From Betaproteobacteria bacterium HGW-Betaproteobacteria-3 (GTDB lineage Bacteria > Pseudomonadota > Gammaproteobacteria > Burkholderiales > Burkholderiaceae_C): a DNA stretch of 64,000 nt. The stretch covers positions 1-64,000 of the forward strand of contig PHCI01000003.1 in the NCBI GenBank assembly GCA_002842205.1. The letters run 5' to 3'. The number at the start of each line of letters is the position of its first letter. Position 1 is the stretch's first letter. Below are positions 1 to 64,000 of this stretch, in pieces. A program made the position numbers and the translations under genes. The notes under the pieces are model-generated. The model was given only the letters and a program-made list of their open reading frames with translations. It searched no databases and was not told where the DNA came from.

Positions 1-989
1 CGAGCTGCCACAACGGCTCCACGGCGACGGGCAAGGCTGGCACCCATATTCCCGTGGGCGCGACCAACTGCATCAGTTGCCACACCACCACCACCTGGAG
101 GCCCAGCCGCTTCAACCACACGCAAGTCACCGTGGTCAACCAGTGCTCGACCTGTCACAGCGGCGCGTTCCCGCCAGCCGATGGACGATCGGTCAGCCAT
201 ATTCCCTACCAGACCCTGACTGGGGTGGCCATTACCAACTGCGACAGCTGCCACAAAGGCGGGTTTGCAGCGTGGACGCCAGCGCGCTTTCACAGCAATG
301 TGTCGGTGAGCACGCAGTGCGCGAGCTGCCATAACGGCAGCTACCCTCCGGCAGTCGCCAAACCCAACACGCCGACACACGTGGGTGTGACGACCTGCGA
401 AAGCTGTCACCGTTCGACGTCCAGTTGGTTGACGGTGGTGTTCGCGCACTCGCCCGCCAACGCGGTGGGCACCGGAACCTGTGACACCTGCCACAACGGG
501 ACCACCGCGAAAGGCAAGACGCCCACGCACATTCCGGTCACGACGGGCGTGGCCAAGTGCGATTCGTGCCACCGCTCGCAAACGAGTTTTGCCACGGCGG
601 TCACCATGAACCACACAGTGGTCTCCACCGCCACCTGCAAGTCCTGCCACAACGGGAGCTATGTGTCGCAGGGGACCACGGGGGCCTTGGCAAAGCCCGC
701 CAATCACATCCCGGAAATCCAGTTGCTCAATGGGGCGTCCATGGACTGCAATGCCTGTCATACGAGCACGACAAGCTGGGGCTCGATGCGCATGAATCAC
801 AACGCAAGCCTGGGCGGCGGGGCCGGTTGGTGCAAGGCGTGTCATGCAACCGGAACGAACTTTCTGGGCAGCATGGAAAAGAAATCGCCCACACACAAGA
901 CGACCAATCCGCCCGCAACGGATTGCTCCAACTCTGGGTGTCACCGACCTTTGGGGAACAAGGGCGCTGCTTATACGAAATGGGATTGA
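1..989 (+). CDS. Multihaem c-type cytochrome, 5' end cut by window edge
   Basis: The reading frame is open from the left edge, so the N-terminus and signal peptide are missing. About 328 residues are visible, with ten complete CXXCH haem-binding motifs, one CX4CH motif near the C-terminus and the end of another CXXCH at the edge. The motifs come in pairs. Each pair has a His in an HIP or HVG context before the first motif and a second His in an F/M-x-H context between the two motifs. These are plausible distal ligands for bis-His haems. Little hydrophobic sequence remains, as in periplasmic or extracellular multihaem electron carriers. The next gene is a predicted outer-membrane barrel and then the Ccm maturation operon. 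The exact family is not recognised. An extracellular electron-transfer role is an inference. Confidence 0.9.
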   Translation, partial: SCHNGSTATGKAGTHIPVGATNCISCHTTTTWRPSRFNHTQVTVVNQCSTCHSGAFPPADGRSVSHIPYQTLTGVAITNCDSCHKGGFAAWTPARFHSNVSVSTQCASCHNGSYPPAVAKPNTPTHVGVTTCESCHRSTSSWLTVVFAHSPANAVGTGTCDTCHNGTTAKGKTPTHIPVTTGVAKCDSCHRSQTSFATAVTMNHTVVSTATCKSCHNGSYVSQGTTGALAKPANHIPEIQLLNGASMDCNACHTSTTSWGSMRMNHNASLGGGAGWCKACHATGTNFLGSMEKKSPTHKTTNPPATDCSNSGCHRPLGNKGAAYTKWD

Positions 990-1024
990 GGGCGTGCGGC
1001 TGCCGGAGTGGGCTGAGCGCCGGA

Positions 1025-1042
1025 GCTGGCGACAGCGCCAGC
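1025..1042. other. Short hairpin between cytochrome and barrel genes
   Basis: A perfect 7-bp stem (GCTGGCG / CGCCAGC) with a 4-base loop lies in the 115-bp gap between the cytochrome stop and the barrel gene start. No T-run follows, so it is not a convincing intrinsic terminator. It could be an mRNA-processing or stabilising structure. Nothing else is visible in the gap. Confidence 0.35.
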
Positions 1043-1104
1043 CTTGTTGAGGCGGGTGCCGTCTGCGCAAGGGTGGCATCACGATATTCGAACATCAAAA
1101 AATC

Positions 1105-3519
1105 ATGACGAAATTCATTCAACGGGTGGGGGTGGCGCTGGCGTTTCTGCTGGCGTCGATGGTGGCCAATGCGCAATTGATTGACGACATCGAATTGCGG
1201 CAGGAGGGCGCGGATGCCGTGATTCAGATCAAATTCATCACGGCGATCCAGTACCGGCGGCCTGTCGCCTCCAGGGCGGGCGATCTGGTACAGGTTTTCT
1301 ATGATGTTCTGCCAACGCGCGACCGGCTCAGTCTGGCGCCGGGTGAGCGACGTGTCGTGGGCGGTGCCGCCAACATGCCCGAAATCGCCATCAGTGATGA
1401 GGCGGTGAACACGCAAAACCGCAACCGCAAGCTGGTTCTGCGTTTTTCGAAGCCGATACCCTATAAGGTGCGTGCGGGGCGAGGGAATCGCAGCATTGAG
1501 GTCGTGCTGACTGGGCTGGGGGAAGCCGTGCGCGCCGTGGCCGTGATCAAGCCGGGCGTGATTGCGGATTCGGAACGACGTTTCATCATCACGCTACAGA
1601 GTTCAGAGGATCCGGGGCGCCAGCTTGCAGCATCGGTGCCGGCGCAGTTGCAGGAGTACCAAACATTTACGGCGCGCCGTATTGTGAATGGCAAGTCCGT
1701 CTATGAAACGAATATTGGATATTTTGCAACCTCCAGGGAGGCCCAAAAGGCGTTGACCTTACTGCGGCCACGCTTCCCGGAAGCGGTCGTCGTCGCAACC
1801 CAACCGGGGACCGGCCAGGATCAGCAACCCAAGTTGGCACAAGGTGCGACAGCGCCGCAAACCGAAGCCGCTGCCGCCGCGCTGCTGTCCAATGCCCAGG
1901 CGGCTTTTGAACGGGGCGAATTCGCAGCGGCGCTGGAACCCCTGAACCAGTTGTTGAACCTGCCGCCGACGCAATCCTCCCGCAAAGCGCAGGAGCTGGT
2001 TGGCCAGGCCCGACTCAAGCTGGGGGACACCAACCGGGCCCGCGCTGAATTCGAGCAATTTCTCGCGCTGTACCCGAGTGGCGACGACAGCGCCCGCGTG
2101 CGGCAATTGCTCGAAACCCTGCCCAAAGCCACCGCTGCGGCGCCTGTGGAGGCGCCCAAGTCGCCGCCGGGCGTCTGGAGTGGTTCTGTGTCGGGCTTTT
2201 ATTTTGGCGGGCAGTCCAAGGTGCGCAACCAGGAGTTTCAGGACTCACCCATCAGCGGCCTGCCCGAGCTTCTGAGCGACAACACCCTGTCCGGCACCGA
2301 TCAAAGTCAGGTGCTGACCAACGTTGATCTGAACTGGCGCAAACGAGATGCGAACAGCGATACGCGGTTTGTATTCCGCGATGGCTATACCAAAGACCTT
2401 CGCACGGACGGTCGGAACCGGAATCGGCTCACTTCCCTGTATGTGGACCACCGGTCTTTCGTGAACGGCACCAGCATTCGCCTGGGGCGGCAGTCCCCGA
2501 CGGGCGCCGGGGTGTTGTACCGTTTTGACGGCGCGCAGGCCGGGTATGTCTTTGCGCCCAAATGGAAGATCAATGTGGTCGGGGGCAAACCCACCGACGA
2601 CCTGCTGGACACCAATCGTCATTTTTATGGATTCTCGATCGATTCCGAGGCACTGACCAAGGAGATCAGCGGCAACCTTTACTTCAACCAGCAAATCATT
2701 GACGGTCTGGTGGACCGCCGCGCCGTTGGCACCGAGCTGCGGTACTTCAGTGGCGGCGTGTCCGCATTCGGACAACTGGACTACGACACCAAGGCACAGG
2801 CCGTCAACATCGCCTCGCTTCAGGGCACATGGCAATTGCCGGACACCACCGTGTTCAACCTGCTGTACGACCGCCGCGCCACGCCGATCCTGTCGTTGGG
2901 CAATATCCTGTTTTTCCAGGATCCGTCGCTGACCACGACCGCGCGCAAGGTGTCCGATCTGTTGGGCACCACCCCGCTGAGCACGCTTCGCAGCCAGGTC
3001 AAAGGCATCACGGCGTACCAGCAGCAGGGGTTGATCGGGGTGACCACGCCGGTCAGCCGGAACTGGCAGGTTGGCGGAGATGTGCGGCTGACCAGCGTTG
3101 GCAAGGTCAATCCCGTGCCCATCATCCTTCCGAACGGTCAGCCCAGTACCGGCAACCAATGGAGTCTGGGCACCCAGCTGATCGGCACCAACATTTACTC
3201 GGCGCGCGACACCCACGTATTCAATGTCACCCATCTCCGGGGGCCAACTTTCCATGGCACCCTGCTGTCCTACAATAACCTGACGAGCCTTGGCCCCAAA
3301 TGGCAGCTGGAGCCCTCATTGCGTTATTACACGCAAAATGACAATACCGACACCACCACCTCGCGTACGGCACCCGGGCTGCGTCTGACCTATCGCGTCC
3401 TGCAGCAAGTGACCCTCGAATCCGAACTGTCCTATGAGCGTTCCAAAACGACCTCTGCCACCCGCAATGAAACCGCTGACCGGGTGTTCTACTTCGTCGG
3501 GGGGCGCTACGACTTCTGA
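1105..3519 (+). CDS. Outer-membrane protein with AMIN-like, SPOR-like, TPR and beta-barrel regions
   Basis: An 804-residue protein with a clear Sec signal peptide (cleavage near ANA-Q, residue 23). Residues about 25-135 look like an AMIN-type beta domain and about 155-235 like a SPOR-type fold. About 255-345 carry TPR-like helices (AAFERGEFAAALEPLNQLL and following). From about 355 to the end the sequence alternates polar and hydrophobic residues in strands and ends in GGRYDF. A terminal Phe is typical of BAM-inserted outer-membrane barrels. TPR-plus-barrel architecture is known from exporters of polymers such as PgaA and BcsC. Here the upstream partner is a multihaem cytochrome, so a role in its surface display or as an electron conduit is possible but unproven. 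The gene ends 19 bp before ccmA. Confidence 0.75.
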   Translation: MTKFIQRVGVALAFLLASMVANAQLIDDIELRQEGADAVIQIKFITAIQYRRPVASRAGDLVQVFYDVLPTRDRLSLAPGERRVVGGAANMPEIAISDEAVNTQNRNRKLVLRFSKPIPYKVRAGRGNRSIEVVLTGLGEAVRAVAVIKPGVIADSERRFIITLQSSEDPGRQLAASVPAQLQEYQTFTARRIVNGKSVYETNIGYFATSREAQKALTLLRPRFPEAVVVATQPGTGQDQQPKLAQGATAPQTEAAAAALLSNAQAAFERGEFAAALEPLNQLLNLPPTQSSRKAQELVGQARLKLGDTNRARAEFEQFLALYPSGDDSARVRQLLETLPKATAAAPVEAPKSPPGVWSGSVSGFYFGGQSKVRNQEFQDSPISGLPELLSDNTLSGTDQSQVLTNVDLNWRKRDANSDTRFVFRDGYTKDLRTDGRNRNRLTSLYVDHRSFVNGTSIRLGRQSPTGAGVLYRFDGAQAGYVFAPKWKINVVGGKPTDDLLDTNRHFYGFSIDSEALTKEISGNLYFNQQIIDGLVDRRAVGTELRYFSGGVSAFGQLDYDTKAQAVNIASLQGTWQLPDTTVFNLLYDRRATPILSLGNILFFQDPSLTTTARKVSDLLGTTPLSTLRSQVKGITAYQQQGLIGVTTPVSRNWQVGGDVRLTSVGKVNPVPIILPNGQPSTGNQWSLGTQLIGTNIYSARDTHVFNVTHLRGPTFHGTLLSYNNLTSLGPKWQLEPSLRYYTQNDNTDTTTSRTAPGLRLTYRVLQQVTLESELSYERSKTTSATRNETADRVFYFVGGRYDF

Positions 3520-3538
3520 AGCGGGCGATACGGCGCTG

Positions 3539-4165
3539 ATGATCGTCCGGGCGTTGGCCTGTCGCCGTGGAAACGAGTGGCTGTTCGAGAATCTTGATTT
3601 TTCGGTGGGACGCTCGGGCTGCGTCTGGTTGCGCGGCCACAATGGCTCGGGCAAGACCTCCCTGCTGCGCGTGGTGGCGGGCTTGTCACGTCCTGATCGT
3701 GGAACGGTGCAGTTTTTGCGCCGCACCATCGACGAAAGCGAGCCTGATGCGGCCAGCTGCGTGTACATCGGACATGCCAATGGGCTCAAGGACGACCTGA
3801 CGGTTTTCGAGTCGCTGCAGTTTCTGGCCCGCCTGCATGGGCGTCCGGCGGCGGTGACTGACATGGATGGCGCGCTGCAGCGCCTGGGGATGAGTCATCG
3901 CCGCAACGCCTTTGTCCGGACCTTGTCGCAGGGCCAGCGCCGTCGTGTCGCGCTGGCACGCCTGGCCCTGGAGACCGCGCCCACGCTGTGGGTGCTGGAC
4001 GAACCCTATGATGCGCTCGACGCCTCGGGCATTGATGTGGTGGACGACATGCTGGTCGGGCACCTGGCGCGCGGGGGGGGTGTTTTGCTGACGTCGCACC
4101 TGCCCCTGGGGCCCAAAGCACCTCGGGCCGATGTGCTGGAGCTGGTCCGGAGTCCCAGGCCATGA
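3539..4165 (+). CDS. ccmA: CcmA, ATP-binding subunit of the haem handling ABC complex
   Basis: 208 residues. CcmA powers the CcmABCD complex that releases holo-CcmE for haem attachment to apocytochromes. Walker A is GHNGSGKTS, the signature is LSQGQRRR and Walker B is LWVLDEP. The chosen ATG at 3539 gives an N-terminus that aligns with known CcmA proteins. An upstream ATG at 3434 would overlap the barrel gene and adds unrelated sequence. The gene follows the barrel gene by 19 bp and its stop overlaps the ccmB start in an ATGA. It is the first gene of a full ccm operon. Confidence 0.95.
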   Translation: MIVRALACRRGNEWLFENLDFSVGRSGCVWLRGHNGSGKTSLLRVVAGLSRPDRGTVQFLRRTIDESEPDAASCVYIGHANGLKDDLTVFESLQFLARLHGRPAAVTDMDGALQRLGMSHRRNAFVRTLSQGQRRRVALARLALETAPTLWVLDEPYDALDASGIDVVDDMLVGHLARGGGVLLTSHLPLGPKAPRADVLELVRSPRP

Positions 4166-4833
4166 CGACGAACGGTTTCATGCTGCTGGCCGCGCGCGAC
4201 CTTCGCCTTGCAGGGCGCAGGCGCCTGGAGGCGCTGTTGCCCGTGGTGTTTTTTGTGGTGGCGGCCAGCCTGTTCCCGCTGGGAGTGGGGCCGGAGGCGC
4301 AAATGCTCCGGCAGATCGCCCCTGGCGTGGTGTGGGTGTGTGCCCTGCTGGCGGCGATGATGTCGCTGGGCACGCTTTACACGTCAGATTACGCCGACGG
4401 CTCCCTGGAGCAGATGCTGCTGGCGCCAAGGTCGGCCGTCATGCTGACGGCTGGCAAGGCCTTGGCCCACTGGGTGTTGACCGGGGTGCCGTTGATCATT
4501 GCCACACCCCTGCTGGGGCTTTTGTTCGGCATGTCGGGCGACGCCATTGCGACACTCACGTGGAGTCTGTTGCTGGGGACCCCGGTGCTCAGTCTGCTGG
4601 GCAGTGTCGGCTCGGCCCTGACGCTGGGTTTGCGCAGCGGTGGCGTGCTGATTCTCCTGCTGGTGTTGCCGCTGTGCATCCCGGTGCTGATCTTCGGTGC
4701 GGGGGCGGCCGTGGCGGTCGATTCCGGGCTGTCGGCGCAGGCTTACCTGTCGCTGATGGGCGCCTTGCTGTTGTTGACGGCCTTGGGCGCGCCTTTGGCG
4801 GCTGCGGCAGCATTGCGGATATCGGTCGCTTGA
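4162..4833 (+). CDS. ccmB: CcmB, membrane subunit of the haem handling ABC complex
   Basis: 223 residues with about six hydrophobic segments and no large soluble domain, the usual size for CcmB. It starts in a 4-bp ATGA overlap with ccmA, so the two are probably translationally coupled. In the family, CcmB forms the transmembrane part of the CcmABCD complex in the inner membrane. The N-terminal stretch LLAARDLRLAGRRRLEALLP is typical of CcmB, which begins with a short basic cytoplasmic region before the first helix. A 36-bp gap separates it from ccmC. Confidence 0.92.
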   Translation: MTTNGFMLLAARDLRLAGRRRLEALLPVVFFVVAASLFPLGVGPEAQMLRQIAPGVVWVCALLAAMMSLGTLYTSDYADGSLEQMLLAPRSAVMLTAGKALAHWVLTGVPLIIATPLLGLLFGMSGDAIATLTWSLLLGTPVLSLLGSVGSALTLGLRSGGVLILLLVLPLCIPVLIFGAGAAVAVDSGLSAQAYLSLMGALLLLTALGAPLAAAAALRISVA

Positions 4834-4869
4834 GCAAGCCTCTGGCCGAATGAAAAGGTGATTTGAACT

Positions 4870-5631
4870 ATGACAAAAGTGCCTATACGGCTGTTCACGT
4901 TTGCAGCGCCATCACGGTTTTACGGGCTGGCAGGGGCGTTGGTGCCCTGGTTCTGGGCCGTCGCCATCGCATTTGCGGTGGCAGGGCTCTACATGGGGTT
5001 TTTCGTGGCGCCAACCGACGCCACCCAAGGCGATGCCTACCGCGTCATCTTCATCCACGTGCCGGCCGCCTGGATGTCGATGCTGCTCTATCTGGTCATG
5101 GCGGGCTGGGCCGTCATTGGCTGGGCGTTCAATGCCCGCCTCGCGTCGATGGTGGCGCGTGCCGTGGCGCCCACCGGGGCAATGTTCACCTTCATTGCGC
5201 TGTGGACGGGGGCGTTGTGGGGCAAACCGACCTGGGGCACCTGGTGGGTCTGGGACGCGCGTCTGACGTCCGAACTCATTCTGCTGTTTCTTTATCTGGG
5301 TTACATCGCCCTGGTCGAGGCCATTGACGACACGCGCCGGGCCGATCACGCGGGGGCGCTTCTTGCCCTGGTGGGCGCGGTCAACGTGCCCATCATCTAC
5401 TTTTCGGTCCGCTGGTGGAACACGTTGCACCAGGGCGCCACCATCAGCATGACGGCCGCGCCCAAGATGGCTGCCACCATGCTCAACGCCATGCTGCTCA
5501 TGACCATTGCCTGCTGGGCCTATGCCTTCGCCGTGATTTTCATGCGCACCCGTGCCATCGTGCTCGAGCGCGAACGCGAGACCGACTGGGTTCGCGCGCT
5601 GGGCCGCCCGTCAACCGGAGGTGCGCGATGA
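4870..5631 (+). CDS. ccmC: CcmC, haem delivery protein of cytochrome c maturation
   Basis: 253 residues and about six membrane segments. The tryptophan-rich haem-handling motif is visible as WGTWWVWDARLTSE at about residue 115, the hallmark of the CcmC/CcmF family. CcmC loads haem onto CcmE at the periplasmic face. Flanking conserved histidines are present (for example in FIHVPAAW and NTLHQGA). The stop overlaps the ccmD start (ATGA at 5628). Confidence 0.95.
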   Translation: MTKVPIRLFTFAAPSRFYGLAGALVPWFWAVAIAFAVAGLYMGFFVAPTDATQGDAYRVIFIHVPAAWMSMLLYLVMAGWAVIGWAFNARLASMVARAVAPTGAMFTFIALWTGALWGKPTWGTWWVWDARLTSELILLFLYLGYIALVEAIDDTRRADHAGALLALVGAVNVPIIYFSVRWWNTLHQGATISMTAAPKMAATMLNAMLLMTIACWAYAFAVIFMRTRAIVLERERETDWVRALGRPSTGGAR

Positions 5632-5804
5632 ACTGGAACAGTGCCAGTGAGTTTTTTGCCATGGGCGGGTACGGCCTGTACGTGTGGGGCTCATACGCCG
5701 TGACCGCCATTTTCATGCTGATCGAACCGGTACTCGCCCGACGGCGGCATCGGGCCGCGCTGGACGACGCTGCGTCGTTTTCCCAACAGGAGATTTCCCG
5801 ATGA
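5628..5804 (+). CDS. ccmD: CcmD, small membrane protein for CcmE release
   Basis: A 58-residue protein with one membrane helix ([20 protein letters not shown]) followed by an arginine-rich cytoplasmic tail, exactly the CcmD plan. It starts in an ATGA overlap with ccmC and its last codons overlap the ccmE start at 5801. In the family it helps release haem-loaded CcmE from CcmABC. Assignment rests on size, topology and position, because CcmD sequences are poorly conserved. Confidence 0.88.
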
Positions 5805-6262
5805 AACCCAGACACAAACGCATGGCGATTGCCGGGGGCGTGGTCGCCGTCATTGGCGTGGCGGCGGCACTCGTGCTCAACGCCTTTCAGAGCAACCTCG
5901 TTTTCTTTTATTCCCCGTCCCAGATTGCCTCCAAGGAGGCGCCCACGGGGCGTACGTTCCGCCTCGGTGGTCTGGTGGAGGCGGGCAGCGTCAAGCGCGA
6001 TGGCGTGATGGTGAATTTCGTGGTGACCGACACGGCCAAATCCGTGCCGGTACGCTACTCGGGCATCCTGCCGGACCTGTTCAAGGAGGGCAAGGGCGTG
6101 GTGGCCCAAGGGCAGTTGCATGATGGTGTGTTTGAGGCGCGCGAAGTTCTCGCCAAGCATGACGAAAACTACATGCCCCCGGAGGCCGCCGAGGCCTTGA
6201 AACAGGCGGCGCAACCCAACGGCAAGATGGCCGACTCACTGGTGATGGAGAAAAAGCCATGA
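5801..6262 (+). CDS. ccmE: CcmE, periplasmic haem chaperone
   Basis: 153 residues: basic N-terminus, one anchor helix (about 8-27) and an OB-fold domain. The covalent haem-binding His is visible at about residue 120 in the motif [11 protein letters not shown]. CcmE carries haem from CcmC to the CcmFHI ligation complex. The start at 5801 overlaps the ccmD stop and gives the standard CcmE N-terminus (MKPRHKR). A longer reading from 5684 would only add ccmD shadow sequence. Its stop overlaps the ccmF start at 6259. Confidence 0.96.
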
Positions 6263-8250
6263 TTCCTGAAATTGGTCATTTTGTGTTGTGGCTGGCGTTG
6301 GGCGTGGCCGCCATCCTGGGCACCTTGCCGATGGTCGGGGCCGCCCGCGGCGACCGCGAATGGATGGCGCTGGCGCGGCCTGGCGCCAAGGCCCTGTTTG
6401 TGCTGATCGTCATTGCGTTCGGTTGCCTGGTGGCCTCGTTCGTCCGGAACGATTTCACCGTGTTGAACGTCGCCACCAATTCCAATTCGGCCCTGCCGCT
6501 GCAGTACCGGATTGCCGCGTCCTGGGGCAGCCATGAGGGTTCGTTGTTGCTGTGGGTGTTCATGCTCAGCCTCTGGACTGTGGCGGTGGCGCGTTTCAGC
6601 CGCAACCTGCCCCTGCCGGTCATCGCCCGCACGCTGGCCGTCATGGGCTTGATCAGCGTGGGCTTCCTGCTGTTCATGCTGTTGACGTCCAACCCGTTCG
6701 AGCGCCTGTTTCCCGCTCCCATGGACGGCCGCGACCTCAATCCCCTGCTGCAGGACCCCGGCATGGTGTTCCACCCGCCGTTGCTCTACATGGGCTATGT
6801 GGGCTTCTCGGTGGCGTTTGCCTTTGCCACGGCGGCGTTGATCGGCGGTAACCTGGACGCGCAATGGGCCCGCTGGACCCGCCCCTGGACCACGGTGGCA
6901 TGGATGTTCCTGACCATCGGCATTGCGCTGGGCAGCTGGTGGGCCTATTACGAACTCGGGTGGGGCGGCTGGTGGTTCTGGGACCCGGTCGAGAACGCGT
7001 CGTTCATGCCCTGGCTTGTCGGTACCGCGCTGATCCACTCGCTGGCCGTCACTGAAAAGCGTGGCAGCTTCAAGGCCTGGACGGTCATGCTGGCCATCAT
7101 GGCGTTTTCACTGTCGCTGCTGGGGACGTTCCTGGTGCGCTCGGGCGTGCTGTCGTCGGTGCATGCGTTTGCCACCGACCCGCGCCGCGGCCTGTTCATT
7201 CTGGCGTTTTTGACGGTGGTGATCGGGGCTTCGCTGACCCTGTTTGCCTGGCGGGCGCCCAAGATTGGTCTGGGCGCGCGGTTCGCGCTGTGGTCCAAAG
7301 AGTCGGCGCTGCTGGCCAACAACGTGTTGCTGGTGGTGGCCATGGGCGCGGTGCTGCTGGGCACCCTGTACCCCTTGCTGCTGGACGCACTGGGCCTGGG
7401 TAAGATTTCGGTCGGGCCGCCGTACTTTGACACCGTGTTCATGCCACTGATGGCACCGGCGATCTTCCTCATGGGGGTGGGTCCGCTCGCGCGCTGGAAA
7501 CAGGCCGAGTTGCCCGACCTGGCACGGCGGCTGCGCTGGGCACTGGGGGTGTCGGTGGTGGGCGCGCTCGCCACGGGGCTGATCGCAGGCAAGATCTCCT
7601 GGGTCGCCACGCTGGGCCTTTTGATGACGTTCTGGATCGTGGCGTCGGTCGCCACCGATTTCTGGGAGCATGTACGCCCCCACGGCGCCCCACTGAGCGA
7701 GGTGCCGCGGCGTGCGCGCCAGTTGCCGCGGGCGCTGGTGGGCATGATGCTGGCGCACCTGGGCGTGGCGGTGTTCTGCTTTGGCGTCACCATGGTCAAG
7801 ACCTACGAAGTCGAACGTGATGTGAAGATGGAACTGGGTGACTCCACCACGGTCAACGGCTACACCTTCACCTTCCGCGGCACGCGTGAAATCACGGGGC
7901 CCAACTACACGGCCGTGCGCGGGCTGATCGAGGTCAGCGAGGGCGGCAAACGGCTGCGTGACATGCACCCCGAAAAACGGGTGTATCGCGTCCAGCAGAA
8001 TCCGATGACCGAAGCCGCCATTGCCACTGGCGTGACGCGCGATCTTTATGTCTCCCTGGGCGAGCCGGTGGAGGGCAGTGGCGCCTGGATCGTGCGGGTG
8101 TACGTCAAACCCTTTGTGGACTGGATCTGGGGTGGTGCGCTGCTGATGGCGCTGGGCGGTGGCCTGGCGGTGGCAGACCGCCGCTACCGCGTCAAGGCGC
8201 GCAGCGAGCAAACGGCTGGGGCCTTGTCACCGACGGGAGCCGCGGCATGA
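6259..8250 (+). CDS. ccmF: CcmF, cytochrome c haem lyase membrane subunit
   Basis: 663 residues, the normal CcmF length, with many membrane helices. The WWD haem domain reads [19 protein letters not shown] at about residue 234. CcmF with CcmH and CcmI joins haem from CcmE to CXXCH cysteines of apocytochromes. It overlaps ccmE by 4 bp and ccmG by 4 bp (ATGA at 8247). A large periplasmic loop lies near the C-terminus, as expected for the family. Confidence 0.97.
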
Positions 8251-8777
8251 AGCAACTGCGTTTTCTGATTCCGCTGGCGATCTTTCTGGGTCTGGTGTGG
8301 TTTCTGGCGGCCGGGCTGAAGCTCGACCCGAAGGAAGTCCCCTCGCCGTTGATCAACAAGTCCGCACCGCAATTCCAGTTGACGCGGCTGGACGATGCGA
8401 CCCAGACCATCCGGCGCGACGACCTGCTGGGCAAGGTCTGGGTGCTCAACGTCTGGGCCTCATGGTGTGTGGCCTGCCGGGAAGAGCATCCGCTGCTGGT
8501 GGAATTTGCCAGGCAAAAGCTGGTGCCCATCTACGGCCTGAATTACAAGGACGACCGCAATGCGGGCCAGCAATGGCTGGCACGCTTTGGCAATCCGTAT
8601 GACGCTTCGTTGTTTGATTCGGACGGCCGCGTTGGTATCGACTGGGGGGTGTATGGCGTGCCCGAAACCTTCCTCATTGACAAGCAGGGCGTGATCCGAT
8701 TCAAGCAGATCGGCCCCCTGACGCCTGAGGCCATCCGGACCCAGCTTGAACCGCTTGTGAGGCAACTCAATGGCTAA
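8247..8777 (+). CDS. ccmG: CcmG/DsbE, thiol reductase of cytochrome c maturation
   Basis: 176 residues with an N-terminal membrane anchor and a thioredoxin-like periplasmic domain. The active site is WASWCVACREEHP with cysteines at about 74 and 77. A cis-Pro context (GVYGVPETFLID) follows, as in TlpA/DsbE proteins. CcmG keeps apocytochrome CXXCH cysteines reduced for haem attachment. The start overlaps the ccmF stop and the end overlaps the ccmH start (8770). Confidence 0.95.
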   Translation: MKQLRFLIPLAIFLGLVWFLAAGLKLDPKEVPSPLINKSAPQFQLTRLDDATQTIRRDDLLGKVWVLNVWASWCVACREEHPLLVEFARQKLVPIYGLNYKDDRNAGQQWLARFGNPYDASLFDSDGRVGIDWGVYGVPETFLIDKQGVIRFKQIGPLTPEAIRTQLEPLVRQLNG

Positions 8778-9240
8778 GTGGCTGCTTGCATGCTGGATGG
8801 CACTGGCGCTGGTCACTGCGTCGGCCAAGGAAGCCGCGCCAGTGGCCAACGACCCGGTGCTGGAGGCCCGGATGCTCAAGCTCACCGCCGAGCTGCGCTG
8901 CCTGGTGTGCCAGAACCAGACGATTGCCGATTCGCACGCGGATCTGGCCGTGGACTTGCGCAACCAGGTTCGCGAAATGCTGCGGCGTGGCGACAGCGAT
9001 CGTCAGATTCTCGATTACATGACGGCCCGTTACGGCGACTTTGTGCTGTACCGTCCCCCCGTCAAGGCCACGACGGCCATCCTGTGGTTCGGGCCGGGCC
9101 TGCTGCTGGTGGCCGGGCTGGCCACGCTGGTGCTGGTGTTGCGCAAGCGCAGCCGCATGGCCCCTGAAATGTTCGATCCTGACGAAGACGACGCTCCCGG
9201 CGCCGAAGGCGACGGCCAGCATCCCACCCGCGCGGCTTGA
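8770..9240 (+). CDS. ccmH: CcmH (CycL type), thiol-redox subunit of haem lyase
   Basis: 156 residues with a signal peptide, the redox motif LRCLVCQNQ (Cys 44 and 47), a three-helix domain, and one membrane helix near residue 105 followed by a charged tail. This is the short CcmH, with the CcmI part encoded separately as the next gene. CcmH works with CcmG to reduce the apocytochrome before ligation. Its start lies inside the last codons of ccmG. Confidence 0.95.
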   Translation: MAKWLLACWMALALVTASAKEAAPVANDPVLEARMLKLTAELRCLVCQNQTIADSHADLAVDLRNQVREMLRRGDSDRQILDYMTARYGDFVLYRPPVKATTAILWFGPGLLLVAGLATLVLVLRKRSRMAPEMFDPDEDDAPGAEGDGQHPTRAA

Positions 9241-9270
9241 CCGCACGCCCCACTGATTGACGAAAGCCCC

Positions 9271-10560
9271 ATGGACCAAGACCTTTCTGCCCTTCGACGA
9301 CAGCTTGTGCAGCTCAAGGAGTTGCACGACTCCGGGGCACTGTCAGCCCAGCAATTCGATGAAAGTCGCATGCGACTGGAAAAGCGGATCGTCGAACTTG
9401 TGATGAGCGGCGCGACCGATGGACCGGTTGCAGCGGCCTCTTCCCCCGTGCCATCGGTTGCGGCCAGTGCTGCGGCCCCGACGGCTCCCGCGCCGTCGGC
9501 AGCGATTTCCCAGGCGCCGCACGGAGATGCCGCCAAGCCTTCCGGTCGGTTACTGGCCCTTTTGGCGGGCGTCGTGCTGGTCGTGGCGGCGGCCGGGTAC
9601 TGGTGGATCGGATCGCCCGCACAGTTCGGGGCGGACGTCGCGGGCGCGCCTGCCGGGGGCGACACGGCCGCCACCGGCAACAACCCGCAGCACGCCACCA
9701 GTGCCGAGCAGATTGCGGCCATGGTGGACAAACTGGCCGCGCGCATGAAAGAGCAGCCCGACGATCCCGAGGGCTGGGCCATGCTGGCGCGCTCCTACAC
9801 CGTTCTGGGCCGCCATGCCGAAGCGCTCACGGCGTATGAGAAAGCCGTCAAGCTCCGGAACGACGATGCGCAACTCCTCGCCGACTACGCTGATTCCCTG
9901 GCCGTCGCGAACAACCGCCAGCTTGCGGGTGAACCGATCAAGATCATCGAGAAAGCCCTGAAGCTGGACCCGCGCAACGTCAAGGCGCTGGCGCTGGCCG
10001 GAACGTACGCCTTCACCCAGAAGGATTACGCTGGCGCCGTCAAGCACTGGGAGCAGGTGGTTCAGCTGGGGTCCGCGGACAGCGGGTATGTGCAGCAGAT
10101 CCAGGCGGCACTGGCCGAGGCGCGGCAACTGGCCGGGCTGCCCGCTGAGCCTGGCAAGCTGGCCGCCGCTGCGACGCCAGCCACCGCACCGGCTGCGCCG
10201 TCGGCCCTGGCGGCGGGCCAGTCGGTCAGCGGCACGGTGGTGTTGGCCCCGGCGCTGGCCAAGCTGGCCGGTCCGGACGACACGGTGTTCATCTTTGCAC
10301 GCGCAGCCAATGGGGGGCGCATGCCGCTGGCCATCCTGCGCAAGCAGGTGCGCGACCTGCCGATCCAGTTCACGCTGGACGACAGCCTGTCGATGTCACC
10401 GGCCGCCAAGCTTTCGGGTGCGCCGTCGGTGGTGGTCAGTGCACGCATCAGCAAGTCGGGCGAGGCCTTGCCCAAGCCCGGTGATCTGGCCGGGCAGGCG
10501 GCGCCAGTGGCCCTGGGTGCCACCGGCGTGCGGATTGAAATCTCCGATCAGGTGAAATGA
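9271..10560 (+). CDS. ccmI: CcmI (CycH), TPR apocytochrome chaperone
   Basis: 429 residues. An N-terminal cytoplasmic region carrying a CcmI-type helix (LRRQLVQLKELHDSGALS) is followed by a membrane helix around residue 90-110. Periplasmic TPR repeats span about 150-290 (for example AEALTAYEKAVKLR), and a beta-rich C-terminal domain resembles the CcmI tail. CcmI holds the C-terminus of apocytochromes for CcmFH. It closes the ccm operon 30 bp after ccmH. Confidence 0.9.
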   Translation: MDQDLSALRRQLVQLKELHDSGALSAQQFDESRMRLEKRIVELVMSGATDGPVAAASSPVPSVAASAAAPTAPAPSAAISQAPHGDAAKPSGRLLALLAGVVLVVAAAGYWWIGSPAQFGADVAGAPAGGDTAATGNNPQHATSAEQIAAMVDKLAARMKEQPDDPEGWAMLARSYTVLGRHAEALTAYEKAVKLRNDDAQLLADYADSLAVANNRQLAGEPIKIIEKALKLDPRNVKALALAGTYAFTQKDYAGAVKHWEQVVQLGSADSGYVQQIQAALAEARQLAGLPAEPGKLAAAATPATAPAAPSALAAGQSVSGTVVLAPALAKLAGPDDTVFIFARAANGGRMPLAILRKQVRDLPIQFTLDDSLSMSPAAKLSGAPSVVVSARISKSGEALPKPGDLAGQAAPVALGATGVRIEISDQVK

Positions 10561-10654
10561 TCCGCGGTGGCACCGGTGGCCCGGGCAGGGCGGTCCGATC
10601 GGCCCGGGCCTGTCAAAACCGTTGCCACGAGAGGCGGCGGCGGAGGGTCCTGAA

Positions 10655-11944
10655 ATGAACTACACCTATCTCTACATTGCGGTGGTGGTGGCGTTTGTGG
10701 TGCTGTACATCCGGCGCCGTCGGCGCATTCACGCCCTGCACGCGGCCGAACTGCAGACGACCGTGGAGGCCGGGCTCAACGAGCCGCCGTCGCTGCACCC
10801 GGTGGTGGACCCGGTGCGCTGCATCGGGTCGGGGTCCTGCGTGAAATCGTGCCCCGAAGAGGCGTTGGGCATGGTCAACGGCAAGGCCGTGCTCATCAAT
10901 GCGGCGTCCTGCATCGGCCACGGCGCCTGCAGGGCGGCCTGTCCGTTCGATGCCATTCAACTTGTGTTCGGCACCGAGAAGCGCGGGATCGACATCCCGA
11001 ACGTGAATCCCGACTTCGAAACCAACGTGCCGGGCATATTTGTGGCCGGCGAGTTGGGCGGCATGGGCTTGATCCGCAAGGCGGCCGAACAGGGGCGGCA
11101 AGCCATTGAATCGATCAGAAAGCGCTCGGCTGGCAAGGGCGATTTCGACGTGGTCATCGTCGGCTGCGGCCCGGCTGGCCTGTCCGCGGGGCTGTCGGCG
11201 ATCCAGCACAAGCTGCGCTACAAGCTCATCGAGCAGGAGGATTCGCTGGGCGGCGCGGTCTACCACTACCCGCGCCAGAAGATCGCCATGACGGCCCCGG
11301 TCAAGCTGGCGATCATCGGCACGGTGAAGTTTGGCGAGGTGCAAAAAGAAACCCTGCTCAAATTCTGGGACGACGTGGTCCGAAAAACCGGGTTGAAGAT
11401 CGCGTTTCGCGAGCAGATGGAAGCGATCGAACGGGTGGACGGCGGCTACGTCGTGCGCACCACCAAAGGCAGCCACACCGCGCGCAATGTGCTGTTGACG
11501 ATGGGGCGCCGCGGCACGCCGCGCAAGCTCGAAGTGCCGGGCGAAGAAACCGAAAAGGTGGTGTACCGCCTGATGGACCCGGCGCAGTACGCGGGCCAGG
11601 CGGTGCTGGTGGTGGGCGGTGGCGACAGTGCACTGGAAGCCGCCATCGCCTTGTCGCAAGAGGCCGGCACCGATGTCATCCTGTCGTACCGCAGCGCGGC
11701 CTTCTCGCGCGTCAAGCAAAAGAACCGGATGCTGCTGGAGCAGCAGGCGGCGGCCGGGCGGCTGCGGGTGATGCTGAACTCCACGGTCAAGGCGATCCAC
11801 GCCGATGCGGTCGAGCTGTCGCATGACGGCGCGGTGCACCGCTATCGCAACCATGCGGTGATCGTCTGCGCCGGGGGCCTGCTGCCCACGCCGATCCTGC
11901 AAAAGGCAGGCATTCAGTTTGACACCAAATACGGCGCGGCCTGA
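10655..11944 (+). CDS. Membrane-anchored Fe-S / FAD pyridine nucleotide oxidoreductase
   Basis: 429 residues from the ATG at 10655, which has a GGAGG ribosome site 10 bases upstream. An earlier ATG at 10622 lacks one. Domains in order: a membrane helix (residues 3-20), a two-cluster ferredoxin region (CIGSGSCVKSCP and CIGHGACRAACP), then a thioredoxin-reductase-like FAD fold (VVIVGCGPAGLSAG) and an NAD(P)-binding site (VLVVGGGDSALEAA). It probably passes electrons from NAD(P)H through FAD and 4Fe-4S clusters to a partner at the inner membrane. It lies 94 bp behind ccmI, so it may serve the cytochrome system. The physiological acceptor is unknown. Confidence 0.8.
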   Translation: MNYTYLYIAVVVAFVVLYIRRRRRIHALHAAELQTTVEAGLNEPPSLHPVVDPVRCIGSGSCVKSCPEEALGMVNGKAVLINAASCIGHGACRAACPFDAIQLVFGTEKRGIDIPNVNPDFETNVPGIFVAGELGGMGLIRKAAEQGRQAIESIRKRSAGKGDFDVVIVGCGPAGLSAGLSAIQHKLRYKLIEQEDSLGGAVYHYPRQKIAMTAPVKLAIIGTVKFGEVQKETLLKFWDDVVRKTGLKIAFREQMEAIERVDGGYVVRTTKGSHTARNVLLTMGRRGTPRKLEVPGEETEKVVYRLMDPAQYAGQAVLVVGGGDSALEAAIALSQEAGTDVILSYRSAAFSRVKQKNRMLLEQQAAAGRLRVMLNSTVKAIHADAVELSHDGAVHRYRNHAVIVCAGGLLPTPILQKAGIQFDTKYGAA

Positions 11945-11951
11945 CCGCTGG

Positions 11952-12485
11952 ATGGTGCGGCCGCGATGGCATTGGGGCACCGTGCTTGCACTGCTATTTA
12001 TAGCAAACTATCACCTTCTGGCGAGGGCTGATGCCGGATTTTATTCAGGAATTGTGATCCGGGTGGTGGACGGCGACACCCTGCACGTGCGCCCCGACAC
12101 GGGCGGGCGCCCGCACAAGATCCGTGTGGCCGGCATGGACGCGCCCGAGATCTGCCAGAGCGGTGGGCGCAGCGCCCGCGATGCGCTGGCCCGACGCGTT
12201 TTGCACCGCCGCGTGAACGTGGCCACCCGCGCCAATGACGACTACGGCCGGGAGGTGGCCCGGGTCTCGCTGGGCGGCGATGACCTGGCGCTGTGGATGG
12301 TCACGCAGGGTCATGCGTGGTCGTACCGCTACCGGCTGGACGACGGCCCCTACGCCGCAGCCCAGGCCCAGGCCCGCCAGGCCCGCCGCGGCCTGTTTGC
12401 ACAACCCGGTGCGGAGTCTCCGCGCGATTTTCGCAAGCGCCACGGCCCCTGCCCGCGCCCCGTGCCGACGCTGCGGCCACGTTGA
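11952..12485 (+). CDS. Secreted thermonuclease-family (SNase) protein with repeat-encoded signal peptide region
   Basis: About 177 residues from the ATG at 11952; another ATG at 11919 would overlap the preceding gene. The mature part starts near GFYSGIVIRVVDGDTLHVR, the first strand of the staphylococcal-nuclease fold, and the motifs RVAGMDAPE and DDYGREVARV are present. The product probably degrades nucleic acids in the periplasm or outside the cell. The hydrophobic leader (LALLFIANYHLLARADA) is partly encoded by a copy of the dispersed repeat A (11992-12044), so the export signal seems to be repeat-derived. Function of the nuclease fold is well known; the actual substrate here is not. Confidence 0.82.
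   Translation: MVRPRWHWGTVLALLFIANYHLLARADAGFYSGIVIRVVDGDTLHVRPDTGGRPHKIRVAGMDAPEICQSGGRSARDALARRVLHRRVNVATRANDDYGREVARVSLGGDDLALWMVTQGHAWSYRYRLDDGPYAAAQAQARQARRGLFAQPGAESPRDFRKRHGPCPRPVPTLRPR
11992..12044 (+). repeat. Dispersed repeat A, copy 1 (inside the nuclease gene)
   Basis: Forward copy: hairpin TGCTAT-TT-ATAGCA, then AACTAT and a diverged GCGAGGGCT core, then a TTTT-rich end. It lies inside coding sequence and encodes most of the signal-peptide end of the nuclease. Confidence 0.8.
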
Positions 12486-12522
12486 CCCCGACCCGCCTGC
12501 GGCGGGTGGGCTGGCTCGGTTT

Positions 12523-12580
12523 TATGAACAAAAAGTGCCGATAGCCCCCGTCAAATGGTCATAGTTTGCTATTTGAAAAT
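12523..12580 (-). repeat. Dispersed repeat A, copy 2
   Basis: Reverse copy with core AGCCCCCGTCAAATGG and ATAGTTTGCTATTTG. It fills the gap between the convergent nuclease and moeB-like genes, and its outer end touches the moeB stop codon. Confidence 0.9.
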
Positions 12581-13362
12581 TACTCAACATGACGGCTGCC
12601 GCACACGGCGCAACCGGCGTGGCGCGGTGTGCGGATGGTGGTCCATTCCATGGTGCGGCCGTCCAGCATCATGAGGCGTCCGGTCAGCGGCGTGCCCGCG
12701 CCGCACAGCAGCTTGAGCGCCTCGGCCGCCTGCATCGCACCCACGATGCCCACCAGCGGCGCGAACACGCCCAGCGTGGCGCAACGCGTTTCTTCAAAAT
12801 CGGCGTGGGCCGGGAACACGCAGGCGTAGCAGGGCGACGCGGCGTCGCGTGGGTCGTAGACCGCGATTTGCCCGTCGAAGCGGATCGCCGCCCCCGACAC
12901 CAGCGGCTTGCCGTGCGCCACGCAGGCCGCGTTGATGGCGTGGCGGGTGCCAAAGTTGTCGCAGCAGTCGAGCACCACGTCGGCGTCGCGCACCAGCCGG
13001 TCCAGCAGCGCCGTGTCGGCCCGGGCCGCGAGGGGCGTGATCTGAACGTCGGGGTTGATGGCCCGCATGGCTTGCGCCGCTGAATCGACCTTGGGCTGGC
13101 CCACGCGCGCCTGGGTGTGGGCGATCTGGCGCTGCAGGTTGGTCAGGTCCACGGCGTCGTCGTCCACCAGGGTGATGTGGCCCACGCCGGCGGAGGCCAG
13201 GTACAGCGCCACCGGCGAGCCCAGCCCACCGGCGCCGATCACCAGCGCACGGCCGGCCAGGATCTGCGCCTGGCCTTCCACCCCGACTTCATTGAGCAGG
13301 ATGTGGCGGGAATAACGGAGCAACTGGTCGTCGGTGATGGTGTCGGTGATGGTGTCGTTCAT
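12580..13362 (-). CDS. moeB: HesA/MoeB/ThiF family E1-like adenylyltransferase
   Basis: 260 residues from the ATG at 13362, starting MNDTITDTITDDQLLRYSRHILL, the usual MoeB/ThiF opening. The ATP-binding loop is VIGAGGLGSPVALYLASAG, followed by DDDAVDLTNLQRQ. Zinc-binding pairs CYAC and CAVC are present near the C-terminus. Such enzymes adenylate the C-terminal Gly-Gly of MoaD or ThiS for sulfur transfer to molybdopterin or thiazole. Molybdopterin is needed by the formate dehydrogenase in this window. MoeB and ThiF cannot be separated with certainty from sequence alone. Confidence 0.85.
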   Translation of the reverse strand: MNDTITDTITDDQLLRYSRHILLNEVGVEGQAQILAGRALVIGAGGLGSPVALYLASAGVGHITLVDDDAVDLTNLQRQIAHTQARVGQPKVDSAAQAMRAINPDVQITPLAARADTALLDRLVRDADVVLDCCDNFGTRHAINAACVAHGKPLVSGAAIRFDGQIAVYDPRDAASPCYACVFPAHADFEETRCATLGVFAPLVGIVGAMQAAEALKLLCGAGTPLTGRLMMLDGRTMEWTTIRTPRHAGCAVCGSRHVE

Positions 13363-13452
13363 GGCGCTGATTTTCTGCGGAAACCGGCGGCGCGCGCAGG
13401 GCAGGTCGGATCGGGTGCGTCGAGGTGCAGGTGGGGCGCAGGTGGGGCCATG

Positions 13453-13490
13453 AAAAAAGGCCAGCACGCCGGGGCGGTGTCTGGCCTTTT
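13453..13490 (-). terminator. Intrinsic terminator behind ctpA
   Basis: A 10-bp stem (AAAAGGCCAG / CTGGCCTTTT) with a 16-base GC-rich loop lies 34 bp after the ctpA stop. On the minus strand it runs into a TTTTTT tract, so it is a good Rho-independent terminator for ctpA and may also shield moeB. Confidence 0.85.
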
Positions 13491-13523
13491 GCGGGGTCCG
13501 GCCTGAGGGGGCCGGCACCGGGT

Positions 13524-14960
13524 TCAGTTTTCCTTTTTCTCGTCCTTGCGCTCGGTCAGGGTCTTGCTGACCAGCACCGGCCGGCCTTTGAGCTGGTTGA
13601 GGGCTTGCACCAGCTGGAAGTCCTTGTCGGTGCCGAACTCGGGGATCTTGCGCTCGGCCTGCGGCTTTTTGGCCTCTTCTTCAAGTTTCTTGACCGCCTC
13701 GGCGCGGGCTTTCTCGCGGGCGGGGTCTTTGACTTCAGCGCCCTGGCCACTGCCCAGGTGCTTTTCGAGGTCGGCCTCACGGGTGCGCAGCGCGGCAAAA
13801 ATGTTGCCTTCTTCGCTTTCGTCGATCATCACGTCGGGCACGATGCCCTTGGCCTGGATCGATTTGCCGCTGGGCGTGTAGTAGCGGGCGGTGGTGAGCT
13901 TGAGGCCGGTGTCGGGGCCGAGCGGGCGCACGGTCTGCACCGAGCCCTTGCCGAAGGTCTGGCTGCCCATGATGGTGGCGCGCTTGTGGTCTTGCAGCGC
14001 ACCGGCCACGATCTCGCTGGCGGATGCCGAGCCTTCATTGACCAGCACCACCAGGGGCACGCTCTTGAGCGCCGCAGGCAGCCGCTCGAGCGAGTTGCCG
14101 CGGTCACGCCGCTGGTAATAGTCGGGGCTGGCCTTGTAGACGAACTTGCTTTCAGGCAACTGGCCGTTGGTAGATACAACCGTTACGTTTTCTGGCAAAA
14201 AAGCGGCCGAAACGGCCACCGCGGCGTCCAGCAGGCCGCCCGGGTCGTTGCGCAGGTCCAGCACCAGGCCCTTGAGGTTGGGTTCCTGCTTGTAAATCTC
14301 TTCGAGCTTGCGGGCGAAGTCTTCGACCGTGCGCTCCTGGAACTGGCTCAGCCGCACCCAGGCGTAGCCGGGCTCGATGACCTTGGCCCGCACCGACTGC
14401 GTGCGGATTTCCTCGCGCGTGATGGTCACGGGGAAGCTGCGGTTTTCGTCCTTGCGGAAGATGGTGAGCACCACCTTGGTGTTGGGCTCGCCGCGCATCT
14501 TCTTGACGGCGTCGTTCAGCGGCAGGCCCTTGACGGCGGTGTCGTCGATCTTGGTGATGAGGTCGTTGGGCTTGAGGCCGGCGCGAAACGCCGGAGAGCC
14601 CTCGATGGGCGACACCACCTTGACCAGACCGTCTTCCTGGGTGATTTCAATGCCCACACCCACGAAACGGCCACTGGTGCCTTCGCGGAATTCCTTGAAG
14701 GATTTCTTGTCGAAATACTGGGAGTGCGGGTCGAGGCTGGCCACCATGCCCGAGATGGCGTCGGTGATGAGTTTTTTCTCGTCCACCGGCTCCACATAAT
14801 CGCTCTTGACCATGCCAAAGACGGCGGCCAGCTGCTGCAGCTCTTCCAGCGGCAAGGGCGCCAGCGCACCTCGCGCCACCGTCTGCAGTGACACCGTGGT
14901 CAATGCCCCGGCCAGCGCGCCGACCGCAATCCATCCCGCAACCTTGAGTTTGTGACCCAT
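13524..14960 (-). CDS. ctpA: C-terminal processing peptidase, S41 family
   Basis: 478 residues from the ATG at 14960, preceded by AAAGG. An upstream ATG at 15032 gives an implausible leader. A membrane/signal segment (AGWIAVGALAGALTTVSL) is followed by a PDZ domain (about 90-175, GVGIEITQEDGLVKVVSPI) and the S41 catalytic core with the serine in NEGSASASEIVAGAL and the lysine in GSQTFGKGSVQ. A charged Lys/Glu-rich tail ends the protein. Family members trim C-termini of periplasmic proteins. In related genomes gpmA and the rhodanese gene lie close by, as here. Confidence 0.95.
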   Translation of the reverse strand: MGHKLKVAGWIAVGALAGALTTVSLQTVARGALAPLPLEELQQLAAVFGMVKSDYVEPVDEKKLITDAISGMVASLDPHSQYFDKKSFKEFREGTSGRFVGVGIEITQEDGLVKVVSPIEGSPAFRAGLKPNDLITKIDDTAVKGLPLNDAVKKMRGEPNTKVVLTIFRKDENRSFPVTITREEIRTQSVRAKVIEPGYAWVRLSQFQERTVEDFARKLEEIYKQEPNLKGLVLDLRNDPGGLLDAAVAVSAAFLPENVTVVSTNGQLPESKFVYKASPDYYQRRDRGNSLERLPAALKSVPLVVLVNEGSASASEIVAGALQDHKRATIMGSQTFGKGSVQTVRPLGPDTGLKLTTARYYTPSGKSIQAKGIVPDVMIDESEEGNIFAALRTREADLEKHLGSGQGAEVKDPAREKARAEAVKKLEEEAKKPQAERKIPEFGTDKDFQLVQALNQLKGRPVLVSKTLTERKDEKKEN

Positions 14961-15073
14961 ATTCAACACCTTTCCACGGCAATATACACCTTGGAACGCG
15001 GTGTTGTGTGAGGGTTCAATGAAGCCGTGCAAAGCTCAGGCAAAGAGGCTCCAGAGCCCGAAGCCGGCGCGCC

Positions 15074-15553
15074 TTAATTGGCGACCGACGGCGGGGCCAG
15101 TTCGGCGTGCTTGTCCTGGTTGGCAATGTCGGCAAACACCAGCGAGGCGTGAACCTCGCTCCACACCTGGCGCAGGTCGGCGGTGCATCCGGCATGGGCC
15201 TGGCTCAAGGCACGGCGGTACACGCGGTTGCGAAAGCTGTCGGAGGTGCGCAGGATCAGGTAGGTTTCCCGGTCGGACTTGTCCAGTTGCGTGGCGTGGA
15301 CGCGGTCCATGCGGATGCGCACCCGGTTCAGGTCCGACTCGTTCATGAAGCCGCACAGGTGGGCGGCCGTGGCCATGGCGTGCACGCCGACCGCCTCCTG
15401 CGCCGCGTCTTCAAGCTTGAGCGGCTCGGCCCGCGCCGTGCCGAGGGTGCCCGCCACCCAGACCACGGCCAGGCTGGCCAGGATGACGATGCGGCGCCTT
15501 GCGTGCAGTGCGGCCAGCGGGGCGGCGAGGATCTTGGCGGTGGGCTTGGGCAT
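15074..15553 (-). CDS. Exported protein of unknown function
   Basis: 159 residues. A signal peptide or anchor is seen at about 20-42 (IVILASLAVVWVAGTLGTARA) and a good ribosome site (AGGAG, 7 bases before ATG) supports the start. The mature part is mostly helical and contains two cysteines (HLCGFMNE and HAGCTADL) that could form a disulfide. I do not recognise the family. The 220-bp gap between it and gpmA on the same strand shows no clear terminator. Confidence 0.7.
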   Translation of the reverse strand: MPKPTAKILAAPLAALHARRRIVILASLAVVWVAGTLGTARAEPLKLEDAAQEAVGVHAMATAAHLCGFMNESDLNRVRIRMDRVHATQLDKSDRETYLILRTSDSFRNRVYRRALSQAHAGCTADLRQVWSEVHASLVFADIANQDKHAELAPPSVAN

Positions 15554-15775
15554 CGTGGACTCCTTGAATCGGGGGCTTCAAGGGAAACTTCGACCGCCGA
15601 CGCAGGCGCTGATGTAGGGGAAGGGCGCTTTGTGTGTCAGCGAAACCCTTACAAGGACATCAAAAGGACATCCAGACAAAAGCAGGCCGCCCCCATCGAA
15701 CCGGTCCCAGGGAGGCGGCGCGTCTTGCCGCGCCCCCGGCCACGCCTGCGTTCAGGGCCCGGCCAAGGCCCCGGT

Positions 15776-16519
15776 TCAGGCCCGGCCCTGGCCCGCGACG
15801 GCCGCCGCAGCACGCGCGGCGGCCTCGGCGTCGCCCAGGTAGTAATGGCGCAGCGGCTTGAGCTGGGCGTCCAGCTCGTACACCAGCGGGATGCCGTTGG
15901 GAATGTTCAGGCCCACGATGTCGTCGTCGGAAATGCCGTCCAGGTATTTGACCAGCGCCCGGATCGAGTTGCCGTGCGCGGCCACCAGCACTCGCTTGCC
16001 CGCCCGGATGGCCGGGGCCATGGCGTCGTTCCAGAACGGCATCACGCGGGCCACCGTGTCCTGGAGGCATTCGGTCAGCGGCACCTGATCGGGGTTGAGC
16101 CGGGCATAGCGGATGTCGCCGCGCTCGCAGCGCGGGTCGGTGGGGTCCAGCGCGGGCGGTGGGGTGTCGTAGCTGCGGCGCCAGAGCAGCACTTGCGCGT
16201 CGCCGTATTTTTGGGCGGTGTCGGCCTTGTTCAGGCCCTGCAGTGCGCCGTAATGGCGCTCGTTCAGGCGCCAGCTGTGCACCACGGGCAGCCAGGTGCG
16301 GTCCATTTCGTCCAGCGTGTGCCACAGCGTGCGGGTGGCGCGCTTGAGCACGCTGGTGTGGCACAGGTCAAATTCGTAGCCTTCGGCCCTGAGCAGACGG
16401 CCCGCGGCCTTGGCCTGCTCGACCCCCGTGGGCGTGAGGTCCACATCGGTCCAGCCGGTGAAGCGGTTTTCAAGGTTCCAGGTGGATTCACCGTGTCGGA
16501 TCAGAACGAGCTTGTGCAT
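15776..16519 (-). CDS. gpmA: 2,3-bisphosphoglycerate-dependent phosphoglycerate mutase
   Basis: 247 residues from the ATG at 16519. The catalytic motif [12 protein letters not shown] includes the phosphohistidine, and the second His lies in [15 protein letters not shown]. The motif [12 protein letters not shown] is also present. The enzyme interconverts 3- and 2-phosphoglycerate in glycolysis and gluconeogenesis in the cytoplasm. A longer reading from 16585 is rejected because its leader is unlike the family. The gene is divergent from the rhodanese gene, so the promoters share the 16520-16646 gap. Confidence 0.97.
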
Positions 16520-16646
16520 ACAGTCGAATGGGGTTTTGAAGGCGGTCTTGAAGGGTTGCGGGCGCCTGCGGCTGCACGCGCGCAACCCGTCATTCTAAAA
16601 TCACCCGATGCGCCGCTTCGCGGTGCACCCTGCAGAAAGGCGTGAT

Positions 16647-17057
16647 GTGAAGTTTATTGTGGACAACTGGATGCTGATGGCCGTGGCGTTGGCCTCGGGC
16701 GCAATGCTGTTTTGGCCGATGGTGGCCAAAGGTGGGCGGATGGGCCAGCTGAGCGCGGCGGGCGCGGTGCAGCTGATCAACCGCGAGAAGGCGGTGGTGA
16801 TCGACATCAACGAGCCGGCCGAATTTGCCGCCGGGCACGTGGTGGGCGCGCGCAACGTTCCCCTGGGGCAGCTTGAGCAGCAATTGCCCAATACGGTCAA
16901 GAACAAGGCGCTGCCGCTGGTCATCGTCTGCGCCACCGGCTCCCGGTCGAGCCGCGCGCTGGCGGTGGCCAAGAAGCTCGGCTACGAGCAAGCGCAGGTG
17001 CTGGGCGGCGGGTTGACAGCGTGGAAAGAAGCCAGTCTGCCCCTTGAAAAAACCTGA
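16647..17057 (+). CDS. Membrane-anchored rhodanese (YibN type)
   Basis: 136 residues starting at GTG 16647, which has AGAAAGG seven bases upstream; the ATG at 16608 has no ribosome site. An N-terminal helix (WMLMAVALASGAMLFWPMV) is followed by a rhodanese domain with the active-site loop VCATGSRSSRA containing the catalytic Cys. It probably transfers sulfur or handles persulfide near the inner membrane. In many proteobacteria yibN-grxC-secB-gpsA are in one cluster. Here grxC is absent and a 142-bp gap leads to secB. Confidence 0.88.
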   Translation: MKFIVDNWMLMAVALASGAMLFWPMVAKGGRMGQLSAAGAVQLINREKAVVIDINEPAEFAAGHVVGARNVPLGQLEQQLPNTVKNKALPLVIVCATGSRSSRALAVAKKLGYEQAQVLGGGLTAWKEASLPLEKT

Positions 17058-17199
17058 TCCGCGCGACGCCCCCGGCGGCCCGGTTCGAGGGCCCGCAAGG
17101 CAACTGAGATAATGGGCATCGCACCCTCGATGCCTCTTCGTCGGCCTGCCGTGGTGATGCCCCGGCGGGCCATGTTTTCCTCCCAATGAATGTATTCCC

Positions 17200-17646
17200 A
17201 TGGCCGAAGCACAAGACCCCGTATTCCAGATCCAGCGCGTGTACCTCAAGGAGGCGTCGCTCGAGCAGCCCAATTCACCGGCCATCCTTCTGGAGCAGGA
17301 GCAGCCGGCCGTGGACATCCAGCTTGGCGTGGACGCCAAGCCCGTGGCCGAAGGTATTTTTGAAGTCAGCGTGATGGCCACCATCACCACCAAGATTGGT
17401 GAACGCACGGTGTTCCTGGTGGAAGCGCGCCAGGCCGGCATTTTCGAAATCCGCAACCTGCCGCAAGACCAGATGGGCCCGATCCTGGGCATCGCCTGCC
17501 CGCAGATCGTCTACCCCTACCTGCGGGGCAACGTGGCCGATCTGATCCAGCGCGGCGGCTTTCCGGCCGTGCACCTGGCCGAGATCAACTTCCAGGCCAT
17601 GTACGAGCAGCAGCAGGCCGAGGCCCAAAGCCCGGCGCTCCAGTAA
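17200..17646 (+). CDS. secB: SecB export chaperone
   Basis: 148 residues with the typical SecB sequence: [17 protein letters not shown] at the start, IEIRNLP-like strand ([11 protein letters not shown]), [24 protein letters not shown] in the core. SecB tetramers keep preproteins unfolded and deliver them to SecA. No purine-rich ribosome site is seen before the ATG (the upstream 20 bases are CT-rich), which is unusual for an abundant protein. gpsA follows, separated by repeat A copy 3. Confidence 0.97.
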
Positions 17647-17699
17647 ATTTCAAGGAAAATCAGGCCTTTGCCCCCGTGAATTGGCAATAGTTTGCTATG
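17646..17699 (-). repeat. Dispersed repeat A, copy 3 (supplies gpsA start codon)
   Basis: Reverse copy: TTTGCCCCCGTGAATTGG, then CAATAGTTTGCTATG. The ATG at its end is the gpsA start codon. No separate ribosome site lies between repeat and gene. Confidence 0.88.
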
Positions 17700-18725
17700 A
17701 ACATCATAGTAATCGGTGCGGGGGCATGGGGGACAGCCCTGGCCATTGGGGCGAGCGGGCGGCATGCGGTGGCGCTGTGGTCGCGCGACGCCACGCAAAC
17801 CGCTGCGATGCAGGCGCAGCGTGAAAACGCCCGCTACCTGCCGGGCATTGAACTGCCGCCTGCCCTGCGGCTGGTCACCGGGCCGCTGGCGCCGCTGGTG
17901 GCCGCGGCCGATCTGGTCGTCGTGGCCACCCCCATGGCCGCCCTGCGTGGCCTGCTCACCCTGTTGCGGGAGGTTGCCGTGCCTGTGGCCTGGCTGTGCA
18001 AGGGCTTTGAGGCCCTGCCCGCGCAAGGCGCAGGGCCCTCGGATCGACCGCTGAATGCCGCCACCGGCCTGCTGGCGCACGAGGTCTGCGCTGAAGTCGC
18101 GCCTGGCCTGCAGGCAGGGGTGCTCAGCGGGCCCAGCTTTGCACTGGAAGTGGCCCGCGGCCAACCCACCGCGCTGGTGGCCGCCAGCATCCACGCTGCC
18201 GTGCGCGACCGCCTGGTGGCCGCGTTCCACAGCGACCATCTGCGGGTCTATGCCAACGACGACATCGTGGGCGTGGAGGTGGGCGGCGCCGTCAAGAACG
18301 TGCTGGCCATTGCCACCGGCCTGTGCGATGGCCTGCAGCTGGGCCTGAACGCGCGCGCCGCGCTGATCACGCGCGGGTTGGCCGAGATGACGCGTCTGGG
18401 CCTGGCGCTGGGGGCCCGGGCCGACACCTTCATGGGCCTGAGCGGGCTGGGTGATCTGGTGCTCACCGCCACGGGCGACCTGTCGCGCAACCGGCGCGTC
18501 GGCCTGGCACTGGCGGCGGGGCAGACCTTGCCACAGGCCGTGGCTGCGCTGGGCCATGTGGCCGAGGGCGTGTATTGCGCGCGTACCGTGGTGCAGCGGG
18601 CCCGGCAACTGGGGGCGGACATGCCCATCAGCGACTGCGTGGTGGCCTTGCTCGAAGGCCGGCTTCAGCCCGCCGATGTGGTGGCGACCCTCATGGAGCG
18701 TGACCCCAAGGACGAGACGGTCTGA
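17697..18725 (+). CDS. gpsA: Glycerol-3-phosphate dehydrogenase [NAD(P)+]
   Basis: 342 residues with the dinucleotide-binding start [16 protein letters not shown] and the substrate loop [38 protein letters not shown] is present near the C-terminal domain. GpsA makes sn-glycerol-3-phosphate for phospholipid synthesis in the cytoplasm. The start codon is formed by the end of repeat A copy 3 (GCTATGAAC), and secB is 50 bp upstream. A GC-rich hairpin follows the stop. Confidence 0.97.
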
Positions 18726-18742
18726 TGCGGGGTGCGCCCGCA
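18726..18742. terminator. GC hairpin between convergent gpsA and panB
   Basis: TGCGGG and CCCGCA form a 6-bp stem with a 5-base loop directly after the gpsA stop. No T-run follows, so termination activity is doubtful. Confidence 0.3.
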
Positions 18743-18771
18743 CCATGGCGGCCGTGTCCGACGACTAGGCG

Positions 18772-19665
18772 TTACCAGGCGTGCACCGCGTCGTCGGGGA
18801 AGCGGCCTTGCTTGACCGCCTGCACATAGGCCTCGATCGCCCCCTTGACGTTGCCCGCGTCCTGCATGAAGTTGTGCACAAACCTGGGCATCTTGCCCAG
18901 GTTGATGCCCAGCATGTCGTGCAGCACCAGCACCTGGCCCGCCGTGCCCGCCCCGGCACCGATGCCGATGGTGTGGCAGTGCGGCAGTGCGGCGGTGAGT
19001 TCGGCCGACAGCCGGGCCGGCACCATCTCCAGCACCAGCATGCTGGCCCCGGCGTCCTGCAGCTCCAGGGCGTGGCGCCGCAGCGTTTGGGCCGCCTCGT
19101 CGGTCTTGCCCTGCACGCGGTAGCCGCCCAGCGCGTGCACGGTTTGCGGCGTCAGGCCCAGGTGGGCGCACACCGGCACGCCGCGTTCGACCAGAAACGC
19201 CACGATCGGGGCGGTCCAGCCACCGCCTTCGAGTTTGACCATGTGGGCGCCCGCCTGCATGAGTGAGCAGGCACTGCGCAACGCCTGCTCGCGGTTTTCG
19301 GCGTAGGTGCCGTAGGGCAAATCGGCGACCAGCCAGGCCGTGCCCTGCACGCGATGCAGCCCGCGGGCCACGCTTTCGGTGTGGTAGCGCATGGTGTCCA
19401 GCGTCACGCCCACGGTGCTGGGCAGACCCTGGCACACCATGCCCAGCGAATCACCGACCAGCAGGCACTCGACACCGGCCGCGTCGGCCACGGCGGCAAA
19501 GGTGGCGTCGTAAGCGGTGAGCATGGTGATTTTTTCACCGGCCTCGCGCAGTTGCTGCAGACGCGGCAGGCTGACCGGGCGGCGCTGCGGCAGGGGCGAG
19601 GCGGGCGGCAAGGTGCCGTAGGGTGAGGCGGGGCCTGAAGCGGGGGTGGCGGTGGGGGTGCTCAT
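18772..19665 (-). CDS. panB: 3-methyl-2-oxobutanoate hydroxymethyltransferase
   Basis: 297 residues from the ATG at 19665, which has GAGGA eight bases upstream; the ATG at 19680 is less likely. Conserved parts are [32 protein letters not shown] and VKLEGG. PanB converts 2-oxoisovalerate to ketopantoate in pantothenate synthesis. The N-terminal 35 residues are a Pro/Ser/Thr-rich extension not needed by the family. panC, usually next to panB, is not found between panB and scpA or anywhere in this window. Confidence 0.95.
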
Positions 19666-19763
19666 GGTGGATGTCCTCAAAATGAACCGGCGCAGACACT
19701 CTGCGGGTTGCGGGTCAGGCAGTGGAGATGCAACGCATCGTCGGGCCGAACGGGTCGTGATGT

Positions 19764-20621
19764 TCAGGTGGACGTGAAAGCCAGCCGCACATAGATCGGC
19801 GCGAACGCTTCGGCCTGCGTGATTTCGACCAGCGTTTCCTTGGCCAGCTCCAGCAGGGCGATGAAAGTGACCACCAGCACACCGGTGCCCTTGGCGGGGT
19901 CGAACAGTTCTTCAAACTGCACGAAGCGGCGGCCCTGCAGCGCCTTGAGGACCATGCCCATGTGCTCGCGCACGCTGAGCTCTTCGCGGGTGATCTTGTG
20001 GTGCTGGACCAGCCGGGCGCGCTTGAGGATGTCACGCCAGGCTTCCTGCAGATCGGCCATGTCGACGTCGGGAAAGCGCGGCTGCAGGCTTTGCTCGATG
20101 TAGACCTGCGCCTTGAGGAAGTCGCGGCCGAACTGCGGCACCTCGTTGAGCTTGTGCGCGGCCAGTTTCATCTGCTCGTATTCGAGCAGGCGGCGCACCA
20201 GCTCGGCGCGCGGGTCTTCGGGCTCCTGGCCTTCGGCCACCTTGCGCGGGGGCAGCAGCATGCGCGACTTGATTTCGATCAGCATGGCCGCCATCAGCAG
20301 GTATTCGGCGGCCAGTTCAAGGTTGCGGCTGCGGATTTCGTCCACATAGACGAGGTATTGCCGCGTCAACCCGGCCATCGGGATGTCGAGGATGTTGAAG
20401 TTCTGCTTGCGGATCAGGTACAGCAACAGGTCCAGCGGGCCTTCGAAAGCCTCCAGAAACACCTCCAGGGCGTCTGGCGGAATGTACAGATCGGTCGGCA
20501 TGGCGAACAGCGGCTCGCCGTACAGGCGCGCCAGCGCCACCTGGTCCACCACCACCGGCATGCCGGTGGGGTCGGGCGCAGCGTCGGCCTGAAGCATCAG
20601 GTCAGGAGTGACTGGATTCAT
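19764..20621 (-). CDS. scpA: Segregation and condensation protein A
   Basis: 285 residues. The ScpA core [32 protein letters not shown] is unmistakable, followed by [19 protein letters not shown]. ScpA is the kleisin subunit that joins SMC dimers with ScpB to condense the chromosome. The ATG at 20621 has no ribosome site; repeat A copy 4 lies directly upstream. scpB is not in the window. The DUF3460 gene precedes it, a common arrangement in Burkholderiales. Confidence 0.95.
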
Positions 20622-20625
20622 GGAT

Positions 20626-20688
20626 TGCTATTTAATAAATAGCTAACTATGACCATTTGACGGGGGCTGAAGGCGAATTTTATTAAAA
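20626..20688 (+). repeat. Dispersed repeat A, copy 4
   Basis: Forward copy with hairpin GCTATTT-AAT-AAATAGC, then TAACTATGACCATTTGACG and GGGGCTGAAGGCG. It fills the gap between scpA and the DUF3460 gene and forms the whole 5' region of scpA. Confidence 0.92.
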
Positions 20689-20689
20689 A

Positions 20690-20893
20690 TCACCCGTGGG
20701 TGGCGTACACGTAGGGTTGTTGCGGGACTTTGGCCTCGCGGTATTCGGCCTGCGCCGCGCGGTCCACGTTCTTGTCCCACAGCAAGGCGCGACCGGCGCG
20801 CTGCTGCGCTTCCAGGTCGGGCTTGTCGGCCTTGAGCTGCTCAATGAAGTGGGTGACTTCGGACTGGTAATGGGGGCGACGGAAGATGGACAT
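20690..20893 (-). CDS. DUF3460 family small protein
   Basis: 67 residues starting MSIFRRPHYQSEVTHFIEQLK and ending YVYATHG. This matches the short DUF3460 proteins found beside scpA and pan genes in Burkholderiales. No membrane segment or catalytic motif is seen and the function is unknown. It is divergent from the BamE-like lipoprotein gene with only 37 bp between the two starts. Confidence 0.85.
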   Translation of the reverse strand: MSIFRRPHYQSEVTHFIEQLKADKPDLEAQQRAGRALLWDKNVDRAAQAEYREAKVPQQPYVYATHG

Positions 20894-20930
20894 AGACTTG
20901 AACCTTTGCACCCATTTTACCGGTGACCGC

Positions 20931-21434
20931 ATGTGGACAAGGATTCTGACCATGGGCCTGCTCTCTGCGCTGCTTTCGCTGATCGGCTGTGACGGCAAAC
21001 GCATCAGCGAACTGGAAGAGGGCTTGTCCACCGAAGCCGACGTGCGCGCCCGCTTCGGCGAGCCCGAGAAAGTGTGGGACGAGGGCGGTGGGGCCCGCGT
21101 GTTCGAATACAACCGCCAGCCGCAAGGGCATCGCAACTACATGATCACCATCGGCCCTGACGGCCGCATGTCGGCATTGCGCCAGGTGCTCACGCCCGGG
21201 AACTTTGCCCGCGTCCAGCCCGGCATGGCGCTGGCGCAGGTGCGTCGCATGCTCGGCAAGCCCATGAAAATCACGCCGTTCGTGCTCAAAAACGAGGTGG
21301 ACTACGACTGGCGTTTTCTGGAAACGCCGAACACACCCAAGGTGTTCACCGTGACCTTCAGCCCTGACGACCGGGTGTTGCGGACCGGCGTGGTGCCCGA
21401 CCCGGACGCCATCGAGCAGCGCGGCGGCAACTGA
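20931..21434 (+). CDS. SmpA/OmlA (BamE-like) outer-membrane lipoprotein
   Basis: 167 residues from the ATG at 20931. The lipobox is LLSLIGC, so the mature protein starts at Cys18 or so. Two short repeats of the SmpA/OmlA fold are seen: GLSTEADVRARFGEPEKVW and GMALAQVRRMLGKPMKI. It is thus probably anchored in the outer membrane on its periplasmic face. BamE itself works in the beta-barrel assembly complex, but this protein is longer and may be a paralogue. An upstream ATG at 20886 gives a poor signal peptide. Confidence 0.85.
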   Translation: MWTRILTMGLLSALLSLIGCDGKRISELEEGLSTEADVRARFGEPEKVWDEGGGARVFEYNRQPQGHRNYMITIGPDGRMSALRQVLTPGNFARVQPGMALAQVRRMLGKPMKITPFVLKNEVDYDWRFLETPNTPKVFTVTFSPDDRVLRTGVVPDPDAIEQRGGN

Positions 21435-21444
21435 CCTCAGCCTC

Positions 21445-23127
21445 TCAGCCGGACGATGGCCCCGGGCCCAGCGCCAGTGCCAGCCCCTGGGCCAGATCGG
21501 GTGCCGTGTCGGCGCCCAGCAGCGCCAGCAGCCCGCTGCGCCCGGCGATGTCCAGCGGTTGGTTGTTCAGGCCGCACACCACCAGTCGCACCTGGCGTTT
21601 GTGGCAGGTCCGGGTCAGGGCGGTCAGCGCGTCGGCGCCGGACGAATCGATGTAAATCACGTTCTTCAGGTCAATCACCAGCACACGCGCCGGCAAATGG
21701 TCTTCAATGGCCTCGACCAGCTTGACGGCCCCAAAAAACAGCGCGCCGTAAAAGCGCCAGGCTTGCGCCGAACCCTCGAGTCCGGCCAGAGTGGGCTGGT
21801 CGGCCGAGCTCACCGGTTCGGCGCGCGAGAGGCTGGAAATGCGGTAGATGAAGGTCAGGCAGGCGGCGACCAAGCCCATTTCGACGGCCACCGTCAGGTC
21901 AAACACCACGGTCAGGAAGAACACCGACAGCAAGGTGATGCGGTACGGCATGCGGTATTGCCGCAGGTGCACGAATTCGCGCCATTCACCCATGTTCCAG
22001 GCCACAAACATCAGGATCGCCGCCAGTGTGGGCAGTGGCACGTGGGTCGCCAGCGGCGCGGCCACCAGCACCACGGCGAGGAGGGTGGCCGAATGCACCA
22101 TGCCGGCCACGGGGCTGGAGCCGCCGCTCTTGATGTTGGTGACGGTGCGGGCAATCGTGCCGGTGGCCGGCATGCCGCCGAAAAACGGGGTGACGAAATT
22201 GGCCACGCCCTGGGCCATCAGCTCCTGGTTGGGGTTGTGGCGGTCGCCGATCATGCCGTCGGCCACGCGGGCGCACAACAGCGATTCGATCGCCCCCAGC
22301 AGCGCCAGCGTCAGGGTCGGGGTGAGCAAAAAGCGCGCGCTCTCCCAGCTGAAGGCTGGCCACGCAAACGCAGGCAGCGACGACGGAATGCCGCCAAAAC
22401 GGCTGCCGATGGTGTCCACCGGCAAGTCCAGCGCCCACACCACCAGCGTGGCCAGCACCAGGGCCACGATCGAGCCGGGAATGGGGGTGAGTTTGCCGGC
22501 GAACTGGATGCCCGAGCCGATCTTGGGCATGAAAAATTGCCAGAGCAGCACCACCGCCAGCGAGCCCAGCGCCACGCCGAGCGCCACCGGGTTGGTGGTG
22601 TGCAGCGCGGCCATCAATGCGTTCAGAATGCCGAAAAAATCGGCCGGCATGTGAGGCACCTGCAGCCCCAGAAAATCCTTGATCTGCGACAACCCGACCA
22701 GCACCGCAATGCCGTTGGTGAAGCCAATGATCACGGCAATGGGGATGAACCGGATCAATGTGCCCAGCTTGAACAAGCCCATGAGAAACAGCAGCACGCC
22801 CGACATGGCGGTGGCAATGATCAGGTTGGCCAGCCCGTAATGCGCCACGATGCCGTAGACGATCACGATGAACGCCCCCGCCGGGCCGCCAATCTGGACC
22901 TGGCTGCCGCCCAGCGCCGAAATCAGGAAGCCCGCGATGATGGCCGTGAAGATGCCGGCTTCAGGCTTGAGGCCCGACGCGATGGCAAAGGCCATGGCCA
23001 GTGGCAACGCAACGGCGGCCACGGTCAGCCCGGAGGCAATGTCCCTGATCGCGCGTTCGCGGGTGTAGCCCTGCAGGGTGTCGAGCAGGCGCGGGCGAAA
23101 GGAAGCGAGGGAATCGGTCCAGGACAT
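21445..23127 (-). CDS. SulP family anion transporter with STAS domain
   Basis: About 560 residues from the ATG at 23127; in-frame ATGs at 23148 and 23181 are alternatives, and none has a clear ribosome site. Ten or more membrane helices start at GLTVAAVALPLAMAFAIASG, a SulP signature. A cytoplasmic STAS domain (about the last 120 residues) contains VLVIDLKNVIYIDSSGADAL. Family members move sulfate, bicarbonate or dicarboxylates with Na+ or H+. The substrate here cannot be read from sequence. A 12-bp palindrome (CCGACCGGTCGG) lies near the start. Confidence 0.9.
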   Translation of the reverse strand: MSWTDSLASFRPRLLDTLQGYTRERAIRDIASGLTVAAVALPLAMAFAIASGLKPEAGIFTAIIAGFLISALGGSQVQIGGPAGAFIVIVYGIVAHYGLANLIIATAMSGVLLFLMGLFKLGTLIRFIPIAVIIGFTNGIAVLVGLSQIKDFLGLQVPHMPADFFGILNALMAALHTTNPVALGVALGSLAVVLLWQFFMPKIGSGIQFAGKLTPIPGSIVALVLATLVVWALDLPVDTIGSRFGGIPSSLPAFAWPAFSWESARFLLTPTLTLALLGAIESLLCARVADGMIGDRHNPNQELMAQGVANFVTPFFGGMPATGTIARTVTNIKSGGSSPVAGMVHSATLLAVVLVAAPLATHVPLPTLAAILMFVAWNMGEWREFVHLRQYRMPYRITLLSVFFLTVVFDLTVAVEMGLVAACLTFIYRISSLSRAEPVSSADQPTLAGLEGSAQAWRFYGALFFGAVKLVEAIEDHLPARVLVIDLKNVIYIDSSGADALTALTRTCHKRQVRLVVCGLNNQPLDIAGRSGLLALLGADTAPDLAQGLALALGPGPSSG

Positions 23128-23409
23128 GTCGGCCGTATTGTCAATCATCCGACCGGTCGGTCCGGCAGGTGCAATCCCCATGGCGCCAGGCCAGCGCTGC
23201 AGCGGTCCACACCTGGGCCGCCGCGAACGTGGTGAATGTGCAGTAAATCACGTTCATGTCGCAATGGGTGGACAGGGTTGCCGAATAGTTGCAGGGGGAC
23301 CCTCGCCAAAGCCGATGCCAAGCTGCCGCGCCGACGTGGCGCGTCAAGAATCGAAGGTTGCCCACCGTCGTCCGGTTCCCCCTTCCCCCTTCCCCGGTTC
23401 CCACATCAC

Positions 23410-23838
23410 ATGGCTTGTCTTCTGTATTGCAGCGTGGCGGCGTGGAAACCGCGCCCGGCCCATTGGCGGGACATGCTTCGTTCAGCGGCCGCATTCAATC
23501 AAGGCCATGGCGTCAGTTCGGTCCTGATGCACGGTGAAGGTCGCTATGTGCAGTGGATCGAGGGTCCGCAGGGCACGCTGGGGCCACTGTGGAGCCGCAT
23601 CCGAAAGGACGCGCGACATGCGCAAGTGACCGTGCTGCACAAAGGCCCCAGGCCGGAGGCGGCGATCCATCTGCATGCGCCGCGGCCCATGGTGGTGTTG
23701 GGCCCCATGGGGCTGGTGGAACTGGTGCATCTGGTGCGCGACCTCTATCTGAACGCGCAGTTTGCGCGTGGGGTGGCTGAGCGTGCCGCTGCTGCCGATG
23801 CGGTCACGCGTGTGTTGGCGCTGCGGGTGCAGGGTTAA
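23410..23838 (+). CDS. Stand-alone BLUF blue-light sensor protein
   Basis: 142 residues from the ATG at 23410. The BLUF photoactive residues are present with the spacing of AppA: Tyr6 (LLYCS), Asn30 (AFNQGHG) and Gln48 (YVQWIEG). The pattern IRKDARHAQVTVL also matches. BLUF domains bind FAD and rearrange hydrogen bonds on blue light. The tryptophan found near the end of many BLUF domains is not conserved here. No output domain is fused, so it must act through a partner. The 280-bp gap upstream has a pyrimidine tract (TTCCCCC repeated) but no obvious promoter. Confidence 0.82.
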   Translation: MACLLYCSVAAWKPRPAHWRDMLRSAAAFNQGHGVSSVLMHGEGRYVQWIEGPQGTLGPLWSRIRKDARHAQVTVLHKGPRPEAAIHLHAPRPMVVLGPMGLVELVHLVRDLYLNAQFARGVAERAAAADAVTRVLALRVQG

Positions 23839-23851
23839 CCGGTGCGGTGTT

Positions 23852-24598
23852 TCAGAGATGCGCGGCGGCACGCGCACGCCAGTCGTCCAGCAGCGGACGC
23901 AGCGCGAGCAGCCCGAGCAGCACCGCCAGCGGCACGGTGGTCACGTAACCCAGGTATTTGAAACCGAGCGCGCCCAGCAGGCCGCCGCCAAAAAAAGAAC
24001 AGATCAGCAACGTTTGCAGTCGCAGGCGCTTGCGGTCGGCGCGCACGGGCGCACGGCCCTCGCTGCGGTTCAGGTACAGCAGTTTGCCCAGTTCGATGCC
24101 CAGGTCGGTCACCAGTCCCGTGATGTGTGTGGTGCGAATTTCGGCCCGCGAGATTTTGGTGATGACCGCGTTCTGCAGGCCCATGATGAAGCACAGCAGG
24201 ATGATGGTGAGTGGCAGGAACAGCGGCGTCAGCAGGCCCATGGCCGATCCGAACAGCCCAAACACCAGCAGCGCGGCCGATTCGACCACCAGCGGCAGGC
24301 TGTAGGCACTGCGCAAATGCCGACGCAGACCCCAGTTCACCATGGCCGCGGTGGTCATTGCACCCATCATGAACGCGGTCAATGCCCCCAGGCCGGCCAC
24401 GGCCAATGCCACGTTGCCCAACACCAGGTCGTCGGCCACCCGGGAGACGATGCCCGTCATGTGCGAGGTGTACTGCCCCACGGCCAGAAAGCCTCCCGCG
24501 TTGGCGGCACCCGCCACGAAGGCCAGCACTGCGCCCAGGCGCACGTTGGCCTTTGTGGTGCGATCGACGTCGGCCCAGCCGCGGATGAAGGCAAACAC
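23852..24598 (-). CDS. DUF1275 (YoaK-like) membrane protein
   Basis: 248 residues if started at GTG 24598, which leaves 10 bp after the metG stop; an ATG at 24637 would overlap metG by 29 bp. About six membrane helices are present. The typical opening VLAFVAGAANAGGFLAVGQYTSHMTG identifies the DUF1275 family. The function of the family is not established. It lies behind metG on the same strand and converges on the BLUF gene with 13 bp between stops. Confidence 0.82.
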   Translation of the reverse strand: MFAFIRGWADVDRTTKANVRLGAVLAFVAGAANAGGFLAVGQYTSHMTGIVSRVADDLVLGNVALAVAGLGALTAFMMGAMTTAAMVNWGLRRHLRSAYSLPLVVESAALLVFGLFGSAMGLLTPLFLPLTIILLCFIMGLQNAVITKISRAEIRTTHITGLVTDLGIELGKLLYLNRSEGRAPVRADRKRLRLQTLLICSFFGGGLLGALGFKYLGYVTTVPLAVLLGLLALRPLLDDWRARAAAHL

Positions 24599-24608
24599 AG
24601 GCGGCGAC

Positions 24609-26714
24609 TCAGCGCACGCGCATGCCGGGCGTCGCACCTGGCCAGGGGTTCAGCACATGGATGCCGGGGTGGGCCTTTTCGTCGGCGTGGCTGGCAGCCA
24701 GCACCATGCCTTCGCTCACGCCGAACTTCATCTTGCGCGGCGCCAGATTGGCCACCATGACCGTGAGTTTGCCCACGAGGTCTTCGGGCTTGTAGGCGCT
24801 GGCGATGCCGCTGAAGACATTTCGGTGCTTGCCTTCGCCCACGTCCAGTGTCAGGCGCAGCAGCTTGGTCGAGCCCTCCACCGCCGCGCAGGCCACGATC
24901 TGCGCGATCCGCAGGTCGATTCTGGCGAAATCGTCGATGGTGATCGTCGGGGCAACGACCTCGCCGCCAGGTCGCTCCAAGGTAAGGTCAGCCCCTTCGG
25001 GGGGCAGCGAACCCGATGCGGCCGGGAGCGTGGGGGCCACATCCTGCGGCTCGAACAGTGCGTCGAGTTGCTTCACATCCACCCGCTGCATCAGGTGTTT
25101 GTATTCTGCAATGCGATGGCCCACACCCAGCGGGGTATTTGCGTTGTTGAACGTGAGGCTGCCGACGTTCAGGAAAGCCTCGACCTGCGTCGCCAGCGCG
25201 GGCAATACCGGCTTGAGCAGGAGCGTCAGCAGGCGAAAGGCCTCGATGCAGACCGTGCACACGTCGTGCAGGCGAGCGTCCATACCGGCCTGCTTGGCCA
25301 GCTCCCAGGGCTTGTTCTGGTCGACGTATTCGTTCACACGATCGGCCAGCAGCATGATTTCGCGCAACGCCTTGGCCATCTCGCGTTCGGCGTAAAGCTC
25401 GGTGATCAACGGCACACCATCGCGCAGGTGTTCGAGCAGCGCGTCGCCATCGGCAGAAATCTCGCCCAATCGGCCGTCAAAACGCCTGGCGATGAACCCG
25501 GCAGCGCGTGACGCGATGTTGATGTACTTGCCCACCAGGTCGCTGTTGACCCGCGCCATGAAGTCGGCGGGGTTGAAGTCGATGTCTTCGTTGCGCGACG
25601 ACAGCTTGGCCGCCAGGTAGTAGCGCAGCCATTCGGGGTTCATGCCCAGGCTCAGGTACTTGAGCGGGTCCAGCCCCGTGCCGCGGCTCTTGCTCATCTT
25701 CTCGCCGTTGTTCACGGTGAGAAAACCGTGCACAAAGATCTTGTCGGGCACCTTGCGGCCGCTGAAATGCAGCATGGCCGGCCAGAACAGCGTGTGAAAG
25801 GTGATGATGTCCTTGCCGATGAAGTGGTACTGCTCCACCGCCGGGTCGGCCATGTAGGCGTCATAGTCCACGCCAATTTTCCCCAAGTGGTTCTTGAGCG
25901 ACGCCAGGTAGCCCACGGGCGCGTCCAGCCAGACGTAAAAATACTTGCCCGGTGCGTCCGGAATCTCGATGCCGAAGTAGGGCGCGTCGCGGCTGATGTC
26001 CCAGTCGCCCAGCGCGGTCTTGCCGTCGTCGCCCGGCTCCAGCCATTCGCGGATCTTGTTGAGCACTTCGGTTTGCAGGCGGCCTTCGGCGGTCGTCCAG
26101 CCGCGCAGGAAATCCAGGCAGCGCGGGTCGGACAGCTTGAAGAAGAAATGCTCGGAGGTCTTGAGCACCGGCTTCGCGCCCGACAGCGCCGAGTACGGGT
26201 CGATCAGCTCGGTCGGGCTGTACACGGCGCCGCAGACTTCGCAGTTGTCGCCGTACTGGTCCGCGGCGTGGCAGTTCGGGCATTCGCCCTTGATGAACCG
26301 GTCGGGCAGGAACATGTTCTTTTCGAGGTCGAAGAACTGTTCGATGGTTTTGCTGGAGATCAGGCCGTTGGCCTTGAGATCGAGGTAAATCTGCCGCGCC
26401 AGGGCGTGGTTCTCGGGGGCGTCGGTGCTGTGCCAGTTGTCGAACGCGATATGGAACCCGTCGAGGTAGGGCTTGCGGCCCGCGGCGATGTCGGCCACGA
26501 ACTGCTGCGGCGTCTTGCCTGCTTTTTCAGCGGCGATCATGATCGGCGCGCCGTGCGCGTCGTCGGCGCAGACAAAGTGGACCGCATGGCCCTGCATGCG
26601 CTGGTAACGTACCCAGATGTCGGCCTGGATGTACTCCATGATGTGCCCGATGTGGAACTTGCCGTTGGCGTACGGCAGGGCGGTGGTCACGAAGAGCTTG
26701 CGCGGAGTTGTCAT
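24609..26714 (-). CDS. metG: Methionyl-tRNA synthetase
   Basis: 701 residues. The HIGH box is [15 protein letters not shown], zinc cysteines are CPNC and CEVC, and KMSKS is at [10 protein letters not shown]. The C-terminal tRNA-binding OB domain (about 590-701, [11 protein letters not shown]) is present, so it is the long dimeric form. The linker before that domain contains a copy of repeat B read in frame (24971-25040). The start codon is preceded by CCCTC rather than a ribosome site and lies in a small competing-hairpin region (26713-26747). Confidence 0.97.
24971..25040. repeat. Repeat B copy inside metG
   Basis: The stretch contains CCCCTTCGGGGGGCAGCGA and GGGAGCGTGGGGGC, matching the intergenic copy at 49194-49271. 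It is read in frame in the linker between the anticodon-binding and C-terminal domains of MetG and encodes residues such as [17 protein letters not shown]. Confidence 0.82.
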
Positions 26715-26747
26715 GAGGGTTTTTTTTGAGGGAAACCCCTCATTTTA
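26713..26747. promoter_or_regulatory. Competing hairpin elements between metG and apbC
   Basis: Two copies of TGAGGG lie next to one CCCTCA. The nearer pair forms TGAGGG-AAAC-CCCTCA followed by TTTTA. On the metG strand the same GAGGG in the leader could pair with either of two CCCTC segments, one ending at the metG ATG. This could control initiation of metG, but it is short and untested. Confidence 0.35.
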
Positions 26748-26789
26748 GGAGTTATCGCTACACTGCGCGGCACAACGGAACAAGTACCC

Positions 26790-27878
<1,089 letters not shown>

Positions 27879-27900
27879 CGGGTCGCACCGGTCTGCCTCC

Positions 27901-28464
27901 ATGACGACACTTCGCCCTTCGATTCAGGTTGCGGTGATCATGCGCCGCAAACGCACCGTGGGTGCTTCAAGCCGGTGGCAGCCGTTTCAGTGGGGTCTGG
28001 CCGATGTGGTCGCGCACGAGGAGAGCTTTGGCAGCGTGCCGCGCATGCTGTTCCGCAACGACGATGAGGAGCGTTGGCTGCATCCGGGCTTCACGGTCAC
28101 GCTGTTCAGTGACGACGCCGAAGGCTACTACCTCAACGTCACGACCGACGCGCCCTGCTGGTGGGTGATGTGGCGCATGGAGGAAGAAGCCCAGTTGTCC
28201 GACGAGCCCATGCCCTTGCCGCAACTGGTGTCCTTGAGCTATCACGACGCCGGTCGTCTGCTGGACGCGCAGGAAAAAGTCGAACAGGTGCCGGCCTCGC
28301 CGGCCATTGTCGAGTGGGTGCAGGCGTTTGTGGACACCCATTACCAGCCCGAGCCTCGCCGCCGCCAGCGACCCGAAAGCTTCAAGTCGCTGCAGGACCG
28401 CTTTGGCAACCCGGCCTCGGTGAGCACGGGCAAGAAATACGGTGGGAGTGGCAGCGATGGCTGA
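27901..28464 (+). CDS. DUF3305 protein, formate dehydrogenase accessory
   Basis: 187 residues from the ATG at 27901. The sequence MRRKRTVGASSRWQPFQWGL with later PRMLFRNDDEERWLHPGF matches DUF3305. Members occur beside DUF3306 and polyferredoxin genes in formate dehydrogenase loci. No signal peptide or metal motif is visible, so it is probably cytoplasmic. The stop overlaps the start of the DUF3306 gene. The molecular role is not known to me. Confidence 0.82.
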   Translation: MTTLRPSIQVAVIMRRKRTVGASSRWQPFQWGLADVVAHEESFGSVPRMLFRNDDEERWLHPGFTVTLFSDDAEGYYLNVTTDAPCWWVMWRMEEEAQLSDEPMPLPQLVSLSYHDAGRLLDAQEKVEQVPASPAIVEWVQAFVDTHYQPEPRRRQRPESFKSLQDRFGNPASVSTGKKYGGSGSDG

Positions 28465-29200
28465 CGGCTTCCTCGGGCGCTGGTCGCGCCGGAAGATCGA
28501 CGCGCTGCAGGGCAAGCCGCCGCAAGAGCCGCCTCCGGCGCCTGCATCGCCCGTGCCAGCCGCACCCGCCGTTGCAGCCGTGAACGTCCAGGATGCGCGT
28601 TCCTTGACACCCGCCGATGGGGATGAGGCCGCCACGGGCACGCCCGAAACGCCTGCAGCGCCGCCCCCGACGCTGGAAGACGCACAAAGTCTCACACCCG
28701 AGTCCGACTTCAAGCCCTTCATGACCCGCGGCGTGACCAGCGAGGTCAAGAACGCGGCCATGAAAAAGCTCTTTGCCGACCCCCATTTCAATGTGATGGA
28801 CGGGCTGGACATCTACATCGACGATTACAACCAGTTCACGCCGCTTCCGGCGGCCTCGCTGGCCAAAATGGCGAGTGCCAAATTTCTCGGCCTGGTCGAA
28901 GACGACGAAGCTCCCGATCCCTCCAAGGACGCGGCAACGCACGCGCCTCCCACCGCTGCCACCGAGACACCCATGCCCCGGGATGATGCGGATACCGCCG
29001 CGCCGCAATCCGTGGCACAGTCGGACGCCGACGCGGGCCAACCCGCACCCCCCGCCTTACCGGCCGAACCTTCCAGCTTACCCGCTTCGCCGTTGCCTAC
29101 CAGCACGGCAGCCAGCCCCACCGACCATGCCCACACTGATTTGCGACTGCAACCAGACGATGCCGCTCCAGTCCCCAGCCCTCGGCAAGGCGCTGGATGA
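28457..29200 (+). CDS. DUF3306 protein, formate dehydrogenase accessory
   Basis: 247 residues from the ATG at 28457, inside the end of the DUF3305 gene. It opens MADGFLGRWSRRK and has a folded centre with SDFKPFMTRGVTSEVKNAAM and FADPHFNVMDGLDIYIDDYN, both typical of DUF3306. N-terminal and C-terminal parts are Pro/Ala-rich and probably disordered. The end overlaps the polyferredoxin gene by 74 bp, an unusually long overlap. The exact function is not established. Confidence 0.82.
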   Translation: MADGFLGRWSRRKIDALQGKPPQEPPPAPASPVPAAPAVAAVNVQDARSLTPADGDEAATGTPETPAAPPPTLEDAQSLTPESDFKPFMTRGVTSEVKNAAMKKLFADPHFNVMDGLDIYIDDYNQFTPLPAASLAKMASAKFLGLVEDDEAPDPSKDAATHAPPTAATETPMPRDDADTAAPQSVAQSDADAGQPAPPALPAEPSSLPASPLPTSTAASPTDHAHTDLRLQPDDAAPVPSPRQGAG

Positions 29201-31217
29201 AACGCTGACGCTTCACACCACGCTGTGCCGCCGGGAAGCTGGCGCCTTCCAGCAGGCCATCCGGGGCGGGGACGACGTGGTCGTGGCCTGTACCCAGGAA
29301 AAACGCCTGTTCACCGAACTGGCCGAGCAGACCGAGGGGGCCACGTCGGTGATCCGCTTCGTGAACATCCGCGAAACCGGTGGCTGGGGTGAAGACGCCG
29401 GGCGCAGCAGCCCGAAAATCGCGGCCCTGCTGGCGGCCGCCCAGCTGCCCGACCCCGAGCCAGTGCCCACCGTCACCTACAAAAGCGCAGGCCGTCTGCT
29501 GGTCATCGGGTTGCTGGACGAGGCGGAGCGCGTGGCCGACGCCGTGGCCGACGTGCTGGACGTCACGCTCTTTGCCACCGGCCCCGGCGCGGCCGGTGGG
29601 GCGCAAGAGCGGCGCTACCCCGTGTTGGGTGGCAAGGTGAACGCGCTGACCGGCTGGCTGGGCGCGTTCGAGTTCAAGTGGTTGCGCGACAATCCGATCG
29701 ATCTGGACCTGTGCACCCGATGCAACGCCTGCGTGGCTGCCTGCCCCGAGCAGGCCATCGGGCTCGATTACCAGATCGATCTGGCCGCCTGCCAATCGCA
29801 CCGCAGTTGCGTCAAGGTGTGCCAGGTGGCGGGGGCCATTGATTTCGCCCGCGACCCGCAGGAAGAATCCGACACCTTCGACCTGGTGCTCGATTTGCGC
29901 CCGGCCCCGGCCATGGCCCGCCATGCGCTGCCGCAAGGCTATTTCCACCACGACGTGCGCAAGGCGGCGCTGCCATTGGCCACCGTGCTGCGGCTGCGTG
30001 AACTGGTGGGCGAGTTCGAGAAGCCCAAATTCTTCCTCTACAAGCAAAAGCTCTGCGCCCACAGCCGCAACGAAACCGTGGGCTGCAACGCCTGCGTGGA
30101 CGTGTGTTCGGCCGAGGCCATCAGCAGCGAAAAATCCAGGCAGCAGATCAAGGTCAACCCCAACCTGTGCGTGGGCTGCGGTGCCTGCACCACCGTGTGC
30201 CCGACCGGCGCCCTGACCTACGCCTACCCGCGCGCCAGCGAACAGGGCGTCAAGCTCAAGACGCTGCTGGCCACCTATGCCCGGGCCGGCGGCAAGGACG
30301 CCGCCCTGCTGTTGCACAGCCAGGAACGCGGGCAGGCACTGATCGGGCAGCTGGGTCGGGCGGCCCAGCTGAAGTGCGCCAAAGGGGTGCCGGCGCGTGT
30401 GATCCCCGTGCCCCTGTGGCACACCGCCAGCCTGGGGCTGGACGTGTGGCTCAGCGCCATTGCGTTTGGCGCGTCGCAGGTGGCGGTGCTCATCACCGAC
30501 GAAGAGGCGCCGCAATATGTTCAGGGCCTGAAAGACCAGATGGCGGTGGCGCAAACCATCCTCAATGGTCTGGGCTACACCGGCACGCATCTGCATCTGC
30601 TGCACGCCACCGACCCCGAATCGCTCGACTTTGCATTGCAGTCACTGGGGCAAACGCAGCAGAAACTGCCGGCAGCGGCCGGGCGTTTTGCCGTGGCCCA
30701 GGAAAAGCGCAGCACACTGGAGATGGCGCTGGACCATCTGGCGGAACACGCGCCGCTCAAGCCAGAAGCCATTGCCCTGGCCGCGGGCGCGCCGTTCGGC
30801 TCGGTGACCGTCAACAAGGACACCTGCACGCTGTGCCTGAGCTGCGTGAGCGCCTGCCCGGCCAGCGCGCTGCAGGACAACCCGCAACTGCCGCAACTGC
30901 GCTTTCTGGAGAAGAATTGCGTGCAATGCGGGCTGTGCGTCAGCACCTGCCCCGAAGACGCCATCACGCTGGCGCCCCGCCTGCTGCTGACGCCGCAACG
31001 CAAGGAGGCGCGGGTGCTCAATGAAACGCAGCCCTACGCCTGCGTGCGCTGCGGCAAGCCGTTTGGCACGCTCAAGGCCATCGAGGCCATGCTGGGCAAG
31101 CTGGCGGGCCACGCCATGTTTCAGGGCGCGGCCGTGGAGCGCCTCAAGATGTGCGGCGACTGCCGCGTGATCGACATCTACTCGTCGCAGAACGAATCCA
31201 AAATCACCGACCTATGA
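29127..31217 (+). CDS. Multi-cluster 4Fe-4S ferredoxin (polyferredoxin) of the FDH locus
   Basis: 696 residues from the ATG at 29127. Six ferredoxin-like cysteine groups are seen: CTRCNACVAACP (about 196), CQSHRSCVKVC (about 221), CNACVDVC (about 320), CVGCGACTTVCP (about 348), CTLCLSCVSACP (about 566) and CVQCGLCVSTCP (about 598). A final CVRC...CGDC pair may bind another metal. No membrane segment is seen, so it probably works in the cytoplasm. Relatives sit in formate dehydrogenase loci and are thought to serve electron transfer or enzyme maturation. A longer frame open from 28875 is DUF3306 shadow. Confidence 0.85.
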   Translation: MPTLICDCNQTMPLQSPALGKALDETLTLHTTLCRREAGAFQQAIRGGDDVVVACTQEKRLFTELAEQTEGATSVIRFVNIRETGGWGEDAGRSSPKIAALLAAAQLPDPEPVPTVTYKSAGRLLVIGLLDEAERVADAVADVLDVTLFATGPGAAGGAQERRYPVLGGKVNALTGWLGAFEFKWLRDNPIDLDLCTRCNACVAACPEQAIGLDYQIDLAACQSHRSCVKVCQVAGAIDFARDPQEESDTFDLVLDLRPAPAMARHALPQGYFHHDVRKAALPLATVLRLRELVGEFEKPKFFLYKQKLCAHSRNETVGCNACVDVCSAEAISSEKSRQQIKVNPNLCVGCGACTTVCPTGALTYAYPRASEQGVKLKTLLATYARAGGKDAALLLHSQERGQALIGQLGRAAQLKCAKGVPARVIPVPLWHTASLGLDVWLSAIAFGASQVAVLITDEEAPQYVQGLKDQMAVAQTILNGLGYTGTHLHLLHATDPESLDFALQSLGQTQQKLPAAAGRFAVAQEKRSTLEMALDHLAEHAPLKPEAIALAAGAPFGSVTVNKDTCTLCLSCVSACPASALQDNPQLPQLRFLEKNCVQCGLCVSTCPEDAITLAPRLLLTPQRKEARVLNETQPYACVRCGKPFGTLKAIEAMLGKLAGHAMFQGAAVERLKMCGDCRVIDIYSSQNESKITDL

Positions 31218-31831
31218 CGCGCAACATCCCCGTTTCATCCGCCCTCGACGAAGAAACCGCCCGCGCCGAAATCTACGGCCTGCTGGCGCAACTCTATTAC
31301 GCGCCGCCGTCGCCTGACGTGCTGGCGCAGTTGCGCGTGGCCGCCACCGAGGCGCCCGCTCCCGGCGGCTTCCTGGAGGAGCCCTGGCGCGAACTGGTGG
31401 GGGCGGCCCGTGAGCGCGACGACCGGCAAATCCACGATGAGTTTGACGCCCTGTTTGGCGGCGTGGGCAAGCCCGAAATCTATGTGTTTGGCTCGCATTA
31501 CCTGAGCGGTTTCCTCAACGAGAAGCCGCTGGCCAAACTGCGGGGCGACCTGGCCCGCTTGGGGCTCGACCGCGATGAAACCATGTCCGAGACCGAAGAC
31601 CACATCGCCTACCTGTGCGAGGTGATGCGCTTCCTGATTGCCGGTGACGACGTGGCGGTGTCCAACCTCACCCATCAACGCGAATTCTTTGCCGCCCACC
31701 TGCAACCCTGGGCCAACACCCTGTGCGACGCCCTGGCGGCGCATCCCAAGGCCGGGTTTTACGCCGCGCTGGCCGGCTTCACGCGTGCTTTCCTGAGCGT
31801 CGAGGCGCAGGGCTTTGACATGCTGCCTTGA
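31214..31831 (+). CDS. TorD/DmsD family molybdoenzyme chaperone
   Basis: 205 residues from the ATG at 31214, in an ATGA overlap with the polyferredoxin gene. All-helical sequence with the TorD-type region RQIHDEFDALFGGVGKPEIYVFGSHYLSGF. Such chaperones bind Tat signal peptides and hold molybdoenzymes until the cofactor is loaded. Its likely client is the FDH alpha subunit encoded at 36032, or the Tat small protein. It closes the accessory operon and repeat A copy 5 follows. Confidence 0.85.
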   Translation: MTRNIPVSSALDEETARAEIYGLLAQLYYAPPSPDVLAQLRVAATEAPAPGGFLEEPWRELVGAARERDDRQIHDEFDALFGGVGKPEIYVFGSHYLSGFLNEKPLAKLRGDLARLGLDRDETMSETEDHIAYLCEVMRFLIAGDDVAVSNLTHQREFFAAHLQPWANTLCDALAAHPKAGFYAALAGFTRAFLSVEAQGFDMLP

Positions 31832-31845
31832 GGGTCAGCGGGATC

Positions 31846-31905
31846 AATTTCAAAGCTTTTTTGGCCTCAAGCCCCCGTCGGATGGCGTTAGTTTGCTTCT
31901 AAATT
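31846..31905 (-). repeat. Dispersed repeat A, copy 5 (contains kinase stop codon)
   Basis: Reverse copy: AGCCCCCGTCGGATGG then GTTAGTTTGCTTCTAAATT. The kinase stop TAG (31899-31901 on the minus strand) lies inside it. It separates the convergent chaperone and kinase genes. Confidence 0.88.
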
Positions 31906-33947
31906 GGTAGCGGGCGACCGTTGTTGGTGGTGGCACCCGAAGCGTCGGGAACGCGCGGCTCGGTCCACAGGCGGATGGTGAAGACCGCGCCGGTGGCGCC
32001 CGGCGGCAGACCGGTCTGGTTGGCGGCGTCAATGCTGCCGCCGTAACGTTCCACCAGGCCCTGGCTGATCCACAACCCGAGCCCGTTGCCGTCGTTCTTG
32101 GTGGTGAAAAACGGACGAAACAACTTCTCCCGCACCGGGTCGGGCAGGCCCGTGCCGGTGTCCAGCACATGAATGCACACGCCACGGCCACCGTCCGGGT
32201 CGGCCCAGTCGCGGGTGCGCAAGGTCAGCGTGCCGCCGTCGGGCATGACCTGAATGGCGTTGACCATCAGGTTGATCACCACCTGCTGCAGTTCCTGCCG
32301 GTTGATGCCGACCCGCAGGCTGGCCTGCAGGTCCTGCGCCACGGCGATTCCCGTGTGTTCCAGCAGGTGGCTGACCAGCACCAGGCAGTCCTGCAGCGTG
32401 CGGTTGACGTCAACGGCATCCACATAGCCTGCGTATTCGGTCGGGCGCGCGTACTGCAGCAGCTGCGTCACGATCAGCCGCATGCGATTGACCTGTTCGT
32501 CCATCAGGCGCAACTCGGCAGCGACGGGTTGCGCGTGATCGCCCAGAGTTTCGCGCATCAGGTCCAGATTGCCCTGAATCACGGCGATGGGGTTGTTGAT
32601 CTCGTGCGCCACGCTGGCGGTGAGCTGGCCAATGGCCGCAAGCTTTTCGGATTTGACCAGCTGGTTCTGCGCTTGCTGCAGCGAGGCGTTGCTGGCAGCC
32701 AGCTCCGCGGTGCGTTCGGCCACTTTCTGGTCCAGCTCGCCAGCCCAACGCTGCAGCGCCCGGGTCTTGTCGTCGATCACGTCCAGCAACTGGTCCAGGT
32801 GGGTGGCCAGCGCGCCAAGTTCATCCTGCGCGCCAACCGTGCCCACGCGCGCCCCGGCGTCACCGTCTTCCACCCGCTGCATGGTGCGGTTCATTTGCTC
32901 GACCGGCCGGAAAATACTGCGCGCCCACCGCACTGAAAACACCGCTGAGAGCGCCATCACCAGCAAAAAGATCGCGCCCACCAGCCCCAGCATGCCGTAC
33001 TTGATCCAGCGGAACGGCTCTTCCAGGTAACCCACATACAGCACGCCGATGCGCTCGCCCACGTCGTTGCGCAGTGGCTCGTAGGCTGAAACGTACCAGT
33101 CGTTCACCACGAAGGCGCTGTCCAGGAAGGTTTCGCCGCGGCCCAGCACCGCATCGCCCACCTGCCGGGAGATTCGGGTCCCGATGGCACGCTGGTCCTG
33201 GAACAGCCGCACGTTGGTGGTGATGCGCACATCGTCCATGAACAGGGTGGCGGTACCCTGGCTTCCAAAGGGCAGCGAGCCGTTCGGGTAGACGATGCGG
33301 TTGATGTGGTCGATGAAGGGCAGATTCTGGTTCAGCAGCACGCCGCCGCGCAGCACGGCAATGACCTGGCCATGGTCGTCCAGCACGGGCGCGGTGGCCA
33401 CGATCACCATGGCGCGGTCTTCCAGTGCGCGATCGGTGGGGGCCGCGTTGCGCGTGGGCACCAGGGGGATGCGCAGGCGCTCGCCCAGATGCGGGGCCAG
33501 CGGCAGAAACTCGGCGTTGGGCAGCACCGCCAGTCGGGCGACCACCCTGCCGCCCGAGTACACCAGTGGCACCTCGCCAGGGGCATACACCTGCAGGAAG
33601 TCCAGGCCCAGGCGTTCACGGGCCTCGGTCAACAGCGTGGCGGTCCGCGGCCTGGTCGTCGGGGCACCCGCTGCGCCGGTGGCCGTGCTGGTGGTGCCCA
33701 GCGCCTGCAGCAGGGCATGCGACGCCGCCACCGACTCGGTGCCCGAGCCGACTTCGCTGACGACCTGCTCAAAGTAACCGTGGGCCACCGCCAGGTCGGC
33801 CCGCACCTTCGCAATCAGCAGCCGGTCGTAGGCCGCGTTGCTCCAGAGCAGCAACACCAGCATCATGAGCGGCAACACCACCAGCAGCGGCAGCAGGGCC
33901 ATGGCCAGCAGTTTGTTGCGCACCGACTGGCGAAGCCAGCGGGTCAA
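31899..33947 (-). CDS. Membrane sensor histidine kinase of the FDH locus
   Basis: About 682 residues if started at TTG 33947, just after the regulator stop at 33955. GTG 33923 is another choice, and the only in-frame ATG upstream (34109) lies deep in the regulator gene. One N-terminal helix (MALLPLLVVLPLMMLVLLLW), a large periplasmic sensor of double-Cache type, a second helix and a HAMP segment come first. The HisKA box SVAHEINNPIAVIQGN (His near 445) and an ATPase domain (GNGLGLWISQGLVERYGG) follow. It probably phosphorylates the adjacent sigma54 activator. The signal is unknown; formate or another small acid is a guess. Confidence 0.85.
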   Translation of the reverse strand: MTRWLRQSVRNKLLAMALLPLLVVLPLMMLVLLLWSNAAYDRLLIAKVRADLAVAHGYFEQVVSEVGSGTESVAASHALLQALGTTSTATGAAGAPTTRPRTATLLTEARERLGLDFLQVYAPGEVPLVYSGGRVVARLAVLPNAEFLPLAPHLGERLRIPLVPTRNAAPTDRALEDRAMVIVATAPVLDDHGQVIAVLRGGVLLNQNLPFIDHINRIVYPNGSLPFGSQGTATLFMDDVRITTNVRLFQDQRAIGTRISRQVGDAVLGRGETFLDSAFVVNDWYVSAYEPLRNDVGERIGVLYVGYLEEPFRWIKYGMLGLVGAIFLLVMALSAVFSVRWARSIFRPVEQMNRTMQRVEDGDAGARVGTVGAQDELGALATHLDQLLDVIDDKTRALQRWAGELDQKVAERTAELAASNASLQQAQNQLVKSEKLAAIGQLTASVAHEINNPIAVIQGNLDLMRETLGDHAQPVAAELRLMDEQVNRMRLIVTQLLQYARPTEYAGYVDAVDVNRTLQDCLVLVSHLLEHTGIAVAQDLQASLRVGINRQELQQVVINLMVNAIQVMPDGGTLTLRTRDWADPDGGRGVCIHVLDTGTGLPDPVREKLFRPFFTTKNDGNGLGLWISQGLVERYGGSIDAANQTGLPPGATGAVFTIRLWTEPRVPDASGATTNNGRPLPI

Positions 33948-33954
33948 GGGCCGA

Positions 33955-35352
33955 TCAGGAAATGGCCCAGTCCGCACAGCGTCGCTCCAATGTGCGGCGC
34001 GAGATGCCCAGCAACTGCGCAGCGCGGGTCTTGTCGCCCTGCACCGAATCCAGGACCGACAGAATGTGCTGCTTCTCGCGCGTCTGCAGGTCGGTGGCGT
34101 GGGGCGCATCTCCGGGCGCGGCCGGCACGTCGTCTGTGGATCGCGACAGCGAATACAGCGCCGACACGTTGAGTGCGCCCAGAATCAGCGAGCGCTCCAT
34201 CAGGTTGCGCAGTTCGCGCACATTGCCGGGCCAGTCGTACTGCATGAGGTAGTCCATCTCGGTGGCCGAAAGTGTCAGGGGCTCGACGCCCAGAACCGGC
34301 GCGAGCTGGGCCGTGAAGTGCGCGACGAGATGCGGAATGTCGTCCTTGTGCTCGCGCAACGGGGGCAGCGTGAGCTCGACGACCTGCAGCCTGAAGTACA
34401 GGTCCTTGCGAAAGCGCCCGGCACGCACCGCTTCGGCCAGCGAGCGGTTGGTGGCCGCCACGATGCGGACATTGACGGGGATCAGCTGCTCGCTGCCCAC
34501 GGGCCGGATCTTGAGATCTTCCAGCGCCCGCAGCAGCGTGGCTTGCAGCGCCAGCGGCAGCTCGGCCACCTCGTCCAGAAACAGGGTCCCGCCCTGCGCG
34601 TAGTGGAACAGGCCGTCGCGCGCCTTGACGGCGCCCGAGAAAGCCCCCCGCGCATGGCCAAACAACTCGGACTCGATCAGCTCGGGCGACATGGACGCGC
34701 AGTTGACCGGCACGAACGGCCCGCTGGCGCGCGGGCTCAGGGCGTGCAGGGCACGTGCCGCCAGTTCCTTGCCGGTGCCCGATTCACCCTGCAGCAGCAC
34801 GGTGCTGTTGACGGGCGCCACGCGCCGCAGTGCGTGCGCCAGTTGCGTCATGGCGGGCGACACGCCGATCAACCCGTCGGCGCCGTCCGCTGGCGCGGGC
34901 AGGCTGCGGCGCAGCACGTAGTTCTCGCGGGCCAGCCGCGAACGCTCGTAGCACTGCTTCACCGCGTTCAGGATCTGCGGCACCCGAAAGGGCTTGAGGA
35001 TGAAGTCCGACGCGCCCGCGCGCAGCGCCTCGATGGCAGTCTCCAGGTCGGCAAACGCGGTGATCAGGATGACGTCGCCCGAGAAGCCCTGTTCGCGCAA
35101 CTCCTTGAGCCAGGCCACGCCGCTGCGCCCGGGCAGCGAAATGTCCAGAATGATCAGATCCACATGGTGTCCGCGCAGCATCTCGGCGCCTTCCTCGGCG
35201 CTGCCCGCGCTCATGACGAACTGACAGCGGGGGACCAGCGTCTTCACCAGGAAGTTGCGCATGCCCTGTTCGTCGTCGACCACCAGGATCGACCAGAACG
35301 GCCAGCCTTCATGGGGTTTTTCAGCGTGGGAAGGTGGGGTGTTGGGGGTCAA
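33955..35352 (-). CDS. Sigma54-interacting response regulator of the FDH locus
   Basis: 465 residues. Receiver domain (21-135) with phospho-acceptor Asp70 in DLIILDISLPG. AAA+ domain with Walker A GESGTGKE and the sigma54-contact loop ARGAFSGA. A Fis-type helix-turn-helix ends the protein (RAAQLLGISRRTLERRCADW). It is encoded just before its kinase and is divergent from the FDH operon. The gap between contains two inverted repeats and a -24/-12 promoter, which fits direct activation of fdh. Confidence 0.93.
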   Translation of the reverse strand: MTPNTPPSHAEKPHEGWPFWSILVVDDEQGMRNFLVKTLVPRCQFVMSAGSAEEGAEMLRGHHVDLIILDISLPGRSGVAWLKELREQGFSGDVILITAFADLETAIEALRAGASDFILKPFRVPQILNAVKQCYERSRLARENYVLRRSLPAPADGADGLIGVSPAMTQLAHALRRVAPVNSTVLLQGESGTGKELAARALHALSPRASGPFVPVNCASMSPELIESELFGHARGAFSGAVKARDGLFHYAQGGTLFLDEVAELPLALQATLLRALEDLKIRPVGSEQLIPVNVRIVAATNRSLAEAVRAGRFRKDLYFRLQVVELTLPPLREHKDDIPHLVAHFTAQLAPVLGVEPLTLSATEMDYLMQYDWPGNVRELRNLMERSLILGALNVSALYSLSRSTDDVPAAPGDAPHATDLQTREKQHILSVLDSVQGDKTRAAQLLGISRRTLERRCADWAIS

Positions 35353-35498
35353 GGTGTGTGTCCGGAAGGCAAAATTCTATCGACCTGGGGGGGTATCGGG
35401 TCAGGGTATGCCCTTGGGTTGAGCCATTTAAGTGGGGTGATTGCAGCCCATTTTCAGTCGCTCCTGTCGGGCGCTCCAGCGCGCAAGGCGCGCGCCGT

Positions 35499-35515
35499 CG
35501 CGACAGTTTGTCGCG
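35499..35515. promoter_or_regulatory. Candidate enhancer site 1 for the sigma54 activator
   Basis: Perfect inverted repeat CGCGACA-GTT-TGTCGCG. It lies about 120 bp upstream of the -24/-12 promoter, a normal distance for an activator enhancer. Site 2 has the same design 22 bp away. Confidence 0.72.
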
Positions 35516-35520
35516 CCTCT

Positions 35521-35537
35521 TGCGACAGAGTGACGCG
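35521..35537. promoter_or_regulatory. Candidate enhancer site 2 for the sigma54 activator
   Basis: TGCGACAGAGTGACGCG matches site 1 at 13 of 17 positions. Centre-to-centre spacing of 22 bp places both on one face of the helix, as for tandem activator dimers. Confidence 0.68.
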
Positions 35538-35610
35538 TTGTCGGTGCGGTGAATCGAATGCATGGCGTTCAAGTGTTTGATTTTTCAGGCATTACCCGCC
35601 ATCACTTAGG

Positions 35611-35626
35611 TGGCACGATTGCTGCT
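35611..35626 (+). promoter_or_regulatory. Sigma54 (-24/-12) promoter of the FDH operon
   Basis: TGGCACGATTGCTGCT matches the consensus TGGCACG-N4-TTGCW with one mismatch and the exact GG-N10-GC spacing. Transcription would start near 35638, leaving a leader of about 165 bases before the Tat small-protein gene. No good alternative sigma70 promoter is seen in 35353-35802. Confidence 0.75.
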
Positions 35627-35802
35627 GTCTCGAAATTGGAGCGCGTCAACGCTGCGCTGCAGCATGGCCCTGCACAGACCGCAGAGGGCGTGGAAGATTG
35701 ATGGGTTGGGTGTTTGGCCCACTTGTGAAGGCTTGCGCGCATTGATACATTTAACCCGTTATGCATTTCAGTTCCTATGTGGAACCTACCAGGAGATCAC
35801 GC

Positions 35803-36009
35803 ATGAGCCAGCCCCCAAGCAAGCTATCGCGGCGGACACTGTTCGCCGGAGCCACCGGCGTCGGTGCCGTTGCAGCCGCAGCCAGCCTGCTGCCATCGGT
35901 CCGCGAGATCGCCCCGCTGCCTGCGCAGCCCAAGGCGATGCCGGAAAAAGGTGGTGGATACAGCCTGACGGACCACGTCAAGCAGTACTACAAGACCACC
36001 CTCGTTTAA
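35803..36009 (+). CDS. Small twin-arginine signal protein of the FDH operon
   Basis: 68 residues from the ATG at 35803, with AGGAG seven bases upstream. The ATG at 35761 lacks a ribosome site. The sequence SRRTLFAGATGVGAVAAAAS is a Tat signal, followed by about 35 residues (PAQPKAMPEKGGGYSLTDHV then KQYYKTTLV). Similar short Tat proteins precede formate dehydrogenase alpha genes in many proteobacteria. Function is unknown; it may escort or occupy the chaperone. It lies 22 bp before the alpha subunit. Confidence 0.85.
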   Translation: MSQPPSKLSRRTLFAGATGVGAVAAAASLLPSVREIAPLPAQPKAMPEKGGGYSLTDHVKQYYKTTLV

Positions 36010-36031
36010 CTCTCATTGTCTGGAGAGTCCC

Positions 36032-38989
36032 ATGTTGTTGACCAAAAAATCTGGCGCTGCCGACGGCAAAGCCCTCTCGCCGTTTGTGCACAGCCTGCGC
36101 CGCGGCCTGTCCAATGCACTTCCCACCATGGACCGCCGCGCGTTTTTGCGCCGCTCGGGCCTCGGGGTGGGCGTCGGTATTGCGGCATCGCAATTGACGC
36201 TGGTGAAAAAGGCCCACGCTGCGGGCGACAAAGGCGTGGCCGTGGGGGCCGGCAAGGTGGAAGTCAAGCGCACCGTCTGCTCCCACTGCTCGGTGGGCTG
36301 CGCGGTGGACGCCGTGGTGGAAAACGGCGTCTGGGTCCGTCAGGAGCCGGTGTTTGACTCGCCGCTGAACCTGGGCGCGCATTGCGCCAAGGGGGCTGCG
36401 TTGCGCGAGCACGGCCATGGTGAATACCGTCTGCGCTACCCGATGAAGCTGGTCAACGGAAAATATGAGCGCATCAGCTGGGATGTGGCGCTCAACGAAA
36501 TCAGTGCGCGCATGCTGGAGCTGCGCAAAGCCAGCGGCCCTGACAGCGTCTATTTTGTCGGCTCGTCCAAGCACAACAACGAGCAGGCGTACCTGATGCG
36601 CAAGTGGGTCAGCCTGTGGGGCACCAACAACTGCGACCACCAGGCGCGCATTTGCCACTCCACCACGGTGGCCGGTGTGGCCAACACCTGGGGCTACGGC
36701 GCCATGACCAATTCGTACAACGACATGCAAAACAGCAAGGTCGCCCTGTACATTGGCTCCAACGCCGCCGAAGCGCACCCGGTTTCCCTGTTGCACATGC
36801 TGCACGCCAAGGAGACCGGCACCAAGATGATCGTGGTCGATCCGCGCTTCACGCGCACCGCCGCCAAGGCCGACCATTACGTGCGCATCCGCTCGGGGAC
36901 CGACATTCCGTTCCTGTTCGGCGTGCTGTACCACATCTTCAAGAACGGCTGGGAAGACCAGAAGTACATCAACGACCGCGTCTACGGCATGGACAAGGTC
37001 AAGGAAGACGTGCTTGCCAAATGGACACCCGACAAGGTCTTCGAGGCCTGCGGTGCGGATGAAGCCACGGTGTTCAACGTGGCCAAGATCATGAACGAAA
37101 GCCGTCCTGGCACCATCGTCTGGTGCATGGGGCAAACCCAGCACACCATCGGCAACGCCATGGTGCGTGCCTCCTGCATCTTGCAGCTGGCGTTGGGCAA
37201 CGTGGGCAAGTCGGGTGGTGGCGCCAACATCTTCCGCGGCCACGACAACGTGCAGGGCGCCACCGACGTCGGCCCCAATCCGGATTCGCTGCCGGGCTAT
37301 TACGGCCTGGCCGAAGGTTCGTGGAAGCACTTCGCCAAGGTCTGGGGCGTTGACTTTGAGTGGATCAAGGGCCGCTATGCGCCGGGCATGCTCAGCAAGC
37401 CAGGCATCACGGTGTCGCGCTGGATCGACGGCGTGCTCGAAAAGAACGAGCTGATCGACCAGGATTCCAACCTGCGCGGCGTGTTCTTCTGGGGCCATGC
37501 GCCCAACTCGCAGACGCGCGGTCTGGAGATGAAGCGCGCCATGGACAAGCTGGACCTGCTGGTGGTGGTGGACCCGTATCCGTCAGCCACCGCGGCCATG
37601 GCAGCGATGCCTGGCAAGGCCGAAGACCTCAATCCGAATCGTGCGGTGTACCTGTTGCCGGCCGCCACCCAGTTCGAGACCAGTGGCTCGGTCACGGCGT
37701 CCAACCGTTCCATCCAGTGGCGCGAGAAAGTGATCGAACCCCTGTGGGAAAGCCGCAGCGATCACATGATCATGCACCAGTTCGCCCAGAAGCTTGGCTT
37801 TGGCACCGAGTTCACCAAGAACTTCAAGATGCAGAAAGTCAACGGCATGGACGAGCCCATGCCCGAGGAGATCCTGCGCGAGATCAACAAATCGGTCTGG
37901 ACCATTGGCTACACCGGGCAAAGCCCGGAGCGGCTCAAGGCCCACATGCGCAACATGCACCTGTTTGACGTGAAAACGCTCAAAGCCAAGGGTGGTACGG
38001 ACAAGGAAACCGGCTATGACTTTACCGGCGACTACTTCGGCCTGCCGTGGCCGTGCTTTGGCAACCCCTCGCTCAAGCACCCGGGCTCGCCCAACCTGTA
38101 CGACACGTCCAAGCACGTGATGGACGGCGGGGGCAACTTCCGCGCCAACTTTGGCGTGGAACGCGACGGCAAGAACCTGCTGGCCGAAGACGGCTCGCAT
38201 TCCCTGGGGTCCGAGATCACCACCGGCTACCCTGAGTTTGACCACGTGCTGCTGAAAAAGCTCGGCTGGTGGGACGACCTGTCCGACGCTGAGAAAGCCG
38301 CTGCCGAAGGCAAGAACTGGAAGACCGACCTGTCGGGCGGCATCCAGCGGGTGACCATGGCCCACGGCTGCCATCCGTTTGGCAATGCCAAGGCACGGGC
38401 GCTGGTCTGGAACTTCCCCGACCCGGTGCCGCAACACCGCGAGGCGCTGTACAACACCCGTCCGGACCTGACCGCCAAGTACCCCACGCACGCCGACAAG
38501 AACGCGTTCTGGCGTCTGCCCACGCTGTTCAAGACCGTGCAGGACAAGAACGTGGCCGACAAGATCCACGAGAAGTTCCCGCTGATTCTGAGCTCGGGGC
38601 GTCTGGTCGAATACGAAGGCGGCGGCGAGGAAACCCGCTCCAACCCCTGGCTGGCCGAGTTGCAGCAGGAGGCCTTTGTCGAAATCAATCCCAAGGCAGC
38701 GGCCGACCGCGGCATCCGCAACGGTGAGCAGGTCTGGCTCACGTCGCCCACCGGCGCACGCCTCAACGTGCAGGCGCTGGTGACCGAGCGTGTGGACGCC
38801 GGCACCTGCTGGATGCCGTTCCACTTCTCCGGGCGCTGGCAAGGCGCCGACATGCTGGCGTTCTATCCCAATGGCGCGGCACCGGTGGTGCGGGGTGAGG
38901 CGGTCAATACGGCCACCACCTACGGTTACGACGCCGTGACCATGATGCAGGAAACCAAGACGACGATCTGCAACGTCGAGAAAGCCTAA
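36032..38989 (+). CDS. fdhA: Formate dehydrogenase alpha subunit, Cys-type, Tat-exported
   Basis: 985 residues, with TGGAGAG before the ATG. The Tat signal is RRAFLRRSGLGVGVGIAASQ after an unusually long leader of about 33 residues. The 4Fe-4S motif is CSHCSVGC with a later Cys (AHCAKGA). The molybdenum/tungsten ligand is Cys208 (RICHSTTVAGVANT), where other enzymes use selenocysteine. The conserved His follows. The enzyme oxidises formate to CO2 with a bis-MGD cofactor, here on the periplasmic side. Beta, lipoprotein, gamma and secreted-protein genes follow in one operon. Confidence 0.96.
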   Translation: MLLTKKSGAADGKALSPFVHSLRRGLSNALPTMDRRAFLRRSGLGVGVGIAASQLTLVKKAHAAGDKGVAVGAGKVEVKRTVCSHCSVGCAVDAVVENGVWVRQEPVFDSPLNLGAHCAKGAALREHGHGEYRLRYPMKLVNGKYERISWDVALNEISARMLELRKASGPDSVYFVGSSKHNNEQAYLMRKWVSLWGTNNCDHQARICHSTTVAGVANTWGYGAMTNSYNDMQNSKVALYIGSNAAEAHPVSLLHMLHAKETGTKMIVVDPRFTRTAAKADHYVRIRSGTDIPFLFGVLYHIFKNGWEDQKYINDRVYGMDKVKEDVLAKWTPDKVFEACGADEATVFNVAKIMNESRPGTIVWCMGQTQHTIGNAMVRASCILQLALGNVGKSGGGANIFRGHDNVQGATDVGPNPDSLPGYYGLAEGSWKHFAKVWGVDFEWIKGRYAPGMLSKPGITVSRWIDGVLEKNELIDQDSNLRGVFFWGHAPNSQTRGLEMKRAMDKLDLLVVVDPYPSATAAMAAMPGKAEDLNPNRAVYLLPAATQFETSGSVTASNRSIQWREKVIEPLWESRSDHMIMHQFAQKLGFGTEFTKNFKMQKVNGMDEPMPEEILREINKSVWTIGYTGQSPERLKAHMRNMHLFDVKTLKAKGGTDKETGYDFTGDYFGLPWPCFGNPSLKHPGSPNLYDTSKHVMDGGGNFRANFGVERDGKNLLAEDGSHSLGSEITTGYPEFDHVLLKKLGWWDDLSDAEKAAAEGKNWKTDLSGGIQRVTMAHGCHPFGNAKARALVWNFPDPVPQHREALYNTRPDLTAKYPTHADKNAFWRLPTLFKTVQDKNVADKIHEKFPLILSSGRLVEYEGGGEETRSNPWLAELQQEAFVEINPKAAADRGIRNGEQVWLTSPTGARLNVQALVTERVDAGTCWMPFHFSGRWQGADMLAFYPNGAAPVVRGEAVNTATTYGYDAVTMMQETKTTICNVEKA

Positions 38990-38999
38990 GGAGACCGCA

Positions 39000-39623
39000 A
39001 TGGCACGGATGAAATTTGTATGCGACGCCGAGCGCTGCATTGAATGCAATGGCTGCGTTACGGCTTGCAAGAACGAGCACGAAGTTCCCTGGGGTGTGAA
39101 CCGCCGACGGGTGGTCACGCTCAATGACGGTGTCCCGGGTGAGAAGTCGATTTCAGTGGCCTGCATGCACTGCTCCGACGCGCCCTGCATGGCCGTCTGC
39201 CCGGTCAACTGCTTCTACCGCACCGACGAAGGCGTGGTGCTGCACGACAAGGACGTGTGCATCGGCTGCGGCTACTGCAGCTACGCCTGCCCGTTCGGCG
39301 CACCGCAGTTTCCGTCGCAAGGCACGTTTGGTGTGCGCGGCAAGATGGACAAGTGCACCTTCTGCGCCGGTGGGCCCGAAACCCACGGCAGCCAGGCCGA
39401 GTTCGAGAAATACGGGCGTAACCGGCTGGCCGAAGGCAAACTGCCGGCCTGCGCCGAAATGTGTTCCACCAAGGCCCTGCTGGCCGGTGACGGTGACGTG
39501 GTGGCCGACATCTTCCGCAACCGCGTGCTCAAGCGCGGCAAGGGTGCCGAAGTCTGGGGCTGGGGCACCGCTTACGGGTCCAAGCAAGCCGGTCAACCGC
39601 CAGTGGCAGGAGCCAAGTCATGA
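39000..39623 (+). CDS. fdhB: Formate dehydrogenase beta subunit, four 4Fe-4S clusters
   Basis: 207 residues. Four cysteine groups are present: CIECNGCVTACKNEHE, CMHCSDAPCMAVCP, CIGCGYCSYACP and CTFC...CAEMC. This is the usual electron wire from the molybdenum subunit to cytochrome b. Unlike the E. coli FdnH protein it has no C-terminal membrane helix. It lies 10 bp after the alpha gene and its stop overlaps the lipoprotein start. It has no signal peptide and is presumably exported with alpha through Tat. Confidence 0.95.
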   Translation: MARMKFVCDAERCIECNGCVTACKNEHEVPWGVNRRRVVTLNDGVPGEKSISVACMHCSDAPCMAVCPVNCFYRTDEGVVLHDKDVCIGCGYCSYACPFGAPQFPSQGTFGVRGKMDKCTFCAGGPETHGSQAEFEKYGRNRLAEGKLPACAEMCSTKALLAGDGDVVADIFRNRVLKRGKGAEVWGWGTAYGSKQAGQPPVAGAKS

Positions 39624-39844
39624 TCATGCGTACCCTTGCAACCCTCGGCGCCGTGCTGGCGCTGGCCGCTTGCGGCGAAAAGCCCCAGAACCTGGGCGGC
39701 GCCAAACAGGACGCAGCGCCTTACTCCGGCACCGGTTCGCCCTTTGTCGCGCAGGGCTGGAAGGCGGGCGACAAGGCCAGCTGGGAGCAGCAGCTCAAGA
39801 CGCGCACGCAAGCCGGTCAGAACGACTACGCTAAAACAAACTGA
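39620..39844 (+). CDS. Small lipoprotein within the FDH operon
   Basis: 74 residues with the lipobox LALAAC (mature Cys at about 18) followed by a polar sequence (GEKPQNLGGAKQDAAPYSG). It starts in an ATGA overlap with the beta gene and ends 12 bp before gamma. Its placement between beta and gamma suggests a part in assembly or stability of the complex. No known domain is recognised; an ATG two codons later is also possible. Confidence 0.78.
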   Translation: MIMRTLATLGAVLALAACGEKPQNLGGAKQDAAPYSGTGSPFVAQGWKAGDKASWEQQLKTRTQAGQNDYAKTN

Positions 39845-39856
39845 GCGGGAGTCCCT

Positions 39857-41029
39857 ATGCTTCGGTCATTTCTTGCTACAGCAATAGTAGCGCTCAGTTT
39901 GTGCGGAGGTGCCTTCGCACAAAACAAGCTGCAGGTGGAACCGGTGCAACCGGCCGCGCCTGCTGCCCCTGCGACGGGCGGCATCCAGAGCCAGAACATC
40001 TTTGAGGTCAAGCCGGACGCCAGCGCCGACCCCAAATATGCCGGGCAGACGAATGCCGAGCGCGCCAAAGTGCAGCCCGGCAACAACGCGCCCATGTGGC
40101 GGGCTGTGGGCCAGGGCACGACAGGGTATTCGAGCCTGCCCAAAAGCGAAGCGCCAGAGGCCGGCAACCTGATCCAGCCGTTTGTGCAGTATCCGGGTTC
40201 GCGGCTGACCACGGCCGGTGAGGCCTGGCGCCAGGCGCGCAACAACTGGATCATCCCTTATGGTGGTTCGCTGCTGTTGATCGTTCTGGGTGCGGTGGCC
40301 CTGTTTTACTGGCGCAAGGGCACGATCGAGTTGCATGGTGCCCAGACCGGCCGCACGATCGAACGCTTCACGCCGTTTGAGCGTTCGGCCCACTGGGCCA
40401 ACGCGATTGCCTTCAGCGTGCTGGCCATCTCCGGCATCGTCATGGCGTTTGGCAAGTTCTTCATCCTTCCGGTGATTGGCAGCACGCTGTTCGGCTGGTT
40501 GACCTATGCCCTGAAAAACGCTCACAATTTTGCCGGCCCGTTGTTCGCGGTGTCCCTGCTGATTGTGTTCATCACGTTCGTCAAGGACAACCTGCCAGGC
40601 AAGGGCGACCTGACCTGGCTGCTGCACGGGGGTGGCATGTTCTCCAGCAAGGAAGTGCCGTCACACCGCTTCAACGCAGGTGAGAAGGTGCTGTTCTGGG
40701 CCGGTGTGCTGCTGTTGGGTGCTGTAGTGGTCGGTTCGGGCCTGGTGCTGAACAAGCTCGTTCCTGGCCTGATTTACGAGCGTTCCACCATGCAGATTGC
40801 CAACATGATTCATGGTGTGGCCTCCGCGCTCATGATGGCCATGTTCATCGGGCACATCTACATGGGCACCATCGGCATGCGTGGCGCCTACCAGGCCATG
40901 CGGACCGGTTACGTGGATGAAACCTGGGCGAAAGAGCACCACGAATACTGGTACGACGACGTCAAGGCCGGCAAGATCCCGGCCCAGCGCACCCAGCCCG
41001 CAGCGCCCACCCAGACCGCACGGGCCTGA
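39857..41029 (+). CDS. fdhC: Formate dehydrogenase gamma subunit, cytochrome b556
   Basis: 390 residues. A signal peptide (SFLATAIVALSLCGGAFAQ) and about 110 residues of periplasmic sequence come first, then five hydrophobic segments. Likely haem-b ligands are His in ERSAHWANA, NAHNFAG and NMIHGVAS. It takes electrons from beta and reduces quinone in the membrane. The Pro/Ala-rich N-terminal domain is much longer than in E. coli FdnI but is seen in other long gamma subunits. It is followed by a 33-bp gap and the secreted-protein gene. Confidence 0.92.
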   Translation: MLRSFLATAIVALSLCGGAFAQNKLQVEPVQPAAPAAPATGGIQSQNIFEVKPDASADPKYAGQTNAERAKVQPGNNAPMWRAVGQGTTGYSSLPKSEAPEAGNLIQPFVQYPGSRLTTAGEAWRQARNNWIIPYGGSLLLIVLGAVALFYWRKGTIELHGAQTGRTIERFTPFERSAHWANAIAFSVLAISGIVMAFGKFFILPVIGSTLFGWLTYALKNAHNFAGPLFAVSLLIVFITFVKDNLPGKGDLTWLLHGGGMFSSKEVPSHRFNAGEKVLFWAGVLLLGAVVVGSGLVLNKLVPGLIYERSTMQIANMIHGVASALMMAMFIGHIYMGTIGMRGAYQAMRTGYVDETWAKEHHEYWYDDVKAGKIPAQRTQPAAPTQTARA

Positions 41030-41062
41030 GTGGTATTCCCAGAAATCCAAGGATCAACGACC

Positions 41063-41380
41063 ATGAACAAACTCCTGATCGGTATCGCTGCCACATGCAT
41101 CGGCCTGTCTACAGCTTGGGCCAAGTTGCCGGCCCCCAGCGATGAAGCCAAGGCCAAGGCCGCCGCCGCCGCCGCCAAAACCGCGCACGGCGGGAAAGTT
41201 GCGGCATACAAGTTGTGCAAAAGCCAGGACAGCACCGTCGAGCGCTACCAGAAGACCGCCAAGGCCGCCGGCAAGACCGTCAAACCCCCGGTGGCAATGC
41301 CTGCGTGTGCGGACCCAGGCCCGTTCGTCGAGGCACCGGCGGCCGCAGCCGCTGCCCCGGCACCCGCCAAGAAATCCTGA
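41063..41380 (+). CDS. Small exported Ala/Lys-rich protein of the FDH operon
   Basis: 105 residues from the ATG at 41063, with AAGGA upstream. The signal peptide MNKLLIGIAATCIGLSTAWA is followed by an Ala/Lys-rich segment, two cysteines (YKLCKSQ and MPACADPG) and a Pro/Ala tail. I do not recognise a domain. Its position as last gene before a terminator suggests co-expression with the dehydrogenase. A periplasmic location is likely. Confidence 0.75.
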   Translation: MNKLLIGIAATCIGLSTAWAKLPAPSDEAKAKAAAAAAKTAHGGKVAAYKLCKSQDSTVERYQKTAKAAGKTVKPPVAMPACADPGPFVEAPAAAAAAPAPAKKS

Positions 41381-41427
41381 GGCGCACACCGCGCCCATCG
41401 CGCATGCCCTGTTGAGCCAGGGCCAAC

Positions 41428-41459
41428 AAGGGCCGGCCTCTCACGAGGGCGGCCCTTTT
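41428..41459 (+). terminator. Terminator of the FDH structural operon
   Basis: AAGGGCCG and CGGCCCTT form an 8-bp stem with a 14-base loop and run into TTTT. It lies 48 bp after the secreted-protein stop and 21 bp before fdhD. Confidence 0.8.
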
Positions 41460-41479
41460 GCTGTAGCCTTGGGTCCTTC

Positions 41480-42391
41480 ATGAAGCAACGTCCTGCCCCT
41501 CCAAGACTGACGCAGGCCCGGGCGCCGCTGACCCGGGAGATCGAGGTCGTTAACCAGCATGGCGAACGCAACACGATCTCCATCCCGGCCGAACGTGTGC
41601 TCACGGTCTATGTGGACAAGCGAGAGCTGGTGACGCTCATGACCTTGGGCGGCCACCCCGAACTGCTGGTGCTGGGCTACCTGCGCAACCAGCGGCTCGT
41701 CCGTTCGGTGGACGACATCGATTCGATCACCGTCGATTGGGACGTGGGCGAAGGCCCGCTGGGTGACGCCGGTGCGGCCGCGGTCAAGACGCGCCACGGC
41801 ATCGCGCAGATTGAAGAGCGCACCGCCAGGCGGGTGGTGACCACCGGCTGCGGGCAGGGCAGCGTGTTCGGGGCGCTGATGGACGATCTGGACGCGGTGA
41901 ACCTGCCACCCGCCACCCTCACGCAGGCCCAGCTTTACGGCATCCTGGGCGCCATCCGGCAGCAGGAGAGCACCTACAAATCGGCCGGATCGGTCCACGG
42001 CTGTGCGCTGTTTCGTGGCGAAGAGATGCTCATCTTCATCGAGGACGTGGGCCGCCACAACGCCATCGACACCATCGCGGGCTGGATGTGGCTGCAGCAT
42101 GGCGATGATGCGACCGCCGCCGCGCCCGGCACTGCCATGACGGGCGCTGACAAGGTGTTCTACACCACGGGTCGGCTGACCAGCGAAATGGTCATCAAGT
42201 CGGCGCAGATGGGCGTGCCCATTGTGGTTTCGCGCAGCGGCATCACCCAGATGGGCCATGAGGTCGCGCAGCATCTGGGCCTGTGCACCATTGGCCGTGC
42301 CACGAACAAGCACTTTGTCTGCTACACCGCCCCCGAGCGGCTTTGGATGCAGCCTGAACTGGCCGGCGCCAGGCTGCGTGCACCGGCCTGA
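41480..42391 (+). CDS. fdhD: FdhD, sulfurtransferase for formate dehydrogenase
   Basis: 303 residues. FdhD moves sulfur from IscS to the bis-MGD cofactor so the enzyme becomes active. The active loop reads TTGCGQGSVFG. The E. coli protein has a C-x-x-C pair here, but this one has a single Cys with Gly at the second place. The later motif EDVGRHNAIDTIAGW is well conserved. It is separated from the structural genes by a terminator, so it may have its own promoter or depend on read-through. Confidence 0.95.
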   Translation: MKQRPAPPRLTQARAPLTREIEVVNQHGERNTISIPAERVLTVYVDKRELVTLMTLGGHPELLVLGYLRNQRLVRSVDDIDSITVDWDVGEGPLGDAGAAAVKTRHGIAQIEERTARRVVTTGCGQGSVFGALMDDLDAVNLPPATLTQAQLYGILGAIRQQESTYKSAGSVHGCALFRGEEMLIFIEDVGRHNAIDTIAGWMWLQHGDDATAAAPGTAMTGADKVFYTTGRLTSEMVIKSAQMGVPIVVSRSGITQMGHEVAQHLGLCTIGRATNKHFVCYTAPERLWMQPELAGARLRAPA

Positions 42392-42474
42392 CCGGACGCA
42401 GCGCCAGGCGGTCCGTGTCACGCCAAAAGCCCGCCACCGCGCAGGTTCAGGGCGATTTGCGCTAAGGTTCCGGC

Positions 42475-44994
42475 ATGAACCTCACATTTATCGGGCTTGG
42501 ATGGCGCACGCTGCGGCGGGATTTGCGGGCGGGCGAACTGCGTCTGCTCATCGTCGCCGTCACGCTGGCCGTGGCGGCGCTCACGGCCGTGGGATTTTTC
42601 GCCGACCGCCTCAAGGGTGGGCTGCAACGTGATGCGCGCCAGTTGCTCGGCGGCGACGCCGTGCTCTCCAGCGACCGGCCCACGCCCCCCGCCTTGATGG
42701 CCCAGGCCCGGGCGCTGGGCCTGAACAGCGTCACGAGCATGACCTTCCCGACCATGGGGCGCGCCAGCGAAGCGCAGGGCGGCGCCAGCAAGCTGGTGGC
42801 GTTGAAGTCGGTCGAGCCCGGCTATCCACTGCGCGGCAAGCTGCGCGTGGCGGCGGCCCCGGGCGCCGCCGCCGAAATCACCGGCGACATTCCCGCGCGC
42901 GGCGAGGTCTGGATCGACGCGTCGCTGCTGGACAGCCTGAACCTGCAGATCGGCTCCGACCTGCTGCTGGGCGACACGCAAATGCGCATCACCCGCATCA
43001 TCGTGGTCGAGCCGGATCGCGGCGGCGGTTTCGTCAATTTTTCACCGCGCGTCATGATCAACGCGGCCGACATTGCCGCCACCGGCCTGGTGCAACCCGC
43101 CAGCCGCCTGACCTACCGGTTTGCCGTGGCGGGCAGCGACCGCGCCGTCAAGACGTTTACCCAATGGGTGGCGGCCGAACTCAAGCGCACCGAAATCCGT
43201 GGCGTTCGCCTGGAGTCGTTCGAAAGCGGCCGCCCCGAAATGGGCCAGACGCTGGACCGCGCCGAAAAATTCCTGAGCCTCATCGCCCTGCTGGCCGCGC
43301 TGCTGAGCGCCGTGGCCGTGGCCCTGGCGGCGCGTGGATTCGCCGCCCGCCACCTGGACGACTGCGCCATGCTGCGCGTGCTGGGGCAGAGCCAGCGGAC
43401 CATCGCCTGGAGCTATGCGCTGGAATTCCTGCTGGTGGGCCTGGCCGCCAGCCTGCTGGGCGTGGCGATCGGGTTCTCGGTGCACTTTGTGTTTGTGCTG
43501 CTGCTGGCCGGCCTGGTGGAAGCGGCGCTGCCCGCGGCCACGCTGTGGCCGGTGGCCTTCGGGCTGGGCATGGGCCTGACGCTGCTGTTCGCGTTTGGCC
43601 TGCCGCCCGTGCTGCAACTGGCGCAGGTGCCGCCGCTGCGCGTGATCCGCCGCGACGTGGGAGGCCTCAGGCCCGCCTCGCTGCTGGTGCTGGGCGTGGG
43701 CGTGCTCGGTTTTGCCGGCCTGCTGATGGCGGCCAGCAGCGACCTGAAGCTGGGCCTGATCGCCGTGGGGGGCTTTGCCGGGGCGGTGGTGGTGTTTGCC
43801 GTGTTGAGCTGGCTGGCCGTGCGGCTGCTGCGCGTCAGCGTGAACGAGGCCACGGCGCCGCGCTGGCTGGTGCTGGCCACGCGGCAACTGGCCGCCCGGC
43901 CGGCCTATGCCGTGGTGCAGGTCAGCGCCCTGGCCGTGGGCCTGCTGGCCCTGGTGCTGCTGGTGCTGCTGCGCACCGACCTCATCAGCAGCTGGCGCCG
44001 CGCCACGCCGCCCGATGCGCCCAACCGCTTTGTCATCAACGTGCAGCCGGACCAGAGCACGGTGTTCCAGCAGGCCCTGCGCGACGGCGGGGTGGAACGC
44101 TACGACTGGTACCCCATGATCCGCGGGCGCCTGATTGCCGTCAATGGCCGATCCATCACGCCGGACGACTTTGCCGACGAGCGCGCCAAGCGGCTGGTGG
44201 ACCGCGAGTTCAACCTGTCCAACACCGCCGTCAAACCACCGCACAACGACATCGTGGCCGGCCGCTGGACCGACGGCGAGGCCGGTGCCATCAGTGTCGA
44301 AGAGGGCATTGCCCGGCAGTTGGGGCTGGCGCTGGGCGACGCGCTGCGTTTTGACATGGCGGGCGTGGCAGTGGACGCCCGAATCACCAGCCTGCGCAAG
44401 GTGGACTGGGGGTCGATGCACGCCAACTTCTACGTGATCTACCCCGTGGCCGCCATGCCCGACGTGCCCATGACCTACCTGAGTGCCTTCCGGGCGCCAG
44501 ACCGCCCCGGGTTTGACAACGCGCTGGTACGCCAGTTTCCCAACATCACCAGCGTGGACATGACCAGCACCCTCGCGCAGATCCAGCGTGTGCTCGACCA
44601 GGTCATCCGCGCGGTGGAATTCCTGTTCGGCTTCACGCTGGCCGCCGGGCTGGTGGTGCTGTTTGCGGCCGTCACCGCCACCCGCGAGGAGCGCGCCCGT
44701 GAATTCGCCATCATGCGCGCGGTGGGCGCCCGTGCCTCGCTGTTGCGCCAGGTGCAACGCGCCGAACTCGCAGGCGTGGGGCTGCTGGCCGGTTTTCTGG
44801 CCAGTGTGGTGGCGGCCATCGTGGGCTGGGGTCTGGCCCGGTATGTCTTCGAGTTCGACTGGGCCGTGTCATGGTGGGTGCCGCTGGCCGGCGCCGCGGC
44901 CGGTGCCCTGCTGGCGCTGGCCGCCGGTTGGTGGGGCCTGCGCGAGGTGCTGCAGCGGCCGGTGATGAGCACGCTGCGCCAGGCGGCGGAGTGA
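42475..44994 (+). CDS. FtsX-like ABC transporter permease (YbbP type)
   Basis: 839 residues with a MacB-like periplasmic domain after the first helix, then two FtsX blocks of membrane helices (about 265-480 and 705-830). The opening GWRTLRRDLRAGELRLLIVAVT is typical of the YbbP family, which pairs with the ATPase YbbA. No ATPase gene is next to it. YbbAP-type systems are linked to export of envelope lipids or peptides, but the substrate is not known. Start at ATG 42475. Confidence 0.9.
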   Translation: MNLTFIGLGWRTLRRDLRAGELRLLIVAVTLAVAALTAVGFFADRLKGGLQRDARQLLGGDAVLSSDRPTPPALMAQARALGLNSVTSMTFPTMGRASEAQGGASKLVALKSVEPGYPLRGKLRVAAAPGAAAEITGDIPARGEVWIDASLLDSLNLQIGSDLLLGDTQMRITRIIVVEPDRGGGFVNFSPRVMINAADIAATGLVQPASRLTYRFAVAGSDRAVKTFTQWVAAELKRTEIRGVRLESFESGRPEMGQTLDRAEKFLSLIALLAALLSAVAVALAARGFAARHLDDCAMLRVLGQSQRTIAWSYALEFLLVGLAASLLGVAIGFSVHFVFVLLLAGLVEAALPAATLWPVAFGLGMGLTLLFAFGLPPVLQLAQVPPLRVIRRDVGGLRPASLLVLGVGVLGFAGLLMAASSDLKLGLIAVGGFAGAVVVFAVLSWLAVRLLRVSVNEATAPRWLVLATRQLAARPAYAVVQVSALAVGLLALVLLVLLRTDLISSWRRATPPDAPNRFVINVQPDQSTVFQQALRDGGVERYDWYPMIRGRLIAVNGRSITPDDFADERAKRLVDREFNLSNTAVKPPHNDIVAGRWTDGEAGAISVEEGIARQLGLALGDALRFDMAGVAVDARITSLRKVDWGSMHANFYVIYPVAAMPDVPMTYLSAFRAPDRPGFDNALVRQFPNITSVDMTSTLAQIQRVLDQVIRAVEFLFGFTLAAGLVVLFAAVTATREERAREFAIMRAVGARASLLRQVQRAELAGVGLLAGFLASVVAAIVGWGLARYVFEFDWAVSWWVPLAGAAAGALLALAAGWWGLREVLQRPVMSTLRQAAE

Positions 44995-44998
44995 TTGT

Positions 44999-45064
44999 GA
45001 TATTTAAAAAATAGCAAACTATTACCAAATGACGGGGGCTTAGCCGGTATTTGATCTGAAATTT
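44999..45064 (+). repeat. Dispersed repeat A, copy 6
   Basis: Forward copy: AAATAGCAAACTATTACC, then AAATGACGGGGGCTTAGCC. It begins 4 bp after the permease stop. The rest of the 45065-45280 gap shows no gene or clear promoter. Confidence 0.92.
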
Positions 45065-45280
45065 GAAGAAACTGCGTCGCGGCACCCCGGGTGCGAAGGC
45101 ATCACCCGGCAAAAGGCTGGCGCGTGTCCGGGGCACTTTATGCCAAGATGACCCTCCAACCTGGCATGACCCCGACGCTCCTCCACCCCGCCCGCATGAC
45201 CGCCGTGCGTCCACGCCACGGGTGCGTTGGTTGGCGCCCCTCGTTCTTCCTCGCTCGATCACGCACCTGACCACTCCCCC

Positions 45281-45880
45281 ATGGAACTGTCTGCCCTGAT
45301 TCTCCAATACGGCCTGTGGGCGGTCTTTCTGGCCGTCTTCATGGAGCAGTTGGGCTTTCCGTTGCCCACGCTGCCGCTGCTGCTGGTGGTGGGCGCGGCC
45401 GCGGCCACCGATCCGGGCTTTGGCCTGGCGGCGTTGGCGGTGACCGTGGGGGCGTCGGTTGGGGGTGGCGCGTTGATGTTTGCGGCGGGGCGCAAATACG
45501 GCCATTCGATCCTGGGATTTTTTTGCCGCATCTCGCTGTCACCCACCTCGTGCATTGACCACGGCCTGGCGGCACTGGACCGCGTGGGCCCGCTGGCACT
45601 GGTCATGGCGCGCTTCATGCCCGGGCTGTCGGCCATGGCGCCGGCCTTGGCGGGCAAGGCGGGCATGCCGCTGCGGGTTTTTCTGGTCAGCCAGGGCGTG
45701 GCCGCTGCCTTGTTTGCCGCCACGGGCATTGGCGTTGGGCGCGCGTTTCACGACACGATCGAGCCGCTCGTGCGCGGCCTGGACACCTACGCCCGCCCCA
45801 TCGGCCTCGCGCTGGCACTGGCGATCGGGGCGTGGCTGGCGTATGTGGTGCTCGTCAAGCGCCGTCGCCGCGTGCTTTGA
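45281..45880 (+). CDS. DedA family membrane protein
   Basis: 199 residues from the ATG at 45281; the ATG at 45227 adds an unlikely leader. Sequence starts MELSALILQYGLWAVFLAVF and contains FMEQLGFPLPTLPLLLVVG and the conserved FMPGLSAMAPALAGKAGM. DedA proteins (VTT domain) are thought to act as lipid scramblases or transporters, often for undecaprenyl phosphate. About four to five membrane segments are seen. It converges with the Pal-like gene. Confidence 0.88.
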   Translation: MELSALILQYGLWAVFLAVFMEQLGFPLPTLPLLLVVGAAAATDPGFGLAALAVTVGASVGGGALMFAAGRKYGHSILGFFCRISLSPTSCIDHGLAALDRVGPLALVMARFMPGLSAMAPALAGKAGMPLRVFLVSQGVAAALFAATGIGVGRAFHDTIEPLVRGLDTYARPIGLALALAIGAWLAYVVLVKRRRRVL

Positions 45881-45920
45881 CCAACCATCGCCCCAACGCC
45901 ATGCGCCCGCCGGGCTTGCC

Positions 45921-45944
45921 GCGCACGACTTTCACGTCGTGCGC
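45921..45944. terminator. Strong hairpin between convergent dedA-like and pal-like genes
   Basis: A perfect 9-bp stem (GCGCACGAC / GTCGTGCGC) with a 6-base loop lies between the two stops. No T-run is present, so it may act as a bidirectional block or in mRNA protection. Confidence 0.5.
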
Positions 45945-45953
45945 CGCCGTCAC

Positions 45954-46499
45954 TCACTTGCCGGGATAAACCAGGTCCACCCGGCGATTTTCGGCCCAGG
46001 CGGCTTCGTCGTGACCGGGGGCCTTGGGCTTTTCCTTGCCCCAGCTCACGGCTTCGAGCTGCGCACCGTTGACGCCGATGAGCTTCAGGGCCTTCACCAC
46101 GTTTTCAGCCCGTTTTTGTCCCAGGGCCAGGTTGTATTCGGTACCGCCACGCTCGTCGGTGTTGCCTTCGACCCGGATGGCCAGCTTGGGGTTGGACGCC
46201 AGATACTTGCCCTGGACTTCCAGCACGCGCGTGTAGGCCGGCTTGACCTGGTAGTCGTCGAAATCGAAATAGACGCTACGTTCCTTGAAAATCGCGCTGG
46301 AGGGGTCGAGATGGGCCGGCACGGCCACGTGCGCCACGGCCGATGCGGTGGCGGGTGGTGGCGTCGGGGTCGTTGCGGGCGCGACGGCCGCAGCGGGTGC
46401 GGGGGTGGCGGCCACCGGCGCGGCTGGCGGGGTGCTGCTGCAGGCGGCCAGCAAGGCCGCAAAGCCCAGCGCCAGTGAATATCGGATCGTCATGTTCAT
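45954..46499 (-). CDS. Pal-like OmpA-family peptidoglycan-binding lipoprotein
   Basis: 181 residues. Lipobox LLAAC (mature Cys at about 20), then a Pro/Ala/Thr-rich tether of about 45 residues. An OmpA domain follows with VYFDFDDYQVKP, EGNTDERGGTEYNLALGQKRA and ENRRVDLVYPGK. The ribosome site AGGAG is seven bases before the ATG. Pal ties the outer membrane to peptidoglycan, but tolB and ybgF are not adjacent, so this may be a paralogue. It is divergent from the globin gene across a perfect palindrome. Confidence 0.88.
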   Translation of the reverse strand: MNMTIRYSLALGFAALLAACSSTPPAAPVAATPAPAAAVAPATTPTPPPATASAVAHVAVPAHLDPSSAIFKERSVYFDFDDYQVKPAYTRVLEVQGKYLASNPKLAIRVEGNTDERGGTEYNLALGQKRAENVVKALKLIGVNGAQLEAVSWGKEKPKAPGHDEAAWAENRRVDLVYPGK

Positions 46500-46560
46500 G
46501 AATAACTCCTTTTTCGGGACACAAATGGGTGGGTGAACGCCCGGGTCATTATGGCGGAGA

Positions 46561-46578
46561 TATATTTGTACAAATATA
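46561..46578. promoter_or_regulatory. Perfect 18-bp AT-rich palindrome between pal-like and globin genes
   Basis: TATATTTGTACAAATATA is its own reverse complement. It lies 62 bp before the pal-like start and 111 bp before the globin start, in the only AT-rich patch of the region. It looks like an operator for a dimeric regulator. I cannot assign it to a known factor. Confidence 0.6.
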
Positions 46579-46688
46579 AATTCCCCAAATCCGGACAGAA
46601 CGAACGGCTACGATGGCGCCCACGCGGGCCCGGGGCGTGGGTCACCCCGGGCTGTGCGGGACATCGCCAACCACCCCCAAGCCACGCC

Positions 46689-47129
46689 ATGACCGACGCC
46701 CCAAACACCAACGCACTGCAAACCGTGACCCCTGAAGAACCATCGGCATTCGACACCCCGTTCGCCTGGATCGGCGGCGAAGACCGCGTGCACGCCCTGA
46801 CCGAGCGTTTCTACGACCTCATGGACCTGGAGCCCGCCTACGCCGAATTGCGCGCCGTGCACGGCAGCGACCTGGCCAGCGCGCGGCAAAAGCTGTTCTG
46901 GTTTCTGTGCGGCTGGCTGGGCGGCCCGCAGCACTACACCGGGCGCTTTGGCCACCCGCGCCTGCGCCAGCGCCACCTGCCGTTTGCCATTGGCATCCGC
47001 GAGCGCGACCAGTGGCTGGCCTGCATGGACCAGGCCATGGGTGAGACCGGCGTGCCCGACGACTTGCGCGCGCGACTGCGCCAGAGCTTTTTCCAGACTG
47101 CCGACTGGATGCGCAACACCCACGTGTAA
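46689..47129 (+). CDS. Group II truncated haemoglobin
   Basis: 146 residues from the ATG at 46689. The globin core runs from FAWIGGEDRVHALTERFYDLMD to QSFFQTADWM. The proximal His is in the FGHPRLRQRHLPF region and the Trp in CGWLGGP also fits group II globins. Such proteins bind O2 and can detoxify NO or peroxides. It is divergent from the pal-like gene across an AT-rich palindrome and is followed by repeat A copy 7. An ATG at 46533 is unlikely because the leader is not globin-like. Confidence 0.9.
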   Translation: MTDAPNTNALQTVTPEEPSAFDTPFAWIGGEDRVHALTERFYDLMDLEPAYAELRAVHGSDLASARQKLFWFLCGWLGGPQHYTGRFGHPRLRQRHLPFAIGIRERDQWLACMDQAMGETGVPDDLRARLRQSFFQTADWMRNTHV

Positions 47130-47159
47130 GGTCAGTGCGGGGCGCTGGTGAACGTCGAG

Positions 47160-47222
47160 TTGCTTTCAAAAAAGAAGCAAACTTTGACCATTTGACGGGG
47201 GCTAGAGGCGTATTTTCTTCAT
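47160..47222 (+). repeat. Dispersed repeat A, copy 7 (contains smr stop codon)
   Basis: Forward copy: AGAAGCAAACTTTGACC then ATTTGACGGGGGCTAGAGGC. Its far end supplies the stop codon of the minus-strand Smr gene (47219-47221). It lies between the convergent globin and Smr genes. Confidence 0.92.
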
Positions 47223-47890
47223 AAAACCGGGCCCGACGGCCTGAGCAGCACCAGCAGCGCACCGGCGCCGCCTTCGGACGGCGTGGCCTGCACAAAGGCC
47301 AGCACCTCGTTTTTCTGGATCAGCCAGCCCTGCACCTTGGCCTTGAGCACCGGTGTCTTGCCCGGCGAGCCCAGGCCCTTGCCATGCACCACCCGCACGC
47401 AGCGCACGCCGTGGCGGTGGGCCTCGCGCACAAACGCCGCCAGCGCCTCGCGGGCCGCGTCGGTGCGCAGGCCGTGCAAATCGAGCTCGCGCTGGAGGCT
47501 CCAGTGGCCCTTGCGCAGCTTGCGCGTCACGTCGGTGCCGATGCCCGGGCGCCGAAAGCTCAGCGCATCGTCCACGTCCAGCAGGGTGCTGAAGTCAAAT
47601 TCATCGCTGATGGCTTCACGCAGCACGGCCTGGTCGTCGCGCTGCTGCTGCACCGCGATGGGGGCCGGTGGCACCACGGGCAACACGGCCCGGCCGCGGT
47701 CGGGCAGCGGCTGGACGGCGCCGACCGCGCGGGTGAACAGGTTTTTTTCGGCCAGGGCCCGGCGCTCGGCCTGCTGGCGCTCGGCCAGCGCCGCGGCCTC
47801 GCGCGCCTGGGCGGCGGCCAGGTCGCGCTTGATGCGGCCCAGGTCGGCCAGCGACTGCACGCGCGGGGGCGCCTTGCCGTGCGGCTTCAT
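47219..47890 (-). CDS. Smr-domain protein
   Basis: 223 residues from the ATG at 47890. The N-terminal half is a charged helical region (KRDLAAAQAREAAALAERQQ). The C-terminal Smr domain shows the motifs LDLHGLRTDAAREAL and VVHGKGLGSPGKTPVLK. Smr domains bind and often nick nucleic acids, and stand-alone forms may act in RNA or ribosome rescue. It lies 34 bp behind radC on the same strand. The stop codon is provided by repeat A copy 7. Confidence 0.88.
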   Translation of the reverse strand: MKPHGKAPPRVQSLADLGRIKRDLAAAQAREAAALAERQQAERRALAEKNLFTRAVGAVQPLPDRGRAVLPVVPPAPIAVQQQRDDQAVLREAISDEFDFSTLLDVDDALSFRRPGIGTDVTRKLRKGHWSLQRELDLHGLRTDAAREALAAFVREAHRHGVRCVRVVHGKGLGSPGKTPVLKAKVQGWLIQKNEVLAFVQATPSEGGAGALLVLLRPSGPVL

Positions 47891-47924
47891 TGCAGCCCCT
47901 TCGTCGTGCGCCAGCACGCGCGCC

Positions 47925-48602
47925 TCACAACAGGCCCTTTTCGGCCATCGACAGCGCCTGCCCCGGGCCGACGATCACGTGGTCGAGCACGCGCACGTCC
48001 ACCAGCGCCAGCGCGGCCTTGAGGGTCTGGGTGAGCGCCTCGTCGGCGCGGCTGGGCTGCACCGTGCCGCTGGGGTGGTTGTGGGCCAGCACCACGGCGG
48101 CGGCCTTGTGCTGCAGCGCGTGCAGCACCACCTCGCGCGGGTACACGCTGGTCTGGGTCAGGGTGCCGCGAAACAGCTCCTCCAGCGCCAGCAGCCGGTT
48201 CTGGCTGTCCAGGAACAGCACCGCAAACACCTCGTGGCCGCGTCGGGCCAGGTGCAGTTGCAGGTAGTGCTTGACGGCGTCGGGGGTGCTGAACACCTCG
48301 CGCTCGCGCAACTGCTCGGCCAGCGCGCGGCGCGCCAGTTCCAGCACGGCCACCAGTTCGGCGCGCTTGGCCGGGCCGCCCAGGCCCTTGATTTTTTTGA
48401 CGTCGTCCAGGTCGGCGTGCAGCAGGCCGGCGATGCCGCCAAAGGTGTCGAGCAGTTCCTGCGCCAGCGTGAGCACGCCTTTGCCGACGATGCCAGTGCG
48501 CAGCAGCAGCGCCAGCAGCTCGGCGTCGCTCAGGGCGCCGGGGCCGCGGGCCAGCAGCTTTTCGCGGGGGCGGGCATCGGGCGGGAGGTCTTTGAGCGGC
48601 AT
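47925..48602 (-). CDS. radC: RadC family JAMM-domain protein
   Basis: 225 residues. A helix-hairpin-helix-like N-terminal part (about 55-100, [20 protein letters not shown]) is followed by a JAMM/MPN domain with [14 protein letters not shown], the zinc-binding signature. The historical link to DNA repair is weak and the true role is unclear. The start lies next to the FKBP gene, which is divergent, so the two share a 55-bp promoter space. Confidence 0.92.
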
Positions 48603-48657
48603 GGCGGAGCCCGAAGGCCAGGGTTTCTACAATGGAGGCCAGTTTATCGGGACTTCC

Positions 48658-49149
48658 ATGGCCACCGCTTCCAGCCTTTCTGCCGCATCCCCGCCGACCG
48701 CCGCCACCGCGGTGGTGCAGGCCGGGTCGTTTCTGACCCTGCATTACCGGCTGGCCGGGCCGCAGGGCGACGTCATCAACACCTTCAACGACAAGCCGGC
48801 CACGTTGTCGATCGGCGCGGGCGAGCTGTCACCCGCGGTCGAGGCGCAGCTGATCGGCATGGAAGAGGGCGCGCACCGCACCTTTGCGCTGGCCGCGGGC
48901 ATCGCCTTTGGCGAGCGCAACCCCGAGATGGTGCAGTGGGTGGCCAAGAAGCTGCTGGCCGACCTGGGCGACCCGCATGAAACCTATGCGGTGGGCGACG
49001 TGGTGCAGTTCCCCACGCCCGACGGCCTGGGCAGCTATGCCGGTGCCGTGCAGCAGCTGCGCGACGACGGCGCGGTGCTGTTTGACTTCAACCACCCGCT
49101 GGCCGGCCAGCCGGTGACGTTTGAAGTGCGTTTGATCGGGGTGCTATGA
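48658..49149 (+). CDS. fkpB: FKBP-type peptidyl-prolyl isomerase, SlpA type
   Basis: 163 residues from the ATG at 48658; an in-frame ATG at 48601 would overlap the radC start. The FKBP core shows FLTLHYRLAGPQGDVINTF, the insert-in-flap MVQWVAKKLLADLGD and FDFNHPLAGQPVTFEVRLIGV, all typical of SlpA/FkpB. It precedes ispH as in most proteobacteria. A family B repeat and a 30-bp duplication fill the gap to ispH. Confidence 0.93.
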   Translation: MATASSLSAASPPTAATAVVQAGSFLTLHYRLAGPQGDVINTFNDKPATLSIGAGELSPAVEAQLIGMEEGAHRTFALAAGIAFGERNPEMVQWVAKKLLADLGDPHETYAVGDVVQFPTPDGLGSYAGAVQQLRDDGAVLFDFNHPLAGQPVTFEVRLIGVL

Positions 49150-49154
49150 ACGCA

Positions 49155-49184
49155 GCACACGAAGTGGCCAGCGTGGGGGCACTG
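49155..49184 (+). repeat. 30-bp direct repeat, first unit
   Basis: GCACACGAAGTGGCCAGCGT and the next ten bases (GGGGGCACTG) occur identically again at 49242-49271. The unit lies just after the fkpB stop. Confidence 0.9.
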
Positions 49185-49193
49185 GTACGCGCC

Positions 49194-49271
49194 GCGCCGG
49201 GCCGCCCCAAGCAAGCGAGCGTCCCCTCGGGGGGCAGCGCCGCACACGAAGTGGCCAGCGTGGGGGCACTG
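49194..49271 (+). repeat. Repeat B, intergenic copy before ispH
   Basis: GGGCCGCCCCAAGCAAGCG, CCCCTCGGGGGGCAGCG and GGCCAGCGTGGGGGCACTG in order. The last part is the second unit of the 30-bp direct repeat. Related sequence is read in frame inside metG and recJ. Confidence 0.85.
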
Positions 49272-49273
49272 AA

Positions 49274-50362
49274 ATGACCGGCCGCATCGACAACGCCAGG
49301 ACACACACCGACGGGCTGCCCCAGGGTGTGAAGAACCCGGTTGACGGCGCTGACGCCGACCACGCTGCAGGCGGGGGCGTGCAGGTCATTCTGGCCGAGC
49401 CGCGGGGCTTTTGCGCGGGGGTCGATCGCGCCATCGAGATCGTCGAGCGCGCACTGCAAAAATTCGGGCGCCCGATCTACGTGCGCCACGAGATCGTGCA
49501 CAACACCTATGTGGTCAACGACCTCAAGGCCAAGGGCGCGATCTTCATCGAAGACCTGGCCGACGTGCCGCCCGGCGCCACGCTGGTGTTCAGCGCGCAC
49601 GGCGTGAGCAAGGCGGTGCAGCAAGAGGCCGCGCAGCGCGGCTTTCATGTGTTTGACGCCACCTGCCCGCTGGTGACCAAGGTGCACATCGAGGTGGCCA
49701 AGCTCGCCAAAGAGGGCTACGAGTTCATCATGATCGGCCACAAGGGCCACCCCGAGGTGGAGGGCACGATGGGCCAGCTCGACCACGGCATCCACCTGGT
49801 GGAAGACGTGGCCGACGTGGCGCAGGTGCAGCCCGCGCAGACGCAACGGCTTGCGCTGGTCACGCAGACCACGCTGTCCACCGACGACGCGGCCGAGATT
49901 GCCGCCGCCGTCAAGGCGCGCTTTCCCAGCGTGCGCGAACCCAAGCAGCAAGACATCTGCTACGCCACGCAAAACCGCCAGGACGCCATCAAGTTCATGA
50001 CGCCGCAGGTGGACGTGGTGATCGTGGTCGGCAGCCCGACCAGCTCCAACAGCAACCGGCTGGCCGAGCTGGCGCGCAAGCGCGGCGTGCCCAGCTTCAT
50101 GGTCGACAGCCCCGACGAGCTGCAACCGCAATGGCTGGCGGGCAAGCGCCGCGTGGGGCTGACGGCCGGGGCGTCGGCGCCCGAAATCCTGGTCCGCCAG
50201 GTGATCGACCGCATCAAGTCGCTGGGCGTGGTGTCGGTGCGCAAGATGGACGGGATCGAAGAGACCGTGAAGTTCCCGCTACCGAAGGGGCTGAAGTTGG
50301 ACACGAAGGGGCTTAAATTGGACTCGAAGGAACTGAAGCCGGACGCACAACGGTCTGACTGA
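49274..50362 (+). CDS. ispH: 4-hydroxy-3-methylbut-2-enyl diphosphate reductase
   Basis: 362 residues from ATG 49274, or about 327 from GTG 49379, where the conserved part (VQVILAEPRGFCAGVDRAIE) begins. Cluster cysteines are in GFCAGV, DATCPLV and DICYATQ. IspH makes IPP and DMAPP, the last step of the MEP isoprenoid route. The C-terminal tail has three 7-residue repeats (KGLKLDT, KGLKLDS, KELKPDA) not needed by the fold. The gene follows fkpB as usual. Confidence 0.95.
   Translation: MTGRIDNARTHTDGLPQGVKNPVDGADADHAAGGGVQVILAEPRGFCAGVDRAIEIVERALQKFGRPIYVRHEIVHNTYVVNDLKAKGAIFIEDLADVPPGATLVFSAHGVSKAVQQEAAQRGFHVFDATCPLVTKVHIEVAKLAKEGYEFIMIGHKGHPEVEGTMGQLDHGIHLVEDVADVAQVQPAQTQRLALVTQTTLSTDDAAEIAAAVKARFPSVREPKQQDICYATQNRQDAIKFMTPQVDVVIVVGSPTSSNSNRLAELARKRGVPSFMVDSPDELQPQWLAGKRRVGLTAGASAPEILVRQVIDRIKSLGVVSVRKMDGIEETVKFPLPKGLKLDTKGLKLDSKELKPDAQRSD
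50285..50347 (+). repeat. Three 21-bp tandem units at the ispH 3' end
   Basis: Units begin AAGGGGCTGAAGTTGGAC, AAGGGGCTTAAATTGGAC and AAGGAACTGAAGCCGGAC. They encode a Lys/Leu/Asp heptad-like tail of IspH. Confidence 0.88.
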
Positions 50363-50435
50363 AAAGCATCCAGCCCCGACCGCCCAACGCCGGACGTTCT
50401 CAACGGCCCCCGCTTTTCCAAGAAAATCCGCCTTC

Positions 50436-51380
50436 ATGAACCTCTCTGAAATTCATAGCGCTTCACGTCGATTTGACGCGGGGCCAAGCCACTTTTTACG
50501 TGAAACTCCGTTGTGGAAGCTGCCCGGTGCGGCGCTGGGCGTGGACTGCGCCGAAGTGTGGCTCAAGCTCGAACACCTGCAGGTGGGCGGCAGCTTCAAG
50601 GCGCGCGGCATGCTCAACCGCCTGCTCGCCAACCCGATTCCCGCCAGCGGCGTGATCGTCGCCTCGGGCGGCAACGCGGGCATTGCCACGGCCGCCGCAG
50701 CGCGTGCACTGGGCGTGCCGTGCGAGGTGTTTGTGCCCAGGGTCTCCAGCGCCGCCAAGCAGGCCCGCCTGCGCGCGCTGGGCGCCAACGTGGTGGTGGG
50801 CGGCGACGCCTACGCCGACGCGCTGGCCGCGTGCCTGACGCGCCAGCAGCAGACCGGTGCGCTGCTCACCCATGCCTACGACCAGCCCGAAGTGGTGGCC
50901 GGCGCGGGCACCCTGGCGCGCGAGATCGAACAGCAGGGCGGCGTGCCGCACAGCGTGCTCGTCAGCGTGGGGGGTGGCGGGCTGATTGCCGGCGTGGCCG
51001 CCTGGTTTGAGGGCCGCGCGCGCGTGGTGGCGCTGGAGCCTGAACGCGCGCCCACGCTGCACGCCGCCCGCGCCGCGGGCGAGCCGGTGGATGTGGCGGT
51101 GGGCGGCATCGCGGCCGATTCACTGGGCGCGCGGCGCATCGGCGCGATTGCCTGGGACGTGACGCAGCGGCACGTGCACGACGCCCTGCTGCTGAGCGAC
51201 GACGCCATCCTTGCCGCGCAACGGTGGTTGTGGCGCGAAATGAAGCTGGCCGTGGAGCCCGCGGCGGCACTGGGGCTGGCTGCATTGCACACCGGCGCCT
51301 ACCGGCCGCGGGCGGACGAGACGGTGTGCCTCATCGTCTGTGGCGCCAACCTGGACCCGGCCTCGCTCACCGACGCCTGA
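50436..51380 (+). CDS. Threonine/serine dehydratase-like PLP enzyme
   Basis: 314 residues, fold-type II PLP enzyme. The Schiff-base Lys is in VGGSFKARGMLNRLL (about 54) and the phosphate-binding loop is [32 protein letters not shown] is the substrate loop. Family members deaminate threonine or serine to the keto acid. The lack of an ACT domain and the short length fit a catabolic or regulatory-free enzyme. The exact substrate is not certain. serS follows after a GC-rich tandem repeat. Confidence 0.85.
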   Translation: MNLSEIHSASRRFDAGPSHFLRETPLWKLPGAALGVDCAEVWLKLEHLQVGGSFKARGMLNRLLANPIPASGVIVASGGNAGIATAAAARALGVPCEVFVPRVSSAAKQARLRALGANVVVGGDAYADALAACLTRQQQTGALLTHAYDQPEVVAGAGTLAREIEQQGGVPHSVLVSVGGGGLIAGVAAWFEGRARVVALEPERAPTLHAARAAGEPVDVAVGGIAADSLGARRIGAIAWDVTQRHVHDALLLSDDAILAAQRWLWREMKLAVEPAAALGLAALHTGAYRPRADETVCLIVCGANLDPASLTDA

Positions 51381-51415
51381 ACCCGCCCGCACCGCCACGG
51401 CACGGGTCTAGCGGG

Positions 51416-51458
51416 GGTGTGGCGCGGGTGTGGCGCGGGTGGCGCGGGTGTGGCGGGG
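51416..51458 (+). repeat. GC-rich tandem repeat upstream of serS
   Basis: About four imperfect copies of GGTGTGGCGCG lie 20 bp before the serS start. They could vary in number by slippage and change the serS leader. Confidence 0.8.
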
Positions 51459-51468
51459 TCGCCGGTAA

Positions 51469-52788
<1,320 letters not shown>

Positions 52789-52806
52789 TAGAATCCAAGG
52801 CTTCGC

Positions 52807-52894
<88 letters not shown>

Positions 52895-52941
52895 AAAACG
52901 AGACCCAGAGCGTTCTAGAACGTCTCGCAAGACACCCCTGA

Positions 52942-52977
52942 AAGCCCCGGAAAACCCAAGCGTTCCGGGGCTTTTTT
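52942..52977 (+). terminator. Terminator after tRNA-Ser
   Basis: AAGCCCCGGAA and TTCCGGGGCTT form an 11-bp stem with a 10-base loop, followed by TTTT. It should end the serS-tRNA transcript. Confidence 0.9.
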
Positions 52978-53032
52978 GTTTCTGGACGTCCCGCAACGGT
53001 TCTTGCCATCCAAGATGTTCTGTTAAAGGCTC

Positions 53033-53140
53033 ATGGCCTTGGGCGTCTACCCTGATGTTTTCCTGGCGCAAGCCCGAGACAAAGTGGACCTGCCCAGAAA
53101 GCTTCTCGCCACGTGTGGCGCCGCCTGGAGGCTCTGCGAC
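53033..53140 (+). pseudogene. Fragment of a tyrosine integrase, N-terminal region
   Basis: Translation gives MALGVYPDVFLAQARDK and then VDLPRKLLA. This matches the arm-binding domain of P4-type integrases, which typically reads LGxYPxVSLAEARxK...ARxLLAxG. The frame then goes out of homology and stops soon after. No catalytic domain is present. It lies 139 bp after the tRNA-Ser gene, where such integrases are usually found, so it marks a decayed island. Confidence 0.68.
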
Positions 53141-53227
53141 CGGATAAATCGCCGTCGTGGCAGTCCAGTGAGTAGCCAAGCAGCTTGACAGTTTTGGGAT
53201 GGCTCCGCAGCAATAGGGTTCCGTTAT

Positions 53228-53253
53228 CTAGTCAATTGTTGACAAGTGACTAG
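53228..53253 (+). promoter_or_regulatory. Palindromic operator of the AbiE pair
   Basis: Outer arms CTAGTCA / TGACTAG and inner arms TTGT / ACAA form a near-perfect 26-bp palindrome. It lies 21 bp before the AbiEi start and covers a TTGACA hexamer. AbiEi antitoxins are known to repress their own operon by binding inverted repeats, and this fits. Confidence 0.7.
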
Positions 53254-53274
53254 ATTTCGCAACAAACTGCAAGA

Positions 53275-53892
53275 ATGCTTCATGGTCAAAATTCAACGCT
53301 GGAACAAGCCGTGCTCGCACTCGCCGAGCGCCAACCTCTTCTGCGCGCACGGGATCTGACCGCGCAGGCGCTGCCGACCGTTGTGCTCAGCAGGCTGGTC
53401 ACGGCGGGCAAACTTGAACGTGTGGCCCGTGGCGTCTACAGCCTGCCCGGGCGTGCACTCAGCGAGCACCGATCCCTCGCTGAAGTTGCGCTGCGGGCTC
53501 CGCGGGGTGTCGTGTGCCTGCTGTCGGCGCTGCGCGTCCATGGCATCGGCACCCAGGCGCCGTTCGAGGTCTGGCTGGCGATCCCTCCGCACACACCCAC
53601 CCCCCGACTGGATCAGCCAGCGCTGCGTGTGGTGCGCATGTCGGGCCCGGCCCTGACCGAAGGCATCGAACTGATCGAAATCGATGGCGTGCAAGTTCCG
53701 GTGTTCAACGCGGCCAAGACGGTGGCCGACTGCTTCAAGTACCGCAACAAGATCGGTCTGGACGTGGCGCTGGAGGCTCTGCGCGATGGCTGGGCTCAGC
53801 GCAAGCTGACGATGGATGCGCTCTGGCACTACGCCGCGGTCAACCGCGTGGCCAATGTCATGCGGCCCTACCTGGAAAGCGTCACGGCATGA
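53275..53892 (+). CDS. AbiEi-family antitoxin, transcriptional repressor
   Basis: 205 residues. The N-terminal winged-helix region (LRARDLTAQALPTVVLSRLV then GKLERVARGVYSLPG) is typical of AbiEi, followed by a domain with VEVALRAPRGVVCLLSALRV-like sequence and FNAAKTVADCFKYRNKIG. In type IV systems AbiEi blocks the effect of the AbiEii nucleotidyltransferase without binding it directly and represses the operon. The stop overlaps the toxin start (ATGA). It lies behind a palindromic operator and an integrase remnant. Confidence 0.85.
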   Translation: MLHGQNSTLEQAVLALAERQPLLRARDLTAQALPTVVLSRLVTAGKLERVARGVYSLPGRALSEHRSLAEVALRAPRGVVCLLSALRVHGIGTQAPFEVWLAIPPHTPTPRLDQPALRVVRMSGPALTEGIELIEIDGVQVPVFNAAKTVADCFKYRNKIGLDVALEALRDGWAQRKLTMDALWHYAAVNRVANVMRPYLESVTA

Positions 53893-54737
53893 GCCGCAAC
53901 CTGGCCGCCTCCATCCGAGCCCGCTTGAAGCAACGCGCCGATGCCACGAAGCAGGACTTCAATTTGACGCTCACCCACTACGGGCTGGAGCGGTTGTTGT
54001 ACCGCTTGTCGATCTCACCGCATGCCGACAACTACCTGCTCAAGGGTGCACTGCTGTTTTCTCTGTGGTACGACCAGCCACACCGGCCGACGCGCGATGT
54101 GGACCTGCTGGGATTTGGTCCGGACGACATCGACACCGCCGTGTCGGCATTCCGTGAAATCTGCGCGATCGTGGTGGAAGACGGCATCGCGTTCGATCCC
54201 GCATCAGTCAAGGGCTCGGTGATCCGCAAGGAGGCGGGCTATGGCGGCGTCCGGATCGACCTGCAGGCGAAATTGGACGGAGCGCGCATCACGCTGCAGG
54301 TGGACATCGGTTTCGGCGATGCGGTAACACCCGCACCGGAATCAGTGAGCTACCCGGTGCTGCTCGATGACTTGTCCGCACCACAACTGCGTTCGTACCC
54401 GAAATACACCGTGGTGGCCGAGAAGTTCCATGCGGTGTGCCTGCTCGGCATGGCCAACACACGGATGAAGGACTACTTTGATCTGTGGGTGCTGCTCACC
54501 GAGGGAGCTCTGCAATTGCCAGAACTGCAATGGGCAGTCGAAGCGACGTTCGCGCGGCGGCAATTGCCGGTTCCATACGCCATCCCCTCTGGCTTGACCG
54601 ATACATTTGCGCAGGATGCCGTGAAACGGGCACAGTGGGCGGCGTTCCTGAAAAAAAACCGGCTGCAAGCCCTGGATCTGATGGACGTGGTCACCCTGCT
54701 GCGTGACGAGTTTCAGAAACTGCAAAAGCAAGGCTGA
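53889..54737 (+). CDS. AbiEii-family nucleotidyltransferase toxin
   Basis: 282 residues from the ATG at 53889, overlapping the AbiEi stop by 4 bp. The nucleotidyltransferase motif is KGALLFSLWYD followed by RPTRDVDLLGFG, and a later basic region (YPKYTVVAEKFHAVCLLG) holds the conserved Lys. AbiEii enzymes transfer nucleotides to RNA or tRNA and cause growth arrest or phage abortive infection. Given the adjacent tRNA-Ser, tRNA is an appealing target but that is only a guess. Confidence 0.87.
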   Translation: MSRNLAASIRARLKQRADATKQDFNLTLTHYGLERLLYRLSISPHADNYLLKGALLFSLWYDQPHRPTRDVDLLGFGPDDIDTAVSAFREICAIVVEDGIAFDPASVKGSVIRKEAGYGGVRIDLQAKLDGARITLQVDIGFGDAVTPAPESVSYPVLLDDLSAPQLRSYPKYTVVAEKFHAVCLLGMANTRMKDYFDLWVLLTEGALQLPELQWAVEATFARRQLPVPYAIPSGLTDTFAQDAVKRAQWAAFLKKNRLQALDLMDVVTLLRDEFQKLQKQG

Positions 54738-54743
54738 AAGGCC

Positions 54744-54764
54744 TGGTGGTACTTTTGGTGGTAC
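54744..54764 (+). repeat. Two TGGTGGTAC direct repeats behind the AbiE pair
   Basis: TGGTGGTAC occurs at 54744-54752 and 54756-54764, 7 bp after the AbiEii stop. Such short direct repeats resemble integrase arm-type sites and may mark the right edge of the island. The remaining 100 bp to the kinase gene hold an imperfect stem (AAACTTCAGA / TCTGAGGTTT). Confidence 0.45.
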
Positions 54765-54872
54765 CTCAAACTTCAGACCAGAGAAATCTGAGGTTTCATG
54801 CGCCTTCCAGCCCATGATGTGAATGACGCCCTCGCTGACGGGGTTTTCTTTTGTCCGGGATAGACTGTGCAC

Positions 54873-56234
54873 ATGCTTCCAGCCCACCCGCCCACACCCG
54901 TGAAAGAGTCCGAATCCGACTGGGTGGACGGGCAATTGGTCCGGGAGCTGATGTCCACCGCCAAGGTCTCGCAGTACCTGGCGCTGTCGCTGTCGCCCAT
55001 CCTGGTGCTGGTGCTGTATGGCGTTGTGCCTGGCTGGCAGTTGGCCCTGTGGACCGTCACAGCCCTCAGCGTGGCCATGTTCCGCCTGTGGATCATGCAC
55101 CACTATGAGCGCCACTACGCGCAGGGTGACACGGCCCGCCAGCGCGTGTTCATGCGCAAGTTTGGCTTGTGGTGGCCTTTCAGTGCCATGGTGTGGGGGT
55201 TGTCGGCTCTGCTTTTTTTTGACAAGACGCCGCTGGTCAACCAGTTCACCAGCCTGCTGATGATCGCGGGCGTCTGCGCGACGTCCATGGGCAGCTTTGC
55301 GGCCCACCGGCCAACCCAACGCAACTATATTCTGACGCTCAGCGTGACCATGGCGGCGGTAATCCTGTGGCGGACCGTGGTGGACCGTCAATTCGAGAGT
55401 CCGGCCTACCATTACTGGCTGTTGCTGCTGGTGGTGCTGAATTGCGTGATCCTGCTCAAGACCGGCGAGCAGCTGCACCGCACCAGCCGACGCAATGCCG
55501 AATTGCGTTACCGCAATGACCAGCTGATTGGATCGCTGATCCAGCAGACCGACGCCGCACTGGCGGCTGTCACGGTCAAAAACCGGTTTCTGGCCAGTGC
55601 CGCGCACGACATCCGCCAACCGGTGCACGCGTTGGCACTTTATGCCGACTGGCTGCGCAACGAGCCGGACCTTGCGCGCGAGATCACGCCCAAGATCGTC
55701 GAGGCCACCAAGGCGGTGAACTCCCTGTTTGATTCGCTGTTTGACCTGGCGCGGCTGGATTCTGGCCAGGTGCAGGTCCGTGTGGAACGCATCGACGTGG
55801 TTCGGCTGCTCAAGGATCTTGAGCTGCAATACCGGCCAATGGCGCAAGCGCGTGGGCTGCAGTTTCGCCTGCGCCTGGCCCCCGGTTGTGTGCTGTCCGA
55901 CCAGATTTTGCTCAAGCGTGTGCTGGGCAACCTGATCGCCAACGCCATCAAGTACACCGCGTCCGGTGGCATTCTGGTCGCGTCACGCCGCGACGGCAAC
56001 GGCATGCGCATCGAGGTGTGGGACACGGGCGTGGGCATTGCGGTCGACCAGCAGGGCGCCGTGTTTGACGAGTTCTACAAGGTGCCGGTGCATGCAGGCA
56101 CGGAAGACGGCTTTGGGCTGGGCCTGTCGATCGTGACGCGCCTGCTGGCGTTGATGGGGCACTCGGTCACGCTGGCGTCGCGCCAGGGCAAGGGGACGGT
56201 CCTGCGCATCGTGGTACGCGAGGGTTGCGCCTGA
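54873..56234 (+). CDS. Membrane histidine kinase without receiver domain
   Basis: 453 residues from ATG 54873, or two more from GTG 54867. Five or six membrane helices lie between 40 and 200, with no periplasmic sensor domain of note. A short coiled linker leads to the H-box SAAHDIRQPVHALALYADWL and an ATPase domain with NLIANAIKYTASGG and GFGLGLSIVTRLLALMG. The likely partner is the LuxR-type regulator encoded convergently 45 bp away. The signal is unknown. Confidence 0.88.
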   Translation: MLPAHPPTPVKESESDWVDGQLVRELMSTAKVSQYLALSLSPILVLVLYGVVPGWQLALWTVTALSVAMFRLWIMHHYERHYAQGDTARQRVFMRKFGLWWPFSAMVWGLSALLFFDKTPLVNQFTSLLMIAGVCATSMGSFAAHRPTQRNYILTLSVTMAAVILWRTVVDRQFESPAYHYWLLLLVVLNCVILLKTGEQLHRTSRRNAELRYRNDQLIGSLIQQTDAALAAVTVKNRFLASAAHDIRQPVHALALYADWLRNEPDLAREITPKIVEATKAVNSLFDSLFDLARLDSGQVQVRVERIDVVRLLKDLELQYRPMAQARGLQFRLRLAPGCVLSDQILLKRVLGNLIANAIKYTASGGILVASRRDGNGMRIEVWDTGVGIAVDQQGAVFDEFYKVPVHAGTEDGFGLGLSIVTRLLALMGHSVTLASRQGKGTVLRIVVREGCA

Positions 56235-56251
56235 GAATGTCCTGTCCGGAG

Positions 56252-56265
56252 GCCCTGGCCAGGGC
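56252..56265. other. GC palindrome between convergent kinase and regulator genes
   Basis: GCCCTGGCCAGGGC is a perfect 14-bp palindrome in the 45-bp gap between the two stops. It may slow transcription from either side. No T-run is present. Confidence 0.35.
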
Positions 56266-56279
56266 ATGGAAATGGCCGC

Positions 56280-56867
56280 CTAAAGCAGCCCGTGGGTGCG
56301 GGCGTAGTGCACGGTTTGCGTGCGGCTCTTGACACCCAGGCGGCGGAACAGCCGCCACAGATGCACCTTGACGGTGTGCTCGCTGATGCCCAGCGATTCT
56401 GCGATGTCGCGGTTGCTCAGGCCCTGGTCGAGCATGACGATCAACTGCTTCTGGCGCTTGGACAGCTTGCTGTCGGTGGGGGCCAGCTCTTCAAACCCGC
56501 TGTCGGCCACCAGCAGGGCGCGCAATGCGGCGCCGATTTCGGCTGCACCGGACGATTTTTCGATGTAGATGTCGGCGCCCGCGTCCACGCACTGCTCTTC
56601 CACGTCGTCGGCGGGGGCGGCCGAAATGACGGCCAGCGGCGTTTTGGGGTAGCGCGTCTTGAGTTCGATCACGCCCGAGACGCCCACCGTGTCGGGCAGC
56701 TTGAGGTCGAGGCAAAACAGTTCGGGCTCGCCGTGCTGGCTTACCGCCGCGGCCAGGCCGCTCAGGCGGTCCAGTTCGACGATGTCGGCGCCTGCGCGCT
56801 GGCGCCGCAGCAGCATGACGACGGCTTCGCGCATCAGGGGGTGGTCATCAATGACGTAAATGGTCAT
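56280..56867 (-). CDS. NarL/LuxR-type response regulator
   Basis: 195 residues. Receiver domain with VIDDHPLMREAV and phospho-acceptor Asp in LFCLDLKLPDT (about 54). HTH domain reads LSKRQKQLIVMLDQGLSNRD and then IAESLGISEHTVKVHLWRLF. It probably partners the convergent kinase at 54873. Upstream two GATACATGT repeats 22 bp apart could be its own binding sites. Targets are unknown. Confidence 0.92.
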   Translation of the reverse strand: MTIYVIDDHPLMREAVVMLLRRQRAGADIVELDRLSGLAAAVSQHGEPELFCLDLKLPDTVGVSGVIELKTRYPKTPLAVISAAPADDVEEQCVDAGADIYIEKSSGAAEIGAALRALLVADSGFEELAPTDSKLSKRQKQLIVMLDQGLSNRDIAESLGISEHTVKVHLWRLFRRLGVKSRTQTVHYARTHGLL

Positions 56868-56900
56868 GGCGGGAGTAGTTCTCAGATATGTTGTGCAAAT

Positions 56901-56931
56901 GATACATGTAAGGCGAAATTCGGATACATGT
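56901..56931. promoter_or_regulatory. Pair of GATACATGT direct repeats upstream of the LuxR-type regulator
   Basis: GATACATGT occurs at 56901-56909 and 56923-56931, 22 bp apart and therefore on one helix face. Each holds the palindrome ACATGT. They lie in the 92-bp gap before the regulator, which makes them candidate autoregulatory sites. Confidence 0.5.
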
Positions 56932-56959
56932 TCTCACAATACTGCGATTGTCGAGAAGG

Positions 56960-58183
56960 TCAATAGTTCAGGCCAATGGCGGCACGAACGTCTTTCATGG
57001 TCTCGCGCGCGGTGGTACGCGCCCGCTCGGTGCCGGCATCCACGATGTCGCGCACGATCTTCGGGTTGCGCAGGTAAGGTTCGGCGCGCGCCAGCATGGG
57101 TTGCTGTTCAGCCAGAATGCCGTCGATCACGGGTTGTTTGCATTCAAGGCAACCGATGCCCGCGCTCTTGCAGCCCGAAACCACCCACTGTTGCGTGGCC
57201 GCGTCAGAGTACACCCGGTGGAACTGCCAGACCGGGCATTTCTCCGGGTCGCCCGGGTCGCTGCGTTTCACCCGCGCCGGATCGGTGGGCATGCGGCGCA
57301 CCTTGTGCTCGATCTGGGCCTTGTCTTCGCGGATGGCAATGGCGTTGTTGTAACTTTTGCTCATCTTGGCGCCGTCCAGCCCCGGCAGCTTGCTGGCGGT
57401 GGTCAGCAGCACTTGCGGCTCGGTCAGCACGGCCTTGCCGGTGCCGCGAAACCAGGCTTCGAGGCGTTCGCGCTCGGGCGTGCTCAGGGCCGCGTGACCG
57501 GTGATGAAGCCCACCGCGCCTTCCAGCGCCTTGGCGTCGCCGCCCTGTTGCCAGGCCTTGCGCGATTTTTCGAGCCGTTTCACGCTGTCTTTTTCAAGCA
57601 CCGCGAGGGTCTGCTGCACCAGCGCGTCGAAGTGGGCCTCCTTGCCGTACAGGTGGTTGAAGCGGCGGGCTGCCTCGCGGGTCAGTTCCACATGGCTGGC
57701 CTGGTCTTCGCCCACGGGCACCCATTTGGCCTTGTAGATCAGGATGTCGGCCGCCTGCAGCAGCGGATAGCCGAGGAAGCCGTAGGTGGACAGGTCCTTG
57801 TCCTTGAGCTTTTCCTGTTGATCCTTGTAAGTGGGTACGCGCTCCAGCCAGCTGATGGGCGTGCCCATGGCCAGCAGCGTGAACAGTTCGGCGTGTTCGG
57901 GAATGCGGCTTTGCAGGAAGATGGTGCACTGGGCCGGGTCCAGGCCCGCGGCCAGCCAGTCGATCACCATCTCGTACACGTTTTTCTCGATGATCTCGCG
58001 GCTTTCGTAGTGCGTCGTCAGCGCATGCCAGTCGGCCACGAAATAGAAGCACTCCATTTCGGATTGCAGGCGCACCCAGTTCTTGAGGGCGCCGTGGTAG
58101 TGGCCCAGGTGCAGCGCGCCGGTCGGGCGCATGCCGGAGAGCACGCGGTCGCGGGGCGCCACGGCGAGATTGTTCTGTGTCAT
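56960..58183 (-). CDS. trpS: Tryptophanyl-tRNA synthetase
   Basis: 407 residues. The HIGH box is TGALHLGHYHGALKNW and KMSKS reads GAKMSKSYNNAIAIRED. FVADWHALT and the GEDQASHVELTREAARRF region are typical of TrpS. It charges tRNA-Trp with tryptophan. The protein is longer than the E. coli enzyme (334) because of extra sequence near the C-terminus with a CLEC motif, a feature of some betaproteobacterial forms. Confidence 0.97.
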   Translation of the reverse strand: MTQNNLAVAPRDRVLSGMRPTGALHLGHYHGALKNWVRLQSEMECFYFVADWHALTTHYESREIIEKNVYEMVIDWLAAGLDPAQCTIFLQSRIPEHAELFTLLAMGTPISWLERVPTYKDQQEKLKDKDLSTYGFLGYPLLQAADILIYKAKWVPVGEDQASHVELTREAARRFNHLYGKEAHFDALVQQTLAVLEKDSVKRLEKSRKAWQQGGDAKALEGAVGFITGHAALSTPERERLEAWFRGTGKAVLTEPQVLLTTASKLPGLDGAKMSKSYNNAIAIREDKAQIEHKVRRMPTDPARVKRSDPGDPEKCPVWQFHRVYSDAATQQWVVSGCKSAGIGCLECKQPVIDGILAEQQPMLARAEPYLRNPKIVRDIVDAGTERARTTARETMKDVRAAIGLNY

Positions 58184-58184
58184 G

Positions 58185-58862
58185 TCACTTCACGAGGAAA
58201 CTCAGCGGGGTGAGCAGGATTTCCAGCAGACCGTAGGTGAGGCCCATCACGGGGCGCAGCCACAGGTTGCTGACCACGCCGGCAATCACGAGCGCCATCA
58301 CGATGAAAAAGCCCCAGGGCTCCACGCGCGACACCAGCTCGGCCTGCCGCCAGGGCAGCAGCCCCACCAGGATGCGGCCGCCATCGAGCGGCGGCAGCGG
58401 GAACAGGTTGAAGGCAAACATCACCACGTTGACCAGCATGCCGGCGCGGCACATCTCGATGAAAAACCGCTCGGTCAGCCCGGCACCCACCAGCACATAC
58501 AGCAGCGCGCCCCACAGCAGCGCCTGCAGCAGGTTGGAGGCGGGCCCGGCCAGCGCCACCCAGACCATGTCGCGCTTGGGGTTGCGCAGGTTGCCAAAGC
58601 GCACCGGCACCGGCTTGGCATAGCCGAACAGGAACGCGCCGGAGGTGGCGAAATACAGCAGCAGCGGCATCAGGATCGTGCCCACCGGGTCGATGTGCTT
58701 GATCGGGTTGAGCGTGATGCGCCCGAGCATCCAGGCCGTGTTGTCGCCAAAATGCCGTGCGACGTAGCCGTGCGCGGCCTCGTGCAGGGTGATGGCGAAC
58801 AGCACGGGCAAGGCGTACAGCGCGACGGTTTGAATCAGGTTGGCAATGTCCACGGGTGCCAT
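58185..58862 (-). CDS. M50-family site-2 protease-like membrane protein
   Basis: 225 residues from the ATG at 58862; the ATG at 58988 gives an unlikely leader. The zinc motif is ITLHEAAHGYVA and a second metal region is NLFPLPPLDGGRILVGLLP. Several helices surround it. Family members cut proteins within membranes, but small stand-alone forms have no well-known substrates. It lies one base from the trpS start on the same strand. Confidence 0.88.
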   Translation of the reverse strand: MAPVDIANLIQTVALYALPVLFAITLHEAAHGYVARHFGDNTAWMLGRITLNPIKHIDPVGTILMPLLLYFATSGAFLFGYAKPVPVRFGNLRNPKRDMVWVALAGPASNLLQALLWGALLYVLVGAGLTERFFIEMCRAGMLVNVVMFAFNLFPLPPLDGGRILVGLLPWRQAELVSRVEPWGFFIVMALVIAGVVSNLWLRPVMGLTYGLLEILLTPLSFLVK

Positions 58863-58923
58863 TGTCTCAGAGGCTGAAAACCGTTCGCCCGGGGCGCAAC
58901 CGCAGCGATGTGGGCGGGGGTGT

Positions 58924-59568
58924 TCATGCGGCTTGCAGACCGAGCGCGGCAAGGTTGCCACGGCCCTGCCGCACGACCACTGCGTCACCGCCGGTGCCCA
59001 TGGGCGTGAGGTCGATCACGGTGGTGGGATCGGACGGGCAGGCGCCCGCGTCCACGATGGCCGCCAGCGGGTGCTCCAGGCGCTCGCGGATTTCTTCGGC
59101 GCTGTGCAGTGGCTCGGTCTCGCCGGGGGGGATCAGCGTGGTGGCCAGCAGCGCGCTGCCGTGCAGGGCCAGCAGTTCCTGCAGCGCCTTGTGGGCCGGC
59201 ACGCGCAGGCCGATGGTCTTGCGCTGCGGGTGGCTCACACGCCGGGGCACCTCTTTGGTGGCTTCCAGGATGAAGGTGTAGGGGCCGGGCGTGCCGAGCT
59301 TGAGCAGGCGGAACTGGCGGTTGTCGACCCGGGCGTAGTTGGCCAGTTCGGCCAGGTCGCGGCACAGCAGGGTGAGGTGGTGCTTGTCATCGACCCCGCG
59401 AATGCGGCGCAGCGTGTCGGCCGCCGCCTTGTCGTCCAGGTGGCAGACCAGCGCGTAGCTGGAGTCGGTGGGCACGGCCAGGATGCCGCCGCGCGCGAGC
59501 AGCGCCACGGCCTGCTTGAGCAATCGCGCCTGCGGGTTGTCGGGGTGGACTTCGAAATACTGGGCCAT
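58924..59568 (-). CDS. YciO/Sua5 (TsaC-like) L-threonylcarbamoyladenylate synthase family protein
   Basis: 214 residues from the ATG at 59568. The core reads LLARGGILAVPTDSSYALVC, RIRGVDDKHHLTLLCRDL and PYTFILEATKEVPRR, matching the YrdC/YciO fold. TsaC makes the adenylate for t6A tRNA modification; YciO paralogues have this fold with unclear activity. The start overlaps the EamA stop by one base. A true tsaC elsewhere cannot be ruled out. Confidence 0.85.
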   Translation of the reverse strand: MAQYFEVHPDNPQARLLKQAVALLARGGILAVPTDSSYALVCHLDDKAAADTLRRIRGVDDKHHLTLLCRDLAELANYARVDNRQFRLLKLGTPGPYTFILEATKEVPRRVSHPQRKTIGLRVPAHKALQELLALHGSALLATTLIPPGETEPLHSAEEIRERLEHPLAAIVDAGACPSDPTTVIDLTPMGTGGDAVVVRQGRGNLAALGLQAA

Positions 59569-60476
59569 CAGCGTTGCGCCCCGGTGGGCGGCGTGGTTCT
59601 GGAAGTGGAACGGCGATTTTCGCGCGCGGTCAGCCAGCCGCCCGCAGCGCCGCAAATGGCGATCAGCGCGATGCCCGCCATCGACCAGCCGTCGGGCACG
59701 TGCGAGAACACCACCCAGCCGCCCAGCATGGCAAAGCCGATCTGGGCGTAAAGGTACGGCGTGAGGGTGGACGCGGGTGCCCGGGCGTAGGCCAGGATCA
59801 GCAAAAAATGCCCCACGGTCCCCATCAGCCCCATGAGCAGCAACCCGGCCCACAACTGCCAGGCGGGCAGCGCCGTCCAGACGAACGGCAGCGCCAGCGA
59901 CGCCAGCAGCGTGCCGATCCAGCCGGTGTAGAAGTGCATGGTCATCGGGTCTTCGGTGCGGGCGAGCTTGCTGGTGAGCACCTGAAACCACGCGTTGCAG
60001 GCCACCAGGCCCAGCGGCAGCAGCATCGCCCAGTTGAAGTCGTCGCGTTGCGGGCGGATGATGACGAGCGTGCCGATGAAGCCGCCCGCCACCAGCGCCC
60101 AGCGCAGAGGCGAAACCTTCTCGCCCAGCGAGGTGATGGCCAGCAACGTGACCGCCAGCGGCGTGATCATCACGATCGCGGTGAATTCGCCCACCGGCAT
60201 GTGCTTGACGCTGAAAAACGCGAACAGGCTGGTCAGCAGCAGCAACACGCCGCGCAGCGCATGAAAGCGCGGGTGCTGCGTGCGCAGCAGGTTGCGCCCG
60301 CGCGGCAGCACCGCCACGGTGCTGGCCACCGCCTGAAAGCAGTAGCGGAACCACAGCGCCATCAGCACCGGGACGCTGGCGCTGATGTATTTGGTGGTGG
60401 TGTCCAGAATCGCAAAGCAGGCCACCGCGGCCAGCGCCAGTGCAATGCTGGCCAGGACCGGACGCCCGGGGCTCAC
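59568..60476 (-). CDS. EamA/DMT-family membrane transporter
   Basis: 302 residues from GTG 60476, in a GTGA overlap with the PHP gene; an ATG at 60503 is the other choice. About ten helices in two EamA halves, for example LASIALALAAVACFAILDTT and FTAIVMITPLAVTLLAITSL. DMT transporters export amino acids, purines or other small molecules. The substrate cannot be read. The C-terminal tail is Arg/Thr-rich. Confidence 0.88.
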   Translation of the reverse strand: MSPGRPVLASIALALAAVACFAILDTTTKYISASVPVLMALWFRYCFQAVASTVAVLPRGRNLLRTQHPRFHALRGVLLLLTSLFAFFSVKHMPVGEFTAIVMITPLAVTLLAITSLGEKVSPLRWALVAGGFIGTLVIIRPQRDDFNWAMLLPLGLVACNAWFQVLTSKLARTEDPMTMHFYTGWIGTLLASLALPFVWTALPAWQLWAGLLLMGLMGTVGHFLLILAYARAPASTLTPYLYAQIGFAMLGGWVVFSHVPDGWSMAGIALIAICGAAGGWLTARENRRSTSRTTPPTGAQR

Positions 60477-61327
60477 CGGATGCGGTCCGCCAGCAGCTCC
60501 CACACCGGCGTCAATTCGCCCGGCAACAGCGGCAGGGTGCCCAGATCGGTGTGGCTCTCGTTGGGGCTGTGGAAATCGCTGCCGCGCGAGGCCGCCAGGC
60601 CGAACTCGCGGGCGGTTTCGCCGTATTTGACGGCTTCGGCGGCGGAATGGCTGCCGGTCACCACCTCTACGCCACGGCCGCCATGCGCCTTGAATTCGGA
60701 GAACAGCGCGAATTCTTCGTTGGCGGTGAACTTGTAACGCGCCGGGTGGGCGATCACGGCCACGCCACCGGCCCGGGTGATCCAGCCCACCGCCTCGGCC
60801 AGCGTGGCCCAGCGGTGCGGCACATAGCCGGGTTTGCCTTCGGTCAGGTATTTGCGGAACACCTCGGAGGTGTCCTTGCAGACCCCGGTTTCGACCAGGA
60901 AGCGCGCGAAGTGGGTGCGTGAGATCAACGCCGGGTTGCCCACGTAGCGCAGCGCGCCTTCGTAGGCGCCGCGGATGCCCACGCGGGCCAGGTCGGCGGC
61001 CATGTCCTGGGCGCGCAGGTCGCGGCCGCTGCGGGTCTTGGCCAAGCCCTGGGCCATGGCCGCGTCCAGCGGGTCAAATCCCAGCCCGACGATGTGCACG
61101 GTTTCGCCCGCGAACGTGACCGACACCTCGGTGCCGGTGAGGTAATGCATGTCGTGGGCCCGGGCGGCGGCGGCGGCCCGCTGCTGGCCGCCGATTTCGT
61201 CGTGGTCGGTCAGGGCCCAGAGCTCGACACCGTTGGCCTTGGCGCGCGACGCCAGTTCCTCCGGGGTGAGGGTGCCGTCGGAGACGACGGAGTGGCAGTG
61301 CAGGTCGGCATTGAGATAGGTGGTCAC
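60473..61327 (-). CDS. PHP-domain phosphoesterase (RNase AM / nucleoside bisphosphatase type)
   Basis: 284 residues with the PHP metal sites DLHCHSVVSDG, LTDHDEIGG, AHPARY and GSDFHSPN. This fits the YciV/Rnm family, which hydrolyses 3',5'-nucleoside bisphosphates and trims RNA ends in other bacteria. It is the first gene of a group (PHP, EamA, YciO) with overlapping ends. Repeat A copy 8 lies 106 bp upstream. Confidence 0.88.
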   Translation of the reverse strand: MTTYLNADLHCHSVVSDGTLTPEELASRAKANGVELWALTDHDEIGGQQRAAAAARAHDMHYLTGTEVSVTFAGETVHIVGLGFDPLDAAMAQGLAKTRSGRDLRAQDMAADLARVGIRGAYEGALRYVGNPALISRTHFARFLVETGVCKDTSEVFRKYLTEGKPGYVPHRWATLAEAVGWITRAGGVAVIAHPARYKFTANEEFALFSEFKAHGGRGVEVVTGSHSAAEAVKYGETAREFGLAASRGSDFHSPNESHTDLGTLPLLPGELTPVWELLADRIR

Positions 61328-61432
61328 CGGACCATTTTAGGGTTTCCACCGAAACCGCGCCCACCTGCGGCGGGTGCCAAGGCCCGCGCAAGGGCCATCG
61401 GGTGGGCCATGGGGGGGGTGGATCATGACTAC

Positions 61433-61486
61433 TGAATAAATAGCAAAGTATGACCTATTGACGGGGGCTAAAGGCCAATTTCATCC
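61433..61486 (+). repeat. Dispersed repeat A, copy 8 (contains recJ stop codon)
   Basis: Forward copy: AAATAGCAAAGTATGACC then TATTGACGGGGGCTAAAGGC. Its end supplies the recJ stop TGA (61481-61483 on the minus strand). Confidence 0.92.
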
Positions 61487-63310
61487 AATTTCTGCGCCGT
61501 CGACCAGAAACCGCACCCGGCGCACGCCCTGCCACTCGTCGGCGTCCAGCCGGAAGGCCAGCTTGACGCGGGCGGGCAGGGGTTCGGTGTGGCCAAACCA
61601 GATGCCGTCCACCGGCTGGCCCTGGTGCCGCAGCTTGAGCGCCAGGTGCTTTTCGCCCACCAGCCGCTGGCTGATGACTTCGACCTCTTCACTGAAGGTG
61701 GGGGCCGCAAAGCCCTGGCCCCAGACCTCGCGGTGCAGCGTGTCGACCAGCTCGGTGCGGCGGTATTCGGGCGCGAGCGGGCCGTCGGTGTCGAGCCGCC
61801 GCGACAGGGTGGCGGCGTCCAGCCATTCCTGCGCGACCTGGTGCAGCGCCTGCTCGAAACGCTCGAAATCGTCTGCGGCGATGGTGCAGCCGGCCGCCAT
61901 GGCGTGGCCGCCAAAGCGCAGCAGCACGCCCGGGTGGCGCTTGGTGACGAGGTCGAGCGCGTCGCGCAGATGAAAGCCGGGGATCGAGCGGCCCGAGCCC
62001 TTGAGCTCGTGCTCGCGCCCCGGCGCGCCGCTGGCGGCAAACACGAAGGTGGGGCGGTGGTATTGGTCCTTGAGGCGTGAGGCCACGATGCCGACCACGC
62101 CCTCGTGAAAGTCGGGGCCGAACACGCAGATGGCCGGGGGCGCGGTTCCCGCAGCGGCCTCGCTCTCGTCGAACAGCGACGCGGCGATCCGCAGCGCCTG
62201 CTCGCGCATCTCGCCTTCGATCTCGCGGCGCTCGCGGTTGATGCCGTCCAGCGTGCGCGCCAGCTCATCGGCGCGGGCCGGGTCGTCGGTCAGCAGGCAT
62301 TCGATGCCCAGCGTCATGTCCGACAGCCGCCCAGCCGCGTTGATGCGCGGGCCCAGCGCAAAGCCGAAGTCGAAGGTGGTGGCCACGCGGGCATCGCGCC
62401 CGGCGGCGTTGAACAGCGCGGCCATGCCCGGCGGCAAGGCGCCTGCACGCACGCGCTTCAGGCCCTGCGCGACCAGGCGGCGGTTGTTGGCGTCGAGTCT
62501 GACCACGTCGGCCACCGTGCCCAGCGCCACCAGGGGCAGCAGGGTGTCGAGCTTGGGTTGGGGTTTCAAGGCCCCGGCAGGGGCTACTGCGCGGGCGGCG
62601 CGACCCTCCGGGAGGACGCGCGTGTCTTGGGGCGGCCCGGCGACGCTCGGCGTATCGAACGCGCCGCGCCGCCGCAGCTCGGCCCGCAGCGCCAGCAGCA
62701 CGTAAAACATCACACCCACGCCGGCGATGTGCTTGCTCTCGAACGGGCAGCCGGGCTGGTTGGGGTTGACGATCACATCCGCCACGGGAAGCTGAACCGC
62801 GCCCCCGCCAGGCGCGGCGGCGGGCAGGTGGTGGTCGGTGACCAGCGTCTGCAGGCCCAGCGCGCGGGCGGTGGCGATGCCTTCGAAGCTGGCGATGCCG
62901 TTGTCCACCGTGATCAGCACGTCGGCACCGCTGTCCCTGACGCGCTGGGCGATGGGCGGCGTGAGGCCATAGCCGTCGACCACGCGGTCGGGCACGAGGT
63001 AGCCCACCTGCTGCGCCCCCAGCATGCGCAGGCCGCGCACACCCAGCGCGCAGGCGGTGGCGCCGTCGCAGTCGTAATCGGCCACGATGCACAGTTTTTG
63101 GCCCGCGGCGATGGCGTCGGCCAGCAGCACGGCGGCCTCGGCCGCACCTTTCATCGTGGCGGGCGGCAGCAGGCGGGCCAGCGCGTCGTCGAGTTCGTCT
63201 TTGGACTGCACGCCGCGCCCCGCGTACAGGCGCGCCAGCAAGGGGTGGACGCCCGCCTGCTCCAGCGCCCAGACCGTGCGTGGCGGCACATCTCTTACTA
63301 CCAGTTTCAT
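61481..63310 (-). CDS. recJ: Single-stranded-DNA-specific exonuclease RecJ
   Basis: 609 residues. The DHH motifs are IVADYDCDGATACALGVRG, LITVDNGIASFEG and TDHHLPA. The DHHA1 region (FGGHAMAAGCTI) and an OB-fold C-terminus are present. RecJ digests ssDNA 5' to 3' in recombination and repair. About 30 residues around PPQDTRVLPEGRAARAVA are an insert read from a family B repeat. The start codon lies in repeat A copy 9 and the stop in copy 8. The stop of the next gene overlaps its ATG. Confidence 0.96.
   Translation of the reverse strand: MKLVVRDVPPRTVWALEQAGVHPLLARLYAGRGVQSKDELDDALARLLPPATMKGAAEAAVLLADAIAAGQKLCIVADYDCDGATACALGVRGLRMLGAQQVGYLVPDRVVDGYGLTPPIAQRVRDSGADVLITVDNGIASFEGIATARALGLQTLVTDHHLPAAAPGGGAVQLPVADVIVNPNQPGCPFESKHIAGVGVMFYVLLALRAELRRRGAFDTPSVAGPPQDTRVLPEGRAARAVAPAGALKPQPKLDTLLPLVALGTVADVVRLDANNRRLVAQGLKRVRAGALPPGMAALFNAAGRDARVATTFDFGFALGPRINAAGRLSDMTLGIECLLTDDPARADELARTLDGINRERREIEGEMREQALRIAASLFDESEAAAGTAPPAICVFGPDFHEGVVGIVASRLKDQYHRPTFVFAASGAPGREHELKGSGRSIPGFHLRDALDLVTKRHPGVLLRFGGHAMAAGCTIAADDFERFEQALHQVAQEWLDAATLSRRLDTDGPLAPEYRRTELVDTLHREVWGQGFAAPTFSEEVEVISQRLVGEKHLALKLRHQGQPVDGIWFGHTEPLPARVKLAFRLDADEWQGVRRVRFLVDGAEIG
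62573..62652. repeat. Repeat B copy inside recJ
   Basis: On the minus strand the sequence has CGCCGGGCCGCCCCAAGAC and CGTCCTCCCGGAGGGTCGC, matching the intergenic copy before ispH. It is in frame and adds about 27 residues to RecJ. Confidence 0.78.
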
Positions 63311-64000
63311 AGCAAACTTAATATATCTGACGGGGGCTTAGTGCCAAAAAAGCTTGAAATCTTCTGAAAAATGCTGCGTGGGCCCACTTCCAGTGTGAGC
63401 GCCGAGTGTTCGCCGCACAGCACCAGCCGCGCACGGCCGGTGCGCTGCAGCGTGGCCCACAAGGCCGCGACCTCGGTGGCGTCCAGCGCGGTCCAGGCGT
63501 GGGCCCAGGCGGCGCCGTCGCGCTGCAGCGCGGCGGGCGCCAGCTCGCGCACCACCCGAACCTGGGCGGGCCACGAAGGGCGCACCGGCAGCGACGCGGC
63601 CAGGGCCCCGGTGCCGCTGACCCAGAACGAATTCACAGGCGGCAGCCCGCGCTGCGCCCGTGCGTCGTTGACCGGGTGGGTGTAGAGCAGCATCTGCATC
63701 TCGCTTTGCAGGCGGCGCAGCAGGGCGGCCTGCGGCGCGCGCGGCATCCAGGCGTCCACTTCGCGGCCGGCCACGCGGTCCAGCGAGGCGGTGGCCAGGC
63801 CGGCAAACACCGCTCCCCGGGCCAGCCAGCGCCCGGGGGTGTCGTCGTGCAGGGCAATGCCGTCTTCGGCAAACCAGGGCTGCAGGGCGGCCAGCAGGGT
63901 GCGCGAATCGGCCTCGTCCAGCGCCAGCCCGGCCGGGTCGGCCAGCGTCATGCGGTCGATGCCCACCTGCCAGTGGCACGGCGTGATCCAGGCCCAGGCG
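63307..64000 (-). CDS. Phosphoglycerate-mutase-like protein upstream of recJ, 5' end cut by window edge
   Basis: The frame is open to the right edge (ITPCHWQVGIDRMTLADP near it), so the N-terminus lies outside. About 230 residues are visible. The sequence resembles the cofactor-independent phosphoglycerate-mutase-like regulatory proteins often found next to recJ in Burkholderiales. No classic catalytic histidine context is seen in this part. The last 18 or so residues (QKISSFFGTKPPSDILSLL) are encoded by repeat A copy 9. The stop overlaps the recJ ATG. Confidence 0.65.
   Translation of the reverse strand, partial: AWAWITPCHWQVGIDRMTLADPAGLALDEADSRTLLAALQPWFAEDGIALHDDTPGRWLARGAVFAGLATASLDRVAGREVDAWMPRAPQAALLRRLQSEMQMLLYTHPVNDARAQRGLPPVNSFWVSGTGALAASLPVRPSWPAQVRVVRELAPAALQRDGAAWAHAWTALDATEVAALWATLQRTGRARLVLCGEHSALTLEVGPRSIFQKISSFFGTKPPSDILSLL
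63308..63362 (+). repeat. Dispersed repeat A, copy 9 (coding; supplies recJ start)
   Basis: Forward copy: CATAGCAAACTTAATATAT then CTGACGGGGGCTTAGTGCC. On the minus strand it is read as the C-terminal tail of the mutase-like protein and ends in the ATG of recJ. Confidence 0.9.

Follow-up and report, generated by a model that had tools for sequence, protein, structure and literature searches.

A predicted two-component circuit for formate dehydrogenase control in Burkholderiales, with repeated loss of the sigma-54 loop among orthologous regulators

The formate-responsive sigma-54 activator FhlA of E. coli binds formate itself and is not known to depend on a kinase. That formate dehydrogenases are under predicted sigma-54 control has itself been published already, in a regulon survey that lists these enzymes among the sigma-54 targets of Proteobacteria and that, in the part available, names no regulator, operator or sensor for them (PMC12316311). 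In the limited selection of literature that we searched, we found no published account of the kinase-regulator pair described here at fdh genes. The stretch analysed, 64 kb of Burkholderiales DNA (the window), carries such a pair divergent from a formate dehydrogenase gene cluster, and a sequence-only reading of it had proposed that sensor, regulator, palindromes and sigma-54 promoter act in one line upon formate dehydrogenase. Phylogenetic footprinting across relatives supports that chain, and we consider it likely that fdh is under dedicated, probably formate-responsive two-component control via a palindrome pair and a sigma-54 promoter, with a probable added start of sigma-70 type. The present analysis adds a predicted formate sensor, a probable second promoter and the repeated loss of the sigma-54 loop within the family.

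The locus is laid out as follows (window positions).

31902-34109, minus strand: sensor histidine kinase with sCache_3_3, HAMP, HisKA and HATPase domains (domain matches)
33958-35352, minus strand: NtrC-type response regulator with receiver, AAA+ domain carrying a GAFSGA loop, and Fis-type helix-turn-helix; divergent from fdh
35499-35515, no strand: palindrome 1, predicted response-regulator binding site (sequence and conservation in relatives)
35521-35537, no strand: palindrome 2, weaker, 22 bp from palindrome 1
35611-35626, plus strand: predicted sigma-54 promoter (-24/-12), TGGCACGATTGCTGCT, 11/12; inferred transcription start about 35637
35723-35751, plus strand: predicted proximal sigma-70-type promoter, conserved, TTGTGA at 35723-35728 and TACATT at 35746-35751; inferred start about 35759
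35760-35777, no strand: conserved 18-bp dyad TATGCA-N6-T(T/G)(C/A)(C/A)TA directly 3' of the proximal -10; possible second operator
35803-36009, plus strand: fdhX, encoding a small twin-arginine protein that resembles formate_TAT (40.2 bits, short of the 48.45 cut-off)
36032-38989, plus strand: fdhA, formate dehydrogenase alpha subunit, molybdopterin enzyme (TIGR01591, 467.7 bits, under the cut-off of that equivalog)
39000-39623, plus strand: fdhB, formate dehydrogenase FDH3 beta subunit (NF038355, 341.6 bits, above the cut-off of 240)
39857-41029, plus strand: fdhC, formate dehydrogenase gamma subunit, cytochrome b (above cut-off)
41480-42391, plus strand: FdhD-type sulfurtransferase (Pfam FdhD-NarQ, above cut-off)

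A small open reading frame without a Pfam match lies between fdhC and the FdhD gene, and a second block to the left of the kinase, at 27637-31831, holds genes for DUF3305, DUF3306, multi-Fer4 and TorD-like chaperone proteins. Where the pair is absent from an fdh locus, Fer4 and TorD genes often stand directly 5' of fdhX (about 30 of 49 loci, judged by eye). A short hairpin, GTTCC-TATGT-GGAAC, is found at 35771-35785, after the proximal start and ahead of the ribosome site, and similar hairpins were seen by eye, uncounted, in L050, L096, L097 and L046.

Palindrome 1, CGCGACAGTTTGTCGCG, has a 7-3-7 layout with all seven arm pairs matched, and palindrome 2, TGCGACAGAGTGACGCG, is identical to it at 13 of 17 positions and pairs five of seven arm positions; the 22 bp from start to start agree with the two 17-bp inverted repeats described from the letters alone. 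The earlier placement of the repeats about 120 and 100 bp upstream was roughly right: they start 112 and 90 bp before the start of the -24 element, and their centres lie about 130 and 108 bp from the inferred transcription start, while the regulator start codon is 147 bp from the palindromes. The pattern CGCGACANNNTGTCGCG has a single exact match in the 3.77-Mb genome. Allowing two mismatches gives 66 genome sites compared with 134 for a reversed control pattern, so loose matches elsewhere in the genome carry no meaning (none was seen before the Fer4/TorD operon among the 100 of 132 places listed in that search), and the case for the palindrome rests on its conservation in relatives rather than on a single-genome count. 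A chance origin was considered and rejected, since conservation at the fdh loci of relatives weighs against it.

Recurrence of the repeats upstream of fdh in relatives had been set beforehand as a test. The FDH3 beta subunit scored above cut-off in 72 of 150 family genomes and 71 loci were taken, G041:C290, which begins at a contig end, being left out; apart from L093, which is without an fdhA match, these comprise 21 loci and the window with the divergent pair and 49 loci without it, of which 46 were counted and three had too little upstream DNA. The palindrome YGCGACANNNTGTCGCR, with at most one mismatch, is present at 19 of the 22 FDH3 loci with the divergent pair and at 2 of the 46 without (mean of 0.0 of 22 loci in mono-shuffled controls), and the palindrome thus tracks the divergent regulator across fdh loci. 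One of the two exceptions (L066) comes from a genome, G057, that encodes the regulator elsewhere (66% identity, E 1.6e-185); among 11 other no-pair genomes searched for the regulator, 10 were without a match at 1e-90 and one had a match of 40%. The other exception (L038) is a single site with one mismatch immediately before the start codon.

A search of a larger set, 399 family genomes, at E<=1e-125 located the regulator at 78 places in 77 genomes, and every place was inspected. The regulator is divergent to FDH3 at 52 of these, with the palindrome at up to one mismatch in 45, and at 13 others it adjoins another FDH-like molybdoenzyme with 26-31% identity to fdhA; here the palindrome, at the same threshold, is found near 9 of the 13 regulators. 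The remaining 13 have no fdhA within the fetched stretch. Ten of the 13 other FDH-like alpha genes carry an in-frame TGA at the selenocysteine position: in nine the first in-frame TGA coincides with the selenocysteine position of FDH-N, and the tenth (L146, its gene taken from the overlapping stretch L210) scores 1514 bits as FDH-N alpha with the TGA read through. The loci with a TGA-bearing FDH alpha beside an orthologous pair are L112, L124, L126, L128, L130, L135, L141, L142, L146 and L147.

Eleven genomes in which the regulator is not beside fdh served as a test in trans (L114 and L150, at contig ends, were set aside). A perfect palindrome stands upstream of FDH3 (77-84% identity) in nine of these 11 genomes, at a distance of about 5 kb to more than 200 kb or on a separate contig, G171 and G272 being the two without one. 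In none of the 11 do the 1200 bp ahead of the regulator gene contain a palindrome with at most one mismatch. The nine trans sites are 9 of 18 exact sites inspected in 12 genomes, in which 20 exact palindromes were found (2 without a locus) against 13 for the reversed control pattern. Given nine of 11 against none of 11, the palindrome accompanies the regulator in trans as well as in cis, and its target is fdh and not the gene of the regulator itself. That the palindromes might instead serve autoregulation is suggested by their position between divergent genes, close to the regulator start; the distribution in the trans genomes makes this extremely unlikely. It is likewise very improbable that the palindromes are sites for some unrelated transcription factor and accompany the pair by descent only. 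Orthologous loci do share ancestry and binding by the regulator is itself a prediction, but the palindrome precedes fdh where the regulator is encoded elsewhere, is seldom found at fdh loci that have no pair and also occurs beside a different type of FDH. Co-occurrence with the pair thus leads us to predict that the palindromes are binding sites of the response regulator.

The candidate promoter TGGCACGATTGCTGCT, scored against the sigma-54 -24/-12 consensus, matches 11 of 12 consensus positions with a GG-N10-GC core and is one of only two such sites at 11/12 or better on both strands of the 64 kb. Among FDH3 loci, a site of at least 10/12 is present at 10 of the 22 that have the pair and at 2 of the 46 that do not; a threshold of 9/12 anywhere in 700 bp is less selective (14/22 versus 12/46). 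When a site of at least 9/12 was sought 60-200 bp downstream of the best palindrome, 33 loci could be counted, and in 16 of them, from several clades, the site lies 111-114 bp from the upstream palindrome; the approximately 112 bp seen in the window is thus the commonest spacing. Helical phasing of these distances is not claimed: a 10.5-bp period is strong over all 33 distances, but p is about 0.02 once each of the 19 distinct values is counted singly, and about 0.15 once those at 111-114 are also removed, which leaves 15. A single rpoN match was found in the window's genome, and rpoN is present in 52 of 55 genomes tested (of the 77), including 48 of 48 well-assembled ones. From an 11/12 site at the commonest spacing we infer that the window's fdh promoter uses sigma-54.

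A sigma-70 start for fdh had been named by the sequence-only reading as the observation that would count against it. A predicted sigma-70-type promoter does exist at 35723-35751, and the sigma-54 site is conserved as well. The proximal promoter has a 17-bp spacer with TG preceding the -10, and its inferred start lies 44 bp before the fdhX start codon. Across 97 of 98 loci (L082, where no fdhX start was found, was left out), a TTGNNN-N17-(TANANT-like) promoter with a spacer of exactly 17 is present in 40, whereas every other spacer length between 13 and 21 gives at most two loci and shuffled sequences average 0.5; the pattern was drawn up post hoc from aligned upstream regions, with the spacer series as its control. 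A standard promoter scan reported no sigma-70 site in the region, the proximal promoter having been missed because it has only 8/12 matches. As this conserved promoter lies nearer fdhX, fdh probably has two promoters, one of sigma-54 and one of sigma-70 type, and sigma-54 need not provide the sole start. The proximal promoter is about equally common with the pair (23/52) and without it (17/45), and therefore looks basal. The 18-bp dyad beside it, also a post hoc pattern with shuffles as control, scores at least 11/12 in 39 of 97 loci (shuffled mean 0.25), some of which have the pair and some not, and is perhaps a second operator.

The domain search finds receiver, Sigma54_activat and Fis-type helix-turn-helix domains all present in the regulator, and the GAFSGA loop noted earlier was confirmed as GHARGAFSGAVKA within the Sigma54_activat domain. 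The available text of a Desulfovibrio study lists GAFSGA as a variant expected to keep activity (PMC4641369), and the window's own loop is probably functional; the protein does not fit the sigma-54-independent NtrC type of R. capsulatus and Caulobacter, as a GAFTGA-type loop is kept in the form of GAFSGA. Within the family, however, the loop GA[FY][TSA]GA is kept in 33 of 78 orthologues and lost or altered in 45, while Walker A, Walker B, the arginine finger and the helix-turn-helix are kept (22 loci aligned first). Outside the family 24 matches were found, six of them without a locus, and all 18 class-level orthologues inspected have GAFTGA; loss within the family is therefore probably derived. 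A distant loss of the loop was also seen in L292, from a Paracoccaceae genome. A tree built without the loop demands at least seven changes of loop state.

A strict rule by which loss of the loop entails loss of the sigma-54 promoter was tested and rejected. Sorted by loop and by site (at least 9/12 within 60-200 bp of the palindrome), the fdh3 loci comprise 20 with both, 6 with the loop only, 10 with the site only and 16 with neither, and the simple rule fails because 6 of 26 loop-intact loci are without a site and 10 of 26 loop-less loci have one; an independent-pairs test of loop against site was not significant (four supported pairs; six on all branches). The sigma-54 part of the circuit is accordingly not universal: the loop is kept without a site of at least 9/12 in L029, L037, L050 and L102, from the window's own 10-row sub-clade, and is lost in many orthologues. 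All members of a 23-row clade (support 94, not starred) have lost the loop, and no sigma-54 site of at least 9/12 is seen at the 14 fdh3 loci of the clade; its palindromes, three of which have two or three mismatches, are centred 111-160 bp before the start codon, a position that would suit contact with the sigma-70 polymerase.

GAFTGA-less NtrC proteins have been reported to act at sigma-70 promoters (PMC10274813, PMC12421884, as far as the available parts of these studies go), and the regulator might likewise activate the proximal sigma-70 promoter by contacting housekeeping RNA polymerase while the -24/-12 site decays. Conservation of the exact 17-bp spacer, the presence of a sigma-70-type promoter in the four loop-bearing loci of the window's sub-clade that have no sigma-54 site, and the 23-row clade all speak in favour of such a mechanism. 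For the window itself we nevertheless regard it as unlikely, given the GAFSGA loop, the near-consensus sigma-54 site at the commonest spacing, a distance of about 250 bp between its palindrome and the sigma-70 start, and a proximal promoter that does not track the regulator.

A 9-row clade shows a different combination, with the loop lost and a -24/-12 site kept in 9/9, at 98-144 bp from the palindrome (L040, L123, L132, L136, L041, L055, L110, L115 and L114). In these sites TGG and TTGCT are invariant while spacer and flanks vary; the search demanded GG, GC and a total of 9/12, the invariant T positions not being individually demanded. Either another activator fires these promoters or the loop-less regulators can do so. 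Among enhancer-binding paralogues in G056, G105, G024 and G062, compared at their C-termini by eye (four were unreadable by the pattern used), none stood out as a substitute for the loop-less regulator. The Caulobacter study ties sigma-54 gene activation to a GAFTGA-less NtrC (PMC12421884), and the Desulfovibrio study still counts a GVATGV regulator among its predicted sigma-54 activators (PMC4641369), both in the parts available. We tentatively raise the possibility, which we hold to be rather doubtful, that repeated loop loss with the palindromes kept marks steps from a sigma-54 to a sigma-70 activator, and that in the nine-locus clade a loop-less regulator still works with a similarly spaced -24/-12 promoter. 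If true, the latter would represent sigma-54 activation without GAFTGA.

The signal of the circuit is suggested by the kinase. Its sensor domain is an sCache_3_3 domain (PF17202, 102.5 bits, cut-off 28.8; stretch 33012-33335), and outside the HAMP stretch just two PDB entries match the sensor sequence at E<0.01, namely 8py1 (E 3.9e-5 in a profile search, 8.4e-4 in a single-sequence search) and 8py0 (1.6e-4 and 6.1e-4), both chemoreceptor sensor domains, with 8py0 titled as formate-bound. Changes to R142, T145 and T158 of PacF affect formate binding according to the available part of one report (PMC12501870), and Arg295, Thr298 and Thr311 of the kinase (Arg codon at 33225-33227) match these residues, the +3/+16 spacing (Arg-x2-Thr-x12-Thr) being shared by PacF, the kinase and the aligned 8py0 and 8py1. 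In 168 of 169 kinase rows, drawn from two collections in which genomes may repeat, all three residues are retained at the aligned positions; the strict spacing is missed by 3 of 12 kinases, and some aligned rows carry insertions between the residues. A gut receptor with an sCache_3_3 domain and these residues is reported to have bound formate (PMC12415202, in the part available). Since the motif is common in other sCache_3_3 proteins (6 of 8 tested from the same genomes), it is a sign of the domain family and not of this kinase in particular. With the closest sequence relatives of known structure being 8py1 and 8py0, one of them formate-bound, and the formate residues kept, formate is the likely signal.

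It is possible, if the less probable reading, that the kinase senses something else, such as another small carboxylate or, through a binding protein, tungstate or molybdate. Foldseek lists 8py0 below several LuxQ and CitA structures (for a model of moderate confidence, pLDDT 69), and some distant orthologues neighbour TupA-like, MobA and MoeA genes; the sequence relationship to 8py0 and 8py1 and the retention of the reported formate residues point back to formate. Outside the family, distant pair orthologues in L201, L203 and L266 lie near tungstate-transport-like and molybdopterin genes: TupA falls below cut-off in L203 and L266, L201 has a solute-binding protein and an ABC ATPase, MobA is present in L203, and MoeA in L203 and L266. 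In the few neighbourhoods annotated, these genes, together with FDH-like ones, are in keeping with a molybdenum/tungsten formate dehydrogenase theme.

We propose the following mechanism of how the circuit might operate. Periplasmic formate would probably be bound by the sCache_3_3 domain of the kinase, as its family and residues suggest, and the kinase, as is usual for its family, would phosphorylate the NtrC-type regulator. The regulator is predicted from co-occurrence to bind the palindrome pair, TGCGACA-N3-TGTCGCA, and in this lineage its GAFSGA loop would open the sigma-54 promoter about 112 bp downstream, which may drive fdhX-fdhA-fdhB-fdhC and perhaps fdhD, an operon suggested by gene order and strand. 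The conserved sigma-70-type promoter would probably supply a basal or separately controlled start.

A circuit of this kind, which would put a membrane formate dehydrogenase under the command of formate in the periplasm, is testable and could serve formate and CO2 biotechnology in Burkholderiales; the palindrome offers a handle for finding the regulon. Loss of sigma-54 dependence is directly testable as well, since a single operator is common to close orthologues that have the loop and to ones that do not, which allows loops, promoters and spacings to be swapped.

Compared with known systems, the window regulator displays the features of NtrC/AtoC/ZraR-type sigma-54 regulators, namely receiver, AAA+ Sigma54_activat domain, Fis-type helix-turn-helix and -24/-12 promoter, with two palindromes placed at about 110-130 bp from the inferred start. 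It differs from them in having its own palindrome and an FDH target, and it falls under the cut-off of all among the 25 of 112 families listed (best AtoC, 384 of 714 bits). With FhlA it shares an AAA+ sigma-54 activator set over formate metabolism genes; unlike FhlA, the window circuit is predicted to sense formate by a membrane kinase. PacF and the 8py0/8py1 Cache sensors (PMC12501870, PMC12415202, in the parts available) show the same sCache_3_3/Cache_3 sequence relation and Arg-x2-Thr-x12-Thr arrangement, but these are chemoreceptors, whereas the window protein is a histidine kinase. The GAFTGA-less NtrC proteins of Rhodobacter capsulatus and Caulobacter act with sigma-70 without the loop, by the available accounts (PMC10274813, PMC12421884), as many orthologues here may also do; the loss described here is instead scattered inside one family, with the operator mostly kept, and the window protein itself carries GAFSGA.
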